A DNA stretch of 64,000 nt from an uncultured Dehalococcoidia bacterium (GTDB lineage: Bacteria > Chloroflexota > Dehalococcoidia > Lucifugimonadales > Lucifugimonadaceae), in assembly GCA_958295935.1 (NCBI GenBank), contig OY282385.1:558001-622000 (forward strand). Reading direction: 5' to 3'. The notes beneath the pieces are model-generated. The model ran no database searches, was not told the DNA's origin, and saw only the letters and a list, made by a program, of their open reading frames with translations. Position 1 is the first letter of the stretch. Each line of letters begins with the position of its first letter. Shown piece after piece: positions 1 through 64,000 of the stretch. The translations under genes were made by a program, and so were the position numbers.

Positions 1-1064
1 AGAACCGTGCCTATTCCCGAACGTTCGCACGCCTGCACCACCCGCGCCACCTCCATGAAATCGTTACCGCCCGCATCCCACGTGACGATCGCTCCGTCCG
101 CCCCAAGATCACGCGCGATACGAGCAGCCTGGTTCGACTGTACGTTCTTTTCCCACTGCGCGCTCCACCTCGTGCGCACGGTTATCACCCCAAGGAAATT
201 GCACTCTCCGGCCATGTGACGGCGCAGCAAACCCAGCGTCACCGGATTGTTGACCATCTGCCAGCTGTAAGAGCCGCAGATCGCCCCGTCCAATATCTCA
301 GTCGGGCGCAAAGCCCAGGGAGGAGTCTGGCGCGTCAAGCCGTAGATAGCCGCTCCATACGCGCTCAGGCTGTTCGAGTAATGCTGGGGAGAGTTCATAC
401 ATGCAACGTATACGATGCCCGGAACGCCCTCGTTCAGCGGGAGGCTGCCCAGAAGCTCGGTCTCGTCAGGCTCCGCATGCAAAGTCGTAGCCGCAAGCAG
501 GTCAGACACCCGCAGCGCAGCCGCGTGTATCGCCTCGTTCTGGTCGTCCAGGTGCAGGGAAGGGCTAACCTCCATGATGAGGCACAGATGGTGCAAACCC
601 CCATAAGGAGACGCCTCAGCGCCGGGGCCGCTCATGTCGAACAAATTCGATCCGGGGCCGGCCGCACCCCCTGCCGCGCTCGCAGCAGGTTCAGCAGGGC
701 TGGAAAGCACATACGACTTGATAGGGCTGAGCGGAGTTACCGCCACGCCGGACATAAGGTTGGTAGCCCCCGTACCCACCGCAGTCACGGGCCGACCCGC
801 CGCGCCGGGGTAAACCTGCCCGGGGCCCGAAATCTTCACACGCGGCTCTATCACGTCCTTGATCGCAGTAACCCTCGCCGACTCACCGGGATGCACGAGC
901 TCCGACCGCAAACCCAAGATACGGGGATCCGACCTCACCGCAGAGTTCACCTGATCGAGCGACACGCTGAGAGCCCCCGACTCCAAAGATGTATCCGCTC
1001 CAAACTCCACGCTCCCAACCCTGAAAGTGTTTAGCCGGAGCATCTCGTCCACGACGGGTGTCAA
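1..1064 (-). CDS. grdE: GrdE-like glycine/sarcosine/betaine reductase component B proprotein (partial, runs off left edge)
   Basis: Component B of the glycine/sarcosine/betaine reductase family binds and activates the amine substrate. The reading frame is open from a TTG at 1064, preceded by AAGGGAG at 9 nt spacing, to the left edge; the in-frame GTG at 1052 and ATG at 1043 are alternative starts, and the ATG gives an N-terminus more like the family (MLRLNTFRVGSVEFG). Family landmarks seen are DVIEPRVKISGPGQVYPG, FDMSGPGAEASPYGG and PTEILDGAI..NNPV, followed by an HMAGECNFLGVI segment. No in-frame UGA occurs. Characterised GrdE is processed at an Asn-Cys bond just after the DGAI region to make a pyruvoyl group; here the region reads DGAICGSYSWQMVNNPV, shorter and without Asn-Cys, so processing is doubtful. 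It lies 3 bp after the selenoprotein FTR gene, in the same orientation. The C-terminus is outside the window. Confidence 0.85.
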   Translation of the reverse strand, partial: MTPVVDEMLRLNTFRVGSVEFGADTSLESGALSVSLDQVNSAVRSDPRILGLRSELVHPGESARVTAIKDVIEPRVKISGPGQVYPGAAGRPVTAVGTGATNLMSGVAVTPLSPIKSYVLSSPAEPAASAAGGAAGPGSNLFDMSGPGAEASPYGGLHHLCLIMEVSPSLHLDDQNEAIHAAALRVSDLLAATTLHAEPDETELLGSLPLNEGVPGIVYVACMNSPQHYSNSLSAYGAAIYGLTRQTPPWALRPTEILDGAICGSYSWQMVNNPVTLGLLRRHMAGECNFLGVITVRTRWSAQWEKNVQSNQAARIARDLGADGAIVTWDAGGNDFMEVARVVQACERSGIGTV

Positions 1065-1067
1065 GGA

Positions 1068-1505
1068 TTACGACTCCCTTCCACTCTCGCCGCGCTGCTT
1101 CGCCTTGGCGCTCGCCTTGGACTCATACTCCCCCTCGAAAAGACCGGTACCCCGAGGAACCGCCTCATCAATCGTCTGCTCGAACTCCTCACCTGCCGCA
1201 TATGAGCGAAGAAACTCCTCGCTTACGAAGAACATTCATATGCAAAATCCGTCACGGATGATGTCCTCGTGGTGACGGTCGCAGGGGCATATCTTCTTGC
1301 GATCCTCCACGGGATCGCCGCTCAGCGGCATTCAGGGACAGTAGCGGTAGCCGTGTTCCACCTGGTTTTCGGCCAGCCCCTCTTGCACCACCTTGACCAC
1401 CTCCGCATCCGGGAAAAACTCGTAAGGACCTCTTTCGACGTACTTCTCCGAAAATTTGACCGCCCCCTCAAAAGCCTTTTCCGGGCTCAACTTCTTTCTC
1501 GCCAT
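1068..1505 (-). CDS. Ferredoxin:thioredoxin reductase catalytic-subunit-like selenoprotein with two Sec residues (U58, U90)
   Basis: Translation from ATG 1505 (GGGGAG at 8 nt) gives 145 aa if two in-frame UGA codons (1332-1334 and 1236-1238) are read as selenocysteine. The protein then matches the FTR catalytic (beta) chain over its whole length: a helical N-terminus (KFSEKYVERGPY, VVQEGLAENQVEHGYRY), then C56-P-U58, C73-P-C75 and C88-I-U90, then MFFV. In plant and cyanobacterial FTR the motifs are CPC, CPC and CHC: the first Cys of motif 1, both of motif 2 and the first of motif 3 bind the 4Fe-4S cluster, and the other two form the redox disulfide. Both Sec residues replace exactly those two redox cysteines. 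Each UGA is followed by a SECIS-like hairpin. The TAA stop is 3 bp before grdE. I infer a cluster-linked selenenyl/diselenide reductase; its electron donor and partner are unknown. The UGA codons would otherwise look like nonsense mutations, but the homology continues through both. Confidence 0.9.
1205..1223 (-). promoter_or_regulatory. SECIS-like hairpin for the second UGA of the FTR-like gene
   Basis: Downstream of UGA 1236-1238, AGCGAGG can pair with TCTTCGCT's last seven bases in a 7-bp stem containing one G-U pair, leaving a five-base loop AGTTT. The loop starts 20 nt after the UGA and its second base is G. The geometry matches the other three hairpins of this cluster. Confidence 0.72.
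1299..1318 (-). promoter_or_regulatory. SECIS-like hairpin for the first UGA of the FTR-like gene
   Basis: Downstream of UGA 1332-1334, the mRNA can form GCGATCC / GGATCGC, a perfect 7-bp stem with a six-base loop CGTGGA. The loop begins 21 nt after the UGA and has G at its second position. This fits the usual bacterial SECIS description (loop about 16-37 nt from the UGA, G in the first two loop bases). It lies inside the coding sequence. Confidence 0.8.
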
Positions 1506-1559
1506 CTCAAGAGCTCCCCATGCTTGAACGCCTGTGCAGGTCTCTCCGACCGGCGCATT

Positions 1560-1913
1560 CTATTTGAATTGCGCCGACCTTAGACGCTCGTGCGCCTTGC
1601 ATGACATCTGTTTGAAGTGGTCCCGCTGTCGCATGAGACGATCCAGCAACGCAGGCATCGCCCGCTCCAAGTCCCCCTCTGTCTTGTCGGAAGCTACCTC
1701 CACGCTCAACACCGCAGAGGTGCCGCACCCGCAACGCGCTCCGAAGTAGACCTTCTGGAAACCCATACCCCCGGGCGTGGAAACGTTGAGACGCGGCAGA
1801 GGAATCAATCCGTGACCATCCGGCAGCGCCGCCGTCACAACCTCCATTATCCGATTGCGGTCCATCATCTGATCACAAGAATCGTACCTTACCCGCGCAA
1901 ACCGCGCATCCAA
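1560..1913 (-). CDS. Conserved-looking Cys-containing protein of the selenoprotein cluster, function unknown
   Basis: A 117-aa soluble protein from TTG 1913; the frame stays open a little further upstream (to a stop at 1950-1952), so the start is uncertain. I do not recognise a family. Visible features: an N-terminal segment RVRYDSCDQMMDR with Cys13, a Gly/Pro-rich middle (LIPLPRLNVSTPGGMGFQ), a C61-G-C63-G motif followed by a beta-strand-like TSAVLSVEVA, and Cys105 in a helical C-terminus. It ends with TAG 54 bp before the FTR-like gene, in the same orientation, so the two are probably cotranscribed. The four cysteines and the position suggest a thiol partner or metal-binding accessory of the FTR-like selenoprotein, but that is inference only. 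Confidence 0.65.
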   Translation of the reverse strand: MDARFARVRYDSCDQMMDRNRIMEVVTAALPDGHGLIPLPRLNVSTPGGMGFQKVYFGARCGCGTSAVLSVEVASDKTEGDLERAMPALLDRLMRQRDHFKQMSCKAHERLRSAQFK

Positions 1914-1950
1914 CGTGAACAGCCGCGCCAGGTAAGCCAGCCCGATTGCC

Positions 1951-1958
1951 TATACAAT
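1951..1958 (+). promoter_or_regulatory. Possible -10 element upstream of the Sec-glutaredoxin gene
   Basis: TATACAAT lies about 53 bp before the glutaredoxin start, in the divergent gap between it and the gene ending at 1560. The same 11-mer CCTATACAATT occurs at a similar distance before the Eis-type gene (10005-10015). No convincing -35 hexamer is visible. Confidence 0.3.
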
Positions 1959-2010
1959 TGCTCCAATCGAATCCGCCGGCAACACAATCCGCCCCCGGAG
2001 GTATGAAACT

Positions 2011-2259
2011 TTGATCGAACAAAATGGCATCAAGGTATTTACGTCGAACGGCTGAGGCCCATGCCACATGGTGAAAGTGTACCTTTCACGAAAAGGCGTG
2101 CCCTTCACAGAGCACAACGTCTCACTCGACGATGAAGCGACGAAGTTCCTCCTGGCAGCAGGATACTCCTCCACGCCAGTCACCTTCATAGGTGAGCAGC
2201 AAGTCGTCGGCTACAAGCCCAAGGATATCGACGCCGCTCTGGCCGCCGCAGGGGCCTAG
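2011..2259 (+). CDS. Selenocysteine-containing glutaredoxin-like protein (UGPC active site)
   Basis: Starting at TTG 2011 (GGAGG at 1997-2001, 9 nt spacing) and reading the in-frame UGA at 2053-2055 as Sec gives an 82-aa glutaredoxin/NrdH-like protein. The N-terminal strand IKVFTSNG leads directly into U15-G-P-C18, the position of the CxxC redox motif. It is followed by a helix and the GVPFTEHNVSLDD strand, then the glutaredoxin cis-Pro and glycine landmarks (SSTPVTFIG, QQVVGYKPKDIDAAL). Without UGA readthrough the protein could start only at ATG 2068 and would lose the active site and first strand, an implausible fold. A SECIS-like hairpin follows the UGA. Sec-containing glutaredoxins are known in bacteria. 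It is divergent from the FTR/grdE genes and followed 106 bp later by an alpha/beta-hydrolase gene. Its likely job is reducing selenenyl-sulfides or disulfides in this cluster (inference). Confidence 0.9.
2071..2089 (+). promoter_or_regulatory. SECIS-like hairpin of the Sec-glutaredoxin gene
   Basis: GTGAAAG / CTTTCAC forms a perfect 7-bp stem with a five-base loop TGTAC, the loop starting 23 nt after UGA 2053-2055 and with G in position 2. Spacer and stem lengths (15 + 7) are identical to the hairpin in grdA. Confidence 0.85.
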
Positions 2260-2365
2260 AGCGAAAAGCCGAGCCTGCACACGCCACCCAAGCGGACGCG
2301 TAAGCCGGGCCTGAAGCCCGCCGCAGTTCCCGCGCGCCCGCAGTAGAGGCATCGCGGAGATCGAT

Positions 2366-3166
2366 TTGCTTGCCAACCTGCACGGCGGCCTGAGCGAGTA
2401 CCTGAAGCTCCTGGGCTACAGGCGGTTTCATTATCTCTGGTGGCCCAAAAGCTCCCCCGCGCTCGCCGTTCTGCTGCACGGACTCGGAGAGTGCGCCAAC
2501 ACCTTCGGCCCATTCGCAAGGTCCCTGCGCACCGCAGCCGAGGTGATAGCCGTCGACCTGAGAGGACACGGCGGCACCCCGTGGGATCCGGACGGCCAAT
2601 ACCACTTCGAGGATTACCTCGATGACCTGCGCATACAGATGGAGCATTGGCAACGCTCCATAACCCTCGTAGGCGCCGGTCTAGGCGCCACGCTGGCTCT
2701 CGAAGTAGCCCGCAGACGGCCGCAACAGGTCGACGGCGTCGCGCTTCTGGGCCCCAGGCCGGAAGGCGCGGCCGACAACTACATGGCGGATTTGCTCGCG
2801 AGCGACCGCGGAAAATCGGAATGGCAAGACGCCGCCCTATCGCCGCAGGCGCTAAGGGATATGCTTACGTGGGCAAGGCCCGGCGGCCTCAGAGTACCCA
2901 AGTGCGACCCCCACTCGATCAACCCGGCAGGCTGCCCGCAACATGAACTCGAGGCCCTCACCCAAGTCCCCACCATGGTCGTAGCCGCAGACGAGAGCCA
3001 AATCGACAGCTGGACGCCGGGGACCACCACCCATACGGCCGCCATTCGAGCAGCGGGGCGGTGGCCCCACATAGGTAACCCCACCGCCGCCGCGCAGGCG
3101 GTGGGATCCTTCATCGCACACCTACGCCCAGACGCCCAACGGCGCACCCCGCCCGAACGAGCCTAG
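2366..3166 (+). CDS. Alpha/beta-hydrolase-fold protein lacking the usual nucleophile serine
   Basis: A 266-aa single-domain alpha/beta-hydrolase-fold protein starting at TTG 2366. The oxyanion-hole segment LLHGLGECANTF and the strand VIAVDLRGHGGTPW are typical of the family. The nucleophile elbow, usually G-x-S-x-G, reads LVGAGLGATLAL, so Gly occupies the Ser position. The acid-strand region (TMVVAADESQ) and a late His (GRWPHIGNP) are present. It may therefore be a non-hydrolytic relative or use another mechanism. It follows the Sec-glutaredoxin on the same strand by 106 bp and converges on grdA, whose end is 24 bp away. Whether it belongs functionally to the selenium cluster is unknown. Confidence 0.75.
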   Translation: MLANLHGGLSEYLKLLGYRRFHYLWWPKSSPALAVLLHGLGECANTFGPFARSLRTAAEVIAVDLRGHGGTPWDPDGQYHFEDYLDDLRIQMEHWQRSITLVGAGLGATLALEVARRRPQQVDGVALLGPRPEGAADNYMADLLASDRGKSEWQDAALSPQALRDMLTWARPGGLRVPKCDPHSINPAGCPQHELEALTQVPTMVVAADESQIDSWTPGTTTHTAAIRAAGRWPHIGNPTAAAQAVGSFIAHLRPDAQRRTPPERA

Positions 3167-3189
3167 CAACCGCCGCCGCAAAGCTCGGA

Positions 3190-3654
3190 TCAGGCCCCGT
3201 TGCCCTCTCTCACCTTCTTCACCGCCCCCCGGATCTCATCCAACTCCAATACCATCTCGGCCACCCCAACCTGCTCGTCGTACACCGAGGCGTCCGCCTG
3301 CTGCTTCACAGCGTCCTCGGTAACGTGGAAAACCGGCAACCCAAGAGCCGTCCCCGCAAGAGCACCCGCCCAAGAGGGGTCTCCGTCCACCATGGTCGTC
3401 GCGTAAAGCTCAGAACTCTCTGCCGTGGGCGTCCCCAAGATCACCACGAGGTCCTCCGTGCCGACCTTGTCCACAGTCCGCTTGATCTCATCTTGACCTT
3501 CCAGGTCAAGCGCTCCAGCGGAAGTTCAGACGAAACAGTGGGTTACCTCCAGCACAACCTCCGCGCCCGCAGAGCGAGCCACCGACGCTATCGAATCCCC
3601 CTGTATCCCATCCCGTTCACCCAACGCAATCACCCGTTTGCCCTTGAGTTCCAA
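3190..3654 (-). CDS. grdA: Glycine reductase complex selenoprotein A
   Basis: GrdA is the small selenoprotein that carries the Se-carboxymethyl intermediate between components B and C of glycine/sarcosine/betaine reductase. Reading from TTG 3654 (AAAAGGAG, about 7 nt spacing) through the in-frame UGA at 3526-3528 gives 154 aa, close to the usual length of about 158. The Sec is residue 43 in CFVUTSAGALDLE, the diagnostic GrdA motif (CFVUTAAG in characterised proteins, where Sec is residue 44). Further family segments are LVVILGTPTAESSEL, TMVDGDPSWAGALAG and SVYDEQVGVAEMVL. The natural stop is also UGA (3190-3192) but is not needed for homology. It lies 151 bp after grdC on the same strand. A caller ignoring Sec would start at an internal codon near 3474 and lose the active residue. 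Confidence 0.95.
3492..3510 (-). promoter_or_regulatory. SECIS-like hairpin of grdA
   Basis: After UGA 3526-3528 a 15-nt spacer is followed by CTTGACC / GGTCAAG, a perfect 7-bp stem closing a five-base loop TGGAA with G in position 2. The loop starts 23 nt after the UGA. Its position and form agree with bacterial SECIS rules and with the hairpin of the Sec-glutaredoxin gene. Confidence 0.87.
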
Positions 3655-3805
3655 TTCAACTCTCCTTTTCCATCTACGCAGCGCAGTTCAGATCGACGGA
3701 TGTTCCACCCTGCCGCACCTGCTCCCCAAACCCGACGACCCAATCCGCCGATGCCAGTCAACCGCTCCCCGCATAACCCTCAGACCATGCCAAGACGTTT
3801 CCCAT

Positions 3806-5248
3806 TCAGTCGTTCGGCTCAATGATAAAGGACAACCCGTCCGACATTTGAGTCATCCTACCCAGGAATAAACTCCCTTTCGCCAGAAACATCACCCGGT
3901 TCAGGCTGCCGGTCGAAAGCCCCTCCACCGCATGAGGCATGAAGGGTATCGCAGATGCTATGTGCCCCTGCGTCGGTGAAAACCCCGGCATACCGTGACG
4001 GGATACGAACTCCGGCATCTCATGCCGCTCCAGCTGACCGCCCCTTACGGCAAGGGCCGCAATCAACTTGTAGTTGAGCTCCGGAACGTTGCCGGAACCA
4101 GCCGGTTCCGTCACCTCCGGGTTGTGCATCTCCGTCGCGTACTTGTCTACGTCCGAGTAAGCAAGGCCGAGACGTTCCAGCGGCTTTGAAACCAGCTCAG
4201 CCAATATCGCCGGCTGAGCGCCTCCCGCCCCCACGTCATGCTTCCCTACCGAATCGAGACGCAGTACCGGACCCACCCCGCAGTTCCGCTCCATGAGAAT
4301 CGCAGAACCCGCCAGGACGTCCTCCAGAATCGGCATACCTTTCCTCACGTGTCCCTGATACTTCATGCCCAGTTTGGCAAGTGAACACCCCCCCACGACG
4401 ATCAAGCGCTCGAAAATCCCTGAAGAAATGAGCGCCGCGCCAAGGAGAACCGCGTGGTTCGGACCCGTGCAGAAAGCCTTCACGTCCGAACCCGTCGAAT
4501 TGACCAGACCGCACTCCTTGCCTATAGCCTTCGCAAGGTTGCCGCCGCCCCGTTGGTAGCGGTCGCCCACCGCCTCTTCTCCGCTATTCAAAATGTATGG
4601 AAACGAGAGCGGATCCAGATCCAGGTCCTCCAGCAACACCTTCACCGCCATGACCGCGGCAGCCTTGCACGCCAGATTCTCCAGCAACACGTCCGCAAAC
4701 AGCGAAGCGTCCTGACGGTGGGCAGCGTTCATCACTCCGATCAGCTCCCCCCCGCGAAGGTACATCGGCAAATTGCCGGCTCCCTCGCCAAGCTGACCCG
4801 CGACCTGCTCCGCAGAGACCCCAGACTCCAGCTTCCCCAACTGCTCAGCCGTCCAGCCGCCCTTTTCGGCGAGCGACTCAGCCACCCTACGGCTGAATCC
4901 CTGATCCAACCACAGCAAGTCGAAGTCATCCATCATCTTCATCACGCCGTAGAACTCATCCTCCGGCATGATCCGGCCATAGCGCTGAGACCGCTCGAAA
5001 TCCCCGCCCAGCGCGTACCACGGCCTGTCCAGGCGGGATAACTCGTCCGGCGTCAACCCCCCAAGATAAGCCCGGTTGGGCGCGTAGGCCCCGGCCTCCT
5101 CGAAGGTTCGGAGCCGCTCCCCTATAACCTCGACCACCCCGCTGTCCCCGGCGATATCCCTCGAGGGCCGTGAGCCGTGTCTAACCAGCCCGGGAGTATG
5201 CGCAAGGAAGTTCTTGGCGCCTTTGATTACCACGGACCTCGCATCCAA
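3806..5248 (-). CDS. grdC: Glycine reductase complex protein C, beta-type subunit
   Basis: A 480-aa protein from TTG 5248 (AAGGAG at 9 nt). GrdC resembles a beta-ketoacyl synthase/thiolase and, with GrdD, releases the carboxymethyl group from GrdA as an acetyl enzyme and then acetyl phosphate. Clear GrdC segments are AAK/GAKNFLAHTPGLVRHG near the N-terminus, RIMPEDEFYGVMK, GDRYQRGGGNLAKAIGKE, the presumed active-site Cys in VKAFCTGPNHAVLLGAA, PILEDVLAGSAIL, EMHNPEVTEPAGSG, HGMPGFSPTQGHI and KGSLFLGRMTQ. It ends at the normal family C-terminus with UGA. It is slightly shorter than clostridial GrdC (about 510 aa). grdA follows 151 bp downstream; grdD and grdB are not in the window and may lie beyond the left edge. 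The pairing with grdA strongly supports the call. Confidence 0.95.
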   Translation of the reverse strand: MDARSVVIKGAKNFLAHTPGLVRHGSRPSRDIAGDSGVVEVIGERLRTFEEAGAYAPNRAYLGGLTPDELSRLDRPWYALGGDFERSQRYGRIMPEDEFYGVMKMMDDFDLLWLDQGFSRRVAESLAEKGGWTAEQLGKLESGVSAEQVAGQLGEGAGNLPMYLRGGELIGVMNAAHRQDASLFADVLLENLACKAAAVMAVKVLLEDLDLDPLSFPYILNSGEEAVGDRYQRGGGNLAKAIGKECGLVNSTGSDVKAFCTGPNHAVLLGAALISSGIFERLIVVGGCSLAKLGMKYQGHVRKGMPILEDVLAGSAILMERNCGVGPVLRLDSVGKHDVGAGGAQPAILAELVSKPLERLGLAYSDVDKYATEMHNPEVTEPAGSGNVPELNYKLIAALAVRGGQLERHEMPEFVSRHGMPGFSPTQGHIASAIPFMPHAVEGLSTGSLNRVMFLAKGSLFLGRMTQMSDGLSFIIEPND

Positions 5249-5387
5249 GTCATCTGCTCCTTGCCTGCCATGCGGCGCTTGGTCAAACAGTATTCGCGGA
5301 AGGGCAAGTAGATTAACATCCTGCCCAACCCCGCTGACGACGGCGCCGGCAAAACCGCGCAGAGAAGAGGATTACGGAAAAGCGCAC

Positions 5388-6209
5388 ATGAGAGCAGACC
5401 GTCCGGAAACGCCGGAAACGATAGTAGCCATCGGATCTATCGACCCATCAGGCTGTGAAGGCATCGCCGCAGACCTCCGCACCTTCGCCGCCATGGGAAC
5501 GCACGGCGCCGCGGTCGTAACCGGCGCCCTCAGTTACAACAAAGACGATCGCGCACAGATCTTCACCCTCCCGGCAGATTGCGTGGCTCGGCAGATCGAA
5601 GATGCCCTCGACGCTACCCGCGCCCCAGTCGTCAAGATAGGCAGCCTCCCGGACGCAGAAACCGTAACCGCCGCCGCCCGCGCTCTCCGACGCACCCATG
5701 AACCCCGCATAGTCCTCGACCCGGACGTGGCGCACGCCGACCAACCCTTGAAAGACGCCATGAAGTCCCAACTCATACCCATCGCAGAACTGGTCACCGT
5801 CAGCATGACTGAGGCCGCGGCCCTTCTTGGAATACCCATCAGGAACTCACTCGCTCTAAGGGCCGCCGGCAAGCTCCTCGCCAGGGCAGGCGCGGCAAAT
5901 GCACTGATCAAAGGAGCCCACCTGCCAGGCGGAGAGTGTGTAGACGTACTCTGGGACGGAAGCGAATACCTCGAATACCCCAGCGAACGCATCGAAGCAA
6001 ACGGCGACCGCGGCGCAGGATGCACCCTCGCATCCGCAATCGCAGCAGGCATGGCGCATCGACGCCAAACCGCAGAGGCCATAGCAATCGCAAAGATGTA
6101 CGTCACGGAAACACTCCGAAACTCCTACCCCGTGGGCGCACGAAGAGGCTCGCCAAGCCAGTTGTACAGATGGTGGGAAACCGGAGGACGGGACGGATAC
6201 GGAGGCTGA
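5388..6209 (+). CDS. thiD: Hydroxymethylpyrimidine/phosphomethylpyrimidine kinase-like protein
   Basis: A ribokinase-fold kinase of about 273 aa that phosphorylates the pyrimidine precursor of thiamine. The longer open frame reaches back to 5214, but ATG 5388 begins just before the conserved first strand (TIVAIGSIDPSGCEGIAADL), so it is the likely start. Other features are the substrate-lid stretch AAVVTGALSYNK, the VVKIGSLPDAETV and RIVLDPDVAHA strands, and the C-terminal anion-hole motif RGAGCTLASAIAAGMA that binds ATP phosphates. The first motif departs from the usual ThiD GxDxSGGAG, so a related pyridoxal-type kinase is possible. It is divergent from grdC and followed by an amidohydrolase gene on the same strand. 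Confidence 0.85.
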   Translation: MRADRPETPETIVAIGSIDPSGCEGIAADLRTFAAMGTHGAAVVTGALSYNKDDRAQIFTLPADCVARQIEDALDATRAPVVKIGSLPDAETVTAAARALRRTHEPRIVLDPDVAHADQPLKDAMKSQLIPIAELVTVSMTEAAALLGIPIRNSLALRAAGKLLARAGAANALIKGAHLPGGECVDVLWDGSEYLEYPSERIEANGDRGAGCTLASAIAAGMAHRRQTAEAIAIAKMYVTETLRNSYPVGARRGSPSQLYRWWETGGRDGYGG

Positions 6210-6301
6210 TGCCAAACCTCCCGCAAGCGTAACATCGCACAGACAACGACTCATTCACATACCGACAAGCCTCCGCCGAAGAAACTGGAAAGACACCAAA
6301 C

Positions 6302-7189
6302 ATGATCGTCGACGTTCACACCCACAACCCCACTCACCAGAAAACCGTACCACCCGGTGAAATGCGCTCCGAAAGCGTCATGCGCTCCGGAGAAACCGTC
6401 CAACTCACCAACAGCGTCGACGACTACCTCGCCGCCATGGCCCCCGTGGACAAGGCATTCGTCTTTCCCATAGCCCCGCGCCCCTGGAAAGATAGCGACC
6501 TCGGAGTCCTCGGCGCCCAGGGTTGGCCCGACCATATGAACGGCAACGACGTCGCCGCAGCCGTCGCAAGACACAACCCAGACAAGATCATCCCATTCAT
6601 GTCACTCCACCCCCTGGATCCACACGTCAACGACGAGTACGACCGATGCCTGGGAGACCTAGGCTCCAAGGGCATCAAAATGGGCGCCAACTATCAGGAC
6701 TTCGACCCCAACGGACAGGCAGCATACCGGCTATACGCACGACTCGAAGCCGACGGAATACCCATCATCTGGCACATGGGAACCTCGCCCATGCCAGACG
6801 CACCACTCCTATACGCACACCCACTGACCTTTGATAGAGTCGCCATGGCCTTCCCCAGGCTCAAGATGGTCATGGCACACCTTGGCCACCCCTGGCACGT
6901 CGACACCCTCTCAGTAGTGAGAAAGCACCCAAACGTATGGGCCGACGTCTCAGCACAGTTCTACCGACCATGGTCGTTCTGGAACGGTATGCGACTGTTC
7001 CACGAGTGGGGAGCGACCCACAAGATCCTCTTCGCATCCGACTGGCCGGTAACGCGGCCGCAGGACAACGTCGATCACCTGCGCGGACTTCCCAAATTCG
7101 CCAGGGACCATCACCTGCCGACCATACCGGAAGACGAAATCGAGGGCATCATCAACCGAGACGCAACAGAAGCCCTCGGAGTCTCCTGA
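6302..7189 (+). CDS. Amidohydrolase_2-family TIM-barrel metal hydrolase
   Basis: A 295-aa protein with the amidohydrolase_2 layout: an N-terminal metal-binding H-x-H (VDVHTHNP), a mid-barrel histidine (IPIIWHMGTSPM), VMAHLGHPWHV and a late aspartate (ILFASDWPVTRPQDN). Enzymes of this group hydrolyse or decarboxylate carboxylic and aromatic ring compounds (ACMSD-like). The substrate cannot be deduced. Start ATG 6302 is directly followed by the metal motif. It precedes an MFS carrier gene, so a catabolic uptake/hydrolysis role is possible. Confidence 0.88.
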   Translation: MIVDVHTHNPTHQKTVPPGEMRSESVMRSGETVQLTNSVDDYLAAMAPVDKAFVFPIAPRPWKDSDLGVLGAQGWPDHMNGNDVAAAVARHNPDKIIPFMSLHPLDPHVNDEYDRCLGDLGSKGIKMGANYQDFDPNGQAAYRLYARLEADGIPIIWHMGTSPMPDAPLLYAHPLTFDRVAMAFPRLKMVMAHLGHPWHVDTLSVVRKHPNVWADVSAQFYRPWSFWNGMRLFHEWGATHKILFASDWPVTRPQDNVDHLRGLPKFARDHHLPTIPEDEIEGIINRDATEALGVS

Positions 7190-7333
7190 ATGATCTCGCC
7201 CCGCTCCGAGACGCCCCGCACGTGCCGCGATCTCACGCGCTCCGACCGCGCACCTGGCCGTCCACGCGCCCCCGCGTGCGTGACTGGCCATTGCAAAAGC
7301 CCAGTTGCCAGCCCCTGACGTGAAAACAACCCA

Positions 7334-8632
7334 GTGAGTCTCAAACACAACTCCGAAAAGAAAAATGGCGCCGGCGTTTTCTACGGCTGGTACGTAATCG
7401 GCGCCCTTTTCTTCTCCATGTTCCTCGGCGTCGGAGTCAGACAAGGCTTCGGAATCTTCGTAGAAACTTGGGAAAGAGAGTTTGGAGTATCCGTAGCCAC
7501 CATATCCATCGCTGCCTCCGTGGGATGGTTGGTAAACGGCGTAAGCCAAGTCTTCTTTGGAAGGCTCGTTGACCTCTTCGGCGGACGCATTGTCATAGCT
7601 ATAGGCCTCATAGCAATGGGAATCGGGGCCATGGGAATCGCAGCCGTAGGCAACGTTTTCGGACTCATAGCACTATACGGCCTCGCCGTATCCTTCGCAT
7701 CAGGCGCGCTCTCCGGAGGGCCCCCGGGAGTCGTAGCCGTACGATGGTTCCAAAGAAATCGGGGAAAGGCCATGAGTCTCCTCGCTTCAGGCGGCTCCAT
7801 CGGAGGACTCCTGTTCATACCCTTTCTAACCTACCTATTGATATGGACCGACTGGCGGACGTCATGGCTCATAGCCGGCGCAATCATCCTCGTACTCGGC
7901 GCTCCCGTAGTGTGGTTGGTCGTCAGAAACGACCCCAAGGACCTCGGACAAACCCCCGATGGATCCCAACGGGGATCCCAAAGCTCGTACACCGGCCCTC
8001 AGGACACTCCCCTGGAAGCAAAGACGTGGACGCAGCCCTTTCGTACCGGGCCCATGTGGCAACTCTCACTCGGCTTCTTGGTATGCGGAATAACCACAGG
8101 CTCCATATCCGTCCACTACGTACGGTGGGCCATCTCAGAAGACATCCGACCCGAAACCGCCGCACTCGCCTTTGGCCTGCTCAGCGGCATAAACGCCCTT
8201 GGAGTAATCACCATCGGAAGTTGGTCGGATAAGATCGAAAGGCGGCTGCTATTGGGCGCCGTCTACCTCATACGCGGCATCGCATTCCTGATACTGATAC
8301 TACTCCCCGGCTCCGCAGCCCTATGGGGCTTCGCCATCGCCGGCGGAGCATCCTGGCTCGCCACCGTACCCCTAACCACAGGACTCACCGCAGACGTATA
8401 CGGCATCCGACACCTGGGAACCCTGGTAGGACTCATAAGCATGGCGCACCAGATCGGCGGAGCGCTGGCCGTTTACCTCTTCGGACTCGTTTTCGACCTG
8501 TGGGGAACATACGACCCAGCCTTTGCCGCAGGCGCAATATCTCTGGCCATAGCAGGAATCGTCTCACTCACCATACGAGAAAAGAGGTACTCCACGCGCT
8601 ACGCACAGCCCGCCAGACAACCCGCTCCATAG
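7334..8632 (+). CDS. MFS transporter, monocarboxylate/oxalate-formate-like
   Basis: A 432-aa polytopic membrane protein from GTG 7334. Twelve hydrophobic segments can be followed; the first, YGWYVIGALFFSMFLGVG followed by RQGFGIFV, is typical of the MCT-like/oxalate-formate branch of the major facilitator superfamily. A hydrophilic central loop (about residues 200-235, DPKDLGQTPDGSQ...) separates the two six-helix halves. LFGGRI and GSWSDKIERR resemble the conserved MFS loops. It probably imports an organic acid linked to the flanking amidohydrolase or dehydrogenase, but the substrate is not known. Confidence 0.88.
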   Translation: MSLKHNSEKKNGAGVFYGWYVIGALFFSMFLGVGVRQGFGIFVETWEREFGVSVATISIAASVGWLVNGVSQVFFGRLVDLFGGRIVIAIGLIAMGIGAMGIAAVGNVFGLIALYGLAVSFASGALSGGPPGVVAVRWFQRNRGKAMSLLASGGSIGGLLFIPFLTYLLIWTDWRTSWLIAGAIILVLGAPVVWLVVRNDPKDLGQTPDGSQRGSQSSYTGPQDTPLEAKTWTQPFRTGPMWQLSLGFLVCGITTGSISVHYVRWAISEDIRPETAALAFGLLSGINALGVITIGSWSDKIERRLLLGAVYLIRGIAFLILILLPGSAALWGFAIAGGASWLATVPLTTGLTADVYGIRHLGTLVGLISMAHQIGGALAVYLFGLVFDLWGTYDPAFAAGAISLAIAGIVSLTIREKRYSTRYAQPARQPAP

Positions 8633-8664
8633 AGCGCAATAATTGCAGAATACCGCAGGATCAA

Positions 8665-8859
8665 GTGTCAAACCCCTTGCAAATACTCCTTCATCACTCG
8701 GAAAGCGTAGACCCAACCCTCGCACAATGGATACGCGAACGCATAGACGCCATCACCGGAGTGGGACCAGCCGCCATCGTCGTAGCCATCGGCGCCCTGA
8801 TAGTAGTCTTCCCCATTACACTCGCCTGGATCGCACGACGACGCAAGACCACCGAATGA
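8665..8859 (+). CDS. Small single-span membrane protein, unknown function
   Basis: A 64-aa protein from GTG 8665 with AGGA a few bases upstream. The N-terminal half is a soluble, amphipathic segment (LQILLHHSESVDPTLAQW), followed by one strong transmembrane helix (AAIVVAIGALIVVFPITLAW) and a short positively charged tail ARRRKTTE, predicting an N-out/C-in or C-tail-in topology. It lies 32 bp after the MFS gene and 67 bp before the dehydrogenase gene on the same strand. I do not recognise the family. Confidence 0.6.
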   Translation: MSNPLQILLHHSESVDPTLAQWIRERIDAITGVGPAAIVVAIGALIVVFPITLAWIARRRKTTE

Positions 8860-8926
8860 TCGATTCCCAAAAACGCCATCCGCCAGCATCGCAGCGCGAC
8901 GATGAAGCCCTGAGGTACCTACCCAC

Positions 8927-9970
8927 GTGAATATGAAAGCGGCCCTCGACGACGGACACGGCAGATACCAGGTACAAGAAGTACCCATGCCCAGCATGTT
9001 CCCGGGCGCGGCCCTCATACGCGTTCGACGCACCGGCATATGCGGCTCCGACCTATACCTCACCGATGAGCGCAAAGAACCACAAACTCTCCCCACGGGG
9101 CACGAGGTAGCAGGAGAAATAGTCGAACTGCCGCCAGGCGAGACACGCTTGAAGATAGGCGACCGAGTCGCTATAGAGTCCATAGGCGCAGGACTGTCCT
9201 GCGGAAACTGCTTCTACTGCAACCAGGGCCAACTCAAGCACTGCCGTCATCTCGCCGACGAAACCGGGGGAGGATTCGCCCAATACATGACCCGACGACC
9301 CGCAGGGCTGTTCCCCATAGATGACCGCATGGAATGGACTGACGCCGCCCTCGTGGAACCCATGGCCGTATCCGTTCACGCCGTCCGATACGCACGCATA
9401 CCCCCCGGCAGCGTCGTCGCAGTCGTCGGATCCGCCTCCATAGGCCTCTCATGCATCGCAGCAGCAAAAGCCCTCGGCGCACGACGAGTCATCGCCTCCG
9501 CACGGTATCCACAGCAGCGAAGCGCCGCACAGGCCGTAGGAGCCGACCTCGTCACCGGAACCGAGCCAGGAGAGCTGGAAGACGCATGTAAATCCGCCAC
9601 CAACGGCCTCGGAGCAGACGTCACACTCGAATCCGTAGGCGGCAACCAGGCGGACACACTCCAACAAAGCGTGCGATGCACCCGCACGCAGGGACGAGTC
9701 GTAATCGTCGGAGGAGCAAAATCCCCCCAGCCCTTCGACTTCCTCGAGCCGCTCATCAGAGAAATAGACCTCTTCTCAGCCAACTGCTACTCGATCATCG
9801 ACGGCCGGCACGACTACCAAGTCGCCATAGACCTGCTCGCCTCCGGAAAAGCCCCTTACCGAAACATCGTCACCCACACCGTCTCCCTCGATAACCTACA
9901 GCAGGGATTCGACGCCGCATTCGATAAGTCCAGCGGCTCTATAAAAGTGCACGTCAGCCAACACGACTGA
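8927..9970 (+). CDS. Zinc-dependent alcohol/polyol dehydrogenase (MDR family)
   Basis: A 347-aa medium-chain dehydrogenase; GTG 8927 or ATG 8933 may be the start. The catalytic zinc ligands are visible as Cys in RTGICGSDLYL and His-Glu in TGHEVAGEIVE; the structural zinc site is the four-Cys lobe CGNCFYCNQGQLKHC. The Rossmann motif is VVGSASIGLSCIAAAKALGA. The order is as in threonine/sorbitol dehydrogenases. It would oxidise a secondary alcohol with NAD(P)+; the exact substrate is unknown. It follows the MFS and small membrane genes on the same strand. Confidence 0.9.
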   Translation: MNMKAALDDGHGRYQVQEVPMPSMFPGAALIRVRRTGICGSDLYLTDERKEPQTLPTGHEVAGEIVELPPGETRLKIGDRVAIESIGAGLSCGNCFYCNQGQLKHCRHLADETGGGFAQYMTRRPAGLFPIDDRMEWTDAALVEPMAVSVHAVRYARIPPGSVVAVVGSASIGLSCIAAAKALGARRVIASARYPQQRSAAQAVGADLVTGTEPGELEDACKSATNGLGADVTLESVGGNQADTLQQSVRCTRTQGRVVIVGGAKSPQPFDFLEPLIREIDLFSANCYSIIDGRHDYQVAIDLLASGKAPYRNIVTHTVSLDNLQQGFDAAFDKSSGSIKVHVSQHD

Positions 9971-10006
9971 AGACCCACGCGCACCCACAGCCCGTTAAAC
10001 CTGCCC

Positions 10007-10014
10007 TATACAAT
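10007..10014 (+). promoter_or_regulatory. Possible -10 element before the Eis-type gene
   Basis: TATACAAT lies 53 bp before the start codon at 10068, the same distance as the identical octamer before the Sec-glutaredoxin gene. The shared core is CCTATACAATT. A -35 hexamer is not evident. Confidence 0.3.
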
Positions 10015-10067
10015 TCAACCCTGCCTGGCGCCTTTACTTCACCGCACGTCTCAAGCAGGAGCGTTCA

Positions 10068-11309
10068 ATGCCATTCGAAATCAGACTGAGAACCGAAGAA
10101 GAGGTCGAGCCATACCGACTAGCCGCCGACACCGCCTTCGGTGAAATGCCCTCCTCCAACCCGGCCAGCCTACAAGGCTACAAAGATAGGCACGAGACCG
10201 ACCGGGACTTTGCGGCATTCGACGGAAACCTCATCGTAGGCACCGCCGGCGCATACTCCACCCGGATGACCGTCCCGGGAGGAGCAACCATACCCACCGC
10301 CGCCGTCACGGACGTAACCGTACAGCCAACACACCGACGACGCGGAATCGGCGCCATGATGATGCGAGAGCAACTCCAACAAGTAAGGGAAAGAGGCGAG
10401 CCCGCCGCAGCGCTATGGGCCTCGGAGAGCATCATCTACGGACGATGGGGATACGGCCCGGCAATGCAGCACCACGCCGTCTCCATAGACACCCGACACA
10501 GCCGATTTGACAATCAACGCGAAGCGAGCGGAAACGTACGATTCGTAGACGTCGAGCAGGCCCTGGAAATCTTCCCGACCGTATGGGACAGGGCAATGTC
10601 AACCTGGCCTGGATTCATGACCCGCAAAGCCGCCCTGTGGGAACGGGAAATCAGGGGCATAGACCAGATGAAGAGGCCCGGCATGAGCCGGCCAGGAGAT
10701 GACACCCCCTTCTTCATCCTCTACGAGGAAGATGGAAGCCCGGGCGGATACGCCTTCTACAGGACCGCCTACCCATCCGACCCCGAACGAAGAGGCATAG
10801 CCATCAAGGAGTTCGTAGCCGTCACGGAAGCCGCACATGCAGCGCTATGGAGATTCTGCTTCGACATCGACCTGGTATGGCAGGTCTCATGCCAATCCGT
10901 GCCCGTGGATGACCAACTGTGGTGGATGCTCGCAGACCCCCGCCGCCTGAACCGCACCCCCAACGACGCCATATGGCTGCGCATAGTAGACCCGCCCGCC
11001 GCCCTATCAGCCAGAAGATACGCACTGCCAGGAAAACTCGTCATCGAAATAGTTGACCAATTCTGCCCATGGGCAGGCGGACGGTTCGAACTTGATTCAG
11101 ACGAGGACGGAGCCGTCTGCAGACCCACCAGTCAGCAACCCGACCTCGCCATGGGCCCAGCAGAAATCGCCGCCGCATACCTCGGAGGAGCACGCTTCAC
11201 CACCATGGCGCGCGCCGCACGCATTGAAGAACGCTCCGAAGGCGCCCTCAAGAAAGCCGACATCATGTTCTCCACCCAAAAAGCCCCCTGGTGCCCCCTG
11301 GAATTTTGA
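10068..11309 (+). CDS. Eis-type GNAT N-acetyltransferase
   Basis: A 413-aa protein of the Eis family: an N-terminal GNAT domain with the acetyl-CoA-binding motif QPTHRRRGIGAMMMREQ near residue 90, a second degenerate GNAT domain (about 150-290), and a sterol-carrier-like C-terminal domain. In Eis the free C-terminal carboxylate of a terminal Phe acts in catalysis; this protein also ends in Phe (CPLEF). Family members acetylate aminoglycosides or other amines; the native substrate here is unknown. ATG 10068 is preceded by AGCAGGAGCG. The stop codon sits in the loop of a terminator hairpin. Confidence 0.88.
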   Translation: MPFEIRLRTEEEVEPYRLAADTAFGEMPSSNPASLQGYKDRHETDRDFAAFDGNLIVGTAGAYSTRMTVPGGATIPTAAVTDVTVQPTHRRRGIGAMMMREQLQQVRERGEPAAALWASESIIYGRWGYGPAMQHHAVSIDTRHSRFDNQREASGNVRFVDVEQALEIFPTVWDRAMSTWPGFMTRKAALWEREIRGIDQMKRPGMSRPGDDTPFFILYEEDGSPGGYAFYRTAYPSDPERRGIAIKEFVAVTEAAHAALWRFCFDIDLVWQVSCQSVPVDDQLWWMLADPRRLNRTPNDAIWLRIVDPPAALSARRYALPGKLVIEIVDQFCPWAGGRFELDSDEDGAVCRPTSQQPDLAMGPAEIAAAYLGGARFTTMARAARIEERSEGALKKADIMFSTQKAPWCPLEF

Positions 11310-11320
11310 TTCCAGGGGGC
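11293..11320 (+). terminator. Hairpin terminator at the end of the Eis-type gene
   Basis: GCCCCCTGGAAT and its exact complement form a 12-bp stem with a four-base loop TTTG. The gene's TGA (11307-11309) overlaps the loop and the 3' arm. It separates the gene from the convergent mannonate-dehydratase-like gene. No strong U-tract follows on either strand. Confidence 0.7.
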
Positions 11321-11382
11321 GCAGACCACACCGCTATCTAAACCCTCCAGCCTGATGAAAGCCACTGTCACACACCCCGAGC

Positions 11383-12348
11383 CTACTTGCTCACCGCCTC
11401 GATCATCGCCTGGATGTAGCCGTTAGCGAACGCCCTCCCCCGGTGCCCCCAGGAAGTGTCCCCATGCGTATGGGGAACGTGGTCGTCGATGAAGAAACCC
11501 TTGTAGCCCGCCTCATGGTACGTCCGCATCGCACGGTACATGTCAACGTGACCCGTGTTGATGAACTCCTCGTGGAAACTCTCCGGGTTGGGACGTGACA
11601 CATTCCGGAAGTGCACGTACAGGATCCTGTCGCGCTCCACCATCTCCCTGATGAACCCGTAGATGTTGTCACCTGCAGAGTCGGCCATCTCCGAAATCGT
11701 CCCCTGACAGAACTCTATCGCGTTGTGCGGAGAATCCACGATGGCCAGATAGCGGCGATAGTTGTCATAGGAACGGAAAAGTTGCGGAATGCCGCCCAGA
11801 GACTCCACCGGAGGATCGCAAGGGTGAATCCCCAGACGAATGCCCGCCTCCTCGGCAACCGGAGTGATCACCCTGATCCAGTACTCCAGGTTCTCCCACA
11901 TCTCATCCTCCGTATATTCCCGGTCGTGCGTCCAAGGCATCCTGCGGGCAGCCTCATAGTCGAACGCCGTGGCCATCGCCCCGCCCCGGATCGCAATCTC
12001 CGGCGTTCTCCACACCATCGAAGGCATCCAGTGGTAACCAAAGATCGGAATGCCCGCACGAGCCATGTTGCGGATAGTGATGACCATCTTCTCGATCTGC
12101 TCATCACGCCTGGGCCCGTTCAGCATGATGTGGTCGTAAAAGGGAATCGGAACGTTCTCGATAGCCGAGAGATTCATCCCATACTCCTCCACCTTCAGCC
12201 TCAACTTCACCAGATCCTGAAGAGCCCACGTACCGTCGTAGGAGGGCAAGGAGTCAGTACTCGGAATGATGTCAGTCGCGCCAAACTGCTGCGCATACAG
12301 AAGCGAATCGCGCGTCGGAGCTATACCGCTCCCAAAACCTGCCCGCAT
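11383..12348 (-). CDS. Mannonate dehydratase-like TIM-barrel protein
   Basis: A 321-aa TIM-barrel protein of the UxuA family, which dehydrates D-mannonate to 2-keto-3-deoxygluconate. ATG 12348 is chosen because AAGGAGG lies 7 nt upstream; a longer frame to 12537 has no supporting signal. Metal-site and family segments are GIRLGIHPCDPP, AIVDSPHNAIEFCQGTIS, ILYVHFRNVSRP and FFIDDHVPHTHGDTSW, giving the Mn-binding Cys/His/Asp set. Family length is usually 350-400 aa, so this is a compact member. No other hexuronate gene adjoins it. Confidence 0.82.
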   Translation of the reverse strand: MRAGFGSGIAPTRDSLLYAQQFGATDIIPSTDSLPSYDGTWALQDLVKLRLKVEEYGMNLSAIENVPIPFYDHIMLNGPRRDEQIEKMVITIRNMARAGIPIFGYHWMPSMVWRTPEIAIRGGAMATAFDYEAARRMPWTHDREYTEDEMWENLEYWIRVITPVAEEAGIRLGIHPCDPPVESLGGIPQLFRSYDNYRRYLAIVDSPHNAIEFCQGTISEMADSAGDNIYGFIREMVERDRILYVHFRNVSRPNPESFHEEFINTGHVDMYRAMRTYHEAGYKGFFIDDHVPHTHGDTSWGHRGRAFANGYIQAMIEAVSK

Positions 12349-12674
12349 GAGCATCCCTCCTTGAGAACTACTACACGCCGCATCCGTGCCCATCCTACAC
12401 CCCCAATCCCGCCAAACGCCGCGCCGCCATCCCTGGCTTTCTCCGGAGTCCGGAAACGCAGGGGAGAGGCAATCCACCATCGGCAAACACGCCAAATCCC
12501 CGGCGCGCTCAAATCTACGGGCAAATCCTAACACCAAAATCGCCGCAAGATCCAGACCCCGACCCTCCCCGGCCCTTTCGAGCCTTCCTCGATACCGCGA
12601 ATCCCCAATCCCCTACCTAGTCCATACCCAACCCAAGATCCCCCTTTCTTGGCTCCCCCGGTAGCATAGAATAG

Positions 12675-13262
12675 GTGCCCATGGTTCCTGCATATTCAGA
12701 CGTCGGCCTCAAGGAATGGGCCGTAACAGTCGAGGCTCTAGCCCGGGGCGAGCAGGTCGTGCTGCTCCGAAAAGGCGGGCTCAGGGAAGGCTCACCCGCC
12801 TTCGAGGTCCTACACGACCAGTTCTTCCTATACCCCACCCAATACCACCAGGGCGCAGAACTGCTCAAGCCCGAAGCCCACAAACTGCTGGAAGCCGCAG
12901 GCGGCGAGCCGGACGACCCCATCGTTACCCTGGGCGTGTTCGCCGAAATACAGGAAACGCGCCAGATCACCAACCCCCACGCACTGCGCGCGCTCGACCC
13001 CTTCCACGTCTGGAGCGCCGATTACGTCGAGACACGGCTCCGATGGAAACCCAGACAGCCCCTCACTGCCCTGATACTACGATGCCACTTACTCCAACAG
13101 CCCCAAGCCTTGACCGTCATGGAAGAGTACGGCGGATGCAGCTCCTGGGTGAAATTCATCGAGGAGTACCCCGTAGGCGTGACCTCCCCGGCGCTGAACG
13201 ACCGACGATTCAACGCACAACTCGCCAAAATTCACAAAGCCCTTTCCCGCGCTGACCCCTGA
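12675..13262 (+). CDS. DUF1802 family protein
   Basis: A 195-aa soluble protein matching DUF1802: an N-terminal LKEWAVTVEALARGEQVVL, then LLRKGGLREGSPAF, FFLYPTQYHQ, and a later block LILRCHLLQQPQALTVME. The function of the family is unknown. Start GTG 12675 has a second in-frame ATG at 12681. It converges on the EVE-domain gene with 42 bp between the stops. Confidence 0.85.
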   Translation: MPMVPAYSDVGLKEWAVTVEALARGEQVVLLRKGGLREGSPAFEVLHDQFFLYPTQYHQGAELLKPEAHKLLEAAGGEPDDPIVTLGVFAEIQETRQITNPHALRALDPFHVWSADYVETRLRWKPRQPLTALILRCHLLQQPQALTVMEEYGGCSSWVKFIEEYPVGVTSPALNDRRFNAQLAKIHKALSRADP

Positions 13263-13304
13263 GCCGCATCATCCACGGTGGCAGCGACCGACGCGACGCA
13301 CGAT

Positions 13305-13856
13305 TCAGGATCTCGCCCCGGCCCCATGCCGCCCGCGACCGACGCGAGAACCGCGCCCGGAGCGGCGCCTTGAACCCCTGCCGCGCCCAGCCCCGCCCTC
13401 CGAACCGCCCATCTTCTGCAACCGCTGCATCTCGCTTTCGAGCAGATTGAAGTCCCGCTGCGGGATGATGTGAATCATCCCAAAGAAGGCAAGATCCCAA
13501 CGCTCAGGCGCCCACTTCTTTACGTACTCAAGCGTAGGACCGATCTGAGAAGCCTCGATGTACTGACTCTCATCCAGCACAATGTCCGCAGACAACTCCA
13601 CGCGATGAGGAAACGTCTCCTTCGAGAGGTGGTGCTTCCAGATCCGAGAGCCATCACGGAAATGACCGGAAGTTACAGTCGCCGTAGCCGCGAACTTGCG
13701 CACACCCCTTACGTAGTACACAACCCGGTCGTCAGAAGCCATTCGCACCGCCCTGCGCCGGTTCCCGCTGTCTATACCCTGCACGTCAAAGCCCCTCGAC
13801 CTCGTGATGTTGAAATTCTCGAGGCTCAGAGACAGCATCCAATACGTCTTTCCCAT
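13305..13856 (-). CDS. EVE-domain protein with a basic low-complexity tail
   Basis: From ATG 13856 the protein begins YWMLSLSLENFNITRSRGFDVQGID, followed by VVYYVRGVRKFAATATV and DLAFFGMIHIIPQRDF, matching the EVE (PUA-like) fold that binds modified nucleobases. It is about 183 aa; the EVE domain ends near residue 145 and the rest is a Gly/Arg/Ser-rich tail, plausible for nucleic-acid contact. EVE proteins often occur near restriction systems, though here the restriction-modification pair is 8 kb away. Confidence 0.8.
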   Translation of the reverse strand: MGKTYWMLSLSLENFNITRSRGFDVQGIDSGNRRRAVRMASDDRVVYYVRGVRKFAATATVTSGHFRDGSRIWKHHLSKETFPHRVELSADIVLDESQYIEASQIGPTLEYVKKWAPERWDLAFFGMIHIIPQRDFNLLESEMQRLQKMGGSEGGAGRGRGSRRRSGRGSRVGRGRHGAGARS

Positions 13857-14080
13857 AGCTCTCCAATAGTCCAATCGGCTCAGCGGCCGCCGGAAGACCC
13901 GCGCGCCGGGCCAATGATACATAACACCGCCGCTTTAACCCGACTTCCCAAAGGGCAGCCAGCACCGCGGCCAAGCTCACCCGCCGACAACGCCCGCAGT
14001 CAGCCATAGATCCCTGCGAAAGCCGAGACCCGCACTGTATCCTTGCACCTTGCACACAAAGATACACGCGGGCAGGTCAC

Positions 14081-14602
14081 GTGAGCCAACAGCAACCGGA
14101 AAATGACATAGCGGCAAGAGTCGAAGCCGAACTAACCGCCTTGGGCATCGAGTACCAAGTTCTCCACATCGACCCCGCATACGCAGACACCGCCGCCTTC
14201 TGCCAAATGTACGGCTATCGACCGCAAGAGTCCGCCAACACCATCATCGTCGCATCCAGACGGCAGCCCCGACAATTCTGCGCCTGCGTGGTTTTGGCCA
14301 ACACCAGAATCGACGTGAACCACGCAGTCCGAAGACTGATGGGAATACGACGCCTCTCATTCGCAAGCGCAGAGGACACCGCCAGCCTAACCGGCATGGA
14401 GATAGGCGGAGTAACCCCCTTTGCACTGCCCAAGGCGCTGCCCCTGTTCGTAGATTCGCGCCTCATGACAGCCGAGTTCGTCATACTCGGCGGCGGAGGC
14501 AGGTCAACCAAGATAAAAGTGGCCCCGGACGTCTTCCAACGCATGACCCAGGCCACGGTAGTAGAAGGCCTGGCGATGCCGCACCCAGCCACAGACGGAT
14601 AG
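14081..14602 (+). CDS. YbaK/EbsC family aminoacyl-tRNA deacylase-like protein
   Basis: A 173-aa protein from GTG 14081. It has the YbaK/ProX arrangement: ARVEAELTALGIEYQVL at the N-terminus, a block ANTIIVASRRQPRQFCACVV carrying the expected region for the conserved lysine (here Arg), and the C-terminal GVTPFALPKALPLFVD with EFVILGGGGRSTKIKV. Family members clear mischarged Cys- or Ala-tRNAPro. It converges with pstA, 29 bp apart. Confidence 0.85.
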   Translation: MSQQQPENDIAARVEAELTALGIEYQVLHIDPAYADTAAFCQMYGYRPQESANTIIVASRRQPRQFCACVVLANTRIDVNHAVRRLMGIRRLSFASAEDTASLTGMEIGGVTPFALPKALPLFVDSRLMTAEFVILGGGGRSTKIKVAPDVFQRMTQATVVEGLAMPHPATDG

Positions 14603-14631
14603 CCGCGCCCTCCAAGCGGACGCCGACCCTC

Positions 14632-15537
14632 TCACTCCTCCCGGCGCCGTTGGTACTTGACGCGAATCCAGATCGCCAACGCGTTCATCGCCAGCAGCAT
14701 TATCAGCAGAACGATGATCCCCGCAGCGGCTATGCCTCGAAACCCGGCCTGCGGCTGAGCAACCCACGTGAATATCTGCAGCGGCAAAACCGTAAAGCGC
14801 GAACCCGGGTCCGTAGGAACGAACGTGAGAAACACAAGGGCGCTGATCATCAAAATCGGCGCCGACTCCCCGATCGCCCTGGAAAGAGCCAGGATAACCC
14901 CGCTCATGATACCGGGCACAGCCTCCGGCAAAACTATCGTCTTCACCACCTGCCAACGAGTCGCACCCATCGCAAGCGCCGCATCACGATAACTACCTGG
15001 AACCGCACGTATCGACTCCTGAGAGGCGATTATCACTATCGGAAGTACCAGAAGAGTCAGCGTCAGAGCGCCTGCCACCACGCTCCGGCCCATGTTCAAT
15101 GAAAACACGAATAGCGACAGACCCAGCAGACCGTAGATGATCGAAGGCACCCCCGCCAAATTTGAAATGTTCAACTGGATCAGACGAGCGTACCAGCGCC
15201 GACCCGCAAACTCCTCCAGGAAAACAGCCGTACCCACTCCAACCGGTATCGTGAAGAGGCCCGTCATCACCATGATCCACGCCGTCCCCGCAAGCGGCGC
15301 AAGGATGCCCGCCTGCTCCGGCTTCCGGGATGCGTAACTGGTGATGAAATGCCAATTCAGCCAGGGAATCCCGTCAACCAAAGTGTCCACCAACAGCGTC
15401 AACAAACCCGCAATGCCAATGAGTATCGCCAGCACGAACACACCCAGGAACAAGCGGTCTCGCCAAACCTTGCGAACCTTGCCGCGCCTGACCGTGCGGC
15501 GAGCCTCCGAGCGGGCTACCTCACCTATGCTCCTCAT
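14632..15537 (-). CDS. pstA: Phosphate ABC transporter permease PstA
   Basis: A 301-aa membrane protein with six hydrophobic spans and the binding-protein-dependent permease loop AMGATRWQVVKTIVLPEAVPG that contacts the ATPase. Start ATG 15537 overlaps the pstC stop (ATGA), indicating translational coupling. N-terminal SEARRTVRRGKVRKVWRDR is a cytoplasmic basic segment before the first helix. pstB, phoU and pstS are not downstream: the next gene is the convergent YbaK gene. Confidence 0.92.
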   Translation of the reverse strand: MRSIGEVARSEARRTVRRGKVRKVWRDRLFLGVFVLAILIGIAGLLTLLVDTLVDGIPWLNWHFITSYASRKPEQAGILAPLAGTAWIMVMTGLFTIPVGVGTAVFLEEFAGRRWYARLIQLNISNLAGVPSIIYGLLGLSLFVFSLNMGRSVVAGALTLTLLVLPIVIIASQESIRAVPGSYRDAALAMGATRWQVVKTIVLPEAVPGIMSGVILALSRAIGESAPILMISALVFLTFVPTDPGSRFTVLPLQIFTWVAQPQAGFRGIAAAGIIVLLIMLLAMNALAIWIRVKYQRRREE

Positions 15538-16514
15538 TCGTACTGCTGCCTGAAGCGGCCCACGAACCACCTACCGAATATGCTCATCACGAGCGTCATG
15601 CAAAACAGCAACAGCCCCACCGCAAATATCGTCCTGAACTCAGGGCTGCCCTGAGGAGTCTCCCCAAGTGCAACCTGAACTATGAACGCCGTCATCGCCT
15701 GGATACTCTCCAGAGGATTCCACGTAAGGTTGGGCGTAGCCCCGGCAGCAACGGTCACGATCATCGTCTCACCAACCGCACGCGATATCGCCAGAATGAA
15801 CGACGCCACTATCCCCGAAAGTGCAGCCGGAATCACCACCTTCATGGATACCTCGAACTTCGTGCACCCAAGAGCATAGGCCGCGTCTCGCAACGACTTC
15901 GGCACGGCTACCATCGCATCCTCGCTCAGCGTCGACACCATAGGCATTATCATCAAACCCATCACAAGACCCGCGCTAAGTGCGTTGAAGATGATTATGT
16001 CCGGAAAAATGCTCTGGAGTAACGGAGTCAAGAACGTCAACGCAAAGTAGCCGTACACCACAGTCGGAATACCCGCCAATACCTCCAGAATCGGCTTCAA
16101 AACCCGACGCAATCCTTCAGGCGAATACTCCGAAAGGAAGATCGCAGCCCCAAGACCAAGCCCAAGAGACACCACACCGGCGATACCCGCAACCAACAGC
16201 GTCCCGGCAACCAGCGGCAACACCCCGAACTGCTGAGGCTTGAACAAAGGCGTCCACTGGAGACCGCCAAGAAACTCCCAGACGGGAACGTCCCCAAAGA
16301 ACGCCAAACTCTCCCGCAGAAGCACGATCACTATGCCGATAGTCGTAACTATCGACACCCCGGCCGCAGCCCGCAGCGCCCACAGCACGACCCATTCCTC
16401 TATACGGCGAAGACGACGACCCCGTACCGACCCGCCCCGTTGCAGAGCCGGGGCCGCTGGAAGTTCCCAGGATCCACCCGCACTTGATCCCGTTTCGTTC
16501 GACGTCACCGCCAC
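15534..16514 (-). CDS. pstC: Phosphate ABC transporter permease PstC
   Basis: A 326-aa inner-membrane permease with a long cytoplasmic N-terminus (Gly/Arg-rich, about 40 aa), then six spans. Characteristic segments: PVWEFLGGLQWTPLF, LEVLAGIPTVVYGYFAL, the coupling loop ALGCTKFEVSMKVVIPAALSG, and ISRAVGETMIVTVAAG. It is the first gene of a pstC-pstA pair. A candidate PHO box lies about 225 bp upstream. The periplasmic phosphate receptor gene pstS, usually first in the operon, is absent here. Confidence 0.93.
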   Translation of the reverse strand: MAVTSNETGSSAGGSWELPAAPALQRGGSVRGRRLRRIEEWVVLWALRAAAGVSIVTTIGIVIVLLRESLAFFGDVPVWEFLGGLQWTPLFKPQQFGVLPLVAGTLLVAGIAGVVSLGLGLGAAIFLSEYSPEGLRRVLKPILEVLAGIPTVVYGYFALTFLTPLLQSIFPDIIIFNALSAGLVMGLMIMPMVSTLSEDAMVAVPKSLRDAAYALGCTKFEVSMKVVIPAALSGIVASFILAISRAVGETMIVTVAAGATPNLTWNPLESIQAMTAFIVQVALGETPQGSPEFRTIFAVGLLLFCMTLVMSIFGRWFVGRFRQQYE

Positions 16515-16727
16515 TGAGGTTATATTCCCCCGCCAGCTTCCAGACCGCCGCTCAATCTCGCTTGCAGGGCGAGGTTGAACTCGTTTGGCAACGATTCCCG
16601 CCTACGCCAGCCAGCCCCCCGCCTCACCCTCCTTCACCAGGCGAGACGCTCTTTTCTCTAGTAGTGACGCGCCCGGCGCTCGATCTCGCGCAAAGCCCTT
16701 CAACTCGGAGAACCGACGTAGATTCTG

Positions 16728-16754
16728 GGTCAACCTGGTTAACTCACAGTTAAC
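16728..16754 (-). promoter_or_regulatory. Candidate PHO box upstream of pstC
   Basis: In the 301-bp gap between phoR and pstC (16515-16815), which holds no gene, the minus strand carries GTTAAC at 16754-16749 and again at 16743-16738, an 11-bp direct-repeat period, followed by a weaker GTTGACC (16734-16728). PhoB/PhoP-type regulators bind direct repeats of this period. The similar pair ahead of phoB supports the reading. No clear -10 follows at the ideal distance. Confidence 0.5.
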
Positions 16755-16815
16755 AGCGCTTGGAGCAGCGCCCGTGGCACACACCGCCCAGCCGGAAGGC
16801 ATCTCACCTGCCGCA

Positions 16816-18162
16816 CTACCCGGCGCCGGGAACCGCCGGAAGGATGAAAGCGATGGTCGTACCCTCGCCGGGGCTGCTCTCCGCACTGATACTGCCGCCG
16901 TGAGCCTGCACGATGTGCTTGGAAATGGCTAGCCCAAGACCTGTACCCGACTGCCCCCGGGACGGACCCGCCTTGTAGAAGCGCTCGAATACGTGAGGCA
17001 GGTGCTCCGAAAATATACCCGCACCCGTATCCGAAACCGCAAGACGTACCGAGCCGTCCACCCCATTAGCCCCCACCGTGATCCAGTCCCCGGACTCCGT
17101 GGCCTGCAGCGAGTTGCGTAGTAGATTCCCAAGCGCCGTTTCCAACCTAGACCGATCAGCTATGACCATCGGAATACCCCTGCACACACGACCCTCCAGG
17201 GTCACTCCCTTCTGGTCGGCAACAGGTCGAAACCTGTCGAGCATCTCGTCCACCAGCAACCCCGTGTCCACAGGGCCCAGGTGAAGTGGAGTCTGCCCCG
17301 ATTCGAGCCGGGATAGCTCCAGCATCTCAGACACCAGCGCCTCCATCCGCGCAGTGTCCTCCAGAATGCGGCGCAGAAAGTCCCGAGCCGCCTCCGGATC
17401 CTCCATAGCGCCTCCCTGAAGCGTCTCAGCCGCCGCCTGTATCGCCGCAATCGGAGTGCGCAACTCGTGCGACGCGTTGCTGACGAATTCCCGCCTCGTA
17501 TTGTCAGCCAGCGCCGAGTCGGTAACGTCGTTGATCAGAGCCAGAACGCGACCGGACGAGCGGTCCGACGAAGGAAGCGGCGCCGTCAGTACGTTTACCA
17601 GACGATTCCGATCCCTGAGAGGAACGCTCGCCTGCTGAGGTTCCCCGCTGTCGATAGCTTCCACCACCAGCGCATTGATGCGCGCATCGCGGGTGATCGA
17701 GGCCAACTGCGAACCCGGAGAGTACTGCGAAGAGTTGCCAAGCATCTCCAGAGCCGCAGGATTCGCCGACTCTACCACCCCGTCCCCGTTCACTACGATG
17801 ACGCCCTGCTGCATCGAGTCCAGAATCGACTCCAGACGGCGCCGCTCAACCGACTCCGACCTCAGCAACTCCGCAAAGCGGTCCCCAACCCTCGTCAACG
17901 CGCGCGCCACGCGATCCGCTTCCTCCGGCCACCCGACCCTGGGACGCTGACCGCCCTCCTCCGGACTCATACGCACGATGTCGCGCACCAGACCATCCAC
18001 GCGCGCACCCAATTTACGACTCAGGTATATCGAAGACCCAACAACCGCCAGACCCGCTACTACCGCTCCAGCTGCTCCAAATATCAACGCAGAAGCCGAA
18101 ACCACGGCCGCCGCTACCGCTCCGCCGGCCGCGATGAGGTACCTAACCGGCCAGGCGGTCAC
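16816..18162 (-). CDS. phoR: PhoR-type sensor histidine kinase
   Basis: A 448-aa membrane histidine kinase. Two N-terminal hydrophobic segments (about residues 8-46) with almost no external loop are followed by a PAS-like region (about 105-215), the phosphoacceptor H-box NASHELRTPIAAI with His232, and a HATPase domain with N-box LGNLLRNSLQA, G1 DTGAGI and G2 GTGLGLAISKHIV. The minimal sensor loop is typical of PhoR, which senses the Pst transporter rather than phosphate directly. The gene overlaps phoB by 20 bp and pst genes lie downstream, supporting the assignment. Confidence 0.9.
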   Translation of the reverse strand: MTAWPVRYLIAAGGAVAAAVVSASALIFGAAGAVVAGLAVVGSSIYLSRKLGARVDGLVRDIVRMSPEEGGQRPRVGWPEEADRVARALTRVGDRFAELLRSESVERRRLESILDSMQQGVIVVNGDGVVESANPAALEMLGNSSQYSPGSQLASITRDARINALVVEAIDSGEPQQASVPLRDRNRLVNVLTAPLPSSDRSSGRVLALINDVTDSALADNTRREFVSNASHELRTPIAAIQAAAETLQGGAMEDPEAARDFLRRILEDTARMEALVSEMLELSRLESGQTPLHLGPVDTGLLVDEMLDRFRPVADQKGVTLEGRVCRGIPMVIADRSRLETALGNLLRNSLQATESGDWITVGANGVDGSVRLAVSDTGAGIFSEHLPHVFERFYKAGPSRGQSGTGLGLAISKHIVQAHGGSISAESSPGEGTTIAFILPAVPGAG

Positions 18163-18922
18163 TTTCCAGATCGCCGATCGAAGAACTAGCCGCTCGCGGT
18201 GAAGCGAAGCGGTACCCCACCCCCCTCACCGTCTCGATAAGCTCCGGGTGAGAAGAATCCGACTCTATCTTGGTACGCAGCCAACGCACGTGAACGTCCA
18301 CCGTACGCCCCTCCGTCGAAAACTCATCCGGATAGCGGTATCCCCAAACCTCCCTCAGCAACTGCTCACGCGTGACCACGCGCCCCGGCCGAGAAGCCAT
18401 GTAGAAGAGCAGGTCAAACTCCTTGGGACGCATGTGCGCCAGCTTCCCATTGACCTGCACCGTCCGACCATCCGGGTCGATCTCCAATCCGTTCACGCGA
18501 ATGACCTCGGGTGTCTGATCCGAGGGGCTGGCGCGCAGCATCTCCACACGCCTCAGATGCGCCCCGACCCTCGCCGTCACCTCACGAATGCTGAAGGGCT
18601 TCGTCACGTAGTCGTCCGCCCCCGAGTTCAACCCGCTGACGCGGTCGTTCTCACCATCGCGAGCCGTGAGCATAATTATCGGAGTCGTATCACCGACTCT
18701 GCGAAGAGTTTGGCAAACCTCCACGCCGCTCATGACCGGAAGCATCAAGTCCAGCAGGATCAAATCCGGTTTCGCCGCCCGCGCCGTCCGCAGTGCCTCC
18801 CCTCCGTCCACCGCCGTCGCAACCTCGTAGCCCTCCGCCACCAGGTTGTAGCGCAGCACGGCCAGCAGATTGCGGTCATCCTCTACTACGAGGACCAACT
18901 TTCGATCCGTGATACCCGGCAT
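18143..18922 (-). CDS. phoB: PhoB-type response regulator
   Basis: ATG 18922 gives a 259-aa OmpR/PhoB-family regulator. The receiver domain has the acidic pair E14-D15-D16, phosphoacceptor Asp58 in LILLDLMLP, and the switch Lys in VTKPFS. The C-terminal winged helix shows KEFDLLFYMASRPGRVVTREQLL and VDVHVRWLRTKIE, with VGYRFASP near the end. It overlaps phoR by 20 bp, a two-gene operon. A PHO-like repeat plus a TATACT -10 element about 180-220 bp upstream suggests autoregulation. Confidence 0.92.
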   Translation of the reverse strand: MPGITDRKLVLVVEDDRNLLAVLRYNLVAEGYEVATAVDGGEALRTARAAKPDLILLDLMLPVMSGVEVCQTLRRVGDTTPIIMLTARDGENDRVSGLNSGADDYVTKPFSIREVTARVGAHLRRVEMLRASPSDQTPEVIRVNGLEIDPDGRTVQVNGKLAHMRPKEFDLLFYMASRPGRVVTREQLLREVWGYRYPDEFSTEGRTVDVHVRWLRTKIESDSSHPELIETVRGVGYRFASPRAASSSIGDLESDRLAG

Positions 18923-19099
18923 CGCAAATGACTCGAAACGTCGCCCGGAACAGATGATCGGCGCCAAGACGGTAACGCCTACCCAAGTCGGAGAACATAC
19001 TACAACCCCAGGCCGCGCCCGTCTCTACGCCTTCCAGGATCAAGGCCCCCTTCGCCAAATGGCCCGGCGAGTCGTACAAAGACCTCTCGACAGGCCCCC

Positions 19100-19142
19100 A
19101 GTATATGCCGGCATGAGCCTACAGACTTAACCGACCGTTAAA
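19100..19142 (-). promoter_or_regulatory. Candidate PHO-box promoter of phoBR
   Basis: On the minus strand TTAACGGTCGG TTAAG shows two TTAA sites (19141-19138 and 19130-19127) with an 11-bp period. The downstream site covers the place of a -35 element, and TATACT (19105-19100) lies at the right distance to be the -10. This is the layout of PhoB-activated promoters, where the box replaces the -35. Confidence 0.5.
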
Positions 19143-19153
19143 GAGAAAGGGCC

Positions 19154-20224
19154 TTACACCCGCTCAACCCGGCCCGATACGGCCGAGCGGTACGCAGCGT
19201 CGATCATCTCTATCGCCCTCATCCCCGCCTCGCCCGGCGCATGGTTCACCCCGCTCTTACCCAACAGGATGTCCGCAAAATTGTCAGGCGGCCCAAGACA
19301 GTCATAGCCTCCCGCGTCCTCCCGCAAATCCATGCGGAAGTGCCGACCGTCATGACGCTGAACCTCCAACCTCGCCCGGTCTATGTCCAAAATCAGCAAA
19401 CCCTCCTCCCCGTACACCCGAACGTCCAGTTGGAAACCCTTATCGCCGGGAACCGCGCCCGCGCCGGAAAACGTACCTATCGCCCCGCCGCGAAAGCGCA
19501 CCGAGAAAGCATCGTAAAGCTCAACGCGGCTCGTCGGGCTGGAGGTGAGCGCAAACACCGACTCCGCCCGCAAACCCGTCATCCAGAAGGCCAACCCCGC
19601 AGAATGCGACATCTGCGCCAGCGCATACCCGCCACCCGCGCGCTCAGGATCCGCCCAGGTGTCAGAACCCGGCTCGAACAGCGCCTCCATAGTCCCGCCG
19701 GCGGAAGCGTCGAAATCTCCGCCCTCCAGAAGCCCACGTATAGGCGAGGCCATGTGACACGCCACGAACTCTATGCCGCCAACCGCTCCATCCTCCAAGA
19801 GCCTCTTGGCCTCCTGTACGTAAGCCTTATAGTGCCAACCGTAAGGTATGACGATCTCCAGTCCGCGCTCCTCCGCCAACTCCACCAGCCGCCTCGCATC
19901 CGCGCCCGTCGTCGTCAACGGCTTCTCGCACATCACGTGCAAACCGCGCTCCAACGCCGCAGAAGCATGCTCGAAGTGCAGCGTATGCGGAGACGCAACC
20001 ACCACGCCGTCCAGACCCTCGATCCCAACCAACTCGCGATAGTCCTCAGTCGAGTACCGAAAGCCAAAACGACTCTTCACCTGCTGCAACTCATCCGCAC
20101 CCAAACGGCAAACCGCCGTCATCTCCACGTCCTCACGCGCCGCAAGCGCCGGCATGTGATTCGCCGCAGCCCACCATCCGGCCCCTATGAATCCGATTCT
20201 GGCCTTGCGACCTGAACTCGCCAT
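19154..20224 (-). CDS. Gfo/Idh/MocA-family NAD(P)-dependent oxidoreductase
   Basis: A 356-aa two-domain dehydrogenase. The N-terminal Rossmann motif is IGFIGAGWWAAANHMPAL; GVVVASPHTLHFEH and the family signature MCEKPLTTT follow near residues 75-105. The C-terminal alpha/beta domain carries GGGYALAQMSHSAGLAFW with the conserved histidine. Members oxidise or epimerise sugars and inositols; the substrate is not evident. The gene stands alone, upstream of phoBR on the same strand with a promoter between. Confidence 0.9.
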   Translation of the reverse strand: MASSGRKARIGFIGAGWWAAANHMPALAAREDVEMTAVCRLGADELQQVKSRFGFRYSTEDYRELVGIEGLDGVVVASPHTLHFEHASAALERGLHVMCEKPLTTTGADARRLVELAEERGLEIVIPYGWHYKAYVQEAKRLLEDGAVGGIEFVACHMASPIRGLLEGGDFDASAGGTMEALFEPGSDTWADPERAGGGYALAQMSHSAGLAFWMTGLRAESVFALTSSPTSRVELYDAFSVRFRGGAIGTFSGAGAVPGDKGFQLDVRVYGEEGLLILDIDRARLEVQRHDGRHFRMDLREDAGGYDCLGPPDNFADILLGKSGVNHAPGEAGMRAIEMIDAAYRSAVSGRVERV

Positions 20225-20431
20225 GAATCAAAGCCCCTCATGTCCTCTGCCCTGCCGGTACAAAGGCCTCGATCAATCCCGGCCGCCCCGAATCCGCTCC
20301 GGCCCCATCGCACCCCCGCTTGTCGGGAAAAGGGGGAGAACTCTGTCCCCGCGCAGTCGCGCAGAACCCCGCAGCCAGACAGAGCCTATCGTGAAAGGTG
20401 GGCGCTCGGAGAGTGAGCGAGAATGATACAG

Positions 20432-20447
20432 CAGCCCGCCGGGGCTG
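20432..20447 (-). terminator. GC-rich hairpin after the zinc-ribbon gene
   Basis: CAGCCC / GGGCTG form a 6-bp stem with a four-base loop, 25 bp past the stop of the zinc-ribbon gene on the minus strand. The rest of the 247-bp stretch 20225-20471 shows no gene. No long T-run follows, so the call is weak. Confidence 0.3.
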
Positions 20448-20471
20448 TGCCCGCTCCCCGCAAGCGAGCAG

Positions 20472-20693
20472 CTAGCCCGCAGCAGGAAGCTGCGCGGAAC
20501 TAGCCCCAAACATCAGCCTCGGAGGCGCCTGCCGGGGCGCGCGCTCCTGCTGATCGTGCGGGGCAGGCTCCCAGCTATTTTTTCCCGTCCTCGTGAAACC
20601 GCAGTTCAGGCAGCTCAAAGACGGGCCATAGTAATCCTCAGTAAGTTCAACAGTACCAAGACTGCACCGGGGGCATGAACGGAAATAGAGCAT
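20472..20693 (-). CDS. Small zinc-ribbon protein
   Basis: A 73-aa protein beginning LYFRSCPRCSLGTVEL and continuing SLSCLNCGFTRTG: two CxxC pairs 20-21 residues apart, a zinc ribbon. The remaining half is Pro/Ala/Arg-rich and probably disordered. Short zinc-ribbon proteins of this form accompany housekeeping genes in many environmental bacteria; no function is known. It is divergent from the metallo-beta-lactamase gene. Confidence 0.6.
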   Translation of the reverse strand: MLYFRSCPRCSLGTVELTEDYYGPSLSCLNCGFTRTGKNSWEPAPHDQQERAPRQAPPRLMFGASSAQLPAAG

Positions 20694-20855
20694 CGTAGGG
20701 CCTTTCCAGTGAAAGGAAGCGGAGCGACCGGAAAACCATATGAACTCAGGCCCTGTGCGTACTACACTTTTTCAGCGCCGCTTAGCGCAATCTTTACGCC
20801 GAGGCGCACCGCCCGCCAAGCGAGAGCGGGAAAGAGACATGAACGGAACCAGCAC

Positions 20856-21716
20856 ATGAAACTGTACGTACTCGGAGCCGGAACCCCCACCCCCACGCCG
20901 ACCCGGTTCGGCTCCGCATTCGTCCTCGACGTCGAAGGTGAAAAAATCATGTTCGACTGCGGTCCCGCAGCCACTCACAAACTCGTCAAGGCCGGACTAT
21001 GGCCCACCGAAATCGACCACCTCTTCTTCACGCATCACCACTTCGACCACGATATCGACTACCCATGCTTCCTGCTCTGCCGATGGGACCAGAGTATCGG
21101 CAAGGAAAACATGCTCCAGGTCTACGGCCCCGCGCTCACCGAACGCATAACCGAAGCCGTCATCGGCGAAGACGGAGCCTTCTCGCACGACTGGAAGGCC
21201 AGGGTCTATCACCCCCTCAGCCAGCAGGTATACGTAAACCGGGGCGGCAAGCTCCCCCGTAGGCCGCCCAAAGTCGCCGCAAGGGACATAGGCCCCGGTA
21301 CCGTGCGCACCAACGACAAATGGGAAGTCACCGCCGCACCCGCCGAACACGTGCAGCCATACCTCGACTCACTCGCCTACCGACTCGACGCCGCCGACGG
21401 CAAATCCATCGTCTTCACCGGAGACACACAGCCATGCGACTCGGTAATCAGACTCGCACAAGGCGCAGACACGATGCTCTGCATGTGCTGGGACGACCAG
21501 GCCGTAATGGAGAAGAACGGAGAAGCCACAGGCCAATGCGGCACCACCGGAGCAGCCAAGATGGCCCAGGAAGCAGGAGTCAAGAAACTCGTCCTCGTAC
21601 ACATGGGCCCCAACATCTCCGCCCCGGAGAACCTACGCAAAGGCCTCGACGACGTCCGAAAAATCTACACCGGAAACCTCACCTACGCCGAAGAACTGAT
21701 GACCCTCGAACTCTAA
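20856..21716 (+). CDS. Metallo-beta-lactamase-fold hydrolase (RNase Z-like)
   Basis: A 286-aa protein from ATG 20856, immediately before the family's first strand KLYVLGAGTPTPTPTRFGSA. Metal ligands are in the motif FFTHHHFDHDIDY (HxHxDH), AAPAEHVQPY, IVFTGDTQP and the late LVLVHMGPN. The layout resembles RNase Z/arylsulfatase-like phosphodiesterases; substrate unknown. The open frame extends back to 20709, but that part lacks family similarity. Confidence 0.88.
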   Translation: MKLYVLGAGTPTPTPTRFGSAFVLDVEGEKIMFDCGPAATHKLVKAGLWPTEIDHLFFTHHHFDHDIDYPCFLLCRWDQSIGKENMLQVYGPALTERITEAVIGEDGAFSHDWKARVYHPLSQQVYVNRGGKLPRRPPKVAARDIGPGTVRTNDKWEVTAAPAEHVQPYLDSLAYRLDAADGKSIVFTGDTQPCDSVIRLAQGADTMLCMCWDDQAVMEKNGEATGQCGTTGAAKMAQEAGVKKLVLVHMGPNISAPENLRKGLDDVRKIYTGNLTYAEELMTLEL

Positions 21717-22130
21717 GCCCCTACCACACCGACTCATCACCCGCCTGTCCCCTTCCTCCAACTCCGGCCAAAACCAGAATCCAGCCGCCGCCCGAACGGC
21801 GACACTCGTCTTGGAAATTCCAGTGCCTAGCTTGTAAACAGTCCGCACTATTCCGAGCAACGCCCGACCCGGACGGCTGGGAAAAGAGGCGATCTCACCA
21901 CCGGCGGATCGAAGTCTGCCTTCGAAAGCCAGCCCGAACACGCCGTACCTAAGCCGACAAGGCCCGAAAACAGAAATTTGACATGGTCCTATAGTATGCC
22001 AAGTCCCAAAGAACACGGAAAAAGGGTCAGCCTCCGATAGCGGATCGCGACAGCCTGCCTAGGAGAAACAGCCCACTACGCCGCATTTCAGACAGCGAGG
22101 GAAGGGAAACTTAATCGACCTGATCTGTCA
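21717..22130 (+). other. 414-bp gap at the left edge of the restriction-modification island
   Basis: No convincing gene on either strand. Base composition becomes more AT-rich toward the right end, marking the transition into the methyltransferase gene. TTGACA is present at 21978-21983 but without a -10 at normal spacing. No direct repeat matching the right side of the island (23791-24188) was found by eye. Confidence 0.5.
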
Positions 22131-23036
22131 GTGACATCCAAAATGCACTACCTGAACAAAATCTTGCTAGGCGACTGTGAGGAAGTCCTCAAGGGTATCC
22201 CTGAGAACTCCGTTGACCTCATCGTTACCTCACCGCCCTACGCAGACCAACGCCAGCAGACCTACGGTGGCATATGCCCCACCAAATACGTGGCGTGGTT
22301 CTTGCCAAAAGTTGATCAGTTTTATCGCGTCCTGAAACCAACCGGTACTTTCGTACTGAACATCAAAGAGCGAGTCGTCAGTGGCGAACGCCACACTTAT
22401 GTTATCGAGTTAATACTTGAAATGCGACGCCGTGGATGGTTGTGGACAGAAGAGTTCATGTGGCATAAGAAGAATTCCTACCCGGGCAAGTGGCCAAACC
22501 GCTTTAGAGACAACTGGGAACGCCTACTCCAATTCAACAAACAAAAAAAGTTCCAAATGCACCAGGAAGAGGTCATGGTACCCGTGGGCACATGGGCAAA
22601 GCACAGACTGGTAAATCTCAGCGACACAGATAAAATACGCGATGAATCACGAGTCGGTAGTGGATTTGGGAAAAACGTATCGAACTGGGTCGGCAGAAGA
22701 AAAGTATATCCCAACAACGTCATTCACATGGCCACTGAATCGTCAAACCAAAACCACAGTGCCGTTTTCCCTGTTGCCCTACCAACATGGTTTATCAAGC
22801 TATTCACAAGCCCTGGGGATACTGTCCTGGATCCCTTTATGGGATCCGGTAGTACAGCCATCGCCGCCCTGAAATTGGGAAGGAACTATATCGGTGTAGA
22901 CATCAACAAACAGTACGTAGATTTGGCAAATCAGCGGATAAACAACTCACAAACACGACTGCCAGGCGTTGGAGAACGGGGGAAACGCTACCCCGTTAAA
23001 GGCCAAAAAGAGGGTGTCCACAGTGAAACCTATTGA
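22131..23036 (+). CDS. Type II DNA methyltransferase (beta-class, TSPPY)
   Basis: A 301-aa SAM-dependent methyltransferase starting at GTG 22131. The catalytic motif IV, LIVTSPPYADQR, precedes the SAM-binding motif I, DPFMGSGSTAIAALKLGRNY, the order of the beta class; the TSPPY form is usual for N4-cytosine enzymes but also occurs in adenine ones. Codon use and base composition are AT-richer than the neighbours, indicating transfer. The stop overlaps the restriction gene. It would protect host DNA from the adjacent endonuclease; the recognition site is unknown. Confidence 0.92.
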   Translation: MTSKMHYLNKILLGDCEEVLKGIPENSVDLIVTSPPYADQRQQTYGGICPTKYVAWFLPKVDQFYRVLKPTGTFVLNIKERVVSGERHTYVIELILEMRRRGWLWTEEFMWHKKNSYPGKWPNRFRDNWERLLQFNKQKKFQMHQEEVMVPVGTWAKHRLVNLSDTDKIRDESRVGSGFGKNVSNWVGRRKVYPNNVIHMATESSNQNHSAVFPVALPTWFIKLFTSPGDTVLDPFMGSGSTAIAALKLGRNYIGVDINKQYVDLANQRINNSQTRLPGVGERGKRYPVKGQKEGVHSETY

Positions 23037-23790
23037 TCTTGAAGCTACCCGCAATTACGTCAACACCGAAGTTGGAATTTTTCATGGGCGGCGTTTACGT
23101 TCTTTGGAGACTCTCAAACTCGAAAATCTACTCAAAAAGAACCCATATCTGTTCAAAGCGAAAAATGTAGAAACTGCATCTGAAATCGTCGATGGGTTGC
23201 TTGTAGCGTTCCTGTCCTCATCGGAAGAGCAATTATTCGGCAGTTTTCTTGAAAATCTCGCCATATTTGTTGCGGCGCAAACTTCAGGAGGGCACAAGTC
23301 GGCGGCAGAAGGAGCTGATTTGGAGTTCTTCAACAAGGGAGTGCATTACGTGGTCGCGGTGAAGTCTGGCCCCAACTGGGGCAACAGCCAGCAACAAAAT
23401 CAGCTCCAGCAAAACCTTCAAAATGCTGTTAAGAGGGTAATGCAATCAGGACGCGCCACGAATGTGCAACCAGTATTGGGTATATGCTATGGAAAAACAC
23501 GAACAAACCGTTTACGAGGATATCTGAAAGTTGTAGGGCAAAATTTCTGGTGCTTGATCAGTGAAAACAAAGACTTGTACATAGATATCATCGAACCTAT
23601 TGGATACAAAGCTAAGGAACACAATGACGCCTATAGAGTGGAGAAAAACAAGATGGTCAATCGGCTCACCAGTGTATTCTTAAGCGAGTTCTGTGAGAAG
23701 TCAGGAAGCATAAATTGGGATAAGCTTGTTAGACATGCTTGCGGAAATTATGATCTTGATACATTCGATGAGGGTATCTATACACCCTAA
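23023..23790 (+). CDS. Type II restriction endonuclease, PmeII-like
   Basis: From GTG 23023 (AGAGG 9 nt upstream; GTG 23014 is an alternative) the protein has 255 aa. A PD-(D/E)xK core is visible as EGADLEFFNKG...YVVAVKSG, followed by PNWGNSQQQNQ and QPVLGICYGKTRTNRLRG, features I associate with PmeII-type enzymes. It overlaps the methyltransferase by 14 bp, making a compact type II system. It shares the island's AT-rich composition. The family name is from memory; the restriction role rests mainly on the motif and neighbour. Confidence 0.82.
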   Translation: MKPIDLEATRNYVNTEVGIFHGRRLRSLETLKLENLLKKNPYLFKAKNVETASEIVDGLLVAFLSSSEEQLFGSFLENLAIFVAAQTSGGHKSAAEGADLEFFNKGVHYVVAVKSGPNWGNSQQQNQLQQNLQNAVKRVMQSGRATNVQPVLGICYGKTRTNRLRGYLKVVGQNFWCLISENKDLYIDIIEPIGYKAKEHNDAYRVEKNKMVNRLTSVFLSEFCEKSGSINWDKLVRHACGNYDLDTFDEGIYTP

Positions 23791-24188
23791 ATAAGATCAA
23801 GTGACGCATTGCAACCTTCCCCCACCCACGGAGTGACCGTCAGCCTCGCCCACCGTCACCCCAATCCCTCTCCCCATGGTGGCCCCTATACCCCCATCCC
23901 CTGCACGTTACCCACTATCGAGCGAGAGTCGGCGCTTTGACTAACCCGCCTTACCCGGCAGTCTCCAGACCCGAACCCGAACAATCCCCCTTAGCCAACT
24001 CAAAGGCCCGCTGAGCAATGGGGAACAGAAGACCTAGCCACACCCCGCTCCCTCACCCAACCAACCAAATACAATAGCGCAGTCCGCTGGGCGAACCGCG
24101 CTATCTATGCCCCCTAGCCTCCGCGAAAAAGCAAACGGAAGCTGCCGCGAACCTCACCGGCCCGCCGGCAACTCCCCTGCCCTACGCC
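23791..24188 (+). other. 398-bp gap at the right edge of the restriction-modification island
   Basis: Pyrimidine-rich on the plus strand, with no open frame that looks coding. A TACAAT hexamer at 24070-24075 could be a -10 but has no -35 partner. No repeat or hairpin of note was found. Confidence 0.45.
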
Positions 24189-24377
24189 TCAACTGTGGTG
24201 GTGGTGGTCCGCTTCCCCGTGGTCCGAGTCGCAGTCACTGTGGTGGTGCTCGTGCTCCGAGTGACCCTCGTCGCAGTCACTGTGGTGGTGCTCGTGCTCC
24301 GAGTGCTCCGAGCCGCAGTCATCGTGGCGATGCTCGTGCTCCGCGTGGCCCTCAGCGCAGGTGGTCTCTTCACTCAT
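24189..24377 (-). CDS. Histidine-rich putative metal-binding protein
   Basis: ATG 24377, preceded by GAGGAAAAGAGC, begins a 62-aa protein with 19 His, 4 Cys and many Glu/Asp. It is built from near repeats of HSEHEHHHSDCD and ends DHHHHS. Such proteins bind or store Ni, Zn or Co (for example the tails of HypB, SlyD and zinc chaperones); no signal peptide is seen, so it is cytoplasmic. It stands alone between the restriction island and glcD. The opposite strand is open here too, but its Val-rich frame is a shadow of the His codons. Confidence 0.6.
   Translation of the reverse strand: MSEETTCAEGHAEHEHRHDDCGSEHSEHEHHHSDCDEGHSEHEHHHSDCDSDHGEADHHHHS
24228..24305 (-). repeat. 42-bp tandem repeat within the His-rich gene
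   Basis: A 36-bp sequence at 24228-24263 recurs exactly at 24270-24305, period 42 bp, encoding the HSEHEHHHSDCD units. A third, diverged unit follows. The repeat number may vary between strains by slippage. Confidence 0.85.
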
Positions 24378-24529
24378 GCTCTTTTCCTCTTTGCTCTGAA
24401 TCCCGCAAAATCCTATCCAAACACAGCCATCCACCTACTAATGTTATGCCCTTTTCCCCCGCAGCACAACAAGGGACAATGGCGGATGCAGGATGCCGAT
24501 TTGGAATTGCAACAGGTTAAGATGCCCCC

Positions 24530-26017
24530 ATGTCTCCAGCGACCAAAAGCAAGTCACGCTCCGCAGCGAACGCCAAGCCGCCGCTGATACGCGACCTTGA
24601 ACGCGTGATCGACCCGCGCTTCGTCATATGGCGGCCCGAAGACCTACTCGTCTACGAGTACGACGGCTCCATCGACCGCTCGATCCCGGCAGCCGTGACA
24701 GTACCCGGATCAGCCGAGGAGACCGCCGCAGCCGTGCGAATCGCCAAACGACACGGCGTGCCCGTAGTCCCGAGAGGCGCTGGCACAGGCCTCTCAGGAG
24801 GCGCCGTACCACTGCGCGGCTCCCTGGTCGTCGCCATGACACGCCTCAATCGCATCCTGGAAATCAACGCCGAAAACAAAATCGCACTCGTCGAACCCGG
24901 AGTCGTAAACGTCGAACTCTCCAACGCTGCCGCCGAATACGACCTCTACTACGCCCCAGACCCATCAAGCCAAAAGGCCTGCACCATAGGCGGAAACGTC
25001 GCCGAAAACGCCGGCGGACCACACTGCCTCGCATACGGAGTTACCACGAACCACGTGCTCGGCCTGGAGGTCGTACTCGCCGACGGAAGCATCACGTGGC
25101 TCGGAAGCGATATGCGAGAGGCCCCCGGATACGACCTCCGAGGGGCTTTCATCGGCTCCGAAGGAACACTCGGCATAGCAACCAAGATAGCCGTGAGACT
25201 GCTCAAAACACCGGAAGCCGTGCAAACCATGCTCGCCGCTTTCAGAAGCCTCGACGACGCATCCCAAGCCGTCTCAGACGTCATCGCATCCGGAATCGTA
25301 CCCGCAGCACTCGAAATGATGGACCGCACCACCATCGACGCCTGCGAAACCGTATACCGGCCAGGATACCCGCCGGATGCACAGGCCGTGTTGATCGTCG
25401 AGGTCGACGGACTCGCCGAGACCGTCGCAGAACAATCCGCCAAGATCGAAACCCTGTGCACCGGAAACAACGCATCCGAAATACGCCGCGCACAAGACCC
25501 ACAACAAAGAGCCGACCTATGGGCCACACGAAAAGGCGCCATCGGAGCCATGGGCACGCTCGCACCCAACTACTACCTCGTCGATGGCGTCGTACCCCGC
25601 ACAAAACTCAGAGACGCACTCGCAAAGGTCATGGAAATCGGCGCCGAACTGAACCTCAAGATAGCAAACGTCTTCCACGCCGGAGACGGAAACCTACACC
25701 CATGCATCCTCTTTGACGAACGGGATCCGGCACAGGTCCGACGGGTGATCGAGTGCGGTGAGCGCATATTGGAAATGTGCGCCGAGGCCGGAGGCGCCCT
25801 CTCCGGAGAACACGGCATCGGCATCGAAAAACAGGCCTACATGCCGCTCGTCTTCACAGAGGCCGATACCCAAGCCATGTCCAGGCTGAGACCCGCATTC
25901 GGCGCAGAAGAGTCGTTCAACCCCGGAAAGGTGTTTCCCGGAGGCGCGGTCCACGGGGAGACCTACGGCGTGAAAGAAACCGGCTTCCACCGTACCGGAA
26001 CCGCCGACGTCATCTAG
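24530..26017 (+). CDS. glcD: FAD-linked oxidase subunit, GlcD-like
   Basis: A 495-aa flavoprotein of the glycolate/D-lactate oxidase family. The FAD-binding PCMH domain has VPVVPRGAGTGLSGGAVP, ALVEPGVVNVELSNA and GGNVAENAGGPHCLAYG; the C-terminal FAD-oxidase domain has VFHAGDGNLHP and the late ALSGEHGIGIEKQAYM. It oxidises a 2-hydroxy acid and passes electrons through the GlcE and GlcF subunits encoded downstream. glcE follows after a 213-bp gap with no other gene. Confidence 0.92.
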   Translation: MSPATKSKSRSAANAKPPLIRDLERVIDPRFVIWRPEDLLVYEYDGSIDRSIPAAVTVPGSAEETAAAVRIAKRHGVPVVPRGAGTGLSGGAVPLRGSLVVAMTRLNRILEINAENKIALVEPGVVNVELSNAAAEYDLYYAPDPSSQKACTIGGNVAENAGGPHCLAYGVTTNHVLGLEVVLADGSITWLGSDMREAPGYDLRGAFIGSEGTLGIATKIAVRLLKTPEAVQTMLAAFRSLDDASQAVSDVIASGIVPAALEMMDRTTIDACETVYRPGYPPDAQAVLIVEVDGLAETVAEQSAKIETLCTGNNASEIRRAQDPQQRADLWATRKGAIGAMGTLAPNYYLVDGVVPRTKLRDALAKVMEIGAELNLKIANVFHAGDGNLHPCILFDERDPAQVRRVIECGERILEMCAEAGGALSGEHGIGIEKQAYMPLVFTEADTQAMSRLRPAFGAEESFNPGKVFPGGAVHGETYGVKETGFHRTGTADVI

Positions 26018-26230
26018 CCGCCGCCCCAAGCCCCGCGCAGCATCGGAGAACGGAGGAGAACGGAATGGTCGCAACCCGCCCAACGGCCGCAACTCCCCTG
26101 CCCGGAATAGCCCGCGTCACCCGCGAGCCCAGCCAACCCCGGCAACACGAAACCACCCGCTACGATAGACACCCTCCCCCAACACTCACCGAGGTGCGCA
26201 ACCATCAGAACCGACTACGCCATTGACGGA

Positions 26231-27478
26231 ATGACCCCGGCGCGGGTCGAACGACCCAACTCGCTCGACGACCTGTCCAAAGCCCTTGCCGAGGCACACC
26301 GCCAAGGCCTCGCCTGCATCCCGGTAGGCGGAGGTACGCGCCTCGCCGCCGGCAACACGCCAGAACGGTACGACGTCGCAATCGACCTCGCCGGGATGAG
26401 TTCGATGATAGACCACGTACCCGGAGACCTGACCGCAGTGGTCGACGCAGGCGTCCGGATCCAACGACTGCAAGAAATCCTCGCAACCTCAGGCCAGCGC
26501 TTGCCCTTCGAAATCGCACACCCGCACAAGGCTACCGTGGGAGGCGCCCTGGCATCCAACCCCCTCAATCTCACTGGAATCCTGTTCGGAAGCATCCGGG
26601 ATTGGGTACTCGGCATGAAGGTCGTGCTCGCCGATGGAACAACCACCAAGACAGGCGGGCGGGTCGTAAAGAACGTACAGGGATACGACCTGCACAGGCT
26701 CCACACCGGCGCATTCGGCACCCTCGGAGTCATCGCAGAGGTCGCCCTGAAGCTGTTACCCATCCCGGACACTACCCGCACTGTGGCAGCCTGGTTCGCT
26801 TCATCCCAGGATGCGGCAGTCGCCGCAAAGACCATCCTCGACAGCCCCATAGAGCCGGAAGCCCTCACCATTCTGGCCGGGCCGGAAGCCCAACCGGGAA
26901 CCCTCGGCGCTGCCCAGCCGAAGGACGGCATAGCCGGCTCGACCGCCGCCCTACTCGCAAGGTTGGCAGGCGGCCCGGCAGCCGTCTCGCGACAGGTGGA
27001 CATGGTGACCGGCGCAGCCGGAGCAGCAGCAGCCGACGGCTACGAAATCATCTACCCACAGGAGGCCGAGCCTCTATGGGCAATCGCCCGTGGAGAGTCC
27101 TTCGACCCCAACGGCCTGACGGCCCGCATAACCGTCAAGCCCAGCGCAATCCCGAACCTCCTGGAAGAAATCGAAAAACGAGGCGCCGCCGGGCTGACCA
27201 AACCACCCTCCTACGCCGCCCACCCGGGATTCGGCGCCGCAATAGTCAACTGGCCCCTAGCCAAAGACCAGGACGCCCGCGACGCAGCCCGCTTTGCGTT
27301 TACCATGGCCGAACGCCATCGAGGACATGCCGTCATCGAAACCTGCCCCGCCGCAATCAAACCGGAAATCGACGTGTTTGGGACAATCGGGCCGTCCCTC
27401 GAAATCATGAAACGCATGAAGCAGCAATTCGACCCCGCAAGGATCCTAAGCCCAGGCCGCTTTGCAGGACGTATCTAG
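26231..27478 (+). CDS. glcE: FAD-binding subunit, GlcE-like
   Basis: A 415-aa second FAD-binding subunit of the glycolate-oxidase-type complex. The PCMH motif is CIPVGGGTRLAAGN; PHKATVGGALASNPLN and GGRVVKNVQGYDLHRLHTG are GlcE landmarks. The annotated ATG 26231 probably misses a few residues: the frame upstream reads TIRTDYAIDG, which resembles the family N-terminus, with GAGG 9 nt before an ATC codon at 26204 and no standard start. It lies between glcD and glcF, which confirms the role. Confidence 0.9.
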   Translation: MTPARVERPNSLDDLSKALAEAHRQGLACIPVGGGTRLAAGNTPERYDVAIDLAGMSSMIDHVPGDLTAVVDAGVRIQRLQEILATSGQRLPFEIAHPHKATVGGALASNPLNLTGILFGSIRDWVLGMKVVLADGTTTKTGGRVVKNVQGYDLHRLHTGAFGTLGVIAEVALKLLPIPDTTRTVAAWFASSQDAAVAAKTILDSPIEPEALTILAGPEAQPGTLGAAQPKDGIAGSTAALLARLAGGPAAVSRQVDMVTGAAGAAAADGYEIIYPQEAEPLWAIARGESFDPNGLTARITVKPSAIPNLLEEIEKRGAAGLTKPPSYAAHPGFGAAIVNWPLAKDQDARDAARFAFTMAERHRGHAVIETCPAAIKPEIDVFGTIGPSLEIMKRMKQQFDPARILSPGRFAGRI

Positions 27479-27695
27479 GTAACCTAGATGAGGGAACCAG
27501 CCCCGCAACGAAAACCCCGGTCGCACCGGTGCGTACTCTCGCAAACACGATGAACCAGTCCCCGCCCCACTCTGGGAAATACGCCGGAACCGGCCGCCCA
27601 CCGGATCGCTCGCACCCCATCCCTGCGCAATACGCAGACGACGTGACCTGCGCGGCCCGCCCGCGCCGCCTCACCCCGGCGGGAGTCGCGGCGAA

Positions 27696-29024
27696 ATGAC
27701 CAACAAGCCCGTCGGGCCGCCAGGCGCCTTCCAGGGCTTCGCCGGCCCCGACGCTCCACAAGAGCAGGACCTGTACAAGTGCGTACACTGCGGGTTCTGC
27801 CTCAACGCATGCCCCACCTACCTCGAAACAGGCTTGGAGGCCGAATCCCCAAGAGGCCGCCTGGCCCTCATGAAGGCCGTCGCAGAAGGGCGGCTCCAAA
27901 TCACGGCACAGGTGGTCGGACACTGGGACCTATGCCTCCAATGCCGCGCATGTGAGATCGCCTGCCCATCAGGCGTGCCCTACGGACGCCTCATGGAAGC
28001 CACCAGAACCTCCGTACAGCACGGCTTCAAACGGCCCATCGGCGAACGAATCGGCCGCGCGCTCGGATACCGAGGCACACTCACCAATCCGCGCAGGCTG
28101 AGAACCCTGGCCCGAGTACTAAAGCTGTACCAGAAAACCGGCATCCGCTCCTTGGCCACTTCCACCCGACTGCTGCGACTCCTCCCAGGACGCCTGCAGC
28201 AGTTGGACAAGAACATACCCAACCTGAGCCAGCGATTCTTCCAGGCCCGAGGGCAGGTAATACGAGCACAGGGCCGAAGACGGGCAAGAGTCGCACTGCT
28301 CGCCGGATGCGTCATGCCCCTCATGCACGCCGACACCATGGAAGCCACCGCACGCGTACTCGCCCGAAACGGAGTCGAGGTCGTCGTCACAGCCGGACAA
28401 GGCTGCTGCGGAGCCCTCAACGCTCACGCCGGCGAGCGGGACTCCGCACGCACAATGGCCCGACGAAACATCGACTCCTTCCTGCAGGCCAAGCCGGACG
28501 CCGTCATCACAGCCTCCGCAGGATGCGGCGCAACCATGAAGGAGTACGACGAACTCCTCCACGCCGACGACGAGTACGCGGAAAAGGCCGCGCAAGTCAG
28601 CTCCATGGTCAGGGACGTACACGAATTCTTGGCCGACCTGCCATTCATCCAACCGGACTCCCCCATCGAGCAGCGCGTCGTATACCAGGACGCCTGCCAC
28701 CTCGCCAACGTACAGAAAATCGCAGAGGCCCCCCGCACCCTGCTCCGATCCATTCCCGGACTGCAACTCGTCGAAATGCCGGAGCCCGACGTCTGCTGCG
28801 GTTCCGCAGGCGCCTACTCCATCACACAGAAGGAAATGTCCGAACGGCTCGGCAAACGAAAGGCGCGAAACATCCAGGCCGCACGCCCGGACACCGTGGC
28901 CACAGGAAACCCAGGCTGCAAGATGCAGATGGAAAACGCCCTGCGCGCAATCGGGGCAGACTGCCAGGTGAAATACGTCATCGACCTGCTCGACCAGGCA
29001 TACCAGGGCGAAACGAAGCCCTAG
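27696..29024 (+). CDS. glcF: Iron-sulfur subunit, GlcF-like
   Basis: A 442-aa protein with two N-terminal 4Fe-4S motifs, KCVHCGFCLNACPTYLE and CLQCRACEIACPSGVPYG, followed by two CCG domains (GCVMPLMHADT...GQGCCGALNAH and YQDACHLAN...DVCCGSAGAYS) that bind further clusters, as in GlcF and heterodisulfide-reductase subunit B. It carries electrons from GlcDE to the membrane quinone pool. A third cysteine block, TASAGCGATMKEY, matches the family. It starts 217 bp after glcE; the three genes form one oxidase. Confidence 0.93.
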   Translation: MTNKPVGPPGAFQGFAGPDAPQEQDLYKCVHCGFCLNACPTYLETGLEAESPRGRLALMKAVAEGRLQITAQVVGHWDLCLQCRACEIACPSGVPYGRLMEATRTSVQHGFKRPIGERIGRALGYRGTLTNPRRLRTLARVLKLYQKTGIRSLATSTRLLRLLPGRLQQLDKNIPNLSQRFFQARGQVIRAQGRRRARVALLAGCVMPLMHADTMEATARVLARNGVEVVVTAGQGCCGALNAHAGERDSARTMARRNIDSFLQAKPDAVITASAGCGATMKEYDELLHADDEYAEKAAQVSSMVRDVHEFLADLPFIQPDSPIEQRVVYQDACHLANVQKIAEAPRTLLRSIPGLQLVEMPEPDVCCGSAGAYSITQKEMSERLGKRKARNIQAARPDTVATGNPGCKMQMENALRAIGADCQVKYVIDLLDQAYQGETKP

Positions 29025-29115
29025 CGCGACGCGCATATAATCAGGCGGCTAATCGCAGACCGACAGCCCGCACAGACCGGGCGCTCGATGCAGGACTCAG
29101 AAGAGGAAGGCCCAC

Positions 29116-29907
29116 GTGGATCTGGAACTCAAGGACAAAGTGGCTATCGTGACCGGCGGAAGCTTCGGAATAGGAAAGGCCGCAGCCGCATCGCTCTCGG
29201 CTGAAGGAGCGAAGGTCGCCATCGCCGCCAGAAACCAGGACGACCTCCAGGCAGCAGCCAAAGAGATCGAATCCTCCACCGGAAACCCCGTAATCGCCGT
29301 CGCAGCAGACGTGCGAGACGAAGCACAGGTGCGCTCGATGGTCCAAAGAGTGGCCGAAGAATGGGGCGCCGTCCATATACTCGTAAACAACGCCGGAACC
29401 AGCGCGGCCCACTCATTCCAAAACCTCACCGACGAAATCTTTACGGAAGACTTTCGACTAAAGGTATACGGCGCCATCTACTGCACCCGAGCCGTACTGC
29501 CGTGGCTCAAGAAGGCCGGAGGCGGTTCCATCGTCAACATCACCACCCCCGGAGGCAAGGCATCCGGCCCAGGCACGAACCCAACCTCCATGGCACGCGC
29601 AGCCGGTATCTCCATGACCAAGTCCCTATCCAAAGAATTCGCAGAATTCAACGTAAGGGTAAACACCGTATGCATCGGAACCATCAAGAGCAGGCAGAAC
29701 GAGCGAGCCTGGGAACGACTCCACGCAAACGACCCCTCATACACCCTCGACGACCACTGGGAAAAGCGCGGAAGCGAGATACCCATGGGCAGAGTTGGAG
29801 AGGCGCGGGAGGCCGGAGACGTAATCTGCTTCCTCGCATCAGACCGGGCCTCATACGTAACAGGCACGTCCGTGAACGTCGACGGCGGAATATCGCCGGT
29901 GGTGTGA
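29116..29907 (+). CDS. SDR-family protein lacking the catalytic Tyr and Lys
   Basis: A 263-aa classical-length short-chain dehydrogenase from GTG 29116. The NAD(P)-binding TGGSFGIGKAAA and the structural NNAG are present. Where the family has YxxxK (for example YSASKAA), this protein reads TSMARAAGISMTKSL: Thr replaces Tyr and Arg replaces Lys, and the Ser-bearing strand is NITTPGG. C-terminal GTSVNVDGGISPV is normal. It may be a non-reducing relative. It lies between glcF and a hydroxyacid dehydrogenase-like gene on the same strand. Confidence 0.85.
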   Translation: MDLELKDKVAIVTGGSFGIGKAAAASLSAEGAKVAIAARNQDDLQAAAKEIESSTGNPVIAVAADVRDEAQVRSMVQRVAEEWGAVHILVNNAGTSAAHSFQNLTDEIFTEDFRLKVYGAIYCTRAVLPWLKKAGGGSIVNITTPGGKASGPGTNPTSMARAAGISMTKSLSKEFAEFNVRVNTVCIGTIKSRQNERAWERLHANDPSYTLDDHWEKRGSEIPMGRVGEAREAGDVICFLASDRASYVTGTSVNVDGGISPVV

Positions 29908-29958
29908 CGCCGCCAGCCCACTGCCCGCCAGCTCAAGACGGGTAACGAGAAGAACAAA

Positions 29959-30867
29959 GTGGAGCGACCCATCTCAGGGCCTATCGCCTTCATAGGCGTC
30001 GGCAAGCTTGGCCGCCCCATGGCCGCCCGACTCAGCGCAGCCGGGTACCGCCTGACCGTCTACGACCGGGAGCCGCGCTCCACCCAACTGCTCAAAGGCC
30101 CCGGAGTACGGGTCGCCCACTCCCCCGCCGATGCAGTAGCAAACTCCCAAGCCGTACTCACCTGCTTGCCGGGGCCGCAGGAATTCGAAGAACTGCTCTT
30201 CGCTCACCACGGCATCGCCAAAGCCATGCCGCCAGGCGCAATCCTCGTAGACCACACCACCAACTCCCCCCAACTCATCGCAGATGCCCGCGACAAACTC
30301 GCAGAACTCGGCATAACCCTGATAGACGCACCAGTAAGCGGAGGCGTCGAGGGCGCCGCAAACGGCGCCCTAACCGCCCTCGTCGGCGGAGACCGCGATC
30401 AGGTGCAGCGAGTGCGCCCAATACTGAAAGCCGCGTGCTCGACCATCTTCCACGTGGGCGCAACCGGCAGCGGAACCATAGCCAAACTCCTCAACAACCT
30501 CGCCTGCTTCACACTGGATCAGGTCATCGCAGAGTGCATGACCATCGGAGTTCGAGCAGGCCTCGAACCACAGCGGTTGTTCGAGGCCCTACGCCAAAGC
30601 GCCATCGGAAAAGGCGCAAACATAGGCGTCCGCATACCCCAAACCTTCATGAACAGCGACTTCGAGCCGCGCTTTACACTGAACGGAGCACGCAAAGACC
30701 TCGCCCTCGCCCTACAAATGGCGGAAAGGCTCGGAGTCCCCCTGCGAATCTCCCCCCTGGCCCTACAGGAACTCGACGAAGCCGTACAACGAGGCTACGG
30801 AGACCGCGACGCATCCATCGCCATGACTCTGCAAGAGCAGCGAGCCGGAGTACGCGCACGCCCATAA
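29959..30867 (+). CDS. NAD(P)-dependent beta-hydroxyacid dehydrogenase (3-hydroxyisobutyrate dehydrogenase-like)
   Basis: A 302-aa protein from GTG 29959. The N-terminal Rossmann motif is IAFIGVGKLGRPMAARL; the substrate-binding motif is DAPVSGGVEGAANGALTALV and the catalytic Lys is in GSGTIAKLLNNL. The all-helical C-terminal domain follows. Members include tartronate semialdehyde reductase, which would fit beside a glycolate-type oxidase, but the substrate is unproven. Confidence 0.9.
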   Translation: MERPISGPIAFIGVGKLGRPMAARLSAAGYRLTVYDREPRSTQLLKGPGVRVAHSPADAVANSQAVLTCLPGPQEFEELLFAHHGIAKAMPPGAILVDHTTNSPQLIADARDKLAELGITLIDAPVSGGVEGAANGALTALVGGDRDQVQRVRPILKAACSTIFHVGATGSGTIAKLLNNLACFTLDQVIAECMTIGVRAGLEPQRLFEALRQSAIGKGANIGVRIPQTFMNSDFEPRFTLNGARKDLALALQMAERLGVPLRISPLALQELDEAVQRGYGDRDASIAMTLQEQRAGVRARP

Positions 30868-30906
30868 ACCCGCAACCTTGCCCAGTCTAAGAACGCGATA
30901 ACGCAA

Positions 30907-30935
30907 TTGACCCAGTAGCGCGTAAAAACTACAAT
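30907..30935 (+). promoter_or_regulatory. Sigma-70-type promoter before the first DUF1800 gene
   Basis: TTGACC (30907-30912) and TACAAT (30930-30935) are separated by exactly 17 bp, about 80 bp before the start codon at 31017. It would drive the DUF1800-DUF1501-NHL operon. Confidence 0.65.
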
Positions 30936-31016
30936 CGAACGCACTTGGGAACCGAGACCCCCGCTCGGAGACCTGACCCTTGCACGTAAGGGCCGGATGT
31001 ACTGAGAGGCCGCGCT

Positions 31017-32402
31017 ATGACTACTACCACCGCCGCAACGGACACAGACACCGCTCTAATGGCCCACCTGCTGCGCAGGGCCGGATTCGGAGCCACCAGA
31101 AACCAGATCGATCACTACCTCGAAAAAGGCTACGAAGCCACCGTAGAGGAACTACTAAACCCCGAATACGGCGAACCCGAAGACCAGGACCTCCTAGACC
31201 GATACTTCATAGCCTCCACGGAAGCACGGTCCGTAGGACACGCCGACCCCCAATGGTCCTGGAGGATGGCAACCAGCCCTAAACAACTCGAGGAAAAAAT
31301 CGCCCTCTTCTGGCACAGCCTGCTCGCAGTCGGAGGCATCAAACTCGACCACGGCATGGAGATGCTCACAGAGATCGACCTCTTCCGAAGAGTCGGCTTG
31401 GGAAAATTTCGCACACTGCTACTCGAAATCTCCCGCAACCCGGGCATGATGTACTGGCTGGACAACCAGAACAGCCACAAAGACGCACCAAACGAAAACT
31501 ACGGAAGAGAACTGCTAGAACTCTTCTCCATGGGCATCGATCAAAACGGTGAGGGCGCATACACCGAGGACGACGTGAAGGCCGCAGCACGAGCATTCAC
31601 CGGATGGGCATCCAAACCCACTATGCCACCCTTCTTCCTCGGCCCTTTCCCCATGGAATTCCGATTCGATCCCGAAGACCACGACGAACGAGATAAAACC
31701 CTGCTCGGAGAAACCGGCAACTGGAACGGAGACGACGCCGTAAACATCATCGTCCAGCAGCCCGCAACCGCAGAATTCATATCCCGCAGGCTCTACCAGT
31801 TCTTCGTCGCAGATGAACCCGACCAACAAGAGGTACGGAAACTCGCCGACGTCTTCACCGAAAACGACGGAGAAATACGGGCCGTCCTCCGAGCAATCTT
31901 CAACTCCGAACACTTCAAGTCCGAAGAAATCAGGTTCCGAAAGGTCAAGAGCCCCGCAGAACTCGTCTACGGAACCGCCAGACTCACAGACCGATTCGAC
32001 CTGCCCGACATGGACACCTCCCAACTCGCCAACTACGCCATGTTCATGGGACAGCACCTGCTCAATCCCCCCAGCGTGGAAGGATGGCACGAAGGCGAAG
32101 AGTGGATCGACAGCGGCGCACTCGTAGAACGCATCAACTTCGCTTCAAGCCAGTTGGAACGAACCGACGCACCAGGCGTGGAACAAATGCTGGAACGAGT
32201 CCGTTCCGCAGGCGACAGCCTCTCACCCAGGGAATACGTAAACGCATGCCTCGACGCCATGGGAGCCATACAGCTCTCCGACCGAACCATGAACATACTG
32301 ACCGAACACGCCGCAGGACAGTCCATACACCAGGACCAACGAAACAGGGCAACCGAAATGTTCCAGTTGATAGCCTCCACACCGGACTATCAGTACTGCT
32401 AA
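31017..32402 (+). CDS. DUF1800 family protein
   Basis: A 461-aa protein of the DUF1800 family, with the N-terminal hallmark AHLLRRAGFGATRNQID, then KIALFWHSLLAV, the block NENYGRELLELFSMGI and the C-terminal LLNPPSVEGWHEGEEWI. Function is unknown; the family is nearly always followed by DUF1501, as here, and is common in planctomycetes and Chloroflexota. A paralogue lies at 41512-42888 on the other strand. No signal peptide is seen. Confidence 0.93.
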   Translation: MTTTTAATDTDTALMAHLLRRAGFGATRNQIDHYLEKGYEATVEELLNPEYGEPEDQDLLDRYFIASTEARSVGHADPQWSWRMATSPKQLEEKIALFWHSLLAVGGIKLDHGMEMLTEIDLFRRVGLGKFRTLLLEISRNPGMMYWLDNQNSHKDAPNENYGRELLELFSMGIDQNGEGAYTEDDVKAAARAFTGWASKPTMPPFFLGPFPMEFRFDPEDHDERDKTLLGETGNWNGDDAVNIIVQQPATAEFISRRLYQFFVADEPDQQEVRKLADVFTENDGEIRAVLRAIFNSEHFKSEEIRFRKVKSPAELVYGTARLTDRFDLPDMDTSQLANYAMFMGQHLLNPPSVEGWHEGEEWIDSGALVERINFASSQLERTDAPGVEQMLERVRSAGDSLSPREYVNACLDAMGAIQLSDRTMNILTEHAAGQSIHQDQRNRATEMFQLIASTPDYQYC

Positions 32403-32441
32403 CCAAACAGGACACACGCACGAAACACAGAGGAGTTCGAT

Positions 32442-33602
32442 ATGGCTTCGAACGGAAACGGAAGCAACGGAAGAGCGAAGAACCTGGTAGTGATTCAGCT
32501 CTCAGGCGGAAATGACTACCTCAACACCGTTGTCCCCTACCAGGACGGCCTCTACTACGACTACCGGCCAGTGATGGGCCTCTCCGGAAACAAGGTGATC
32601 CCCCTCGATGAGCGGGTAGCCTTCAACTCACACATGGGCCCCTTCAAGAGACTGTTCGACGCAGGCAAGATGGCCGTCATCATGGGCATCGGATACCCGG
32701 AGCCAAACAGGTCACACTTCCGATCGATGGACATCTGGCACACCGCAGAACCCGAAATCGCATCATCAGAGGGATGGCTCGGAAAGACCACCAAGGCCAT
32801 AGACCCCGAGGGCAAGAACCCCGTCACCGCCGTTAACTTCGGCAGAGGCCTGCCAAGAGCCCTCGCATACCCGGGAGTCTCCGTAGCATCCGTTGGAGCC
32901 CTCGAAAGCTACGGCCTCTACACCGGACTAGCAGGCGCCTCCAACCGAGACGCACTGCTCGATACCGTCAGCCGCATATACCAACCCATGTCGCAGGAAG
33001 GCTTCCCCTCCCTCCAGATCCTGCAAACCGGACGAGGAATGCTCGACGGAGCAGACCTCCTACGCTCCGCTCCCGACGCATACTCCTCCAACGTCGAGTA
33101 CAACGCCGACAACCCCATCGCCCAGAGCCTCAAGGGCGTCGCACAAGTCATGTCCGCCGACCTCGGAACACGAATCTTCTACACACAGCACGGCAGCTTC
33201 GATACCCACACCAACGAGCTCGTCAATCACGCCAAACTATGGGATGAAGTCTCCGAAGCCGTCGAATGCTTCTGGGCCGACCTCGCAGAACAGGGACAGG
33301 CCGATGACACCGTAATCTGGATGTTCTCGGAATTCGGCCGACGCATCGAAGACAACGGCGCAGGAACCGACCACGGATCAGGCGGAGTCGCCTTCATGAT
33401 CGGAAATCCCGTCAAAGGAGGCCTACACGGAGAATACCCAAGCCTCGATCCCGCAGACCAACTCGAAGGCGACGTCCACTACAACACCGACTACCGAGAC
33501 GCATACGCCACCATCCTCGATGAATTCCTCCACGTCGACTCCGAGTGGGTACTCAAGAAGAAGTTCAACCCCATGACAGAACTCGTAGCCAGCCGCGCCT
33601 AA
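32442..33602 (+). CDS. DUF1501 family protein
   Basis: A 386-aa protein with the DUF1501 (sulfatase-like fold) signature LVVIQLSGGNDYLNTVVPY, NRSHFRSMDIWHTAE, GTRIFYTQHGSFDTHTNEL and VIWMFSEFGRRIEDN followed by GTDHGSGG. Many members have a Tat signal; this one starts with a short Gly/Asn-rich leader and none is apparent. It is 39 bp after DUF1800 and 6 bp before the NHL gene, so the three are one operon. Confidence 0.92.
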   Translation: MASNGNGSNGRAKNLVVIQLSGGNDYLNTVVPYQDGLYYDYRPVMGLSGNKVIPLDERVAFNSHMGPFKRLFDAGKMAVIMGIGYPEPNRSHFRSMDIWHTAEPEIASSEGWLGKTTKAIDPEGKNPVTAVNFGRGLPRALAYPGVSVASVGALESYGLYTGLAGASNRDALLDTVSRIYQPMSQEGFPSLQILQTGRGMLDGADLLRSAPDAYSSNVEYNADNPIAQSLKGVAQVMSADLGTRIFYTQHGSFDTHTNELVNHAKLWDEVSEAVECFWADLAEQGQADDTVIWMFSEFGRRIEDNGAGTDHGSGGVAFMIGNPVKGGLHGEYPSLDPADQLEGDVHYNTDYRDAYATILDEFLHVDSEWVLKKKFNPMTELVASRA

Positions 33603-33608
33603 GCCCTC

Positions 33609-34580
33609 ATGAGCCGATACTCATACAGCCACACACTCGGCATCGCCTCCTTCGAAGGACGGGGATTTATGAACCCCGTCGACGTAAGGCTCGCGCGCGA
33701 CGGCAACCTGTACGTACTCAGCCGCTCCAACGCATCCAACAAGAACGTCCGCATAAGCGTCGTCACCCCCATCGACTCGGAATTCCTGTTCGAATTCGCC
33801 AACTGGGGTACCGAACCCGGAAAAGCCACGCAGCCCACCGCAATGGACTTCGGCCCCGACGACCGACTCTACCTCGCAGATGAGTTCACCCAAACCATCT
33901 CCGTCTTCGAAAAGGACGGCTCCTTCCTCACTCGTTGGGGAGAAGAAGGCTCCGGGCACGGACAGTTCAACCGACCCTCTGGGCTAGCCGTGGACTCCGC
34001 CGGAGACCTCTTCGTCGTAGACCACCTGAACGCACGGGTACAAAAATGGTCGCCAGACGGCCAACACCTCTCCTCATTCGGAACCTTCGGAACCGGACAC
34101 GGACAGTTCAACTTCCCATGGGGAATATCCATCGACGACCAAGACCACGTCTGGATAGCCGACTGGCGCAACGACCGAATACAACGATTCTCCCCCGAAG
34201 GCGAGTTCGTTTCCGCATTCGGATCATCCGGCAACGCAGACGGCCAATTCGACCGACCATCCAGCGTCCACTGCGGCAGAGACGGCAACATATACGTCTC
34301 CGACTGGCGCAACGACCGAGTACAGGTATTCGACCGAGACGGAACCCACCGAGAGACCCTTGTCGGCAGCGCCACCCTCTCCAGATGGTGCCAGGAATTC
34401 CTCGACGTCAACCCGGAACAAGCCGGCTGGAGAGAGAACTCAGGCATGGCCGAGCGAGAAAAACTCTTCTGGCGCCCAGCCGGAATAGAAACCGGCCCCG
34501 ACGGCCGCATCTACATAGCCGACAGCTGCCGCCACCGCATTCAGATATACCAAAGAGCCCCCGAACCAGCCCTCGTTTAG
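33609..34580 (+). CDS. NHL-repeat beta-propeller protein
   Basis: A 323-aa protein with five to six NHL repeats, for example GHGQFNRPSGLAVDSAGDLF, GHGQFNFPWGISIDDQDH and DGQFDRPSSVHCGRDGN, predicting a six-bladed propeller for protein or ligand binding. The last 84 bases are duplicated behind the downstream DUF262 gene. The present final residue is Val (GTT TAG); the displaced copy ends Ala-stop (GCC TGA), the likely ancestral end. It is the third gene of the DUF1800 operon. Confidence 0.9.
   Translation: MSRYSYSHTLGIASFEGRGFMNPVDVRLARDGNLYVLSRSNASNKNVRISVVTPIDSEFLFEFANWGTEPGKATQPTAMDFGPDDRLYLADEFTQTISVFEKDGSFLTRWGEEGSGHGQFNRPSGLAVDSAGDLFVVDHLNARVQKWSPDGQHLSSFGTFGTGHGQFNFPWGISIDDQDHVWIADWRNDRIQRFSPEGEFVSAFGSSGNADGQFDRPSSVHCGRDGNIYVSDWRNDRVQVFDRDGTHRETLVGSATLSRWCQEFLDVNPEQAGWRENSGMAEREKLFWRPAGIETGPDGRIYIADSCRHRIQIYQRAPEPALV
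34492..34575 (+). repeat. 84-bp direct repeat, left copy (within the NHL gene)
   Basis: Identical over all 84 bases to 36356-36439. It is the 3' end of the NHL reading frame. The two copies bracket the AT-rich DUF262 gene, so they are the boundaries of an insertion that kept the NHL gene intact. Confidence 0.95.
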
Positions 34581-34584
34581 TGGT

Positions 34585-36294
34585 ATGAAAGCTGCCGAAG
34601 CCAACCTGCTAAGTTTTTTGCGAAACCCGCAGCAGTTTACAATACCTATCTATCAGCGCACTTATTCGTGGAGGCAGGCGGAGTGCCAACAACTTTGGAA
34701 CGATATAATTCGCGCCGGAAATGATGATACAGATTCCCCGCATTTTATTGGATCAATCGTCTACATTGACCAAACGCTTTCCCAGGTAAGCAAACAATCA
34801 CCTAAACTCGTCATCGATGGCCAGCAACGACTTACCACAATATCGCTTCTCTTAGAGGCGATAGCCCGACAAGTCGGCGATGGCGAACTCATCGAAGGAT
34901 TTTCAGCGGAAAAGCTCCGACACTATTACTTGCTCAATCCACTAGAAAAAGGTGAACTCCACTACAAACTGCTTCTGACCCAAACTGACAGGCAAACACT
35001 TAAGCAGATTGTGACCCAAAAGCCATTACCAACAGAGTACTCCATCCTAGTGAAACAAAACTTCGACTATTTTAACGGAAAAGTGAAGACCATTGGAGAT
35101 GATCTAGAAGCACTATGCAGAGGGCTCGAAAAGCTTATGATCGTGGATGTCGCTCTTGATCGCCAATACGACAATCCACAACTGATTTTTGAGAGCATGA
35201 ATTCCACTGGGCGAGAGCTAAGTCAAGCTGATTTGATCCGTAATTTTGTACTGATGCGATTAGATCCGACCCATCAAGAGCAGCTCTACACTGAGCATTG
35301 GAGGGAGATGGAAATTTCCTTTGGTCAGGAAGCATATGCCTACGACTTTGACCGCTTCATGCGCCACTATCTAACGGTTAAGAGTAGTGCAGGGGAGATA
35401 CCTAAGGTACGTGAGATTTACAAGGATTTCAAAAGCTATTACGAACGCAGTTCCGATGATGTAGATACCCTAGTATCTGACCTACACGTTTTTGCAGATT
35501 ATTATTGTGCCATGGTACTAGGTCAAGAGAAAGATCCAACTCTTCATTCTGCCTTCACAGACTTCAAGGAACTACGGGTTGACGTAGCCTACCCGCTCTT
35601 GCTTGAACTCTATCACGACTATAGTAATCGCCTACTTTCTGTAGACGAGATGGAACAGGCTGTCCGGCTAGTGGAAAGCTACGTATTCCGGCGGGCAGTT
35701 TGCGCCATTCCAACCAACTCTTTGAGCAGAACTTTTGCCATTTTTACACGTACGCTTGACAAAGCACGCTACATGGAGAGTTTTGAAACTCAATTTCTGG
35801 ACATGCAATCATATACTCTGGACATGCAATCATACAGACGGTTCCCGAGTGATAAAGAATTTCGAGAAAAAATCACGACGCGCGACTTGTACAACTTCGG
35901 TTGGAGGTGCATATACTACCTACGCAAATTGGAGAATCATAAGCGCAAGGAGCAAGTACAAGTGAACGGGCTCACTGTCGAGCATATTATGCCGCAGAAT
36001 GAGAACCTCTCGCAGGAATGGCAGGACATGCTAGGTCCTGAATGGCGACTTGCCCATGCAACTTTGTTACATACGCTCGGCAATTTGACGTTAACCGGTT
36101 ACAATCCAGAATTGAGTGATCGACCATTCTTGGAAAAGCGCGACATGGAAGGCGGCTTTAAGGACAGCCCGTTACGGCTCAATGAGGGACTGAGAAATTT
36201 GGATAAATGGGATAAGGAGCAGATCCTAAAGCGTGCTGAATACTTGGCAGATAAGGCTACCGAAGTTTGGGCAAGGCCGATGTTGTCGTCCTGA
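34585..36294 (+). CDS. GmrSD-like DUF262-DUF1524 protein (putative type IV restriction/defence enzyme)
   Basis: A 569-aa fused protein. The N-terminal DUF262 (GmrS-like, ParB/Srx-type nucleotidase) has FTIPIYQRTYSWRQ and LVIDGQQRLTTISLLLE (DGQQR). The C-terminal DUF1524 HNH nuclease has VEHIMPQNENLSQEW and LHTLGNLTLTGYNPELS. Such enzymes cut DNA with modified cytosines and act against phage. Start ATG 34585 lies 4 bp after the NHL stop with no Shine-Dalgarno sequence, so translation may be coupled. Codon use and composition are clearly AT-richer than the flanks, and the gene is bounded by 84-bp direct repeats: a recent insertion with no integrase gene. Confidence 0.92.
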   Translation: MKAAEANLLSFLRNPQQFTIPIYQRTYSWRQAECQQLWNDIIRAGNDDTDSPHFIGSIVYIDQTLSQVSKQSPKLVIDGQQRLTTISLLLEAIARQVGDGELIEGFSAEKLRHYYLLNPLEKGELHYKLLLTQTDRQTLKQIVTQKPLPTEYSILVKQNFDYFNGKVKTIGDDLEALCRGLEKLMIVDVALDRQYDNPQLIFESMNSTGRELSQADLIRNFVLMRLDPTHQEQLYTEHWREMEISFGQEAYAYDFDRFMRHYLTVKSSAGEIPKVREIYKDFKSYYERSSDDVDTLVSDLHVFADYYCAMVLGQEKDPTLHSAFTDFKELRVDVAYPLLLELYHDYSNRLLSVDEMEQAVRLVESYVFRRAVCAIPTNSLSRTFAIFTRTLDKARYMESFETQFLDMQSYTLDMQSYRRFPSDKEFREKITTRDLYNFGWRCIYYLRKLENHKRKEQVQVNGLTVEHIMPQNENLSQEWQDMLGPEWRLAHATLLHTLGNLTLTGYNPELSDRPFLEKRDMEGGFKDSPLRLNEGLRNLDKWDKEQILKRAEYLADKATEVWARPMLSS

Positions 36295-36355
36295 AACTTC
36301 AGCCACACGTGCACAGACCAAAGAGTTGAGCGCTAGAGAAGAAGGGCCCATCCTC

Positions 36356-36439
36356 CCGGCCCCGACGGCCGCATCTACATAGCCGACAGCTGCCGCCACC
36401 GCATTCAGATATACCAAAGAGCCCCCGAACCAGCCCTCG
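36356..36439 (+). repeat. 84-bp direct repeat, right copy
   Basis: Perfect match to 34492-34575. It carries the old 3' end of the NHL gene, followed by the presumed native stop and terminator hairpin. Confidence 0.95.
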
Positions 36440-36444
36440 CCTGA
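36358..36444 (+). pseudogene. Displaced 3' fragment of the NHL gene
   Basis: In frame with the NHL gene this segment encodes its last 28 residues and then GCC TGA. It is cut off from the rest of the gene by the DUF262 insertion. The surrounding 36295-36588 stretch has no other gene. Confidence 0.85.
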
Positions 36445-36470
36445 AGCGCGCGCGGGCACCTGCGCGCGCT
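36445..36470 (+). terminator. GC-rich terminator hairpin, originally of the NHL operon
   Basis: AGCGCGCGC / GCGCGCGCT make a perfect 9-bp stem with an eight-base loop, beginning directly after the displaced NHL stop codon. It now lies 150 bp behind the DUF262 gene. Confidence 0.6.
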
Positions 36471-36588
36471 ATGGCGGCCATGATCTCGTAGGCGCACTCG
36501 CCTGAGGCGCGAGCATACTTGGGCCGGTACCGCACTTCCTGACTGAACCGCAAAGTACCGCAATCCTCCCGGCCCCCGCACAGCGCCC

Positions 36589-37629
36589 CTACTCCAACCC
36601 GTACTCCTCCAGCAAACCCGTTATCTGCCCCCACGTAGCAGCCTCTATCTCCACCCCCTCACGCTCACGCACCCGCCGCGTCACAGCCTCCTTCTCCCCC
36701 GGATACAAAATCTCCTCGAAGCCGCGCATCAAAGGCGTGTCCTTGGCATAGCCGATCAGCCAGTTCATACGCTCCTGCATACCCTCCGGCGGCGCCAGAC
36801 GAGATACGTCAACCACGATGATCGTAGACCCGCTCGAAAACGCACCCTCCGGCGGATCCGGCTTGTCGTACTCACCGAGCAGGCCGCCCAACACCGCCGC
36901 CATGAACGCCAGCCCATAGCCCTTGTGCCCAACCTGCGTACCGCCCAGCGGCAGGACCGCCCCGCCGTCGTAGAAATCATTGGGATCGCGGCTCGGATTC
37001 CCCCCAGCGTCGATAACCCACTCGTCCGGCAAATCGTGCCCCCGTGCACGGTACACCCGCAGCTTCCCCTCCGCGCCTATCGAGGTGGCCATGTCCAGAA
37101 AGACCGCGCCATCCTCCTGGTAGGGAAAGCCAATCGAAATAGGATTCGTACTGAACCGCCTGGCAGCCCCCCCGTACGGCGGCACGATGTTCGACGCCTC
37201 GCCCAGCAAACCCGTGAACATTATCGCCGCCATCCCCTGCGCCGCAGCCTGCTCGACGTAGCTCCCGATGCGCCCCACGTGCCCAAGACTCGACATCGTG
37301 GCAAGGCTGAGACCATGCACCCGTGCCCGCTCGATCGCACGATCAGTCGAAAACCTGGCCACCACCTGCCCGAACGAGTGACGACCGTCGATCCTGAGCA
37401 GCGAGCCGCTTTCCGACACCACCGCCGGCTCGGCCCGCGGCTGCCGATGCCCCCCCTTGATGTCCCCAACGTACTGCGGCAAACGTATGAGGCCGTGCGA
37501 GTCGTGCCCCGTCATGTTGGCGTCCGCAAGATGGTCCCCAACCACGCGGGCGTTGGACTCCGAGGCCCCCGCCGCCACAAGGATGCGGGTCGAAGTGTCT
37601 GTGATCTCCTGACGAGTCAATCTGGGCAT
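36589..37629 (-). CDS. Malate/L-lactate/ureidoglycolate dehydrogenase family protein
   Basis: A 346-aa protein of the Ldh_2 (malate/L-sulfolactate dehydrogenase) family, which uses a non-Rossmann NAD(P) fold. Landmarks: DANMTGHDSHGLIRLPQY at the N-terminus with the catalytic His, SSLGHVGRIGSYVEQAA, RFSTNPISIGFPY, FLDMATSIGAEGKL, and HKGYGLAFMAAVLGGLLG. It oxidises a 2-hydroxy carboxylate; substrate not evident. It stands between the two inserts that follow the NHL genes. Confidence 0.93.
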   Translation of the reverse strand: MPRLTRQEITDTSTRILVAAGASESNARVVGDHLADANMTGHDSHGLIRLPQYVGDIKGGHRQPRAEPAVVSESGSLLRIDGRHSFGQVVARFSTDRAIERARVHGLSLATMSSLGHVGRIGSYVEQAAAQGMAAIMFTGLLGEASNIVPPYGGAARRFSTNPISIGFPYQEDGAVFLDMATSIGAEGKLRVYRARGHDLPDEWVIDAGGNPSRDPNDFYDGGAVLPLGGTQVGHKGYGLAFMAAVLGGLLGEYDKPDPPEGAFSSGSTIIVVDVSRLAPPEGMQERMNWLIGYAKDTPLMRGFEEILYPGEKEAVTRRVREREGVEIEAATWGQITGLLEEYGLE

Positions 37630-37675
37630 GGCAGCCGTCCCTCACGTATCGCCTTGTCCCCAAGAAACAAGAAAC

Positions 37676-38059
37676 TTACAGAATGAATTCAGAGTTGGGA
37701 TCTTCCCACTCCCGGCGAAACTCCCGAAGATCCTTCAACGGATTGTCCTTGATGATTCCCAAGATCCCTTCCAACGCCACTTGCAACTGGTCGCTATTGC
37801 TGTTCTCCACCGCAGCGTGCAGTACGTCGTAGAACTGTTGCAATGACTCCCGCCGTTCCGCAAAACGCGCCGGGAAATATGCAAATACAAAATCTCTTTC
37901 GTGGTTGAGGGCAGTTACCAGCGCGTCCCGTTTCGCCCTGATATATTCTCGCTTGGTCGCCTCAGCCTCGCGAGTTTTCAGATAATCAACAGCTTCCTCG
38001 ATAATTTTGAACGCACCCTGCTTACCAAAGAATGCTGCAAAACTCCCAACCGTAGTCAT
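37676..38059 (-). CDS. Hypothetical protein, second gene of an AT-richer membrane cassette
   Basis: ATG 38059 with a strong AGGAGG at 6 nt gives 127 aa. The protein is largely helical and charged (VGSFAAFFGKQGAFKIIEEA, then EAEATKREYIRAKRDALVTAL), with no membrane span and no recognised motif. It begins 16 bp after the stop of the membrane-protein gene at 38076, so the two are cotranscribed. I do not recognise the family. The pair is AT-richer than its neighbours. Confidence 0.7.
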   Translation of the reverse strand: MTTVGSFAAFFGKQGAFKIIEEAVDYLKTREAEATKREYIRAKRDALVTALNHERDFVFAYFPARFAERRESLQQFYDVLHAAVENSNSDQLQVALEGILGIIKDNPLKDLREFRREWEDPNSEFIL

Positions 38060-38075
38060 AGTTGTCCTCCTGATC

Positions 38076-39026
38076 TCATCGGGGTGCAATCGGAACATTG
38101 GGTGACTTGGGCGAAGTGACACCCCCACCCGTGCTTGGCCCAGGATCTTCGTCATCGGAACTGTCGGATTTATCGTCCAACAACTCAGCCAACGCCTTGG
38201 CCGCGAGCCATACTAAGTATACGTCCTTCACCACTTCTATCGAAGACACTTCAAGGAGGTCCTTGAGGGCTTTCTCAACTTCGCGAACCCCTTTCGAGAC
38301 CTCTCGTACGCGCTCCAGTAATGCGCTCAATTCGGCTTTGTGTCTCCCCATTTTGGCTTGGTCAACGTCCATCTCCTCAATCGCATCATCGACCCTCTTA
38401 CCCTGCTTATAGGCCTTCCATGTAAATACAGCGACGGGCAAGATAGCCAGTGGGATGAAAGTGATATTCGCCAACATTGCCGCCCCGGCCGCCATTCCGC
38501 CTCCACCGGAAGCCAACGAACCACCACCCAACCACGCCAGAGTAGCGCTACGGGCAGCAGCCCCCGTCAACCCGCCTATAGCCGTACCCGTGGAAGTGCT
38601 TCCCAAAGCGCTCACGAGCGCAAGAGCCGCGGATTTGCCGAGTATGCCAGCACCTGCGCCTATCCCGGCAGTCCCTAAGAAGTCGGCGGACAAATTTCTA
38701 AGGTCGTCTAAGACGCCCTTCAGTTCCTCAAATTGCTCAGGAGTGATCTTGAAGTCCGCATCGAACTCTCGATCCTTCACCTTAGCGCGAACCAGGAACT
38801 CAGCAGCCTCGCGGAGCGTTTCTTGTGCTGCAACGCGCTGTTTGTGAAGATCATCAACCTCTGTCTGCACTGACTCCACAAACTTGCGATATCTTTCACG
38901 GCATCTCTCATAACGTTTACGACGAGCGTTATAGCGGTCCCTGTCTCGCTTAAACTTCCGAAAGTTAAAAGCAGAGCCACCCAATCCGATCGCTGCTGCA
39001 GCCCAAATTAAAAACGGTATCGGCAT
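38076..39026 (-). CDS. Hypothetical membrane protein with coiled coil and Gly/Ala-rich core
   Basis: A 316-aa protein from ATG 39026. An N-terminal transmembrane helix (IPFLIWAAAAIGLGGSA) is followed by a charged coiled coil (about residues 22-80), a long Gly/Ala/Ser-rich hydrophobic stretch with small-residue zipper character (about 110-200, for example GTAGIGAGAGILGKSAALAL), a further span (FIPLAILPVAVFTWKAY), a second coiled coil and an acidic, Ser/Asp-rich tail. The core resembles pore-forming or membrane-inserting effectors, but no family is recognised. It lies just behind the second NHL gene with its partner at 37676. Confidence 0.7.
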   Translation of the reverse strand: MPIPFLIWAAAAIGLGGSAFNFRKFKRDRDRYNARRKRYERCRERYRKFVESVQTEVDDLHKQRVAAQETLREAAEFLVRAKVKDREFDADFKITPEQFEELKGVLDDLRNLSADFLGTAGIGAGAGILGKSAALALVSALGSTSTGTAIGGLTGAAARSATLAWLGGGSLASGGGGMAAGAAMLANITFIPLAILPVAVFTWKAYKQGKRVDDAIEEMDVDQAKMGRHKAELSALLERVREVSKGVREVEKALKDLLEVSSIEVVKDVYLVWLAAKALAELLDDKSDSSDDEDPGPSTGGGVTSPKSPNVPIAPR

Positions 39027-39108
39027 GATTACAACTCTCAATCACAAGCCCCAACGCTTGGCCATGAGCCGTAACGCGCCATAGCCCGCAACTGAGGAAA
39101 AAGCTTGT

Positions 39109-40236
39109 TCAACTAAGCGCAGGATCCTTGAACATACTCGGCGGATCTATCTCATCGGGACCAAGAACCTTGCAAACCTTGCTGTATACCTGAACCCGGT
39201 AGCGCCCGGAATCCACCCAGTACACACGATCCTCATCATCCACCTTCACCGAGGTCGGATTCAGAAAGCGCTTCTCCGTATCCAGGTCCACGACGTTCTC
39301 GCGCATCCGCAGCATGTCGAGGTTCGTCATCAACTTGCGCATACCGCGCTCGTTCAACGTAGCATCGCCGATGAACGACTCCAGAAAACCGCCGCGAGGG
39401 TTGAACATCAAACCCCGATGATTCGAACGGTCCGCAACGTAGATGTCCCCGTACTTATCCACCGCCACACCGCTAGGACGATTCATCTGACCCGGACCGC
39501 TGCCAGACTCCCCGATCACCTGCAAAACCTCGCCCTCAGGCGAAAAGCGCTGCACACGATCATTCCGCCAATCAGCCACCATGATCGTCCCGTTGACCGG
39601 ATCGATACCAAGACCCCACGGATAGTTCAACTCGCCCGGAGCCTCGCCGTACACCCCAAAACCGCCAAGATAATCCCCCGACTTCGTAAAACGCTCCACC
39701 CGGTGGTTACGAGAACTCGTCACCCACACGCTCCCCTCCCCGTCCACCGCGACGCCCGACGCCCCATTCAACTCGCCGGCGCCCTCGCCGCTCTCACCCC
39801 ACACCCCCAGATACTCCCCACTCGTCCTGAACCGGGCAACCTTGTTGGCGTGCTCATCAGTCACGTACAGAATCCCCTCATCGTCGATGTCGCACATCAC
39901 CCACGAAGGCAGCGTCTCATTGCCGTTCGACTCGAAACCGCCGCCAGGCCCGGGCGCATATATGTCGTCGTCCTCGTACCCCTCATCCTCGATCGTCACC
40001 CGCACGAAACGATTGCGGGCCACGTTGCTGGAATTCTCCGAAAAACGATTCACCACGTACAGCTCGTCCCGCCCGATGGCCAGGTCCATAGGACCCTTGA
40101 ACCCCCCCAGCGCAAGACGCTGACCCAGCGCGATCTCGAACTTGTGACCGCCGCGCAGCATGTACGGGTATCCCGTCACCCCGTCGTACTTGGGCCCCGA
40201 GGGCCGACCTGACTGTATCTCCAACTCGATGACCAT
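39109..40236 (-). CDS. NHL-repeat beta-propeller protein, second cluster
   Basis: A 375-aa NHL-repeat protein paralogous to 33609-34580. Repeats include GAGELNGASGVAVDGEGSVW, APGELNYPWGLGIDPVNGTI and GPGQMNRPSGVAVDKYGDIY. It begins with an extra 40-residue N-terminal part (YDGVTGYPYMLRGGHKFE). It ends the minus-strand DUF1800-DUF1501-NHL operon. The start at 40236 has GAGGCGCAGC upstream. Confidence 0.9.
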   Translation of the reverse strand: MVIELEIQSGRPSGPKYDGVTGYPYMLRGGHKFEIALGQRLALGGFKGPMDLAIGRDELYVVNRFSENSSNVARNRFVRVTIEDEGYEDDDIYAPGPGGGFESNGNETLPSWVMCDIDDEGILYVTDEHANKVARFRTSGEYLGVWGESGEGAGELNGASGVAVDGEGSVWVTSSRNHRVERFTKSGDYLGGFGVYGEAPGELNYPWGLGIDPVNGTIMVADWRNDRVQRFSPEGEVLQVIGESGSGPGQMNRPSGVAVDKYGDIYVADRSNHRGLMFNPRGGFLESFIGDATLNERGMRKLMTNLDMLRMRENVVDLDTEKRFLNPTSVKVDDEDRVYWVDSGRYRVQVYSKVCKVLGPDEIDPPSMFKDPALS

Positions 40237-40278
40237 CTTCGCTGCGCCTCCTCTACCCTGATCCGCGCCGGCGGAACG

Positions 40279-41463
40279 CTATCGAGCCTGACCCACCGGC
40301 TCCAAAAGATCGAACTGCTCGAAGTTGCCGTTGACTATCTCCCCCGGCGCAATACCCAGGTGCCTGTCCAACAGCGTCGAGTAGATCGACCTGAAGTCGT
40401 TGTTGTAGTGCAGGTCACCGCTCAACTGCTGCGACGGCTCCAGCGACGGAAATTCCCCGTACAAACCGCCCTTGACGCGCTCCCCCAGAACGAACGCACC
40501 GCCGCCTGAACCATGATCCGTCCCGTTCCCGTTGTCGCGCACCCGACGCCCGAACTCCGAGAAGATGAGCATCACCACCTCCTCCGATGCATCATGCCGC
40601 CGCAAGTCGTCGAAGAAATCTCGAACCGCCCTCGACACCTCACGCCAAAGCTTGTGCTGCGTCTGCACCTGGTTCCCGTGAACGTCGTAACCCCCATGCT
40701 GAGCATAGAAGACACGCGTACCAAGACCCGCAGTATGCACCTGAGCAATGTCCCGCAAGCTCTGCGCCAACGGGTTCTGCTCATACTCCACACTCGACGA
40801 ATACGTCGCCGGCGCAGTCTTCAGAAGATCCACCGCCTCCATCGCGTCCCGACCGGTCTGGCCGATGTGATCCATGATCATCTGCTGCTCTTCGAACTCT
40901 ATAGGCGCGTACATGCGAGTAAACACGTTGAGAGCCGACCGTTGACGCTGACCCTCCAGAGTGGTCAGCAGACCGTAACCCTCCAGATGCGCTACCGACA
41001 CCGCAGGCGTGCCGGACAAGTACATCGCCCGCGGCAGACCAGGACCAAAGCTCACGCCGGTCACCACGTTCCGCTTCGACGGGTCCAAAGCCCGGATCGC
41101 CCGGCCCAGCCAGCCCTCCGCTACGTACTCGAACGGATTCGCCGTATGCCAAATGTCCATAGACCTGAAATGAGAACGGTCAGGCTCCGGATAGCCCGTC
41201 CCGGATATCACCGCCGCATCACCCTCGTCCCAAAGCTCCTTGATCTCCGTCAGCGCAGGGTGAAACCCAAGCTGCGAGTCCAGGTGCAGCACGTCGGACT
41301 CGCGAATCCCCACCGTCTGCCGAAAGTCGTAGTACAGCGGATCACCGTACGGAACCACCGTGCTCATGAAGTCGTTGCCGCCGGAAAGTTGCAGCACCAC
41401 GAGCACAGGCGCCTTACCGTTACTGCGTCCGTTCTTCTGTCCGACCGTTTTTTCAGCGCTCAT
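40279..41463 (-). CDS. DUF1501 family protein, second cluster
   Basis: ATG 41463 (GGAG at 7 nt) gives 394 aa. LVVLQLSGGNDFMSTVVPYG, PDRSHFRSMDIWHTANP, RVFYAQHGGYDVHGNQV and MLIFSEFGRRVRDN match the paralogue at 32442. It follows DUF1800 by 48 bp and precedes the NHL gene by 42 bp. No signal peptide is seen. Confidence 0.92.
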   Translation of the reverse strand: MSAEKTVGQKNGRSNGKAPVLVVLQLSGGNDFMSTVVPYGDPLYYDFRQTVGIRESDVLHLDSQLGFHPALTEIKELWDEGDAAVISGTGYPEPDRSHFRSMDIWHTANPFEYVAEGWLGRAIRALDPSKRNVVTGVSFGPGLPRAMYLSGTPAVSVAHLEGYGLLTTLEGQRQRSALNVFTRMYAPIEFEEQQMIMDHIGQTGRDAMEAVDLLKTAPATYSSSVEYEQNPLAQSLRDIAQVHTAGLGTRVFYAQHGGYDVHGNQVQTQHKLWREVSRAVRDFFDDLRRHDASEEVVMLIFSEFGRRVRDNGNGTDHGSGGGAFVLGERVKGGLYGEFPSLEPSQQLSGDLHYNNDFRSIYSTLLDRHLGIAPGEIVNGNFEQFDLLEPVGQAR

Positions 41464-41511
41464 TCCCATTCTCCAACGCTTGATGCGCGTACCCCCTCGG
41501 GGAAACCGCAA

Positions 41512-42888
41512 CTACGTAAATTGGTACTCCCGAGACGACGCGATCATACCCACCAACTGACCGGCAACACGCTTGGCCGCATCCTTGCCCGCAGCCGTTT
41601 CCCTGCACAGCTTCCCCTCGATCCCAAGCTCCTTCAGGATGATCTCCCGGGAAGGTTTCCCAAGCCAAAGACAGCCCATCTCGTACAAGCAGGTGTCCAG
41701 CAAATCCTCAGCCGACACAGCCCCTTCCCCCTGCGACGCACGCTCCACTAGGTTGGCCACCCCCGGAGCATTCACCTCCCCGAGACGCTCAGCCGCAAAG
41801 TTCACACGCGAAACCAGAAACGACGAGTCGATCCACTCCCGACCCGTGTGCCAACCCTCCACGGTCGGAGGATTCAGCAGCTCCTGACCCATGGACAGCG
41901 TCGCACTCGGCAAATCCGCAAGACCAAACTCGTAACCATCGCGGTAGCGGCCCGACAACCTGACCGTGCCCGCCACGAACTCCGCAGGACTCTTCACCTT
42001 GCGAAACGCAGCGTCGCGGAAGAAATCGCTCAGAAACACGAACCGAAGCACCTCGCCAGTCTCGTAACCCAACCCCTCGTAGGCATCCGCAATCAGCTGT
42101 ATCGCATCGTCGTCCCGCTCGTCCGATACGAAGAAACTGTGAATCGCCTCCCCCAGGAACCTCGCCGTCGCAGGCTGACGAACGATGATCTCGATAACGT
42201 CGTCCCCGTTGAAGTTCCCTTCCTCCCCCAGAAATTCCTTCACCCCGTGATCGTGATCCTCATCCCGATACACGAAATCAGAAGGCCAGTAACCCGAAGG
42301 ATACCTGGGAAGAACGTGCGTCATCGTCCACCCGGTAAACGCACGCGCACAATTGCGAACGTCATCCTCCGTGTAGTTCCCGCGACCCATGCTGAACAGC
42401 TCCAGCAATTCACGGCCATAATTCTCATTCACCGCATCACCGTGATTCGTCTGCTGATCCAGCCAGTAGATCATCGCAGGATCGCGAGAAAGACGCTTTA
42501 GCAAATTCCCAAAATTCCCAAGACCGTGATCCCGAAGCATCGAGTACTGACGGTTCATCATCGGACCGTTCCTGACCTTCGCCCACCCCGTCGCAAACAA
42601 CCCGTGCCAGAACAGAGCCGCCTTCTCCTCCAACGGCCGCGGAGAATTGATCATCCGATGCATCCACTTCATCGCAACCCACCGAGGAGACTCCTCGTCC
42701 GCATGCTCCGCGTGGTGACGCTCCAGCACGTCCTCCTCCAGACGAGGAAAACGCTCAGGACTCACCAGATCGTCCACCACCGACTCATAGCCCCGCGACG
42801 ACAGCTCCTCCAACTCCGGCCCCGAAGCGCCAAAGCCCGCACGCCGCATGAGGTGGGCTACAAGTGAAACCTCTTCACGAGAAACCAT
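41512..42888 (-). CDS. DUF1800 family protein, second cluster
   Basis: A 458-aa DUF1800 protein (AHLMRRAGFGASGPELEEL, AALFWHGLFATGWA, NENYGRELLELFSMGRG, LLNPPTVEGWHTGREWI), first gene of the minus-strand cluster. It is divergent from hyuB across a 192-bp gap (42889-43080) that should hold promoters for both; AT-rich hexamers such as GTATAC are present but no clear promoter can be assigned. Confidence 0.93.
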   Translation of the reverse strand: MVSREEVSLVAHLMRRAGFGASGPELEELSSRGYESVVDDLVSPERFPRLEEDVLERHHAEHADEESPRWVAMKWMHRMINSPRPLEEKAALFWHGLFATGWAKVRNGPMMNRQYSMLRDHGLGNFGNLLKRLSRDPAMIYWLDQQTNHGDAVNENYGRELLELFSMGRGNYTEDDVRNCARAFTGWTMTHVLPRYPSGYWPSDFVYRDEDHDHGVKEFLGEEGNFNGDDVIEIIVRQPATARFLGEAIHSFFVSDERDDDAIQLIADAYEGLGYETGEVLRFVFLSDFFRDAAFRKVKSPAEFVAGTVRLSGRYRDGYEFGLADLPSATLSMGQELLNPPTVEGWHTGREWIDSSFLVSRVNFAAERLGEVNAPGVANLVERASQGEGAVSAEDLLDTCLYEMGCLWLGKPSREIILKELGIEGKLCRETAAGKDAAKRVAGQLVGMIASSREYQFT

Positions 42889-43080
42889 TGTTCCGTCTCC
42901 CTAAAGACCCAGCCGGAAACCGCGCCGATTATATGCGCCAGAGTATACGCTCATACCAAACCACCGTTTGCAACCCGCCCATCTCTTCCTCCGCCCCCGC
43001 TCCGACCAAATCCATACTCAACCGCACAAGTCCCGCACACCCCAACGGCCCCCCGGATTGGTAGTATCCAAAACCGCACC

Positions 43081-44862
43081 ATGACACTCCAGGAAAATCG
43101 CGAAAACCGCCAACAACTCGACCCCATCAGGTTCGAGGTCATACGAAACGCCCTCACACAGGCCACCGAGGAAATGGCCGCAGCCCTCAGGCGCAGCGCA
43201 TACTCCACAAACGTCAAAACGCGCCAAGACTTCTCCTGCGCATACTTCGACCCCCAACTGAGAGTCATCGCACAGGCCTTCACCCAGCCCGTACACCTCG
43301 GATCGTTCGTCGAACACGTCCCCAGGGCGATCAAACGCCAAGGAATCGAAAACCTCGGCCCCGGAGACATGATCCTCTCGAACGACCCCTACGGCGGAGG
43401 AGTACACCTCAACGACATCAGCCTCATAGGCCCCGTCCACTACGACTCCAAACTCGTGGGATATACCGCCTGCTTAGCGCACCACGTCGACGTCGGAGGC
43501 GGCGCACCAGCCTCCGTAGGCGCCTTCCAGGAGGTCTTCCAGGAAGGAGTGATAATCCCAGCCGTAAAGTTGGTAGAGGCCGGAAACATCGTGGAAGACG
43601 TATTCCGGCTAGTACTCGCACAGATCCGCTCCAAGAGAGAGACCGCCGGAGACTTCCGGGCACAGGTGGCCTCAAACCTCACCGGCGCACGGCGAGTAGG
43701 CGAAATCGTCCAGCGATTCGGCCTCTCGGAGTTCCTACGATACGTGGACGAAATAGTCGAGTACACCTCCCGACGAACCCAAGCCGGAATAGCAAAACTC
43801 CCCAAGGGCGTCTTCACGGCAGAGGGAGAGGTCGACAACGACGGCTTCACCGACCAGCCCGTGCGACTCAAGATAAAGATCGACATAGACGACCAGGGAG
43901 TGCTGTTCGACACCACCGGATCAGACCCGCAGCGCAGGGCCCCCGTCAACTCCACCTTTGCCCAAACCTTTTCAGCCTGCGCATACGCCCTACGCTCTCT
44001 CCTCGAAAAAGACCTGCCCGTCGACCACGGCTTCTACAAGTACGTCCGCATAAACGCTCCAAAGGGCACCGTCACCAACTGCGTACACCCAGCGCCCGTC
44101 GTCGGTGGATGGGAAACACATGTAAGACTCAACGACCTCATCTTCAAGGCCCTCTCAACGGCCATGCCGCACGACGTACCCGCCGGTACAAAGGCCATGC
44201 AGTGCCACTCAGGATTTGGCGGTGAACACCCGCGCACAGGAGAGTACTACTGCTACCTCGAAACACTGGCCGGAGGATACGGCGCCAGATCCACATCCGA
44301 CGGGCCGGACGCCGTGCAGGCACACGGACAGAACACCGAAAACGCACCGGTCGAAGAGGTCGAGAGCAACTACCCATTGCGTATACACCGATACGGCCTC
44401 ATTCCAGACTCCGAGGGACCAGGCAAACACCGCGGCGGCCTCGGACTACGCCGAGACTACCTCTTCCCATCACCAACCATCTTCACCATCCTCGCCGACC
44501 GCGACAAGGCCGGACCCCACGGCCTCTTTGGCGGAGGACCAGGCTCCATATCCGTATACGCACTGACGCGAAACGGAAGAGAACAACGCCTATCCTCCAA
44601 GACGACCGTGCAACTCCAGCCCGGCGACATAGTGTCTTACCGCACCTCAGGCGGAGGCGGATACGGACAACCCACAGATCGAGACCCCAACCGAGTACTC
44701 CAAGACGTACTCGACGGAAAAGTGTCTGCCGACCGGGCGCGCAGCGTCTACCGAGTCGCCCTCGGCAAAGACCGCGCAAGTGTCGACGAAGAGGAGACCG
44801 CCAGACTGAGACACTCGCGCCAAAACGCCAACAGGACCGACAAGCCCGAACGGCCCAACTAA
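43081..44862 (+). CDS. hyuB: Hydantoinase B/oxoprolinase-family subunit
   Basis: A 593-aa protein of the HyuB family, which with HyuA hydrolyses hydantoins, 5-oxoproline or (with a third subunit) carboxylates ketones, using ATP. Landmarks: FEVIRNALTQATEEMAAALR, GDMILSNDPYGGGVHLNDIS, GSDPQRRAPVNSTFAQ, and the C-terminal RGGLGLRRDY and SYRTSGGGGYGQP. The stop is one base before the hyuA start, so the genes are coupled. The substrate is not decidable. Confidence 0.93.
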   Translation: MTLQENRENRQQLDPIRFEVIRNALTQATEEMAAALRRSAYSTNVKTRQDFSCAYFDPQLRVIAQAFTQPVHLGSFVEHVPRAIKRQGIENLGPGDMILSNDPYGGGVHLNDISLIGPVHYDSKLVGYTACLAHHVDVGGGAPASVGAFQEVFQEGVIIPAVKLVEAGNIVEDVFRLVLAQIRSKRETAGDFRAQVASNLTGARRVGEIVQRFGLSEFLRYVDEIVEYTSRRTQAGIAKLPKGVFTAEGEVDNDGFTDQPVRLKIKIDIDDQGVLFDTTGSDPQRRAPVNSTFAQTFSACAYALRSLLEKDLPVDHGFYKYVRINAPKGTVTNCVHPAPVVGGWETHVRLNDLIFKALSTAMPHDVPAGTKAMQCHSGFGGEHPRTGEYYCYLETLAGGYGARSTSDGPDAVQAHGQNTENAPVEEVESNYPLRIHRYGLIPDSEGPGKHRGGLGLRRDYLFPSPTIFTILADRDKAGPHGLFGGGPGSISVYALTRNGREQRLSSKTTVQLQPGDIVSYRTSGGGGYGQPTDRDPNRVLQDVLDGKVSADRARSVYRVALGKDRASVDEEETARLRHSRQNANRTDKPERPN

Positions 44863-44863
44863 C

Positions 44864-46996
44864 GTGAACCATAACCCCGCCCCCAGATACCGCCTCGGCG
44901 TAGACATAGGCGGAACCTTCACCGACGGAGTCCTCATAGACAGCCGCTCCGGCGAGGCCGCCCACTCGAAAGTACTGTCCACACCCGCCGACCCGTCAAT
45001 CGCCTTCATGGAAGCCGTGAGGCCCCTCGCAAACGCAGCGCGCGCCAACCCGGAAGAAATCCAGTACCTCGTACACGCAACCACCGTCGCCACAAACGCC
45101 ATCATCGAGGGAACCACCGCTCGCGCCGCCTTCGTCACGACCCAAGGCTTCTCCGACATGCTGGAGATAGCCAGGCAGATCAGACCATCCCTCTACGACC
45201 TGAACTTCCAAAAGTCGCCGCCCCTCGTACCCAGACGCCTCTGCTTTGGAGTCCCTGAGCGCCTCGACGCCGAAGGCAACGTGATCACCCACCTCGACGA
45301 ATCCGCCGTGGAAGAAATCGCCGAACGCATCAGATCGGCGCGCGTGGAGTCCGTAGCCGTATGCCTGCTGCACGCATACCGCAACCCCGTACACGAAAGA
45401 CGCGTGGGAGAAATCTTGCGCGCAAAACTGCACGGAATACCCGTATCCCTATCCTCCGAGGTCGCACCCGAGTTCAGAGAGTACTTCCGAGCAAGCACCA
45501 CCGTCATCAACGCCGTGGTCAGGCCGCTCGTCGGCAGGTACCTCGCAAGCATCAGCCGAAGGCTCAGAGAACGAGACATGAAAGACGACCTGCTCGTCAT
45601 GCAGAGCAACGGCGGAGTCTACTCCGCTGATGCAGCCGTCGAGAGGCCCGTATACATGGTCGAGTCAGGACCAGCAGCAGGCGCTGTCGCCGCCGCACAC
45701 GTCGGAAACCTCGCAGGAAGACCCAACCTCGTCTCATTCGACATGGGAGGAACCACCGCAAAGGTCTGCATGATTCGAGGAGGAAAGCCCAGCGTAACCA
45801 AGGACTACACCGTCGGAGCCGAGGCGCAGCGAGGAGCCGGAGCCTTTGGAGGAGCCGGAGGATACCCCGTACGCACCCCCGTCATAGACCTCGTCGAAAT
45901 CGGAGCCGGAGGAGGCTCCATCGCATGGATCGACTCCGGCGGCGCCCTGCGAGTAGGACCCCACAGCGCAGGCGCTGACCCAGGGCCCGCATGTTACCAA
46001 TTGGGAGGCGATCAGCCCACCATCACCGACGCCAACCTCGCTCTCGGAAGACTAAACCCGGACCGGTTCGCAGGCGGAAAGATGAAACTGGACGCCCAGC
46101 GAGCCGTTGAAGCAATTCGCTCCCACTGCGCAAAACCCTTGGGAATGAGCGTCGAACAAACCGCAGACGGCATCATAGAAATCGCAAATACCGCCATGGT
46201 CAACGCCCTACGCCTCGTCTCCGTACAAAGGGGGCACGACCCAAGAGACTTCATACTCGTTGCATTCGGAGGAGCAGGACCCGCACACGCAGCGCGCATG
46301 GCCCAGGAAAGCGGCATGGCCGGAGTACTCATACCCCCAAGCCCAGGCACCGCCTCAGCGCTCGGCCTCCTCGCCACCGACCTACGCCTCGATCGCAGCG
46401 CCACCTACCTCAAACGAGCCCAGGACGTGGAACCATCCGCCTTGGCCGACCAGTTCAACATGCTCGAAATCCAGGGGGCCGAAGCGCTGCGTGAAGACCC
46501 CCGGAGCGGAAGCGTCATCTTCAACCGCTCAGTAGAAATGCGCTACGTGGGACAAAGCTTCGAACTCGACGTGCCCGCCCCGGAAGGCCCCTGCGACGCC
46601 GTATGGATCGAAGCCATCGTTCAAAGATTCCATGCAGAACACGAGCGCACATACGGCTTCAAAGCCACTCAGGAACCCGTCGAGTTGGTAAACCTCAGAG
46701 TCGCCGTCGTGAAACCCATCGACAAACCTCGCATACGACCGCTCCCCAAGGGAACCGCCGACGGCTCCGCAGCCGTCACCGGACACAGGCAGGTCTACTT
46801 CTCCGAAAACAGGAAATGGACCACCGCCGCCCTCTACGACCGATACGCCCTACTGCCGGAAAACAGAGCCCCGGGGCCCGCGGTCATCGAAGAGGACGAT
46901 TCCACCGTGCTGGTACCGCCGGGTTGGGCCGCTGACGTCGACGAACACGCAAACTTGATACTCACCCAAACGTCATCCACGCAAGGCCCCCAGTGA
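44864..46996 (+). CDS. hyuA: Hydantoinase A/oxoprolinase-family subunit
   Basis: A 710-aa actin-fold ATPase subunit from GTG 44864. The N-terminal phosphate-binding loop is YRLGVDIGGTFTDGVLID; VHATTVATNAIIEG, VESGPAAGAVAAAHVG and VSFDMGGTTAKVCMIRGG follow, then AFGGAGPAHAARMAQE. It forms the ATP-hydrolysing half of the HyuAB enzyme. Its last bases overlap the CocE gene (GTGA), indicating one operon. Confidence 0.93.
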   Translation: MNHNPAPRYRLGVDIGGTFTDGVLIDSRSGEAAHSKVLSTPADPSIAFMEAVRPLANAARANPEEIQYLVHATTVATNAIIEGTTARAAFVTTQGFSDMLEIARQIRPSLYDLNFQKSPPLVPRRLCFGVPERLDAEGNVITHLDESAVEEIAERIRSARVESVAVCLLHAYRNPVHERRVGEILRAKLHGIPVSLSSEVAPEFREYFRASTTVINAVVRPLVGRYLASISRRLRERDMKDDLLVMQSNGGVYSADAAVERPVYMVESGPAAGAVAAAHVGNLAGRPNLVSFDMGGTTAKVCMIRGGKPSVTKDYTVGAEAQRGAGAFGGAGGYPVRTPVIDLVEIGAGGGSIAWIDSGGALRVGPHSAGADPGPACYQLGGDQPTITDANLALGRLNPDRFAGGKMKLDAQRAVEAIRSHCAKPLGMSVEQTADGIIEIANTAMVNALRLVSVQRGHDPRDFILVAFGGAGPAHAARMAQESGMAGVLIPPSPGTASALGLLATDLRLDRSATYLKRAQDVEPSALADQFNMLEIQGAEALREDPRSGSVIFNRSVEMRYVGQSFELDVPAPEGPCDAVWIEAIVQRFHAEHERTYGFKATQEPVELVNLRVAVVKPIDKPRIRPLPKGTADGSAAVTGHRQVYFSENRKWTTAALYDRYALLPENRAPGPAVIEEDDSTVLVPPGWAADVDEHANLILTQTSSTQGPQ

Positions 46997-48732
46997 CCCA
47001 GACCTTCGGCAGAAAGCCCTTTCGCCTCATGATCGACCAGGCCGTCCCCATGCGGGACGGCGTCCGACTCTCCGCAGACCTCTATCTGCCGACCCAAGGC
47101 GGCCCATTCCCCGCCCTCCTCCTCAGAACCATCTACGACAACCAGGAACCGCGATACCTCGCATGGACGCGCCGATTCGTACAAGCCGGATACGCCGTGG
47201 TCCTGCAGGACTGCCGAGGAAGACACGACTCCGAAGGCGCTTGGGACCCATACCTGTGCGAACTCGAGGACGGCTTCGACACGCATGAGTGGGTCGGGCG
47301 CCAACCCTGGTGCGACGGAAACGTAGGAACGTTCGGCCTCTCATACCCCGGATTTACACAGACCCTGCCCGCAACCCTGCGCAGCAAGTACCTCAAAGCG
47401 CTCGTTCCCATCGCCTCGCAGCAGGACAACTACGGACACCACCGAGTAGACGGCGTCATACACCACGCCGTAAGCCTCTTCTTCGCCAACATGATGGGCC
47501 GAACCATGCAGCGAAACGCACTCGAACAACTCGACCAAAACCAGTTCTACCGAAAACTACCCCTCATCTCCGCCCTGGACGACATCGGAGACAACCCATA
47601 CTACCGAGGCGTCATAGAACACGAACGATACGACGAGTGGTGGAGTCGATACAGCCTGCGAAATCGCTACGCACAAGTCGAGTGCCCAGCCCTCTTCATA
47701 ACCGGATGGTTCGACTCCCTTCTACACGAAACCCTCCAAGTCTTCAACGGCTGGCGAAGCCGCGCACGCGCAGAACACGCAAGACGACTCACCAAACTCA
47801 TCGTAGGACCCTGGAGCCACCAGACCGCACCATGGGGCCGGGAACCCTTCGACCCCCAAGGCAGGTTTGAAGAACTCACTTTCGGACCACAGGCCGCAGA
47901 GGACGCAGCCGAAATGCACCTCCGATGGTACGACGCAAGGCTAAAGGGAAAAGATGACGGCATCGACTCAGAACCCCCCGTGAGACTCTTCATCATGGGC
48001 GCAAATGAGTGGCGATTTGAAAACGAATGGCCCCTCCAGCGCGCTGCCCAAGCCTCCTTCTACCTCGCAGGAAACGGAAGCTCGCCCCAAGGAGGCAGGC
48101 TCATGACCGAGCCGCCCGGCGACGAGAACCCGGACACCTTCACCTACGACCCCGCACACCCTGTCCCCTCATGGGGCGCACAGTACCAGACCCTCGACCT
48201 CAGCGGTCCAAGAGAACGCTCCCACCTCCAGGAAAGAGCCGACGTACTCATATACACCTCCGAGGTACTCACGCGAGACGTCGAAGTCACGGGCCCCGTC
48301 TCCGCTACCATCTACGCCGCATCCTCAGCCCCCGACACCGACTTCACCGCCGCACTCGTAGACCTACACCCGGACGGAAGATCGATCATTCTATGCGAGG
48401 GCATACGACGAGCACGCTTCCGAAAAGGTACCGACAGGCCAGAGTTGATGCAGCCAGGCAGCTGGTACCAGTTCCACGTCGACATGTGGGACACCAGCAA
48501 CCTCTTCAAGGCCGGACACCGAATACGCCTCGAAATCTCCAGCAGCAACTTCCCAAGATATGACCGCAACCTCAATACCGGTGGCCCCATCGGATACGAA
48601 ACCATATGGCAGGTCGCAGAGCAAACCATTTACCATGATGAAGTACGGCCCTCGCGCATCGATTTGCCCGTGATTCCACCTACCCCCAGACAGACGCCAA
48701 GATACACACCCGCCGGAGCTCGATCAGAATGA
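46993..48732 (+). CDS. CocE/NonD-family acyl hydrolase
   Basis: A 579-aa alpha/beta hydrolase with a C-terminal jelly-roll domain. The nucleophile elbow is GTFGLSYPGFTQ, the oxyanion Tyr region VQAGYAVVLQDCRGRHDSEG, and the catalytic His lies in VGPWSHQTAPWG. The X-Pro dipeptidyl-peptidase C domain begins near residue 330 and includes VTGPVSATIYAASSAPDTDF and RIRLEISSSNFPRYDRN. It hydrolyses esters or amides; substrate unknown. Start GTG 46993 overlaps hyuA and its stop overlaps the next gene (ATGA). Confidence 0.92.
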   Translation: MTQTFGRKPFRLMIDQAVPMRDGVRLSADLYLPTQGGPFPALLLRTIYDNQEPRYLAWTRRFVQAGYAVVLQDCRGRHDSEGAWDPYLCELEDGFDTHEWVGRQPWCDGNVGTFGLSYPGFTQTLPATLRSKYLKALVPIASQQDNYGHHRVDGVIHHAVSLFFANMMGRTMQRNALEQLDQNQFYRKLPLISALDDIGDNPYYRGVIEHERYDEWWSRYSLRNRYAQVECPALFITGWFDSLLHETLQVFNGWRSRARAEHARRLTKLIVGPWSHQTAPWGREPFDPQGRFEELTFGPQAAEDAAEMHLRWYDARLKGKDDGIDSEPPVRLFIMGANEWRFENEWPLQRAAQASFYLAGNGSSPQGGRLMTEPPGDENPDTFTYDPAHPVPSWGAQYQTLDLSGPRERSHLQERADVLIYTSEVLTRDVEVTGPVSATIYAASSAPDTDFTAALVDLHPDGRSIILCEGIRRARFRKGTDRPELMQPGSWYQFHVDMWDTSNLFKAGHRIRLEISSSNFPRYDRNLNTGGPIGYETIWQVAEQTIYHDEVRPSRIDLPVIPPTPRQTPRYTPAGARSE

Positions 48733-50045
48733 CAATGACCAACCGCATGTTGAGGATCCCGCTAGTCAACTACGCGCGTAACCCAGGAACCTGGCTCGGA
48801 ATCCTCGCCATCCTCTGCCTCTCCATAGCCGCATGCTCACAAGATGAGCCCGAGGTCGGCTCCCAGGATGAGTTCCAGCCCGGCCCGCTGGGGGCTGTCG
48901 AGATCGCTCCCGGAGAAGCTATACAAATACGCTCCATGAACGTACTAACAGGACTCAGAAATCTGGGTGACCCAAACATGAGAGGAACAGAACTCGCAGT
49001 CGAAGACTACGGACCCATAAAGGAATGGGAAGTCTCCATGGGCGCAGCCATCGACTCCCGATGCACCGCCGAAGGCGGAAGAGCAGCCGCCCAAACCGTA
49101 ACCGGAGACCCGCGTGTCCTCGGAGCCATAGGAACCTACTGCTCCGTCGCAGCAGCAGCAGCAGCCCCGATCATAAGCGATGCCGGACTCGTAATGGTCG
49201 CACCATCAAACACCTCCCCATCACTAACATCAGACCTTGAAGGAAACCCGGGATCCAATCACCACGACGGCTACTACAGGGTCGCCAACAACGACCTCCA
49301 CCAAGCCAAATTCGTCGCCAAGTACGCATACAACGAACTCGGCATCCGAAGCGTAGCCGCTATTCATGACGGAGACCCATACACCACCGGCCTGACAGGC
49401 GCCTTCAAGACCGAATTCGAAAAACTCGGCGGAAGCGTAGAACTGCTCGCCGTCGCAAGGGGAGACACACAGATGACCCCCGTGCTCACCAGCGCCGCCG
49501 CCGAGAATCCAGACGCACTCTTCTTCCCAATCTTCCCCCTCGAAGCAACACACATAGTTCAACAGATCGGAGACGTTCCAGGACTCGAAGACGTAACCCT
49601 CATCGCAGGCGCAGCACTCCTCACTCCCGAATTCCTCGCCCTGCCCGAAACGGAAGGAACCTACTTCCCAAGCAACGAATTCGTCTTCACCGACACCACA
49701 AACCAGGCCACCGGACGCAGAGGAGACGAACTCGACGCCGTATACCACGAAAGGTATGGCGTCGACCTGACCTCCACATACCTCTCACACGCATACGACG
49801 CCACCACCATTCTGCTCAACGCCATAGAAAGGACAGCCGTCGAACAGAACGGAAAACTATACGTCGACCGCGCCAAGCTCCGGGAAAACCTCACCGCCAC
49901 CAGCGGCTTCCAAGGAATCGTAGGCTCCCTAACCTGCGACGAATTCGGAGACTGCGGTACCGCTCGAATCCTGATACTCCACCACACCGACTCCAACGTC
50001 ACCGACGTCGAAATGCTCCCAATCGTATCCCGATCCGCACCATGA
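48729..50045 (+). CDS. Branched-chain amino-acid-type ABC binding lipoprotein (LivK-like)
   Basis: A 438-aa periplasmic-binding-protein-family lipoprotein. The leader contains a hydrophobic span and lipobox LSIAAC, predicting membrane anchoring at Cys. The type I binding fold is visible as GTELAVEDYG, VLGAIGTYCSVAAAAAAPII and VAPSNTSPSLTSD. No LivHMGF permease or ATPase genes adjoin it, so it either works with a transporter elsewhere or as a sensor. It is the last gene of the coupled hyuB-hyuA-cocE operon (ATGA overlap). Confidence 0.88.
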   Translation: MTMTNRMLRIPLVNYARNPGTWLGILAILCLSIAACSQDEPEVGSQDEFQPGPLGAVEIAPGEAIQIRSMNVLTGLRNLGDPNMRGTELAVEDYGPIKEWEVSMGAAIDSRCTAEGGRAAAQTVTGDPRVLGAIGTYCSVAAAAAAPIISDAGLVMVAPSNTSPSLTSDLEGNPGSNHHDGYYRVANNDLHQAKFVAKYAYNELGIRSVAAIHDGDPYTTGLTGAFKTEFEKLGGSVELLAVARGDTQMTPVLTSAAAENPDALFFPIFPLEATHIVQQIGDVPGLEDVTLIAGAALLTPEFLALPETEGTYFPSNEFVFTDTTNQATGRRGDELDAVYHERYGVDLTSTYLSHAYDATTILLNAIERTAVEQNGKLYVDRAKLRENLTATSGFQGIVGSLTCDEFGDCGTARILILHHTDSNVTDVEMLPIVSRSAP

Positions 50046-50140
50046 CCCAGCCATAACCCAAAGCCCGCACAACCTCAGCACGGCCACGACATTCACACGT
50101 TCCTCAGCAGGCCCGCCCACAACCCAAAGGCCGACCAATC

Positions 50141-51484
50141 TCAGCCGAAACACTCCTCCAGCGTTTCAACCGACAAATCCGTGATCACACGGCCCGCTGA
50201 TCGCGAAAGCCTGCTCACGTACGCCGAGCGGTGCGTCTCATAACCCCCCTGACGAAAGGCCGCCTCCGTCGGTACGTAACCGCACCACCCGTTCGTAAGC
50301 TCCGATACCAGCGTCACCTCGAAAGGAGATCGCGCCTTGATCTCCAACCCATACTCCACGAACAACTCCGCAGGATTGCTCGAAATCGCAGTCCCAGACG
50401 TGGAAACCGCCCCAACCTCCACCAGGCAAGAACTCCCCGACCGCTCCCTCACCGCCAACTCCTCCGCCCGCCAGCGAGCACGGTCGAACGCCTGAATACC
50501 AGCCCCCCGACCGCGACAAAAGTCGTCGCAAAACCGCGACTCGGAAAGCGGACGATCCGGTATCGCCGCCACCCGGCGGGCAAAGCGCACGTCCCGGATC
50601 TCCCGCCGCTCCACCCCCGCAACGTCACGCGCCCAGGCCTCCGCCAACCGCGCGCCGATCTTGCGAGCCGCAGACCACCCGTCCACAGGCGGCGCAACGT
50701 CCGGATCCTGCCAGGAAGTATCCCCGCAAGCCCCCGCAAAGTACACAGTCGGAACCGAACGCGAAACCATCTCCCGCACCGCATCCCCGAACCTCCCCCC
50801 GAAATCGCGATGAAACACCTCCGAATCCGGACGACCAGGCGCCGGGCTCCCGCCAACCACGTGATTGTGAGCCGAAAACGACGTCACCAAAGCTATAGGA
50901 GAACCATCCGGTTCCTCGAACAGCCAGTAACCCAGATCCGGATCCACCGGCCCGGCCGGCGGATTCGACGGATCGCGATCCAGTGAAAACACCATGTCGA
51001 CCCCGCCGTCTGCACGAAGATAACGCCGGTTGAACGTCAAAGAGTCCGTCCGCGCGTTCCCCACAGCCAGCACCGCCGGGCGAAGCCGCTCCATCGCCGT
51101 ACCAACCGCATCCGCCAAACGCTCCACGAACCACTCCCCATACTCAGCGTCCGGCTCCGACACCTCCGACGCCATCCAGCTCCGCGCCAACCCCGGCGCC
51201 GTGTGCGTATGCGTCGCCCCAATCATCACCTGGGACGCAGGTATCCCGGTCCTGATCGAAGCCGCCTCCCGAAAACGCTCAGCGTGCCGGCGGTCGATCA
51301 TCGTCACGTCCGCCGAAACCAACGCACCTGTCGTTGCCCCATCCGTAAAAACCACCGCATGAGCCAGCAGATCGCTATCCTCATCCGCGTTCCTACGCAT
51401 AGGGCGCCCGCCCCAGCTGAAACCCCGCTCAGGGGTAATATCTACCGTGCAGGCCCCCGCCATGCCGTTGCCAGCGGAAAACAC
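50141..51484 (-). CDS. Neutral/alkaline ceramidase-like protein
   Basis: A 447-aa protein resembling the N-terminal catalytic domain of neutral/alkaline non-lysosomal ceramidases: the start AGACTVDITPERGFSWGGRP, the metal-binding motif MIGATHTHTAPGL, FSAHNHVVGG and YFAGACGDTSWQDP. The second, C-terminal ceramidase domain is missing, as in many bacterial homologues of unknown substrate. No export signal is evident. Start GTG 51484 has a GAGGGGG upstream; ATG 51463 is an alternative. Confidence 0.8.
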   Translation of the reverse strand: MFSAGNGMAGACTVDITPERGFSWGGRPMRRNADEDSDLLAHAVVFTDGATTGALVSADVTMIDRRHAERFREAASIRTGIPASQVMIGATHTHTAPGLARSWMASEVSEPDAEYGEWFVERLADAVGTAMERLRPAVLAVGNARTDSLTFNRRYLRADGGVDMVFSLDRDPSNPPAGPVDPDLGYWLFEEPDGSPIALVTSFSAHNHVVGGSPAPGRPDSEVFHRDFGGRFGDAVREMVSRSVPTVYFAGACGDTSWQDPDVAPPVDGWSAARKIGARLAEAWARDVAGVERREIRDVRFARRVAAIPDRPLSESRFCDDFCRGRGAGIQAFDRARWRAEELAVRERSGSSCLVEVGAVSTSGTAISSNPAELFVEYGLEIKARSPFEVTLVSELTNGWCGYVPTEAAFRQGGYETHRSAYVSRLSRSAGRVITDLSVETLEECFG

Positions 51485-51526
51485 GCGCCAAACCCCCTCA
51501 CGCAGCAGAAGCGGCCAACGAAACCC

Positions 51527-51919
51527 CTAACTCCAATCCTCATACTCCGCGCGCCGCGTCTTTCGCGAAAACTGCAAGTGCACACCGTCCGGATCGTAGA
51601 AACTCGCTATCGTCCTGCCCGAACGACTGCCCTCCTGCGGTGAAACGTGGAACTCAACCCCCAGGTACTTCGCCTCACGGTACGCAGCCTCCACGCTATC
51701 CACCTCGAAGGAAATGTGGTCGATACCCGTCTTCTGACCCGCCTTCACCTGATGCAACTCCACCCCAACCGGAACGCCGCCCCCGTGAGTGGACATGTAC
51801 ACCGCATCCCCCCCGTCGTTCGTGCCGTCAGGGCAAAATCCCAGCTTGCGGTAGAAATCCACCGACTTGCCGATGTCGTTCACAAACAAATCCATGTGCT
51901 CCAACCTGATCAATCGCAT
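51527..51919 (-). CDS. VOC (glyoxalase/bleomycin-resistance) family protein
   Basis: ATG 51919 gives 130 aa with two beta-alpha-beta-beta-beta modules: LEHMDLFVNDIGKSVDFYRK with the first metal His, VGVELHQVKAGQ, then DHISFEVDSVEAAYREA and SFYDPDGVHLQFSRK. The metal-ligand pattern (His, Glu/His, His, Gln) is compatible with glyoxalase- or dioxygenase-like lyases. The open frame further upstream lacks similarity. It sits 42 bp before the ceramidase-like gene in transcription order. Confidence 0.88.
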   Translation of the reverse strand: MRLIRLEHMDLFVNDIGKSVDFYRKLGFCPDGTNDGGDAVYMSTHGGGVPVGVELHQVKAGQKTGIDHISFEVDSVEAAYREAKYLGVEFHVSPQEGSRSGRTIASFYDPDGVHLQFSRKTRRAEYEDWS

Positions 51920-52159
51920 TCTGAACGCCCCTTCCAAGAATTGAGCCCCAACCAACCGACCCGCGGAAACCGCGGCGCGGCCAAGGCCATTGTCAAACGG
52001 AAACCGAAAACGCACTCCGGCCCCACTGCCCGCCATCTTGTCATACCATCACTATCCGCGCACGGAAAGCCCCGCGCGCTCACCGGCTCCGCCGCGAGAC
52101 ACCGAAACCATACCCGCCCACGACCGCAAAGCAAAGAAACGCCCCCGGAGGTAAAGCAA

Positions 52160-53332
52160 TTGGTGACGCTCCAAGAACTCGAACAAGACCCATACGCCGC
52201 ACTCGGAGTACGAAAGTTCATCAACGCCACCTGCCACCACACCATACTGGGAGGCACACTCATACCGGAGACGTCCCTCAGCGCCATGAGAGCCGCAGCA
52301 AACGACGCGGTCGACATGCTCGAACTACAGAAGGCCGCAGGAAAGGTCATAGCCCACTACACCCACGCAGACGACGCTTTCATAGTCTCAGGATGCGCAG
52401 CAGCCATGCTCGTAGGAACCGCTGCCGTACTCACCGGCACAGACCGAGCCAAGGCGGAACAACTCCCAGACCTCACCGGAATGAAGAGCCGATGCATCGC
52501 CAAGCGCTTCAACCGTAGAACTACCCCCGAAGGAACCCAATACGTAGACCACGGATACGCCATCGCAGTACAGACGGCCGGAGTGAGCTTTACCGAAATC
52601 GGAGAAGACGAAATCGCATCTACCGACGAGTACCAAAGCGCCTTCGACGACGACGTAGCAATGGTCTACTGGATCGGATACGCCCCACCCGGAGACATAC
52701 CCCTCGAAGACGTCATAGACATAGCCCACTCCCACGGCGTACCAGTACTCGTAGACGCATCCAACTCACTGCCCCCGCGCGAAAACCTCTACCGATTCAT
52801 AGACCTCGGAGCCGATCTCGTCTGCTTCTCCGGAGGAAAAGGCATACAGGGCCCGCAGGGAGCCGGAATCATCGCAGGAAGACAGGACCTCATAGACGCC
52901 GTAGCCATGCAGTCCTCGCCAAACCACGGCATCGGACGCGTATGCAAGGTCAGCAAGGAAGAGGTAGTCGGGCAAATCGCCTCCCTCGTATGGTGGGCTG
53001 AGCAGGACGACGAAGACCGCATCACCGAGCACCACCGCAAGAGCGCACTACTCCTCGACGACGTCAAGAACCTCCCCTACATGAAAGCCCAAATCGTCTT
53101 TCCCGATCACTACCAAAGGCCATACCCCACAGTACACGTCAAACCAACACGGAAAGCGGGAATCACCGGCGACGACCTGCGGCAGGCCCTGAGAGATGGC
53201 GAACCAGCCATCGCCGGAATGACCGACCCGAACGACCCGGACGTAGTGCGACTCGACGTGCGACTCCTCGAAGAACATGAGATAAAGTCCATCGCCGGAA
53301 GGCTGGCCGACATATTCGCCCCCAAGCCGTAG
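52160..53332 (+). CDS. PLP-dependent DgaE/SelA-like lyase
   Basis: TTG 52160 (or GTG 52163), with GGAGG at 52147-52151, gives about 390 aa; the open frame to 51647 is a shadow over the VOC gene. It is a fold-type I PLP protein: FINATCHHTILGGTLIPE, FIVSGCAAAMLVGTAAVL, VPVLVDASNSLPPRENL, the PLP Lys in VCFSGGKGIQGPQGAG, and GIGRVCKVSKEEVVGQIASL. These match D-glucosaminate-6-phosphate ammonia-lyase-type enzymes better than selenocysteine synthase, which is longer and has an extra N-terminal tRNA-binding domain. It precedes the peptide transporter genes. Confidence 0.85.
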   Translation: MVTLQELEQDPYAALGVRKFINATCHHTILGGTLIPETSLSAMRAAANDAVDMLELQKAAGKVIAHYTHADDAFIVSGCAAAMLVGTAAVLTGTDRAKAEQLPDLTGMKSRCIAKRFNRRTTPEGTQYVDHGYAIAVQTAGVSFTEIGEDEIASTDEYQSAFDDDVAMVYWIGYAPPGDIPLEDVIDIAHSHGVPVLVDASNSLPPRENLYRFIDLGADLVCFSGGKGIQGPQGAGIIAGRQDLIDAVAMQSSPNHGIGRVCKVSKEEVVGQIASLVWWAEQDDEDRITEHHRKSALLLDDVKNLPYMKAQIVFPDHYQRPYPTVHVKPTRKAGITGDDLRQALRDGEPAIAGMTDPNDPDVVRLDVRLLEEHEIKSIAGRLADIFAPKP

Positions 53333-53503
53333 ACCCGGATACCCAACCGCGACCCGGCTCGGCCACCCGCTTCTTCACGACACCTTTGACGTAACGCCGC
53401 CACGCGTTACCATTGCACCCGCGCAACAGCCCGGCGGCGGCCCAACAACGCGGATCGCGTAACGCCACCAGGCTACCCACTGAACTGGAAGGTACGTACA
53501 CAC

Positions 53504-54454
53504 ATGGGAAGATTCCTCGCCCGCCGTGCGTTCTTCGCAGTCTTAACCGTCTTCGCAGCAACACTCATCGTATTCACCGTCTCCAGACTCGTCGGAGACC
53601 CACTACAGTTCCTCATACGCCCCGAAGGATACGGAATCTCCCCAGAGGCCCTCGAAGCCATCGGAAAGAAGATCGGACTCGACAGACCCCTAATCGTCCA
53701 ATACCTCATATGGATAGGAGGCGTTCTCAGGGGAGACTTCGGAAACACCCTGCTAACCGAAAAGCCCGTAATAGACATATTCCTAGAAAAGGCCCCCGCC
53801 ACCATACAACTCTCCGCAGCAGCATGGATCGTAGCAACTATCGTCGGAGTACCCGTCGGAGTACTCTCCGCCGTCAACCGAGGAGGCGTCTTCGACTACA
53901 TAGGAAGAGGCTTCGCACTCTTCGGGCAGGCCGTCCCCGTCTTCTGGCTCGGAATCATGGGCATACTCATCTTCTCAGTACAGCTGGACTGGCTCCCATC
54001 AGGAACCAAGGGGCCGCCTGATGCAAGCCTGTGGGAAACCATAAGGCACTTCATACTCCCATCCCTCGTACTCGGATGGAGCGGAGCAGCCAGCTACGCA
54101 CGCCTCACCCGCTCCGCAATGCTCGAAGTCCTTGACTCCGAATTCGTCAAGATGGCACGAGCAAAGGGCGTAGCAGGACAAAAAGTCATATGGAAGCACG
54201 CCTTCCGAAACGCCATGATCCCGCCCATCACCTTCTCTGCCCTCCTCGTCGCATTCTTCCTCAGCGGACAGGTCGTCGTCGAAGTCGTCTTCGGATGGCC
54301 AGGGCTGGGCCGCCTCGCCACCGAGTCCGTCTTCCAAAACGACTTCAACACACTCAGCACCTCCGTACTCTTCTTCGCCGCAATGTTCGCTTTCATGAGC
54401 TTCCTCGCAGATACCCTCTACGCAATCGTCGACCCACGAATCAGATACTCCTGA
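53504..54454 (+). CDS. Peptide/nickel-type ABC permease, DppB-like
   Basis: A 316-aa membrane protein with six spans and the DppB/OppB start GRFLARRAFFAVLTVFAATL, external EGYGISPEALEAIGKKIGLD, FWLGIMGILIF and the ATPase-coupling loop ARAKGVAGQKVIWKHAFRNA. It pairs with the DppC-like gene 10 bp downstream and the binding protein beyond it. No ATPase gene lies nearby. Confidence 0.93.
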   Translation: MGRFLARRAFFAVLTVFAATLIVFTVSRLVGDPLQFLIRPEGYGISPEALEAIGKKIGLDRPLIVQYLIWIGGVLRGDFGNTLLTEKPVIDIFLEKAPATIQLSAAAWIVATIVGVPVGVLSAVNRGGVFDYIGRGFALFGQAVPVFWLGIMGILIFSVQLDWLPSGTKGPPDASLWETIRHFILPSLVLGWSGAASYARLTRSAMLEVLDSEFVKMARAKGVAGQKVIWKHAFRNAMIPPITFSALLVAFFLSGQVVVEVVFGWPGLGRLATESVFQNDFNTLSTSVLFFAAMFAFMSFLADTLYAIVDPRIRYS

Positions 54455-54464
54455 ACACAATCCA

Positions 54465-55382
54465 GTGGCCGCCAACGTACAAGACATAGACCTGCGCACA
54501 CTCGCCCCGCGCGCAATACAGGCCCCGGTCAAAGGCGCCGCATACGCATGGAACTTCCTCCGAAGGTGGCCAGTCATACCCGCCACCGTGCTCCTCACAA
54601 TCGTCGTCTGCTCCATATTCGCAAGCCAAATCGCACCCCACAGCTTCAGGGAAACCGACCTACGATTCCGTAACCAGCCCCCCGCATGGATGGAAGGCGG
54701 AAACACCCAAAGAATCCTTGGCGGAGACGTCGTAGGAAGAGACATCCTGAGCCGACTCATACACGGCGCAAGGGTCGAAATGATGGTCGCAACCATCTCT
54801 CTACTCGGCGGAGCAATCGTAGGAACCGCCCTCGGGGTCATCGCCGGATACTACGGACGCGTGATCGACGAAATAATCATGAGACTCGTAGATATCTGGT
54901 TCTCCATACCATTCATTCTCTTCGCCCTCGTCGTAACCATCGCCTTCGAACCAAGCCTCAGAGTCGTACTCATCCTCCTCGCAATACTCGCTTGGAGCGT
55001 GTTCGTCAGAAATATCCGCGCCGAAATACTCGTACTAAAGAACACAGACTACGTAGCCGCTGCACGCATAGCAGGCGCTTCCACCATGAAAATCATGATG
55101 CGACACCTCTTCCCAGGAGTCATAAACACCATGATGGTCATAGCATCCCTGAGAGTCGGACAACTCATACTCGCAGAAGCATCACTCAGCTTCCTGGGAG
55201 CCGGAATACCCGCCCCAACTCCCGCATGGGGAGTCATGGTAAGCGACGGACGAAGCTACCTCGACAAAGCATGGTGGGTATCCACATTCCCAGGAACCGC
55301 CATCCTACTAACCGTCATGTCCTTCAACTTCTTCGGAGACTGGCTCAGAGACCGCCTCGACCCGAGGCTCCGGCAACTCTGA
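54465..55382 (+). CDS. Peptide/nickel-type ABC permease, DppC-like
   Basis: A 305-aa membrane protein from GTG 54465 with the DppC N-terminal domain (WPVIPATVLLTIVVCSIFAS, then GGDVVGRDILSRLIHGARVE), six spans, and the coupling loop AARIAGASTMKIMMRHLFPG. EASLSFLGAGIPAPTPAWG is the typical C-terminal landmark. It forms the importer channel with the preceding gene. Confidence 0.93.
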   Translation: MAANVQDIDLRTLAPRAIQAPVKGAAYAWNFLRRWPVIPATVLLTIVVCSIFASQIAPHSFRETDLRFRNQPPAWMEGGNTQRILGGDVVGRDILSRLIHGARVEMMVATISLLGGAIVGTALGVIAGYYGRVIDEIIMRLVDIWFSIPFILFALVVTIAFEPSLRVVLILLAILAWSVFVRNIRAEILVLKNTDYVAAARIAGASTMKIMMRHLFPGVINTMMVIASLRVGQLILAEASLSFLGAGIPAPTPAWGVMVSDGRSYLDKAWWVSTFPGTAILLTVMSFNFFGDWLRDRLDPRLRQL

Positions 55383-55696
55383 GAACCCCCTTCATCACCC
55401 CCAAAGCCAAAATCCGGTACGAACAAGATCAAGATCCCCGCGGGCAAAAGCCCCCATTGGGAGAAAACCTCACTGAACGCTCCCCGCAAGCGAGCCGCTG
55501 AACCAATTCAACGCGGCCTACCAACGCAGGAAGCCTCCGTGAACACCCATCCAAGCTAAAACACTTGCGCCACTACAATCGCCGGGCTAACATTCAGCGC
55601 GGCCTGCCGGCCGACGGCAGACCGATACAACCATGCAAACCGCACCGTAGAAACGCTCGACTCTTCTTGTCGGGTCGGGCGCGGCAGGAGGACGGT
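55383..55696 (+). other. 314-bp leader region before the binding-protein gene
   Basis: No gene is visible. A TACAAT hexamer at 55574-55579 could serve as a -10 for the binding-protein gene 118 bp downstream, though no -35 is recognisable. The gap may allow the highly expressed binding protein its own transcript. Confidence 0.35.
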
Positions 55697-57751
55697 ATGC
55701 CGTCAAGCAAAATTACTGGCACACGCACATGGCGAGGAATGAGGCCCACCCTGATCCTCGGCCTCATCGCGGCCGCGATCGCCGCCATCGCTATAGCAGC
55801 CTGCGGAGGTGACTCAGAGCCCGCAGCAGCCCCCTCACCCATTATTCAGAGAGTCGTTGAAACCGTCGTAGTCCGAGAACAGGTACCCGGCGAAAGAGTC
55901 ATCGAAACCGTCGTCGTCGAAAGACAAGTACAAGTCCCCGGTGAGCGAGTCGTCGAGACCGTGATCGTCAAGGAACAGGTACAAGTCCCCGGCGAGCGCG
56001 TCATCGAGACTGTGGTGGTAGAAAAGCCCGTCACCATCACCAAAGTCGAGGAAAAAGTCGTCGTCGTAACACCCACACCCATACCGGTGGTCAGGGACGA
56101 CGTTCCAGCCCCAAGAGGCCGACCCGGAACCATTACCTTCGCAATGCTGGACGTTGGCAAGGGCACCGGTATCAACAGCGCACAGTCCGCTAACTACAGA
56201 TGGGGAATCACCGAAACCCCATTCATGACCAACTTCCCCGGCGACGTCGTAGGAATGCTCGTCTCCGACTGGTCCAGAAGCGCAGACGGAGAGAAATTGC
56301 TACTGACCGTCAAGGAAGGCGTCGAATTCCACGACGGATGGGGCCCCTTCACCGCCCAGGACCTCGCATGGAACCTCGACGACACAAACTCCAAGACCAA
56401 CCCGGAATCCATCTCATGGAACGCCGGAGACTACGGCGCCCTGTTCACTGACCACACCGCCATAGATGACAAGACCGTCGAAATCACCATCAACGGGTGG
56501 GACGTGCGTTGGGCTGCCAACCAGCTCAACAACCAGGGACAGACGATGGAGATCTTCTCCAAGAAGGCCTTCGACGAAAGAGGCCGGTCCTGGATGCTCG
56601 AAAACATCATCGGCACTGGCCCCTTCCAGGCAATCGAGTACCGAGACGAAGAACGCATCATTGCCGAAAAAGTCGAAAACCACCACCGACTCACACCCAT
56701 GATCGACCAGATCATATACATCGAAGTCCCCGAAGCAGCCACCCGAAAGGCCATGATGCTGACCGGAGAAGTCGATGGCGCTGAACTCATTCTCCCAGAC
56801 CGACAGGACCTCGGAGAAAGAGGCTTCATGTGGGTGCCCGCCAACTCCGGAAAGGAACAGGTCGTCATCTTCGGCGGCAACTACTGGGAAACCGAAAGAG
56901 CCGACACCGGAGAACAACTCGAACCCTGGAACCTCGCCGGATACGCCACCGACCTCCCATGGGTCGGATGCCCTTGGGAAGACCGGTGCCCATACCAGGA
57001 CACTAACAACCCACCCGGCATGACCGACATGGAACAGGCCCGACTCGTCCGATGGGCCATGGCAATGGCCTACGACAGAGACCTCATCAACGAAACCATC
57101 TTCGCTGGACAGGCCATACCAGACCACATCTCCATGTTCATTCCCACACTCCCCGAGTTCAAGGACGAGTGGAAAATACCCTACGACCCGGCAAAGGCAG
57201 CCGAATACCTCGACATGGCAGGCTACCCAGCCGGATCCAACGGCGTCAGGTTCGAGCACCGTTTCGTAACCTTCCCAGGCTTCGGAGAGGAAATCCTCCA
57301 GGCCATCGGAGGATACTGGGAGAACATCGGAATCAAGACCGAAGCCCAAATCGTCGACTACAGCGGCATCTTCAGACCAACCGTCGTCGACCGCTCCAAC
57401 TCACTCGTATACATACAGGGCTGCAGACACCACAACGGACTGCCCTTCGACTGGCCAAGAGGCCCGCAGAACACAGCCCTCACGCGCGGAGGCTTCGGCT
57501 GCGGCGTCGAAATACCATGGATCGCACAAGGATTCATCAAGGCAAACACCTTCGACGACCCCGCCGAACGCGTAAAGGTCAACACCGAAGTCGCTCAGCA
57601 AATGTACGACTGGATGCCCCAATCAGGAATCGCAGTCGTTCCAAACGGTATGATGGTCAACCCCAAGTCAATCCAGTCTTGGCAGATGCGAGACGGCTTC
57701 GAGTCCCCATCCATACAGGGACCCGAACTGATCGTACCGGTTCAGCGGTAG
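55697..57751 (+). CDS. Peptide/nickel-type ABC substrate-binding lipoprotein (SBP family 5) with repeat stalk
   Basis: ATG 55697, with GGAGG 5 nt upstream, gives 684 aa. An N-terminal hydrophobic span ends in lipobox IAIAAC. It is followed by a stalk of three repeats of VPGERVIETVVVERQVQ (about residues 55-115) and then the SBP_5 domain: WSRSADGEKLLLTVKEGVEF, GTGPFQAIEYR, WAMAMAYDRDLINETIF. The stalk probably spaces the receptor from the membrane or cell surface. It would feed the permeases encoded just upstream. A strong hairpin terminator follows. Confidence 0.93.
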   Translation: MPSSKITGTRTWRGMRPTLILGLIAAAIAAIAIAACGGDSEPAAAPSPIIQRVVETVVVREQVPGERVIETVVVERQVQVPGERVVETVIVKEQVQVPGERVIETVVVEKPVTITKVEEKVVVVTPTPIPVVRDDVPAPRGRPGTITFAMLDVGKGTGINSAQSANYRWGITETPFMTNFPGDVVGMLVSDWSRSADGEKLLLTVKEGVEFHDGWGPFTAQDLAWNLDDTNSKTNPESISWNAGDYGALFTDHTAIDDKTVEITINGWDVRWAANQLNNQGQTMEIFSKKAFDERGRSWMLENIIGTGPFQAIEYRDEERIIAEKVENHHRLTPMIDQIIYIEVPEAATRKAMMLTGEVDGAELILPDRQDLGERGFMWVPANSGKEQVVIFGGNYWETERADTGEQLEPWNLAGYATDLPWVGCPWEDRCPYQDTNNPPGMTDMEQARLVRWAMAMAYDRDLINETIFAGQAIPDHISMFIPTLPEFKDEWKIPYDPAKAAEYLDMAGYPAGSNGVRFEHRFVTFPGFGEEILQAIGGYWENIGIKTEAQIVDYSGIFRPTVVDRSNSLVYIQGCRHHNGLPFDWPRGPQNTALTRGGFGCGVEIPWIAQGFIKANTFDDPAERVKVNTEVAQQMYDWMPQSGIAVVPNGMMVNPKSIQSWQMRDGFESPSIQGPELIVPVQR
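55883..56035 (+). repeat. 51-bp tandem repeat coding the lipoprotein stalk
   Basis: Three consecutive 17-codon units begin at 55883, 55934 and 55985, each coding V-P-G-E-R-V-(I/V)-E-T-V-(V/I)-V then a charged pair. The units differ at synonymous positions, so the repeat is old and under protein-level selection. Confidence 0.85.
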
Positions 57752-57809
57752 GCAAACGGATAAGACCTCATGATCAGAGCGCAGAAGACGCTCCTGACAC
57801 GATGAGATG

Positions 57810-57840
57810 CGAAGCCCGCGGGATTGCCCCGCGGGCTTCG
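57810..57840 (+). terminator. Strong hairpin terminator after the binding-protein gene
   Basis: CGAAGCCCGCGGG and its exact complement form a 13-bp stem with a five-base loop ATTGC, 58 bp after the stop codon. A short TACTTT follows. It separates the transporter from the amidohydrolase genes. Confidence 0.8.
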
Positions 57841-57895
57841 TACTTTCGGAAAACTACGACAACACCCACCCAACGAGAACCGGAGCGCCAAAAAC

Positions 57896-58666
57896 ATGAT
57901 CTGTGACGCACACGCCTACCTCGGCAACAGCCCAGGATGGGCACAAATGGGACTCCCCGTACCGCTCGACGGGCACGCATGGGTCGAAATGATGGACCGC
58001 TCCGGAGTCGACCGCGCACTCGTAGCGCCCCCAGGCGTAGGCGCCCAACAAGACTTCAAGCCAGACATGGACCGAATAGCACAAGCCATGCGCGACTACC
58101 CCGAAAGGCTCTTCGGATTCTGCCGAGTAAAGCCCAGACGCGGGCAGACCGCCATAGACGAACTACGAATGCGCGTTGAGGAACAGGGATTCCGAGCCAT
58201 CAAGATGAACACCCTCGATGACGATTACAGACTCGACGACCGCGCACTCATAGACCCCGTAATGCAGGCCGCCAACGAGTTCGGCATAGTCGTCTTCTTC
58301 CACACCGGAGACGCACACGGTGAAACCTGCCAACCCAGCATGGTCGCAGATATCGCAGTCGACTTCCCAAGCACAACCTTCATCATCGGGCACTGCGGAT
58401 ACGTCGGATACCAACACCAGACAGCCCCCTCACTCAAGCGCGCCCCAAACACAGTCGCCGAAACCGCCGGGCTCCTGACCCCCGCCATAATCCAGGGCAT
58501 CGTAGACGAGGTCGGAGCCCAACGAGTCCTCATAGGAAGCAACGGGCCCAACACGCCCATAGAACTCCCAGCCCTAATGGTCAACAAGTACATGAACAAG
58601 CTGAACCCCGAAGAAAAAGCCCTCATCACCGGCGGCAACTTCGAACGAATACTAAGGCTCGACTGA
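57896..58666 (+). CDS. Amidohydrolase_2-type protein, tandem copy 1
   Basis: A 256-aa TIM-barrel protein from ATG 57896. The N-terminus reads ICDAHAYLG, so the second His of the usual metal-binding H-x-H is Tyr. A shared block AIKMNTLDDDYRLDDRALID follows, then VVFFHTGDAHGETCQPSMVA, FIIGHCGYVG and the late LIGSNGPNTPIEL where the family usually has an Asp. First of three paralogous genes in tandem; substrate unknown. Confidence 0.85.
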   Translation: MICDAHAYLGNSPGWAQMGLPVPLDGHAWVEMMDRSGVDRALVAPPGVGAQQDFKPDMDRIAQAMRDYPERLFGFCRVKPRRGQTAIDELRMRVEEQGFRAIKMNTLDDDYRLDDRALIDPVMQAANEFGIVVFFHTGDAHGETCQPSMVADIAVDFPSTTFIIGHCGYVGYQHQTAPSLKRAPNTVAETAGLLTPAIIQGIVDEVGAQRVLIGSNGPNTPIELPALMVNKYMNKLNPEEKALITGGNFERILRLD

Positions 58667-58737
58667 GACCCGCCAGCCGCAACCGCACCGACTGACCACA
58701 GCAGCCAAACGCATAAGCTCACCGCACGAGGAAACAC

Positions 58738-59544
58738 ATGACCGGCAAGATCTACGACACTCACGCCTACCTGGGCGATAACCCGGCATGGGCCCAAATG
58801 GGCCTCCCAGTACCCCTCGAAGCCGACGGCTGGATAGAACTCCTGGACACCGCAGGAATAGACGGCGCACTCGTAGCCCCGCCAGGAGTCGGAGCCGGAG
58901 AAGACTTTAGGCCGGACATGGACCGCATCGCCGCAGCCATAAGGCAATACCCCGAAAGACTCTTCGGTTTCTGTCGAGTAAAGCCCAGACGAGGCGCAGC
59001 AGCAATCGGAGAACTCAGATTCCGAGTCATGGAACACGGCTTCCGAGCGCTAAAGATGAACACCCTGGACGACGACTACAGACTAGACGACCGAGCGCTC
59101 ATAGACCCCATCATCGAAACAGCCGCAAACCTCGGTATAGTCGTATTCTTCCACACTGGAGACTACCAACACCGCACCTGCACGCCTAACATGGTCGCCG
59201 ACGTCGCAACCAGCTTCCCCGAAACCACCTTCATCATCGGACACATGGGATTTGGAGGCGTCAACGGATTCCCGGGAGACATAGACCAACTCGTACCGGC
59301 CATGGAAAGAGCCCCAAACACAGTTGCCGAAACCGCCGGAGTCTTCAAGGCCGAATTCATACAGGACGTCGTCGACCAGGTAGGCGCACACCGAATCCTC
59401 ATGGGATCCAATGGCCCCAACTCACCCATCGAACTCCCCAAAGTCATGATAGGAAAACACATGAACAAACTCTCCCAGGACCAGAAAGACAAAATCCTGG
59501 GAGGCAACTTCGCACGCATATTTGGCCTGAACTCCAAATCCTGA
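58738..59544 (+). CDS. Amidohydrolase_2-type protein, tandem copy 2
   Basis: A 268-aa paralogue of the preceding gene, with YDTHAYLGDNPAWAQMGLPV, ALKMNTLDDDYRLDDRALID, VVFFHTGDYQHRTCTPNMVA, FIIGHMGFGG and LMGSNGPNSPIEL. It differs from copy 1 mainly by an insertion of about ten residues near GFPGDIDQLVP. Gap to copy 1 is 71 bp, to copy 3 is 44 bp; the three are probably one transcript. Confidence 0.85.
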   Translation: MTGKIYDTHAYLGDNPAWAQMGLPVPLEADGWIELLDTAGIDGALVAPPGVGAGEDFRPDMDRIAAAIRQYPERLFGFCRVKPRRGAAAIGELRFRVMEHGFRALKMNTLDDDYRLDDRALIDPIIETAANLGIVVFFHTGDYQHRTCTPNMVADVATSFPETTFIIGHMGFGGVNGFPGDIDQLVPAMERAPNTVAETAGVFKAEFIQDVVDQVGAHRILMGSNGPNSPIELPKVMIGKHMNKLSQDQKDKILGGNFARIFGLNSKS

Positions 59545-59588
59545 CGCCAAACACCTCGCAAGAACGGCCCCACCAAGCGAAAACCCCA

Positions 59589-60368
59589 ATGACGAAGATC
59601 TACGACGCACACGGATACCTCGGAGCAAATCCCGAATTCACTTCATACGGACTGCCCGAAATCCTCGATGGAGACTGGTGGATAAACACCATGGACGCAT
59701 GCGGAGTGACCGGCGCTCTCGTCGCCCCGCCAGGCGCAGGCGCAAACCAGGACTTCCGACCAGACCTCGAACGAATAGCCCGCGCCGTCAAAGAACACCC
59801 GGACAGGCTCTTCGGATACGCACGCATCAAACCCAGAAAAGGCCCAAAGGCAATAGACGACCTCCGCTACTGGATCGAAGAACGCGGACTGCATGCACTC
59901 AAGATGAACACCCTCGACGACGACTACCGCTTCGACGACCGAAGGCTGCTTGACCCCATACTCCAAACAGTCGACAGCCTCCGAGTCCCCACACTCTTCC
60001 ACACCGGCGACACTCACGCCCAAACCTGCACCCCCAACATGGTCGCAGACATCGCAGCAGACTTCCCAAACTCAACCTTCATCATCGGACACATGGGGTA
60101 CCCCAACTCAGACCAGGAACTCGCCGACGCCATGCTCCGGGCACCCAACACCGTCACGGAATCCGCCTCCGTCTTCAGACGAATCGTCGTACAACGCACA
60201 GTAGAAGCCGTCGGCGCACAGCGAATCCTCATGGGAAGCAACTCGCCGTACTCACCACTGGAACTCGCTCCCCCAATGTTCCAACACCATATGCCGGCGC
60301 TGTCGCAAACCGAAAGAGACGCAATCCTCGGAAGCAACTTCATACACCTCCTCGGAGCCTCGACGTGA
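59589..60368 (+). CDS. Amidohydrolase_2-type protein, tandem copy 3
   Basis: A 259-aa paralogue, the most diverged of the three: YDAHGYLGANPEFTSYGLPE, ALKMNTLDDDYRFDDRRLLD, TLFHTGDTHAQTCTPNMVAD, FIIGHMGYPN and LMGSNSPYSPLEL. The stop codon overlaps the start of the next gene (GTGA), tying it translationally to the TIM-barrel isomerase gene. Confidence 0.85.
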   Translation: MTKIYDAHGYLGANPEFTSYGLPEILDGDWWINTMDACGVTGALVAPPGAGANQDFRPDLERIARAVKEHPDRLFGYARIKPRKGPKAIDDLRYWIEERGLHALKMNTLDDDYRFDDRRLLDPILQTVDSLRVPTLFHTGDTHAQTCTPNMVADIAADFPNSTFIIGHMGYPNSDQELADAMLRAPNTVTESASVFRRIVVQRTVEAVGAQRILMGSNSPYSPLELAPPMFQHHMPALSQTERDAILGSNFIHLLGAST

Positions 60369-61300
60369 GCCTACAGGTAGGACTCACCACACCTCTGGCA
60401 GACCCCGAAGCCATCATCAAACGCTGCCAGGACCTAGACGTAGATCAGGTCACGCTCAGAGTGGCATCCATGCCAGGCAGCCGGGAACTGGGCCACCCCG
60501 AACCCAAGGCTTTCCAACAACTGCACGAACGACTCGCCGAAGCAGGCATCACAGTCGCCGCCATGAGCCAGTGGATCGGAGACTTTGCCGATCTCGCCAT
60601 GAACCCGCACGCCCATCGAAGACACCTAGACGCCGCACTCATGACCCTCCAACTACAGGGCCAAATGGGCATAGAACGACAACTGCACTACGTAGACCTC
60701 CCAGAACCCGCTAACCCCGACGACGATGAGCACATGTGGAACGGCATGATCCAGATATACCGGGAACTGGTCGCACAGGCCGAAGCCTCACGCGTAAAAC
60801 TCGCCAACCACGGAATATGGCGATGCCTTACACCACAAATGCGAGACGAGGCCGTAAAGGAAGGCGTCACCGAAACCCAGTACCGGCAGTACAGGAAACC
60901 CGGCTGGGCAGGACCATACCTCGTTCGTACCGCAGAACACGTCCGCCGCATCATCGACTCCGTACCAAGCAAACACAACGGAGCAGCCCTGTGCACAGGA
61001 ATGTACATAACCGGCGCAGACCCGGCCAGCGAAGCCGCCAACTTTGCAGGACGAATCAACTACGTACAGATCAGAGACCTACGAGGACGCTGGCCCGCCG
61101 CACTCGAAGTCTTCCCAGGAACAGGAGACCTGGACTTCAAAGCCATCCTCGAAGCCCTCATAAAGGCCGGATACTCAGGTTTCCTACACCCGGAACACCT
61201 AGGACAACCCAGACACCGGAACGACGACCCCGAGAAAGACGCCACGATGCTGCTCAAACAGTGGGTCGCCGACGCCGAAACTAAACCCGAAACCCCCTGA
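60365..61300 (+). CDS. Sugar-phosphate isomerase/mannonate-dehydratase-like TIM-barrel protein
   Basis: A 311-aa xylose-isomerase-like TIM barrel from GTG 60365. Metal-site segments expected of the superfamily are VKLANHGIWRCL, ALCTGMYITGADP, INYVQIRDLRGRW, and FLHPEHLGQPRH at the end. It may isomerise, epimerise or dehydrate a sugar acid. Overlap with the preceding amidohydrolase suggests they act on one pathway. Confidence 0.82.
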   Translation: MSLQVGLTTPLADPEAIIKRCQDLDVDQVTLRVASMPGSRELGHPEPKAFQQLHERLAEAGITVAAMSQWIGDFADLAMNPHAHRRHLDAALMTLQLQGQMGIERQLHYVDLPEPANPDDDEHMWNGMIQIYRELVAQAEASRVKLANHGIWRCLTPQMRDEAVKEGVTETQYRQYRKPGWAGPYLVRTAEHVRRIIDSVPSKHNGAALCTGMYITGADPASEAANFAGRINYVQIRDLRGRWPAALEVFPGTGDLDFKAILEALIKAGYSGFLHPEHLGQPRHRNDDPEKDATMLLKQWVADAETKPETP

Positions 61301-61405
61301 AACCCCGACTCCGCGTTACGAAGACCCGGATACCCCAAAAATACAACCCGCACACAAAAACCCTGACCCGAAAAACTTGCCGCACCCGGAGACTAGGAGC
61401 GAAAC

Positions 61406-62701
61406 GTGAACCCCGAAAACCCCGTGAACCCTGAAAACCTCGAAATCCCCGAGAACATCCAGAACACCCAGAGCGCCCAGAGCGCCGAGTGCACCCAAAA
61501 CACCGAGTGCACCGAGAACGCCCAGAACACCCAGATCTTCGACCTCTTGCTAAAGGGCGGAAGAGTGATCGACCCGGCCAACGAGGTCGATGGCAACCTC
61601 GACGTAGCCCTCGCCAGATCCAAAGTCGCCGCGATCGAGCCCGACATTCCCGCCGCAAACGCACATCGAGTCGTCGACGTCTCCGGCCTACTCGTCGTAC
61701 CGGGACTCATAGACCTGCACGCACACTTCTGGGGATATGAAGCATCCGTACAACCCGACGTCCAATGCCTACCAACAGGCGTCACCACAGCGCTCGACGC
61801 CGGAGGCGCCGGGTGGAAGACCTTCGACCAATTCAACCAAGAAATCATAGCCCGCTCCACAATACGCATATTCGCACTACTCAACATCGCAGGCGAAGGA
61901 ATGGTCGGAGACCCCGAACAAGACCTCCAGGGAATGGACCTGGACGCAGCCACCGACAAGATACGACAAAGACCCGACGTCATCGTAGGAGTCAAAGTCG
62001 CACACTACCAGGGACCGGGATGGGAACCCCTCGACAGAGGCGTCGAAGCCGCACACTCCGCAGGCACATTCGTAATGGTCGACCAGAACGCACTCCCCAC
62101 TCGACCGGCAAACCAAATGCTCCTCGAACACCTCAAACCCGGAGACGTCGCAACTCACTGCTTCGGATACGGAAAACCCGTCGTCAACGCACAGGGAAAC
62201 CTCAAAGACTTCGTACGTGAAGCAAGGCAACGAGGAATCAAGTTCGACGTCGGACACGGCAACGGAAGCTTCTCATTTCGCATGGCAGCAGCCGCAATAC
62301 AGGAAGGCTTCCCACCGGACACCATCAGCACAGACATGCACCGAATAAGCCTACTCAACTGCAACGCAAACATGCCCGAAACCATGTCAAAGATGCTGGC
62401 ATGCGGAATGCCACTATACGAAGTCATACGAGCCTCCACCTCCGCGCCGGCAAAGCAACTGAAACACACAGAACTAGGCGCCATAGGCGTAGGCGCAGAC
62501 GCAGACGTCGCAGTACTCGCACTGAACCAAGGACAATTCGGATTCACCGACAACGGAGCCTCCGGATACCGCGTCAAGAAAGCCGAACAGCGGCTGACCG
62601 CCGAAATCACCATCAAGAGCGGAAACGTCATGTGGGACGCAAACGGAAGAACGAGAGACGACTGGTCCAACACACCCCCGCCGGACGAACGCCTGCCCTA
62701 A
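61406..62701 (+). CDS. Amidohydrolase/deacetylase-type metallohydrolase with low-complexity N-terminus
   Basis: GTG 61406, with AGGAG 7 nt upstream, gives 431 aa. The first 45 residues are an odd Asn/Glu/Gln/Thr-rich stretch (NPENPVNPENLEIPENIQNT...) coded by short tandem repeats; the enzyme proper starts at FDLLLKGGRVIDPANEVDG. Metal ligands: GLIDLHAHFWGYE, the probable carboxylated Lys in VGVKVAHYQG, ATHCFGYG, VGHGNGSFSF and STDMHR. It resembles dihydroorotase-like deacetylases of unknown substrate. Confidence 0.87.
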   Translation: MNPENPVNPENLEIPENIQNTQSAQSAECTQNTECTENAQNTQIFDLLLKGGRVIDPANEVDGNLDVALARSKVAAIEPDIPAANAHRVVDVSGLLVVPGLIDLHAHFWGYEASVQPDVQCLPTGVTTALDAGGAGWKTFDQFNQEIIARSTIRIFALLNIAGEGMVGDPEQDLQGMDLDAATDKIRQRPDVIVGVKVAHYQGPGWEPLDRGVEAAHSAGTFVMVDQNALPTRPANQMLLEHLKPGDVATHCFGYGKPVVNAQGNLKDFVREARQRGIKFDVGHGNGSFSFRMAAAAIQEGFPPDTISTDMHRISLLNCNANMPETMSKMLACGMPLYEVIRASTSAPAKQLKHTELGAIGVGADADVAVLALNQGQFGFTDNGASGYRVKKAEQRLTAEITIKSGNVMWDANGRTRDDWSNTPPPDERLP

Positions 62702-62767
62702 GCCGGAAACCCCCTTGATCCCCCACAGACAGAAATCACCGAGAAACCGCCAACGAGGAAGAAAACC

Positions 62768-63160
62768 ATGCACAGACAACAGATAATGCCCGACTGGCCA
62801 TGGGCCAGCAAGTTCCGCATCGCACAAGGCGTCCGGGTCGGAAACACCATCTACGTCTCCGGGCAGGTCGCATACGACCGTAACGGCAACCTCGTCGGAA
62901 ACGGAGATATGAAAACCCAGGCCGAGCAGACCTTCCGCAACGTCGAAGAAGTACTCCAGGCCGCCGGGGGAACCATGAGGGATGTCGTCAAGATAACCGC
63001 ATGGCTAACAGACATGGACCGATACGCCGAATACGCCGAAGCCCGAGCCGCCGCCTTCCCCGACCTCCCGCCCGCAAGCGCATCCGTATCCTCCCCGCGC
63101 CTGGTCAATCCCGACCTCCTCGTAGAAATAGAGGCCGTCGCAGTCCTCCACCAAGACTAA
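62768..63160 (+). CDS. RidA (YjgF/UK114) family protein
   Basis: A 130-aa protein of the RidA family, which hydrolyses reactive enamines/imines or related intermediates. Landmarks: GVRVGNTIYVSGQVAYD, QTFRNVEEVLQAAG, VKITAWLTDMDRYAEY and the C-terminal NPDLLVEIEAVAVL. The catalytic Arg expected in RVEI/ARASVEV-type segments is replaced around SASVSSPRLVN, so it may be a non-canonical subgroup. Last plus-strand gene before the window's right end. Confidence 0.9.
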   Translation: MHRQQIMPDWPWASKFRIAQGVRVGNTIYVSGQVAYDRNGNLVGNGDMKTQAEQTFRNVEEVLQAAGGTMRDVVKITAWLTDMDRYAEYAEARAAAFPDLPPASASVSSPRLVNPDLLVEIEAVAVLHQD

Positions 63161-63209
63161 AGCCGTCGTAGGGGCCATAGCCGTCGTATGGGCGGATCGC
63201 GATCCGCCC
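63161..63209 (+). terminator. Bidirectional palindromic terminator with short repeats
   Basis: A perfect 20-bp palindrome (two halves GGGCGGATCG / CGATCCGCCC, 63190-63209) lies between the convergent RidA and penicillin-acylase genes. Just before it AGCCGTCGTA occurs twice (63161-63170 and 63179-63188). Confidence 0.6.
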
Positions 63210-63216
63210 CCTCAGC

Positions 63217-64000
63217 CTAAGACTTCAACGTCAGAACCGAAGCCGCACCCTCTAGAGAATCCCCCTCGTCAAAAGGTAGAAAGTGGTACCGACCCCCAAG
63301 CCACTCCGGCAACTGGTCGCAGTAGTGCTCCGAACCAGGATGCCCAGACTGACCTTGAGACTCCACGGCCCACATACCTTCCTCGCCCAGATCGCTAATC
63401 AGACGATAGTTGGCCCCCATGAGAGCCCCCCAGTTGGGATCGAAGCCCGTATTGCACACCGTCACCCCGTTGCCTCCCACCGGCAAACCCCCTCGGTCCA
63501 GCAACTCACCCAGATCTCCCCGCTCAGTCAACACGTGCCGTAGGTGTATCCGGTGCAGCTTGCCCCAAACCCAACCACTCATATCCGGCCCCAACCGGGA
63601 CTCGATCTCGTCCAGCGCAGAGCGCATCGCGGCAACGATCGACTCCTCACGATCCGAGCGAGCGAACCACCCCGCCCTGTTCGCGTGCAGCAAAGCCGCT
63701 GATATCCCGCTGCAGTTCCCCGTAAGCGCCCCGGCCAGTTCGCCCTCGAAACGCTCCTCGGCAACCCGGCGCATCCACTTGTTGAAGAACACCTCGAAGA
63801 TCGAAGCCCCAACCGAAGACGGTTCCATGCGATGGTCCCAAGCCTCCAGGTGACCCGCCGCCGCCGCAACACGAGCGTCCCCGCTGCCGCGCAAGAGAGG
63901 CATCAGAGCAGGCATAGCCTCATCCGCACGCAAAACGTGAGTGTCCTGATGCATCTCCGCAAACGTATCCTTGCTGAACGACTCGCGACCCTCGATCATC
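63217..64000 (-). CDS. Penicillin acylase-family protein, C-terminal part (cut by right edge)
   Basis: About 260 residues of the beta-subunit end of an N-terminal-nucleophile acylase: WVWGKLHRIHLRHVLTERG, LPVGGNGVTVCNTGFDP, MGANYRLISDLGEEGMWAVE and QGQSGHPGSEHYCDQLPEW are all typical of the last quarter of penicillin/acyl-homoserine-lactone acylases. Whole family proteins have about 750-850 aa, so the signal peptide, alpha chain and catalytic Ser are beyond the window. Probably periplasmic. Confidence 0.88.
   Translation of the reverse strand, partial: MIEGRESFSKDTFAEMHQDTHVLRADEAMPALMPLLRGSGDARVAAAAGHLEAWDHRMEPSSVGASIFEVFFNKWMRRVAEERFEGELAGALTGNCSGISAALLHANRAGWFARSDREESIVAAMRSALDEIESRLGPDMSGWVWGKLHRIHLRHVLTERGDLGELLDRGGLPVGGNGVTVCNTGFDPNWGALMGANYRLISDLGEEGMWAVESQGQSGHPGSEHYCDQLPEWLGGRYHFLPFDEGDSLEGAASVLTLKS

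Follow-up and report, generated by a model that had tools for sequence, protein, structure and literature searches.

The ferredoxin:thioredoxin reductases (FTR) of plants and cyanobacteria (PDB structures 1dj7, 2pu9 and 7bzk) are heterodimers of a catalytic and a variable subunit that act on thioredoxins by use of a disulfide lying beside a 4Fe-4S cluster, and their second redox cysteine falls in a C-H-C motif. The same catalytic fold is found without the FTR variable subunit in an archaeal/bacterial branch, the ferredoxin:disulfide reductases (FDR). The Methanosarcina acetivorans FDR (4tpu) has cysteine at both redox sites (CPC and CYC), and we take its chain (named Rubredoxin in the PDB) to be longer than the protein described here and to carry a rubredoxin centre. 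In Desulfotalea psychrophila a glutaredoxin and an FDR, again with cysteine at the redox sites, form one polypeptide (7pwe). A chain running from ferredoxin through FDR and NrdH to ribonucleotide reductase (RNR) is given for Methanosarcina barkeri by Wei et al. 2015, as cited in the available text of PMC10910570.

Selenocysteine (Sec, U) forms of the FTR catalytic subunit are also on record. Zhang & Gladyshev 2008 (PMC2398784) described a pair of FTR selenoproteins from ocean metagenomes; one of them had two Sec residues exactly at the two redox-active cysteines together with a predicted SECIS element. A 2022 review lists a double-Sec FTR family (PMC9312934) and a 2026 review lists NF041072 with its CxU motif and two Sec residues (PMC13188914); the curated NCBIfam name of NF041072 is "FtrB family double-selenoprotein". 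Given these sources, the double-Sec FTR gene type is already known from sequence, and the newness implied by a preliminary description of the present DNA is not borne out. Its statement that no enzyme of this kind has been characterised still seems to hold for the literature searched, which contained no biochemistry and lay mostly outside subscription journals. The gene described below belongs to the same family as NF041072 and the GOS read JCVI_READ_1093012271142 (PMC2398784), all having Sec in place of both redox cysteines, and differs from them in nothing essential.

The window is the whole 64,000-nucleotide stretch of Dehalococcoidia DNA that was analysed. The plus-strand reading of 1068-1505 was meaningless, whereas on the minus strand a frame runs from an ATG at 1505 to a TAA stop at 1070..1068, the same limits that the preliminary description had given. 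Under translation table 11 this frame is interrupted by two TGA triplets, at codons 58 and 90, and with UGA read as U its motifs are C56-P-U58, C73-P-C75 and C88-I-U90. The gene, called ftrB-UU below, and its elements are as follows.

1068..1505, minus strand: ftrB-UU, FTR/FDR catalytic subunit with two predicted selenocysteines, 145 residues
1332..1334, minus strand: TGA codon 58, predicted Sec of the first redox site (C-P-U), under the nucleophilic Cys of the FTR disulfide
1236..1238, minus strand: TGA codon 90, predicted Sec of the second redox site (C-I-U)
1299..1318, minus strand: SECIS-like hairpin 1, 7-bp stem GCGATCC/GGATCGC with loop CGTGGA, 13 nt after the first UGA
1206..1222, minus strand: SECIS-like hairpin 2, 7-bp stem around loop GTT, 13 nt after the second UGA

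With C put for U, the product matched Pfam FeThRed_B (PF02943) at 3.9e-22 (78.7 bits versus a gathering score of 22) over residues 13-101, a span that passes through both UGAs, and NCBIfam NF041072 (FtrB_double_U) at 2.7e-67 (224.1 bits, curated cut-off 160 bits) over positions 1-121 of 121. The solved FTR/FDR chains likewise aligned with it through both UGAs; U58 coincides with the final Cys of their first C-P-C motif and U90 with the final Cys of their last C-x-C motif. In the alignment of 43 sequences with the solved chains all four cluster-ligand cysteines and both redox positions were in register, the redox pair being Sec in ftrB-UU. The preliminary description had proposed FTR homology continuing through both UGAs, Sec at both redox positions and cluster-ligand positions for the four other cysteines, and each of these proposals is upheld by the alignments.

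Formally, table 11 makes both UGAs stops, and one could suppose that they are true stops or sequencing errors in a decaying or truncated FTR gene. Conservation weighs heavily against that reading. Among 393 genomes of the class there were 25 matches above the NF041072 cut-off, and every one contained exactly two TGA codons. Scanning named genome contigs independently yielded 58 double-Sec loci, all from Dehalococcoidia, Chloroflexi/Chloroflexota or SAR202, a set that overlaps in part with the 25 matches of the class draw. These 58 plus the window make up the 59 loci read individually; across their many assemblies TGA stood at both sites in 59/59 and Cys at either redox site in 0/59, a pattern far beyond chance. 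Median pN/pS came to 0.305 ahead of the first UGA, was down to 0.062 in the stretch separating the two and stood at 0.079 over the 11 codons that follow the second; hence the parts beyond each UGA are translated and under strong purifying selection. A phylum-wide draw of 400 genomes (E 1e-40) added no further double-Sec FTR; this sample was sparse and missed double-Sec genomes known from the class draw, so it sets no limit to where such genes occur.

The hairpins provide a second line of evidence against stops or errors. Both stems start at the same distance, 13 nt, from their UGA, and their codons are unusual choices in genes whose third positions elsewhere are mostly G or C. The codon signature consists of Asp GAT (24/25 and 22/25) in hairpin 1 and of Glu GAA (21/24), Phe TTT (16/18) and Leu CTT (24/24) in hairpin 2. 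Stem pairing reached 97% and 95%, well in excess of that in slid controls, with almost no covariation. As the stems hardly vary, covariation was uninformative, and we relied on synonymous-codon shuffles and the codon signature instead. Against such shuffles the mean folding z was -1.55 for hairpin 1 and -1.63 for hairpin 2; ten control windows put through the same test fell between -0.48 and +0.18, and an eleventh, which overlaps hairpin 2, gave -1.44 as expected. Rfam at the gathering threshold returned no match in the window.

The genome, a single contig of 2.75 Mb, has a complete Sec machinery: SelA (516 bits), SelB (337 bits), SelD (381 bits) and a tRNA-Sec (the selC product) with anticodon tca. 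Together with the existence of Cys homologues and of TGA at both sites in every locus read, the presence of selA, selB, selC and selD leaves intact the preliminary description's case for Sec. That the UGAs of ftrB-UU are stops or errors is therefore exceedingly improbable. We consider it just as improbable that this organism has reassigned UGA to another residue such as Trp, a proposal for which nothing speaks beyond the in-frame UGAs themselves. In the genes examined (FTR and glutaredoxin) these fall at Cys-equivalent redox sites with SECIS-like hairpins after them, and tRNA-Sec and a dedicated SelB are encoded in the genome. The sequences establish the two conserved UGAs with their SECIS-like elements, the Sec machinery, the family and fold, the Sec positions and the conserved link to a glutaredoxin gene described below; in the cell, Sec would be inserted at both UGAs. 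Separately, the SelD gene of this genome (G000:C1:970798-971724) itself contains one in-frame TGA.

We then asked which branch of the fold the protein resembles. An AlphaFold model built on 43 relatives had a mean pLDDT of 82 (a first model on a shallow alignment, pLDDT 63, was set aside). All good PDB matches to it were FDR or FTR structures, with Z values of 9.8-12.0, the next unrelated entry being at 3.6. The best was the Desulfotalea glutaredoxin/FDR fusion 7pwe (VIA Z 12.0, 101 residues, 2.4 A), followed by the Methanosarcina FDR 4tpu (Z 11.0, 102 residues, 3.0 A), and the plant and cyanobacterial FTR structures, which share the catalytic fold, the order of the six positions and the disulfide beside the cluster, gave Z 9.8-10.7. 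As Z values within 1 of each other count as tied, the structural comparison by itself barely tells FDR from FTR. By sequence the best PDB matches were 4tpu (2.7e-12) and 7pwe (6.3e-10), versus 5.7e-07 for plant FTR. In a tree of 69 rows, limited by long branches and few columns, the double-Sec proteins formed one clade (98/91) grouped with FDR-type rows (98/94). The FTR variable (alpha) subunit, PF02941, had no match in this genome, estimated to be 95% complete, and a Synechococcus control was positive. The protein thus appears nearest the FDR type. It departs from 4tpu and 7pwe in having Sec rather than Cys at the redox sites, and from plant and cyanobacterial FTR in its C-I-U in place of C-H-C.

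The neighbourhood of ftrB-UU contains a second candidate redox selenoprotein and a set of glycine/sarcosine/betaine reductase genes, the latter in what is a Dehalococcoidia/SAR202-type genome.

2011..2259, plus strand: glutaredoxin/NrdH/YruB-like selenoprotein with U-G-P-C, TGA at 2053..2055, probable partner
2071..2089, plus strand: SECIS-like hairpin of the U-G-P-C glutaredoxin gene, after its UGA
1560..1913, minus strand: conserved small open reading frame (FGARCGCGTSAV...) between ftrB and the glutaredoxin gene
3..1064, continuing to L002:9658, minus strand: PF09338 component-B subunit
3190..3657, minus strand: GrdA selenoprotein with in-frame UGA, NF040748, 190 bits
3809..5248, minus strand: GrdC-beta, NF040746, 587 bits

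The 2011..2259 product matched Pfam Glutaredoxin at 1.8e-13, and the YruB, NrdH and Uxx-star models matched below their cut-offs. Its hairpin had a mean z of -1.64 against synonymous-codon shuffles over 43 loci. The U-G-P-C glutaredoxin gene adjoins ftrB-UU in 44 of the 59 loci; in most of these cases it follows immediately downstream in the same orientation. In the window the two genes are divergent with one small open reading frame between them, and hence are linked there but not co-transcribed. That frame (1560..1913) has no Pfam or NCBIfam match, and its relatives lie upstream of ftrB in several other double-Sec loci. Class-wide, the ten best matches to the U-G-P-C glutaredoxin (79 bits or more) all came from genomes with a double-Sec FTR, exactly ten in number. 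Among FDR-type relatives having Cys or a single Sec, a Cys glutaredoxin gene lies directly upstream in 23/24 loci, versus 0/19 for the classical C-H-C/C-H-U relatives. These linkages, the 7pwe fusion, which physically joins the same pair of proteins, and the M. barkeri ferredoxin-FDR-NrdH-RNR chain make the neighbouring glutaredoxin the most likely substrate, likelier than a classical thioredoxin.

Our main reading, to which we give a probability of about 0.7, is that ftrB-UU encodes an FDR-branch, ferredoxin-dependent reductase with a 4Fe-4S cluster and a Sec58-Sec90 pair, the most likely substrate being the U-G-P-C glutaredoxin. Unlikely, though deserving more weight than stops or reassignment, is the proposal that the same double-Sec reductase acts on thioredoxin or another selenoprotein, such as protein A of glycine reductase, the glutaredoxin being a mere genomic neighbour. 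Classical FTR does reduce thioredoxins; in the window the GrdA (NF040748) and GrdC genes lie less than 4 kb from ftrB-UU, and in 15 of the 59 double-Sec loci no U-G-P-C glutaredoxin gene was seen nearby, some of these contigs ending close by. Against this stand the recurrence of the glutaredoxin link in most double-Sec loci and, in its Cys form, in nearly all FDR-type relatives, and the fact that in the closest solved structure a glutaredoxin is joined to the FDR. Protein A in particular is disfavoured, the Grd genes not being among those common to other double-Sec loci, and we set aside a functional tie of ftrB-UU to glycine reductase on finding that GrdA, GrdC and the component-B-type gene are not shared in this way.

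Under the main reading, with a glutaredoxin as the substrate, catalysis by the putative diselenide reductase would be analogous to that of FTR. Cys56, Cys73, Cys75 and Cys88 would ligate the 4Fe-4S cluster and Sec58-Sec90 would be the substrate-reducing pair. Reduced ferredoxin, the presumed donor, would first pass one electron to the cluster with opening of the Se-Se bond. With Sec90 retained at the cluster, Sec58 would then attack the substrate's oxidised active site, and a second electron would free the product. The reduced U-G-P-C glutaredoxin could then deliver electrons to RNR or other thiol/selenol proteins. The genome has a class II RNR, which is one candidate end target of the glutaredoxin, and a TrxB-like flavoprotein scoring 260.7 bits, below the curated TrxR cut-off of 343.45. 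The much lower redox potential and faster exchange that the preliminary description expected of such a diselenide are a chemically reasonable prediction. Fe-S clusters that cleave disulfides are rare, and a natural diselenide form makes the role of selenium in one-electron bond cleavage directly addressable.

Relatives with a single TGA bear on how the Sec pair arose. All 18 that we read (L068-L085) have C-P-C plus C-x-U, so that Sec occupies the second redox site alone; 14 are C-H-U proteins of the classical branch and four are C-Y-U proteins of the FDR branch. On its starred branches the tree requires the single-Sec label to have changed twice or more, so second-site Sec probably arose more than once, to judge by these sequences. 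First-site Sec was seen only jointly with second-site Sec. The residue preceding the second redox position also changes: it is His in FTR and Tyr or Phe in FDR types, versus Ile in 57 and Leu in two of the 59 double-Sec proteins. The His before the second redox Cys of FTR is a proposed catalytic acid/base, and the selenol of Sec is ionised at neutral pH. It is plausible that loss of the His is tied to Sec.

An extended proposal, to which we give even odds, is that the double-Sec reductase and the U-G-P-C glutaredoxin constitute, in Dehalococcoidia, a relay with three selenium atoms that is driven by ferredoxin; a 4Fe-4S cluster would cleave the diselenide, and Sec would have removed the need for His, Tyr or Phe before the second redox residue. 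In the accessible parts of the literature examined we found no description of the glutaredoxin link, the second-site-only Sec of the single-Sec relatives, the Ile/Leu change or the FDR-type affinity. The function becomes testable through the neighbouring selenoglutaredoxin, the invariant second-site Sec and the Ile/Leu replacement, with the glutaredoxin as a substrate and the Cys,Cys, Cys,Sec and Sec,Sec series of related bacteria as natural controls. As a separate observation, one genome (L042, G025:C120) carries both a double-Sec FTR (at ~1100) and a classical Cys FTR (at ~1640), within ~0.6 kb of each other on opposite strands.
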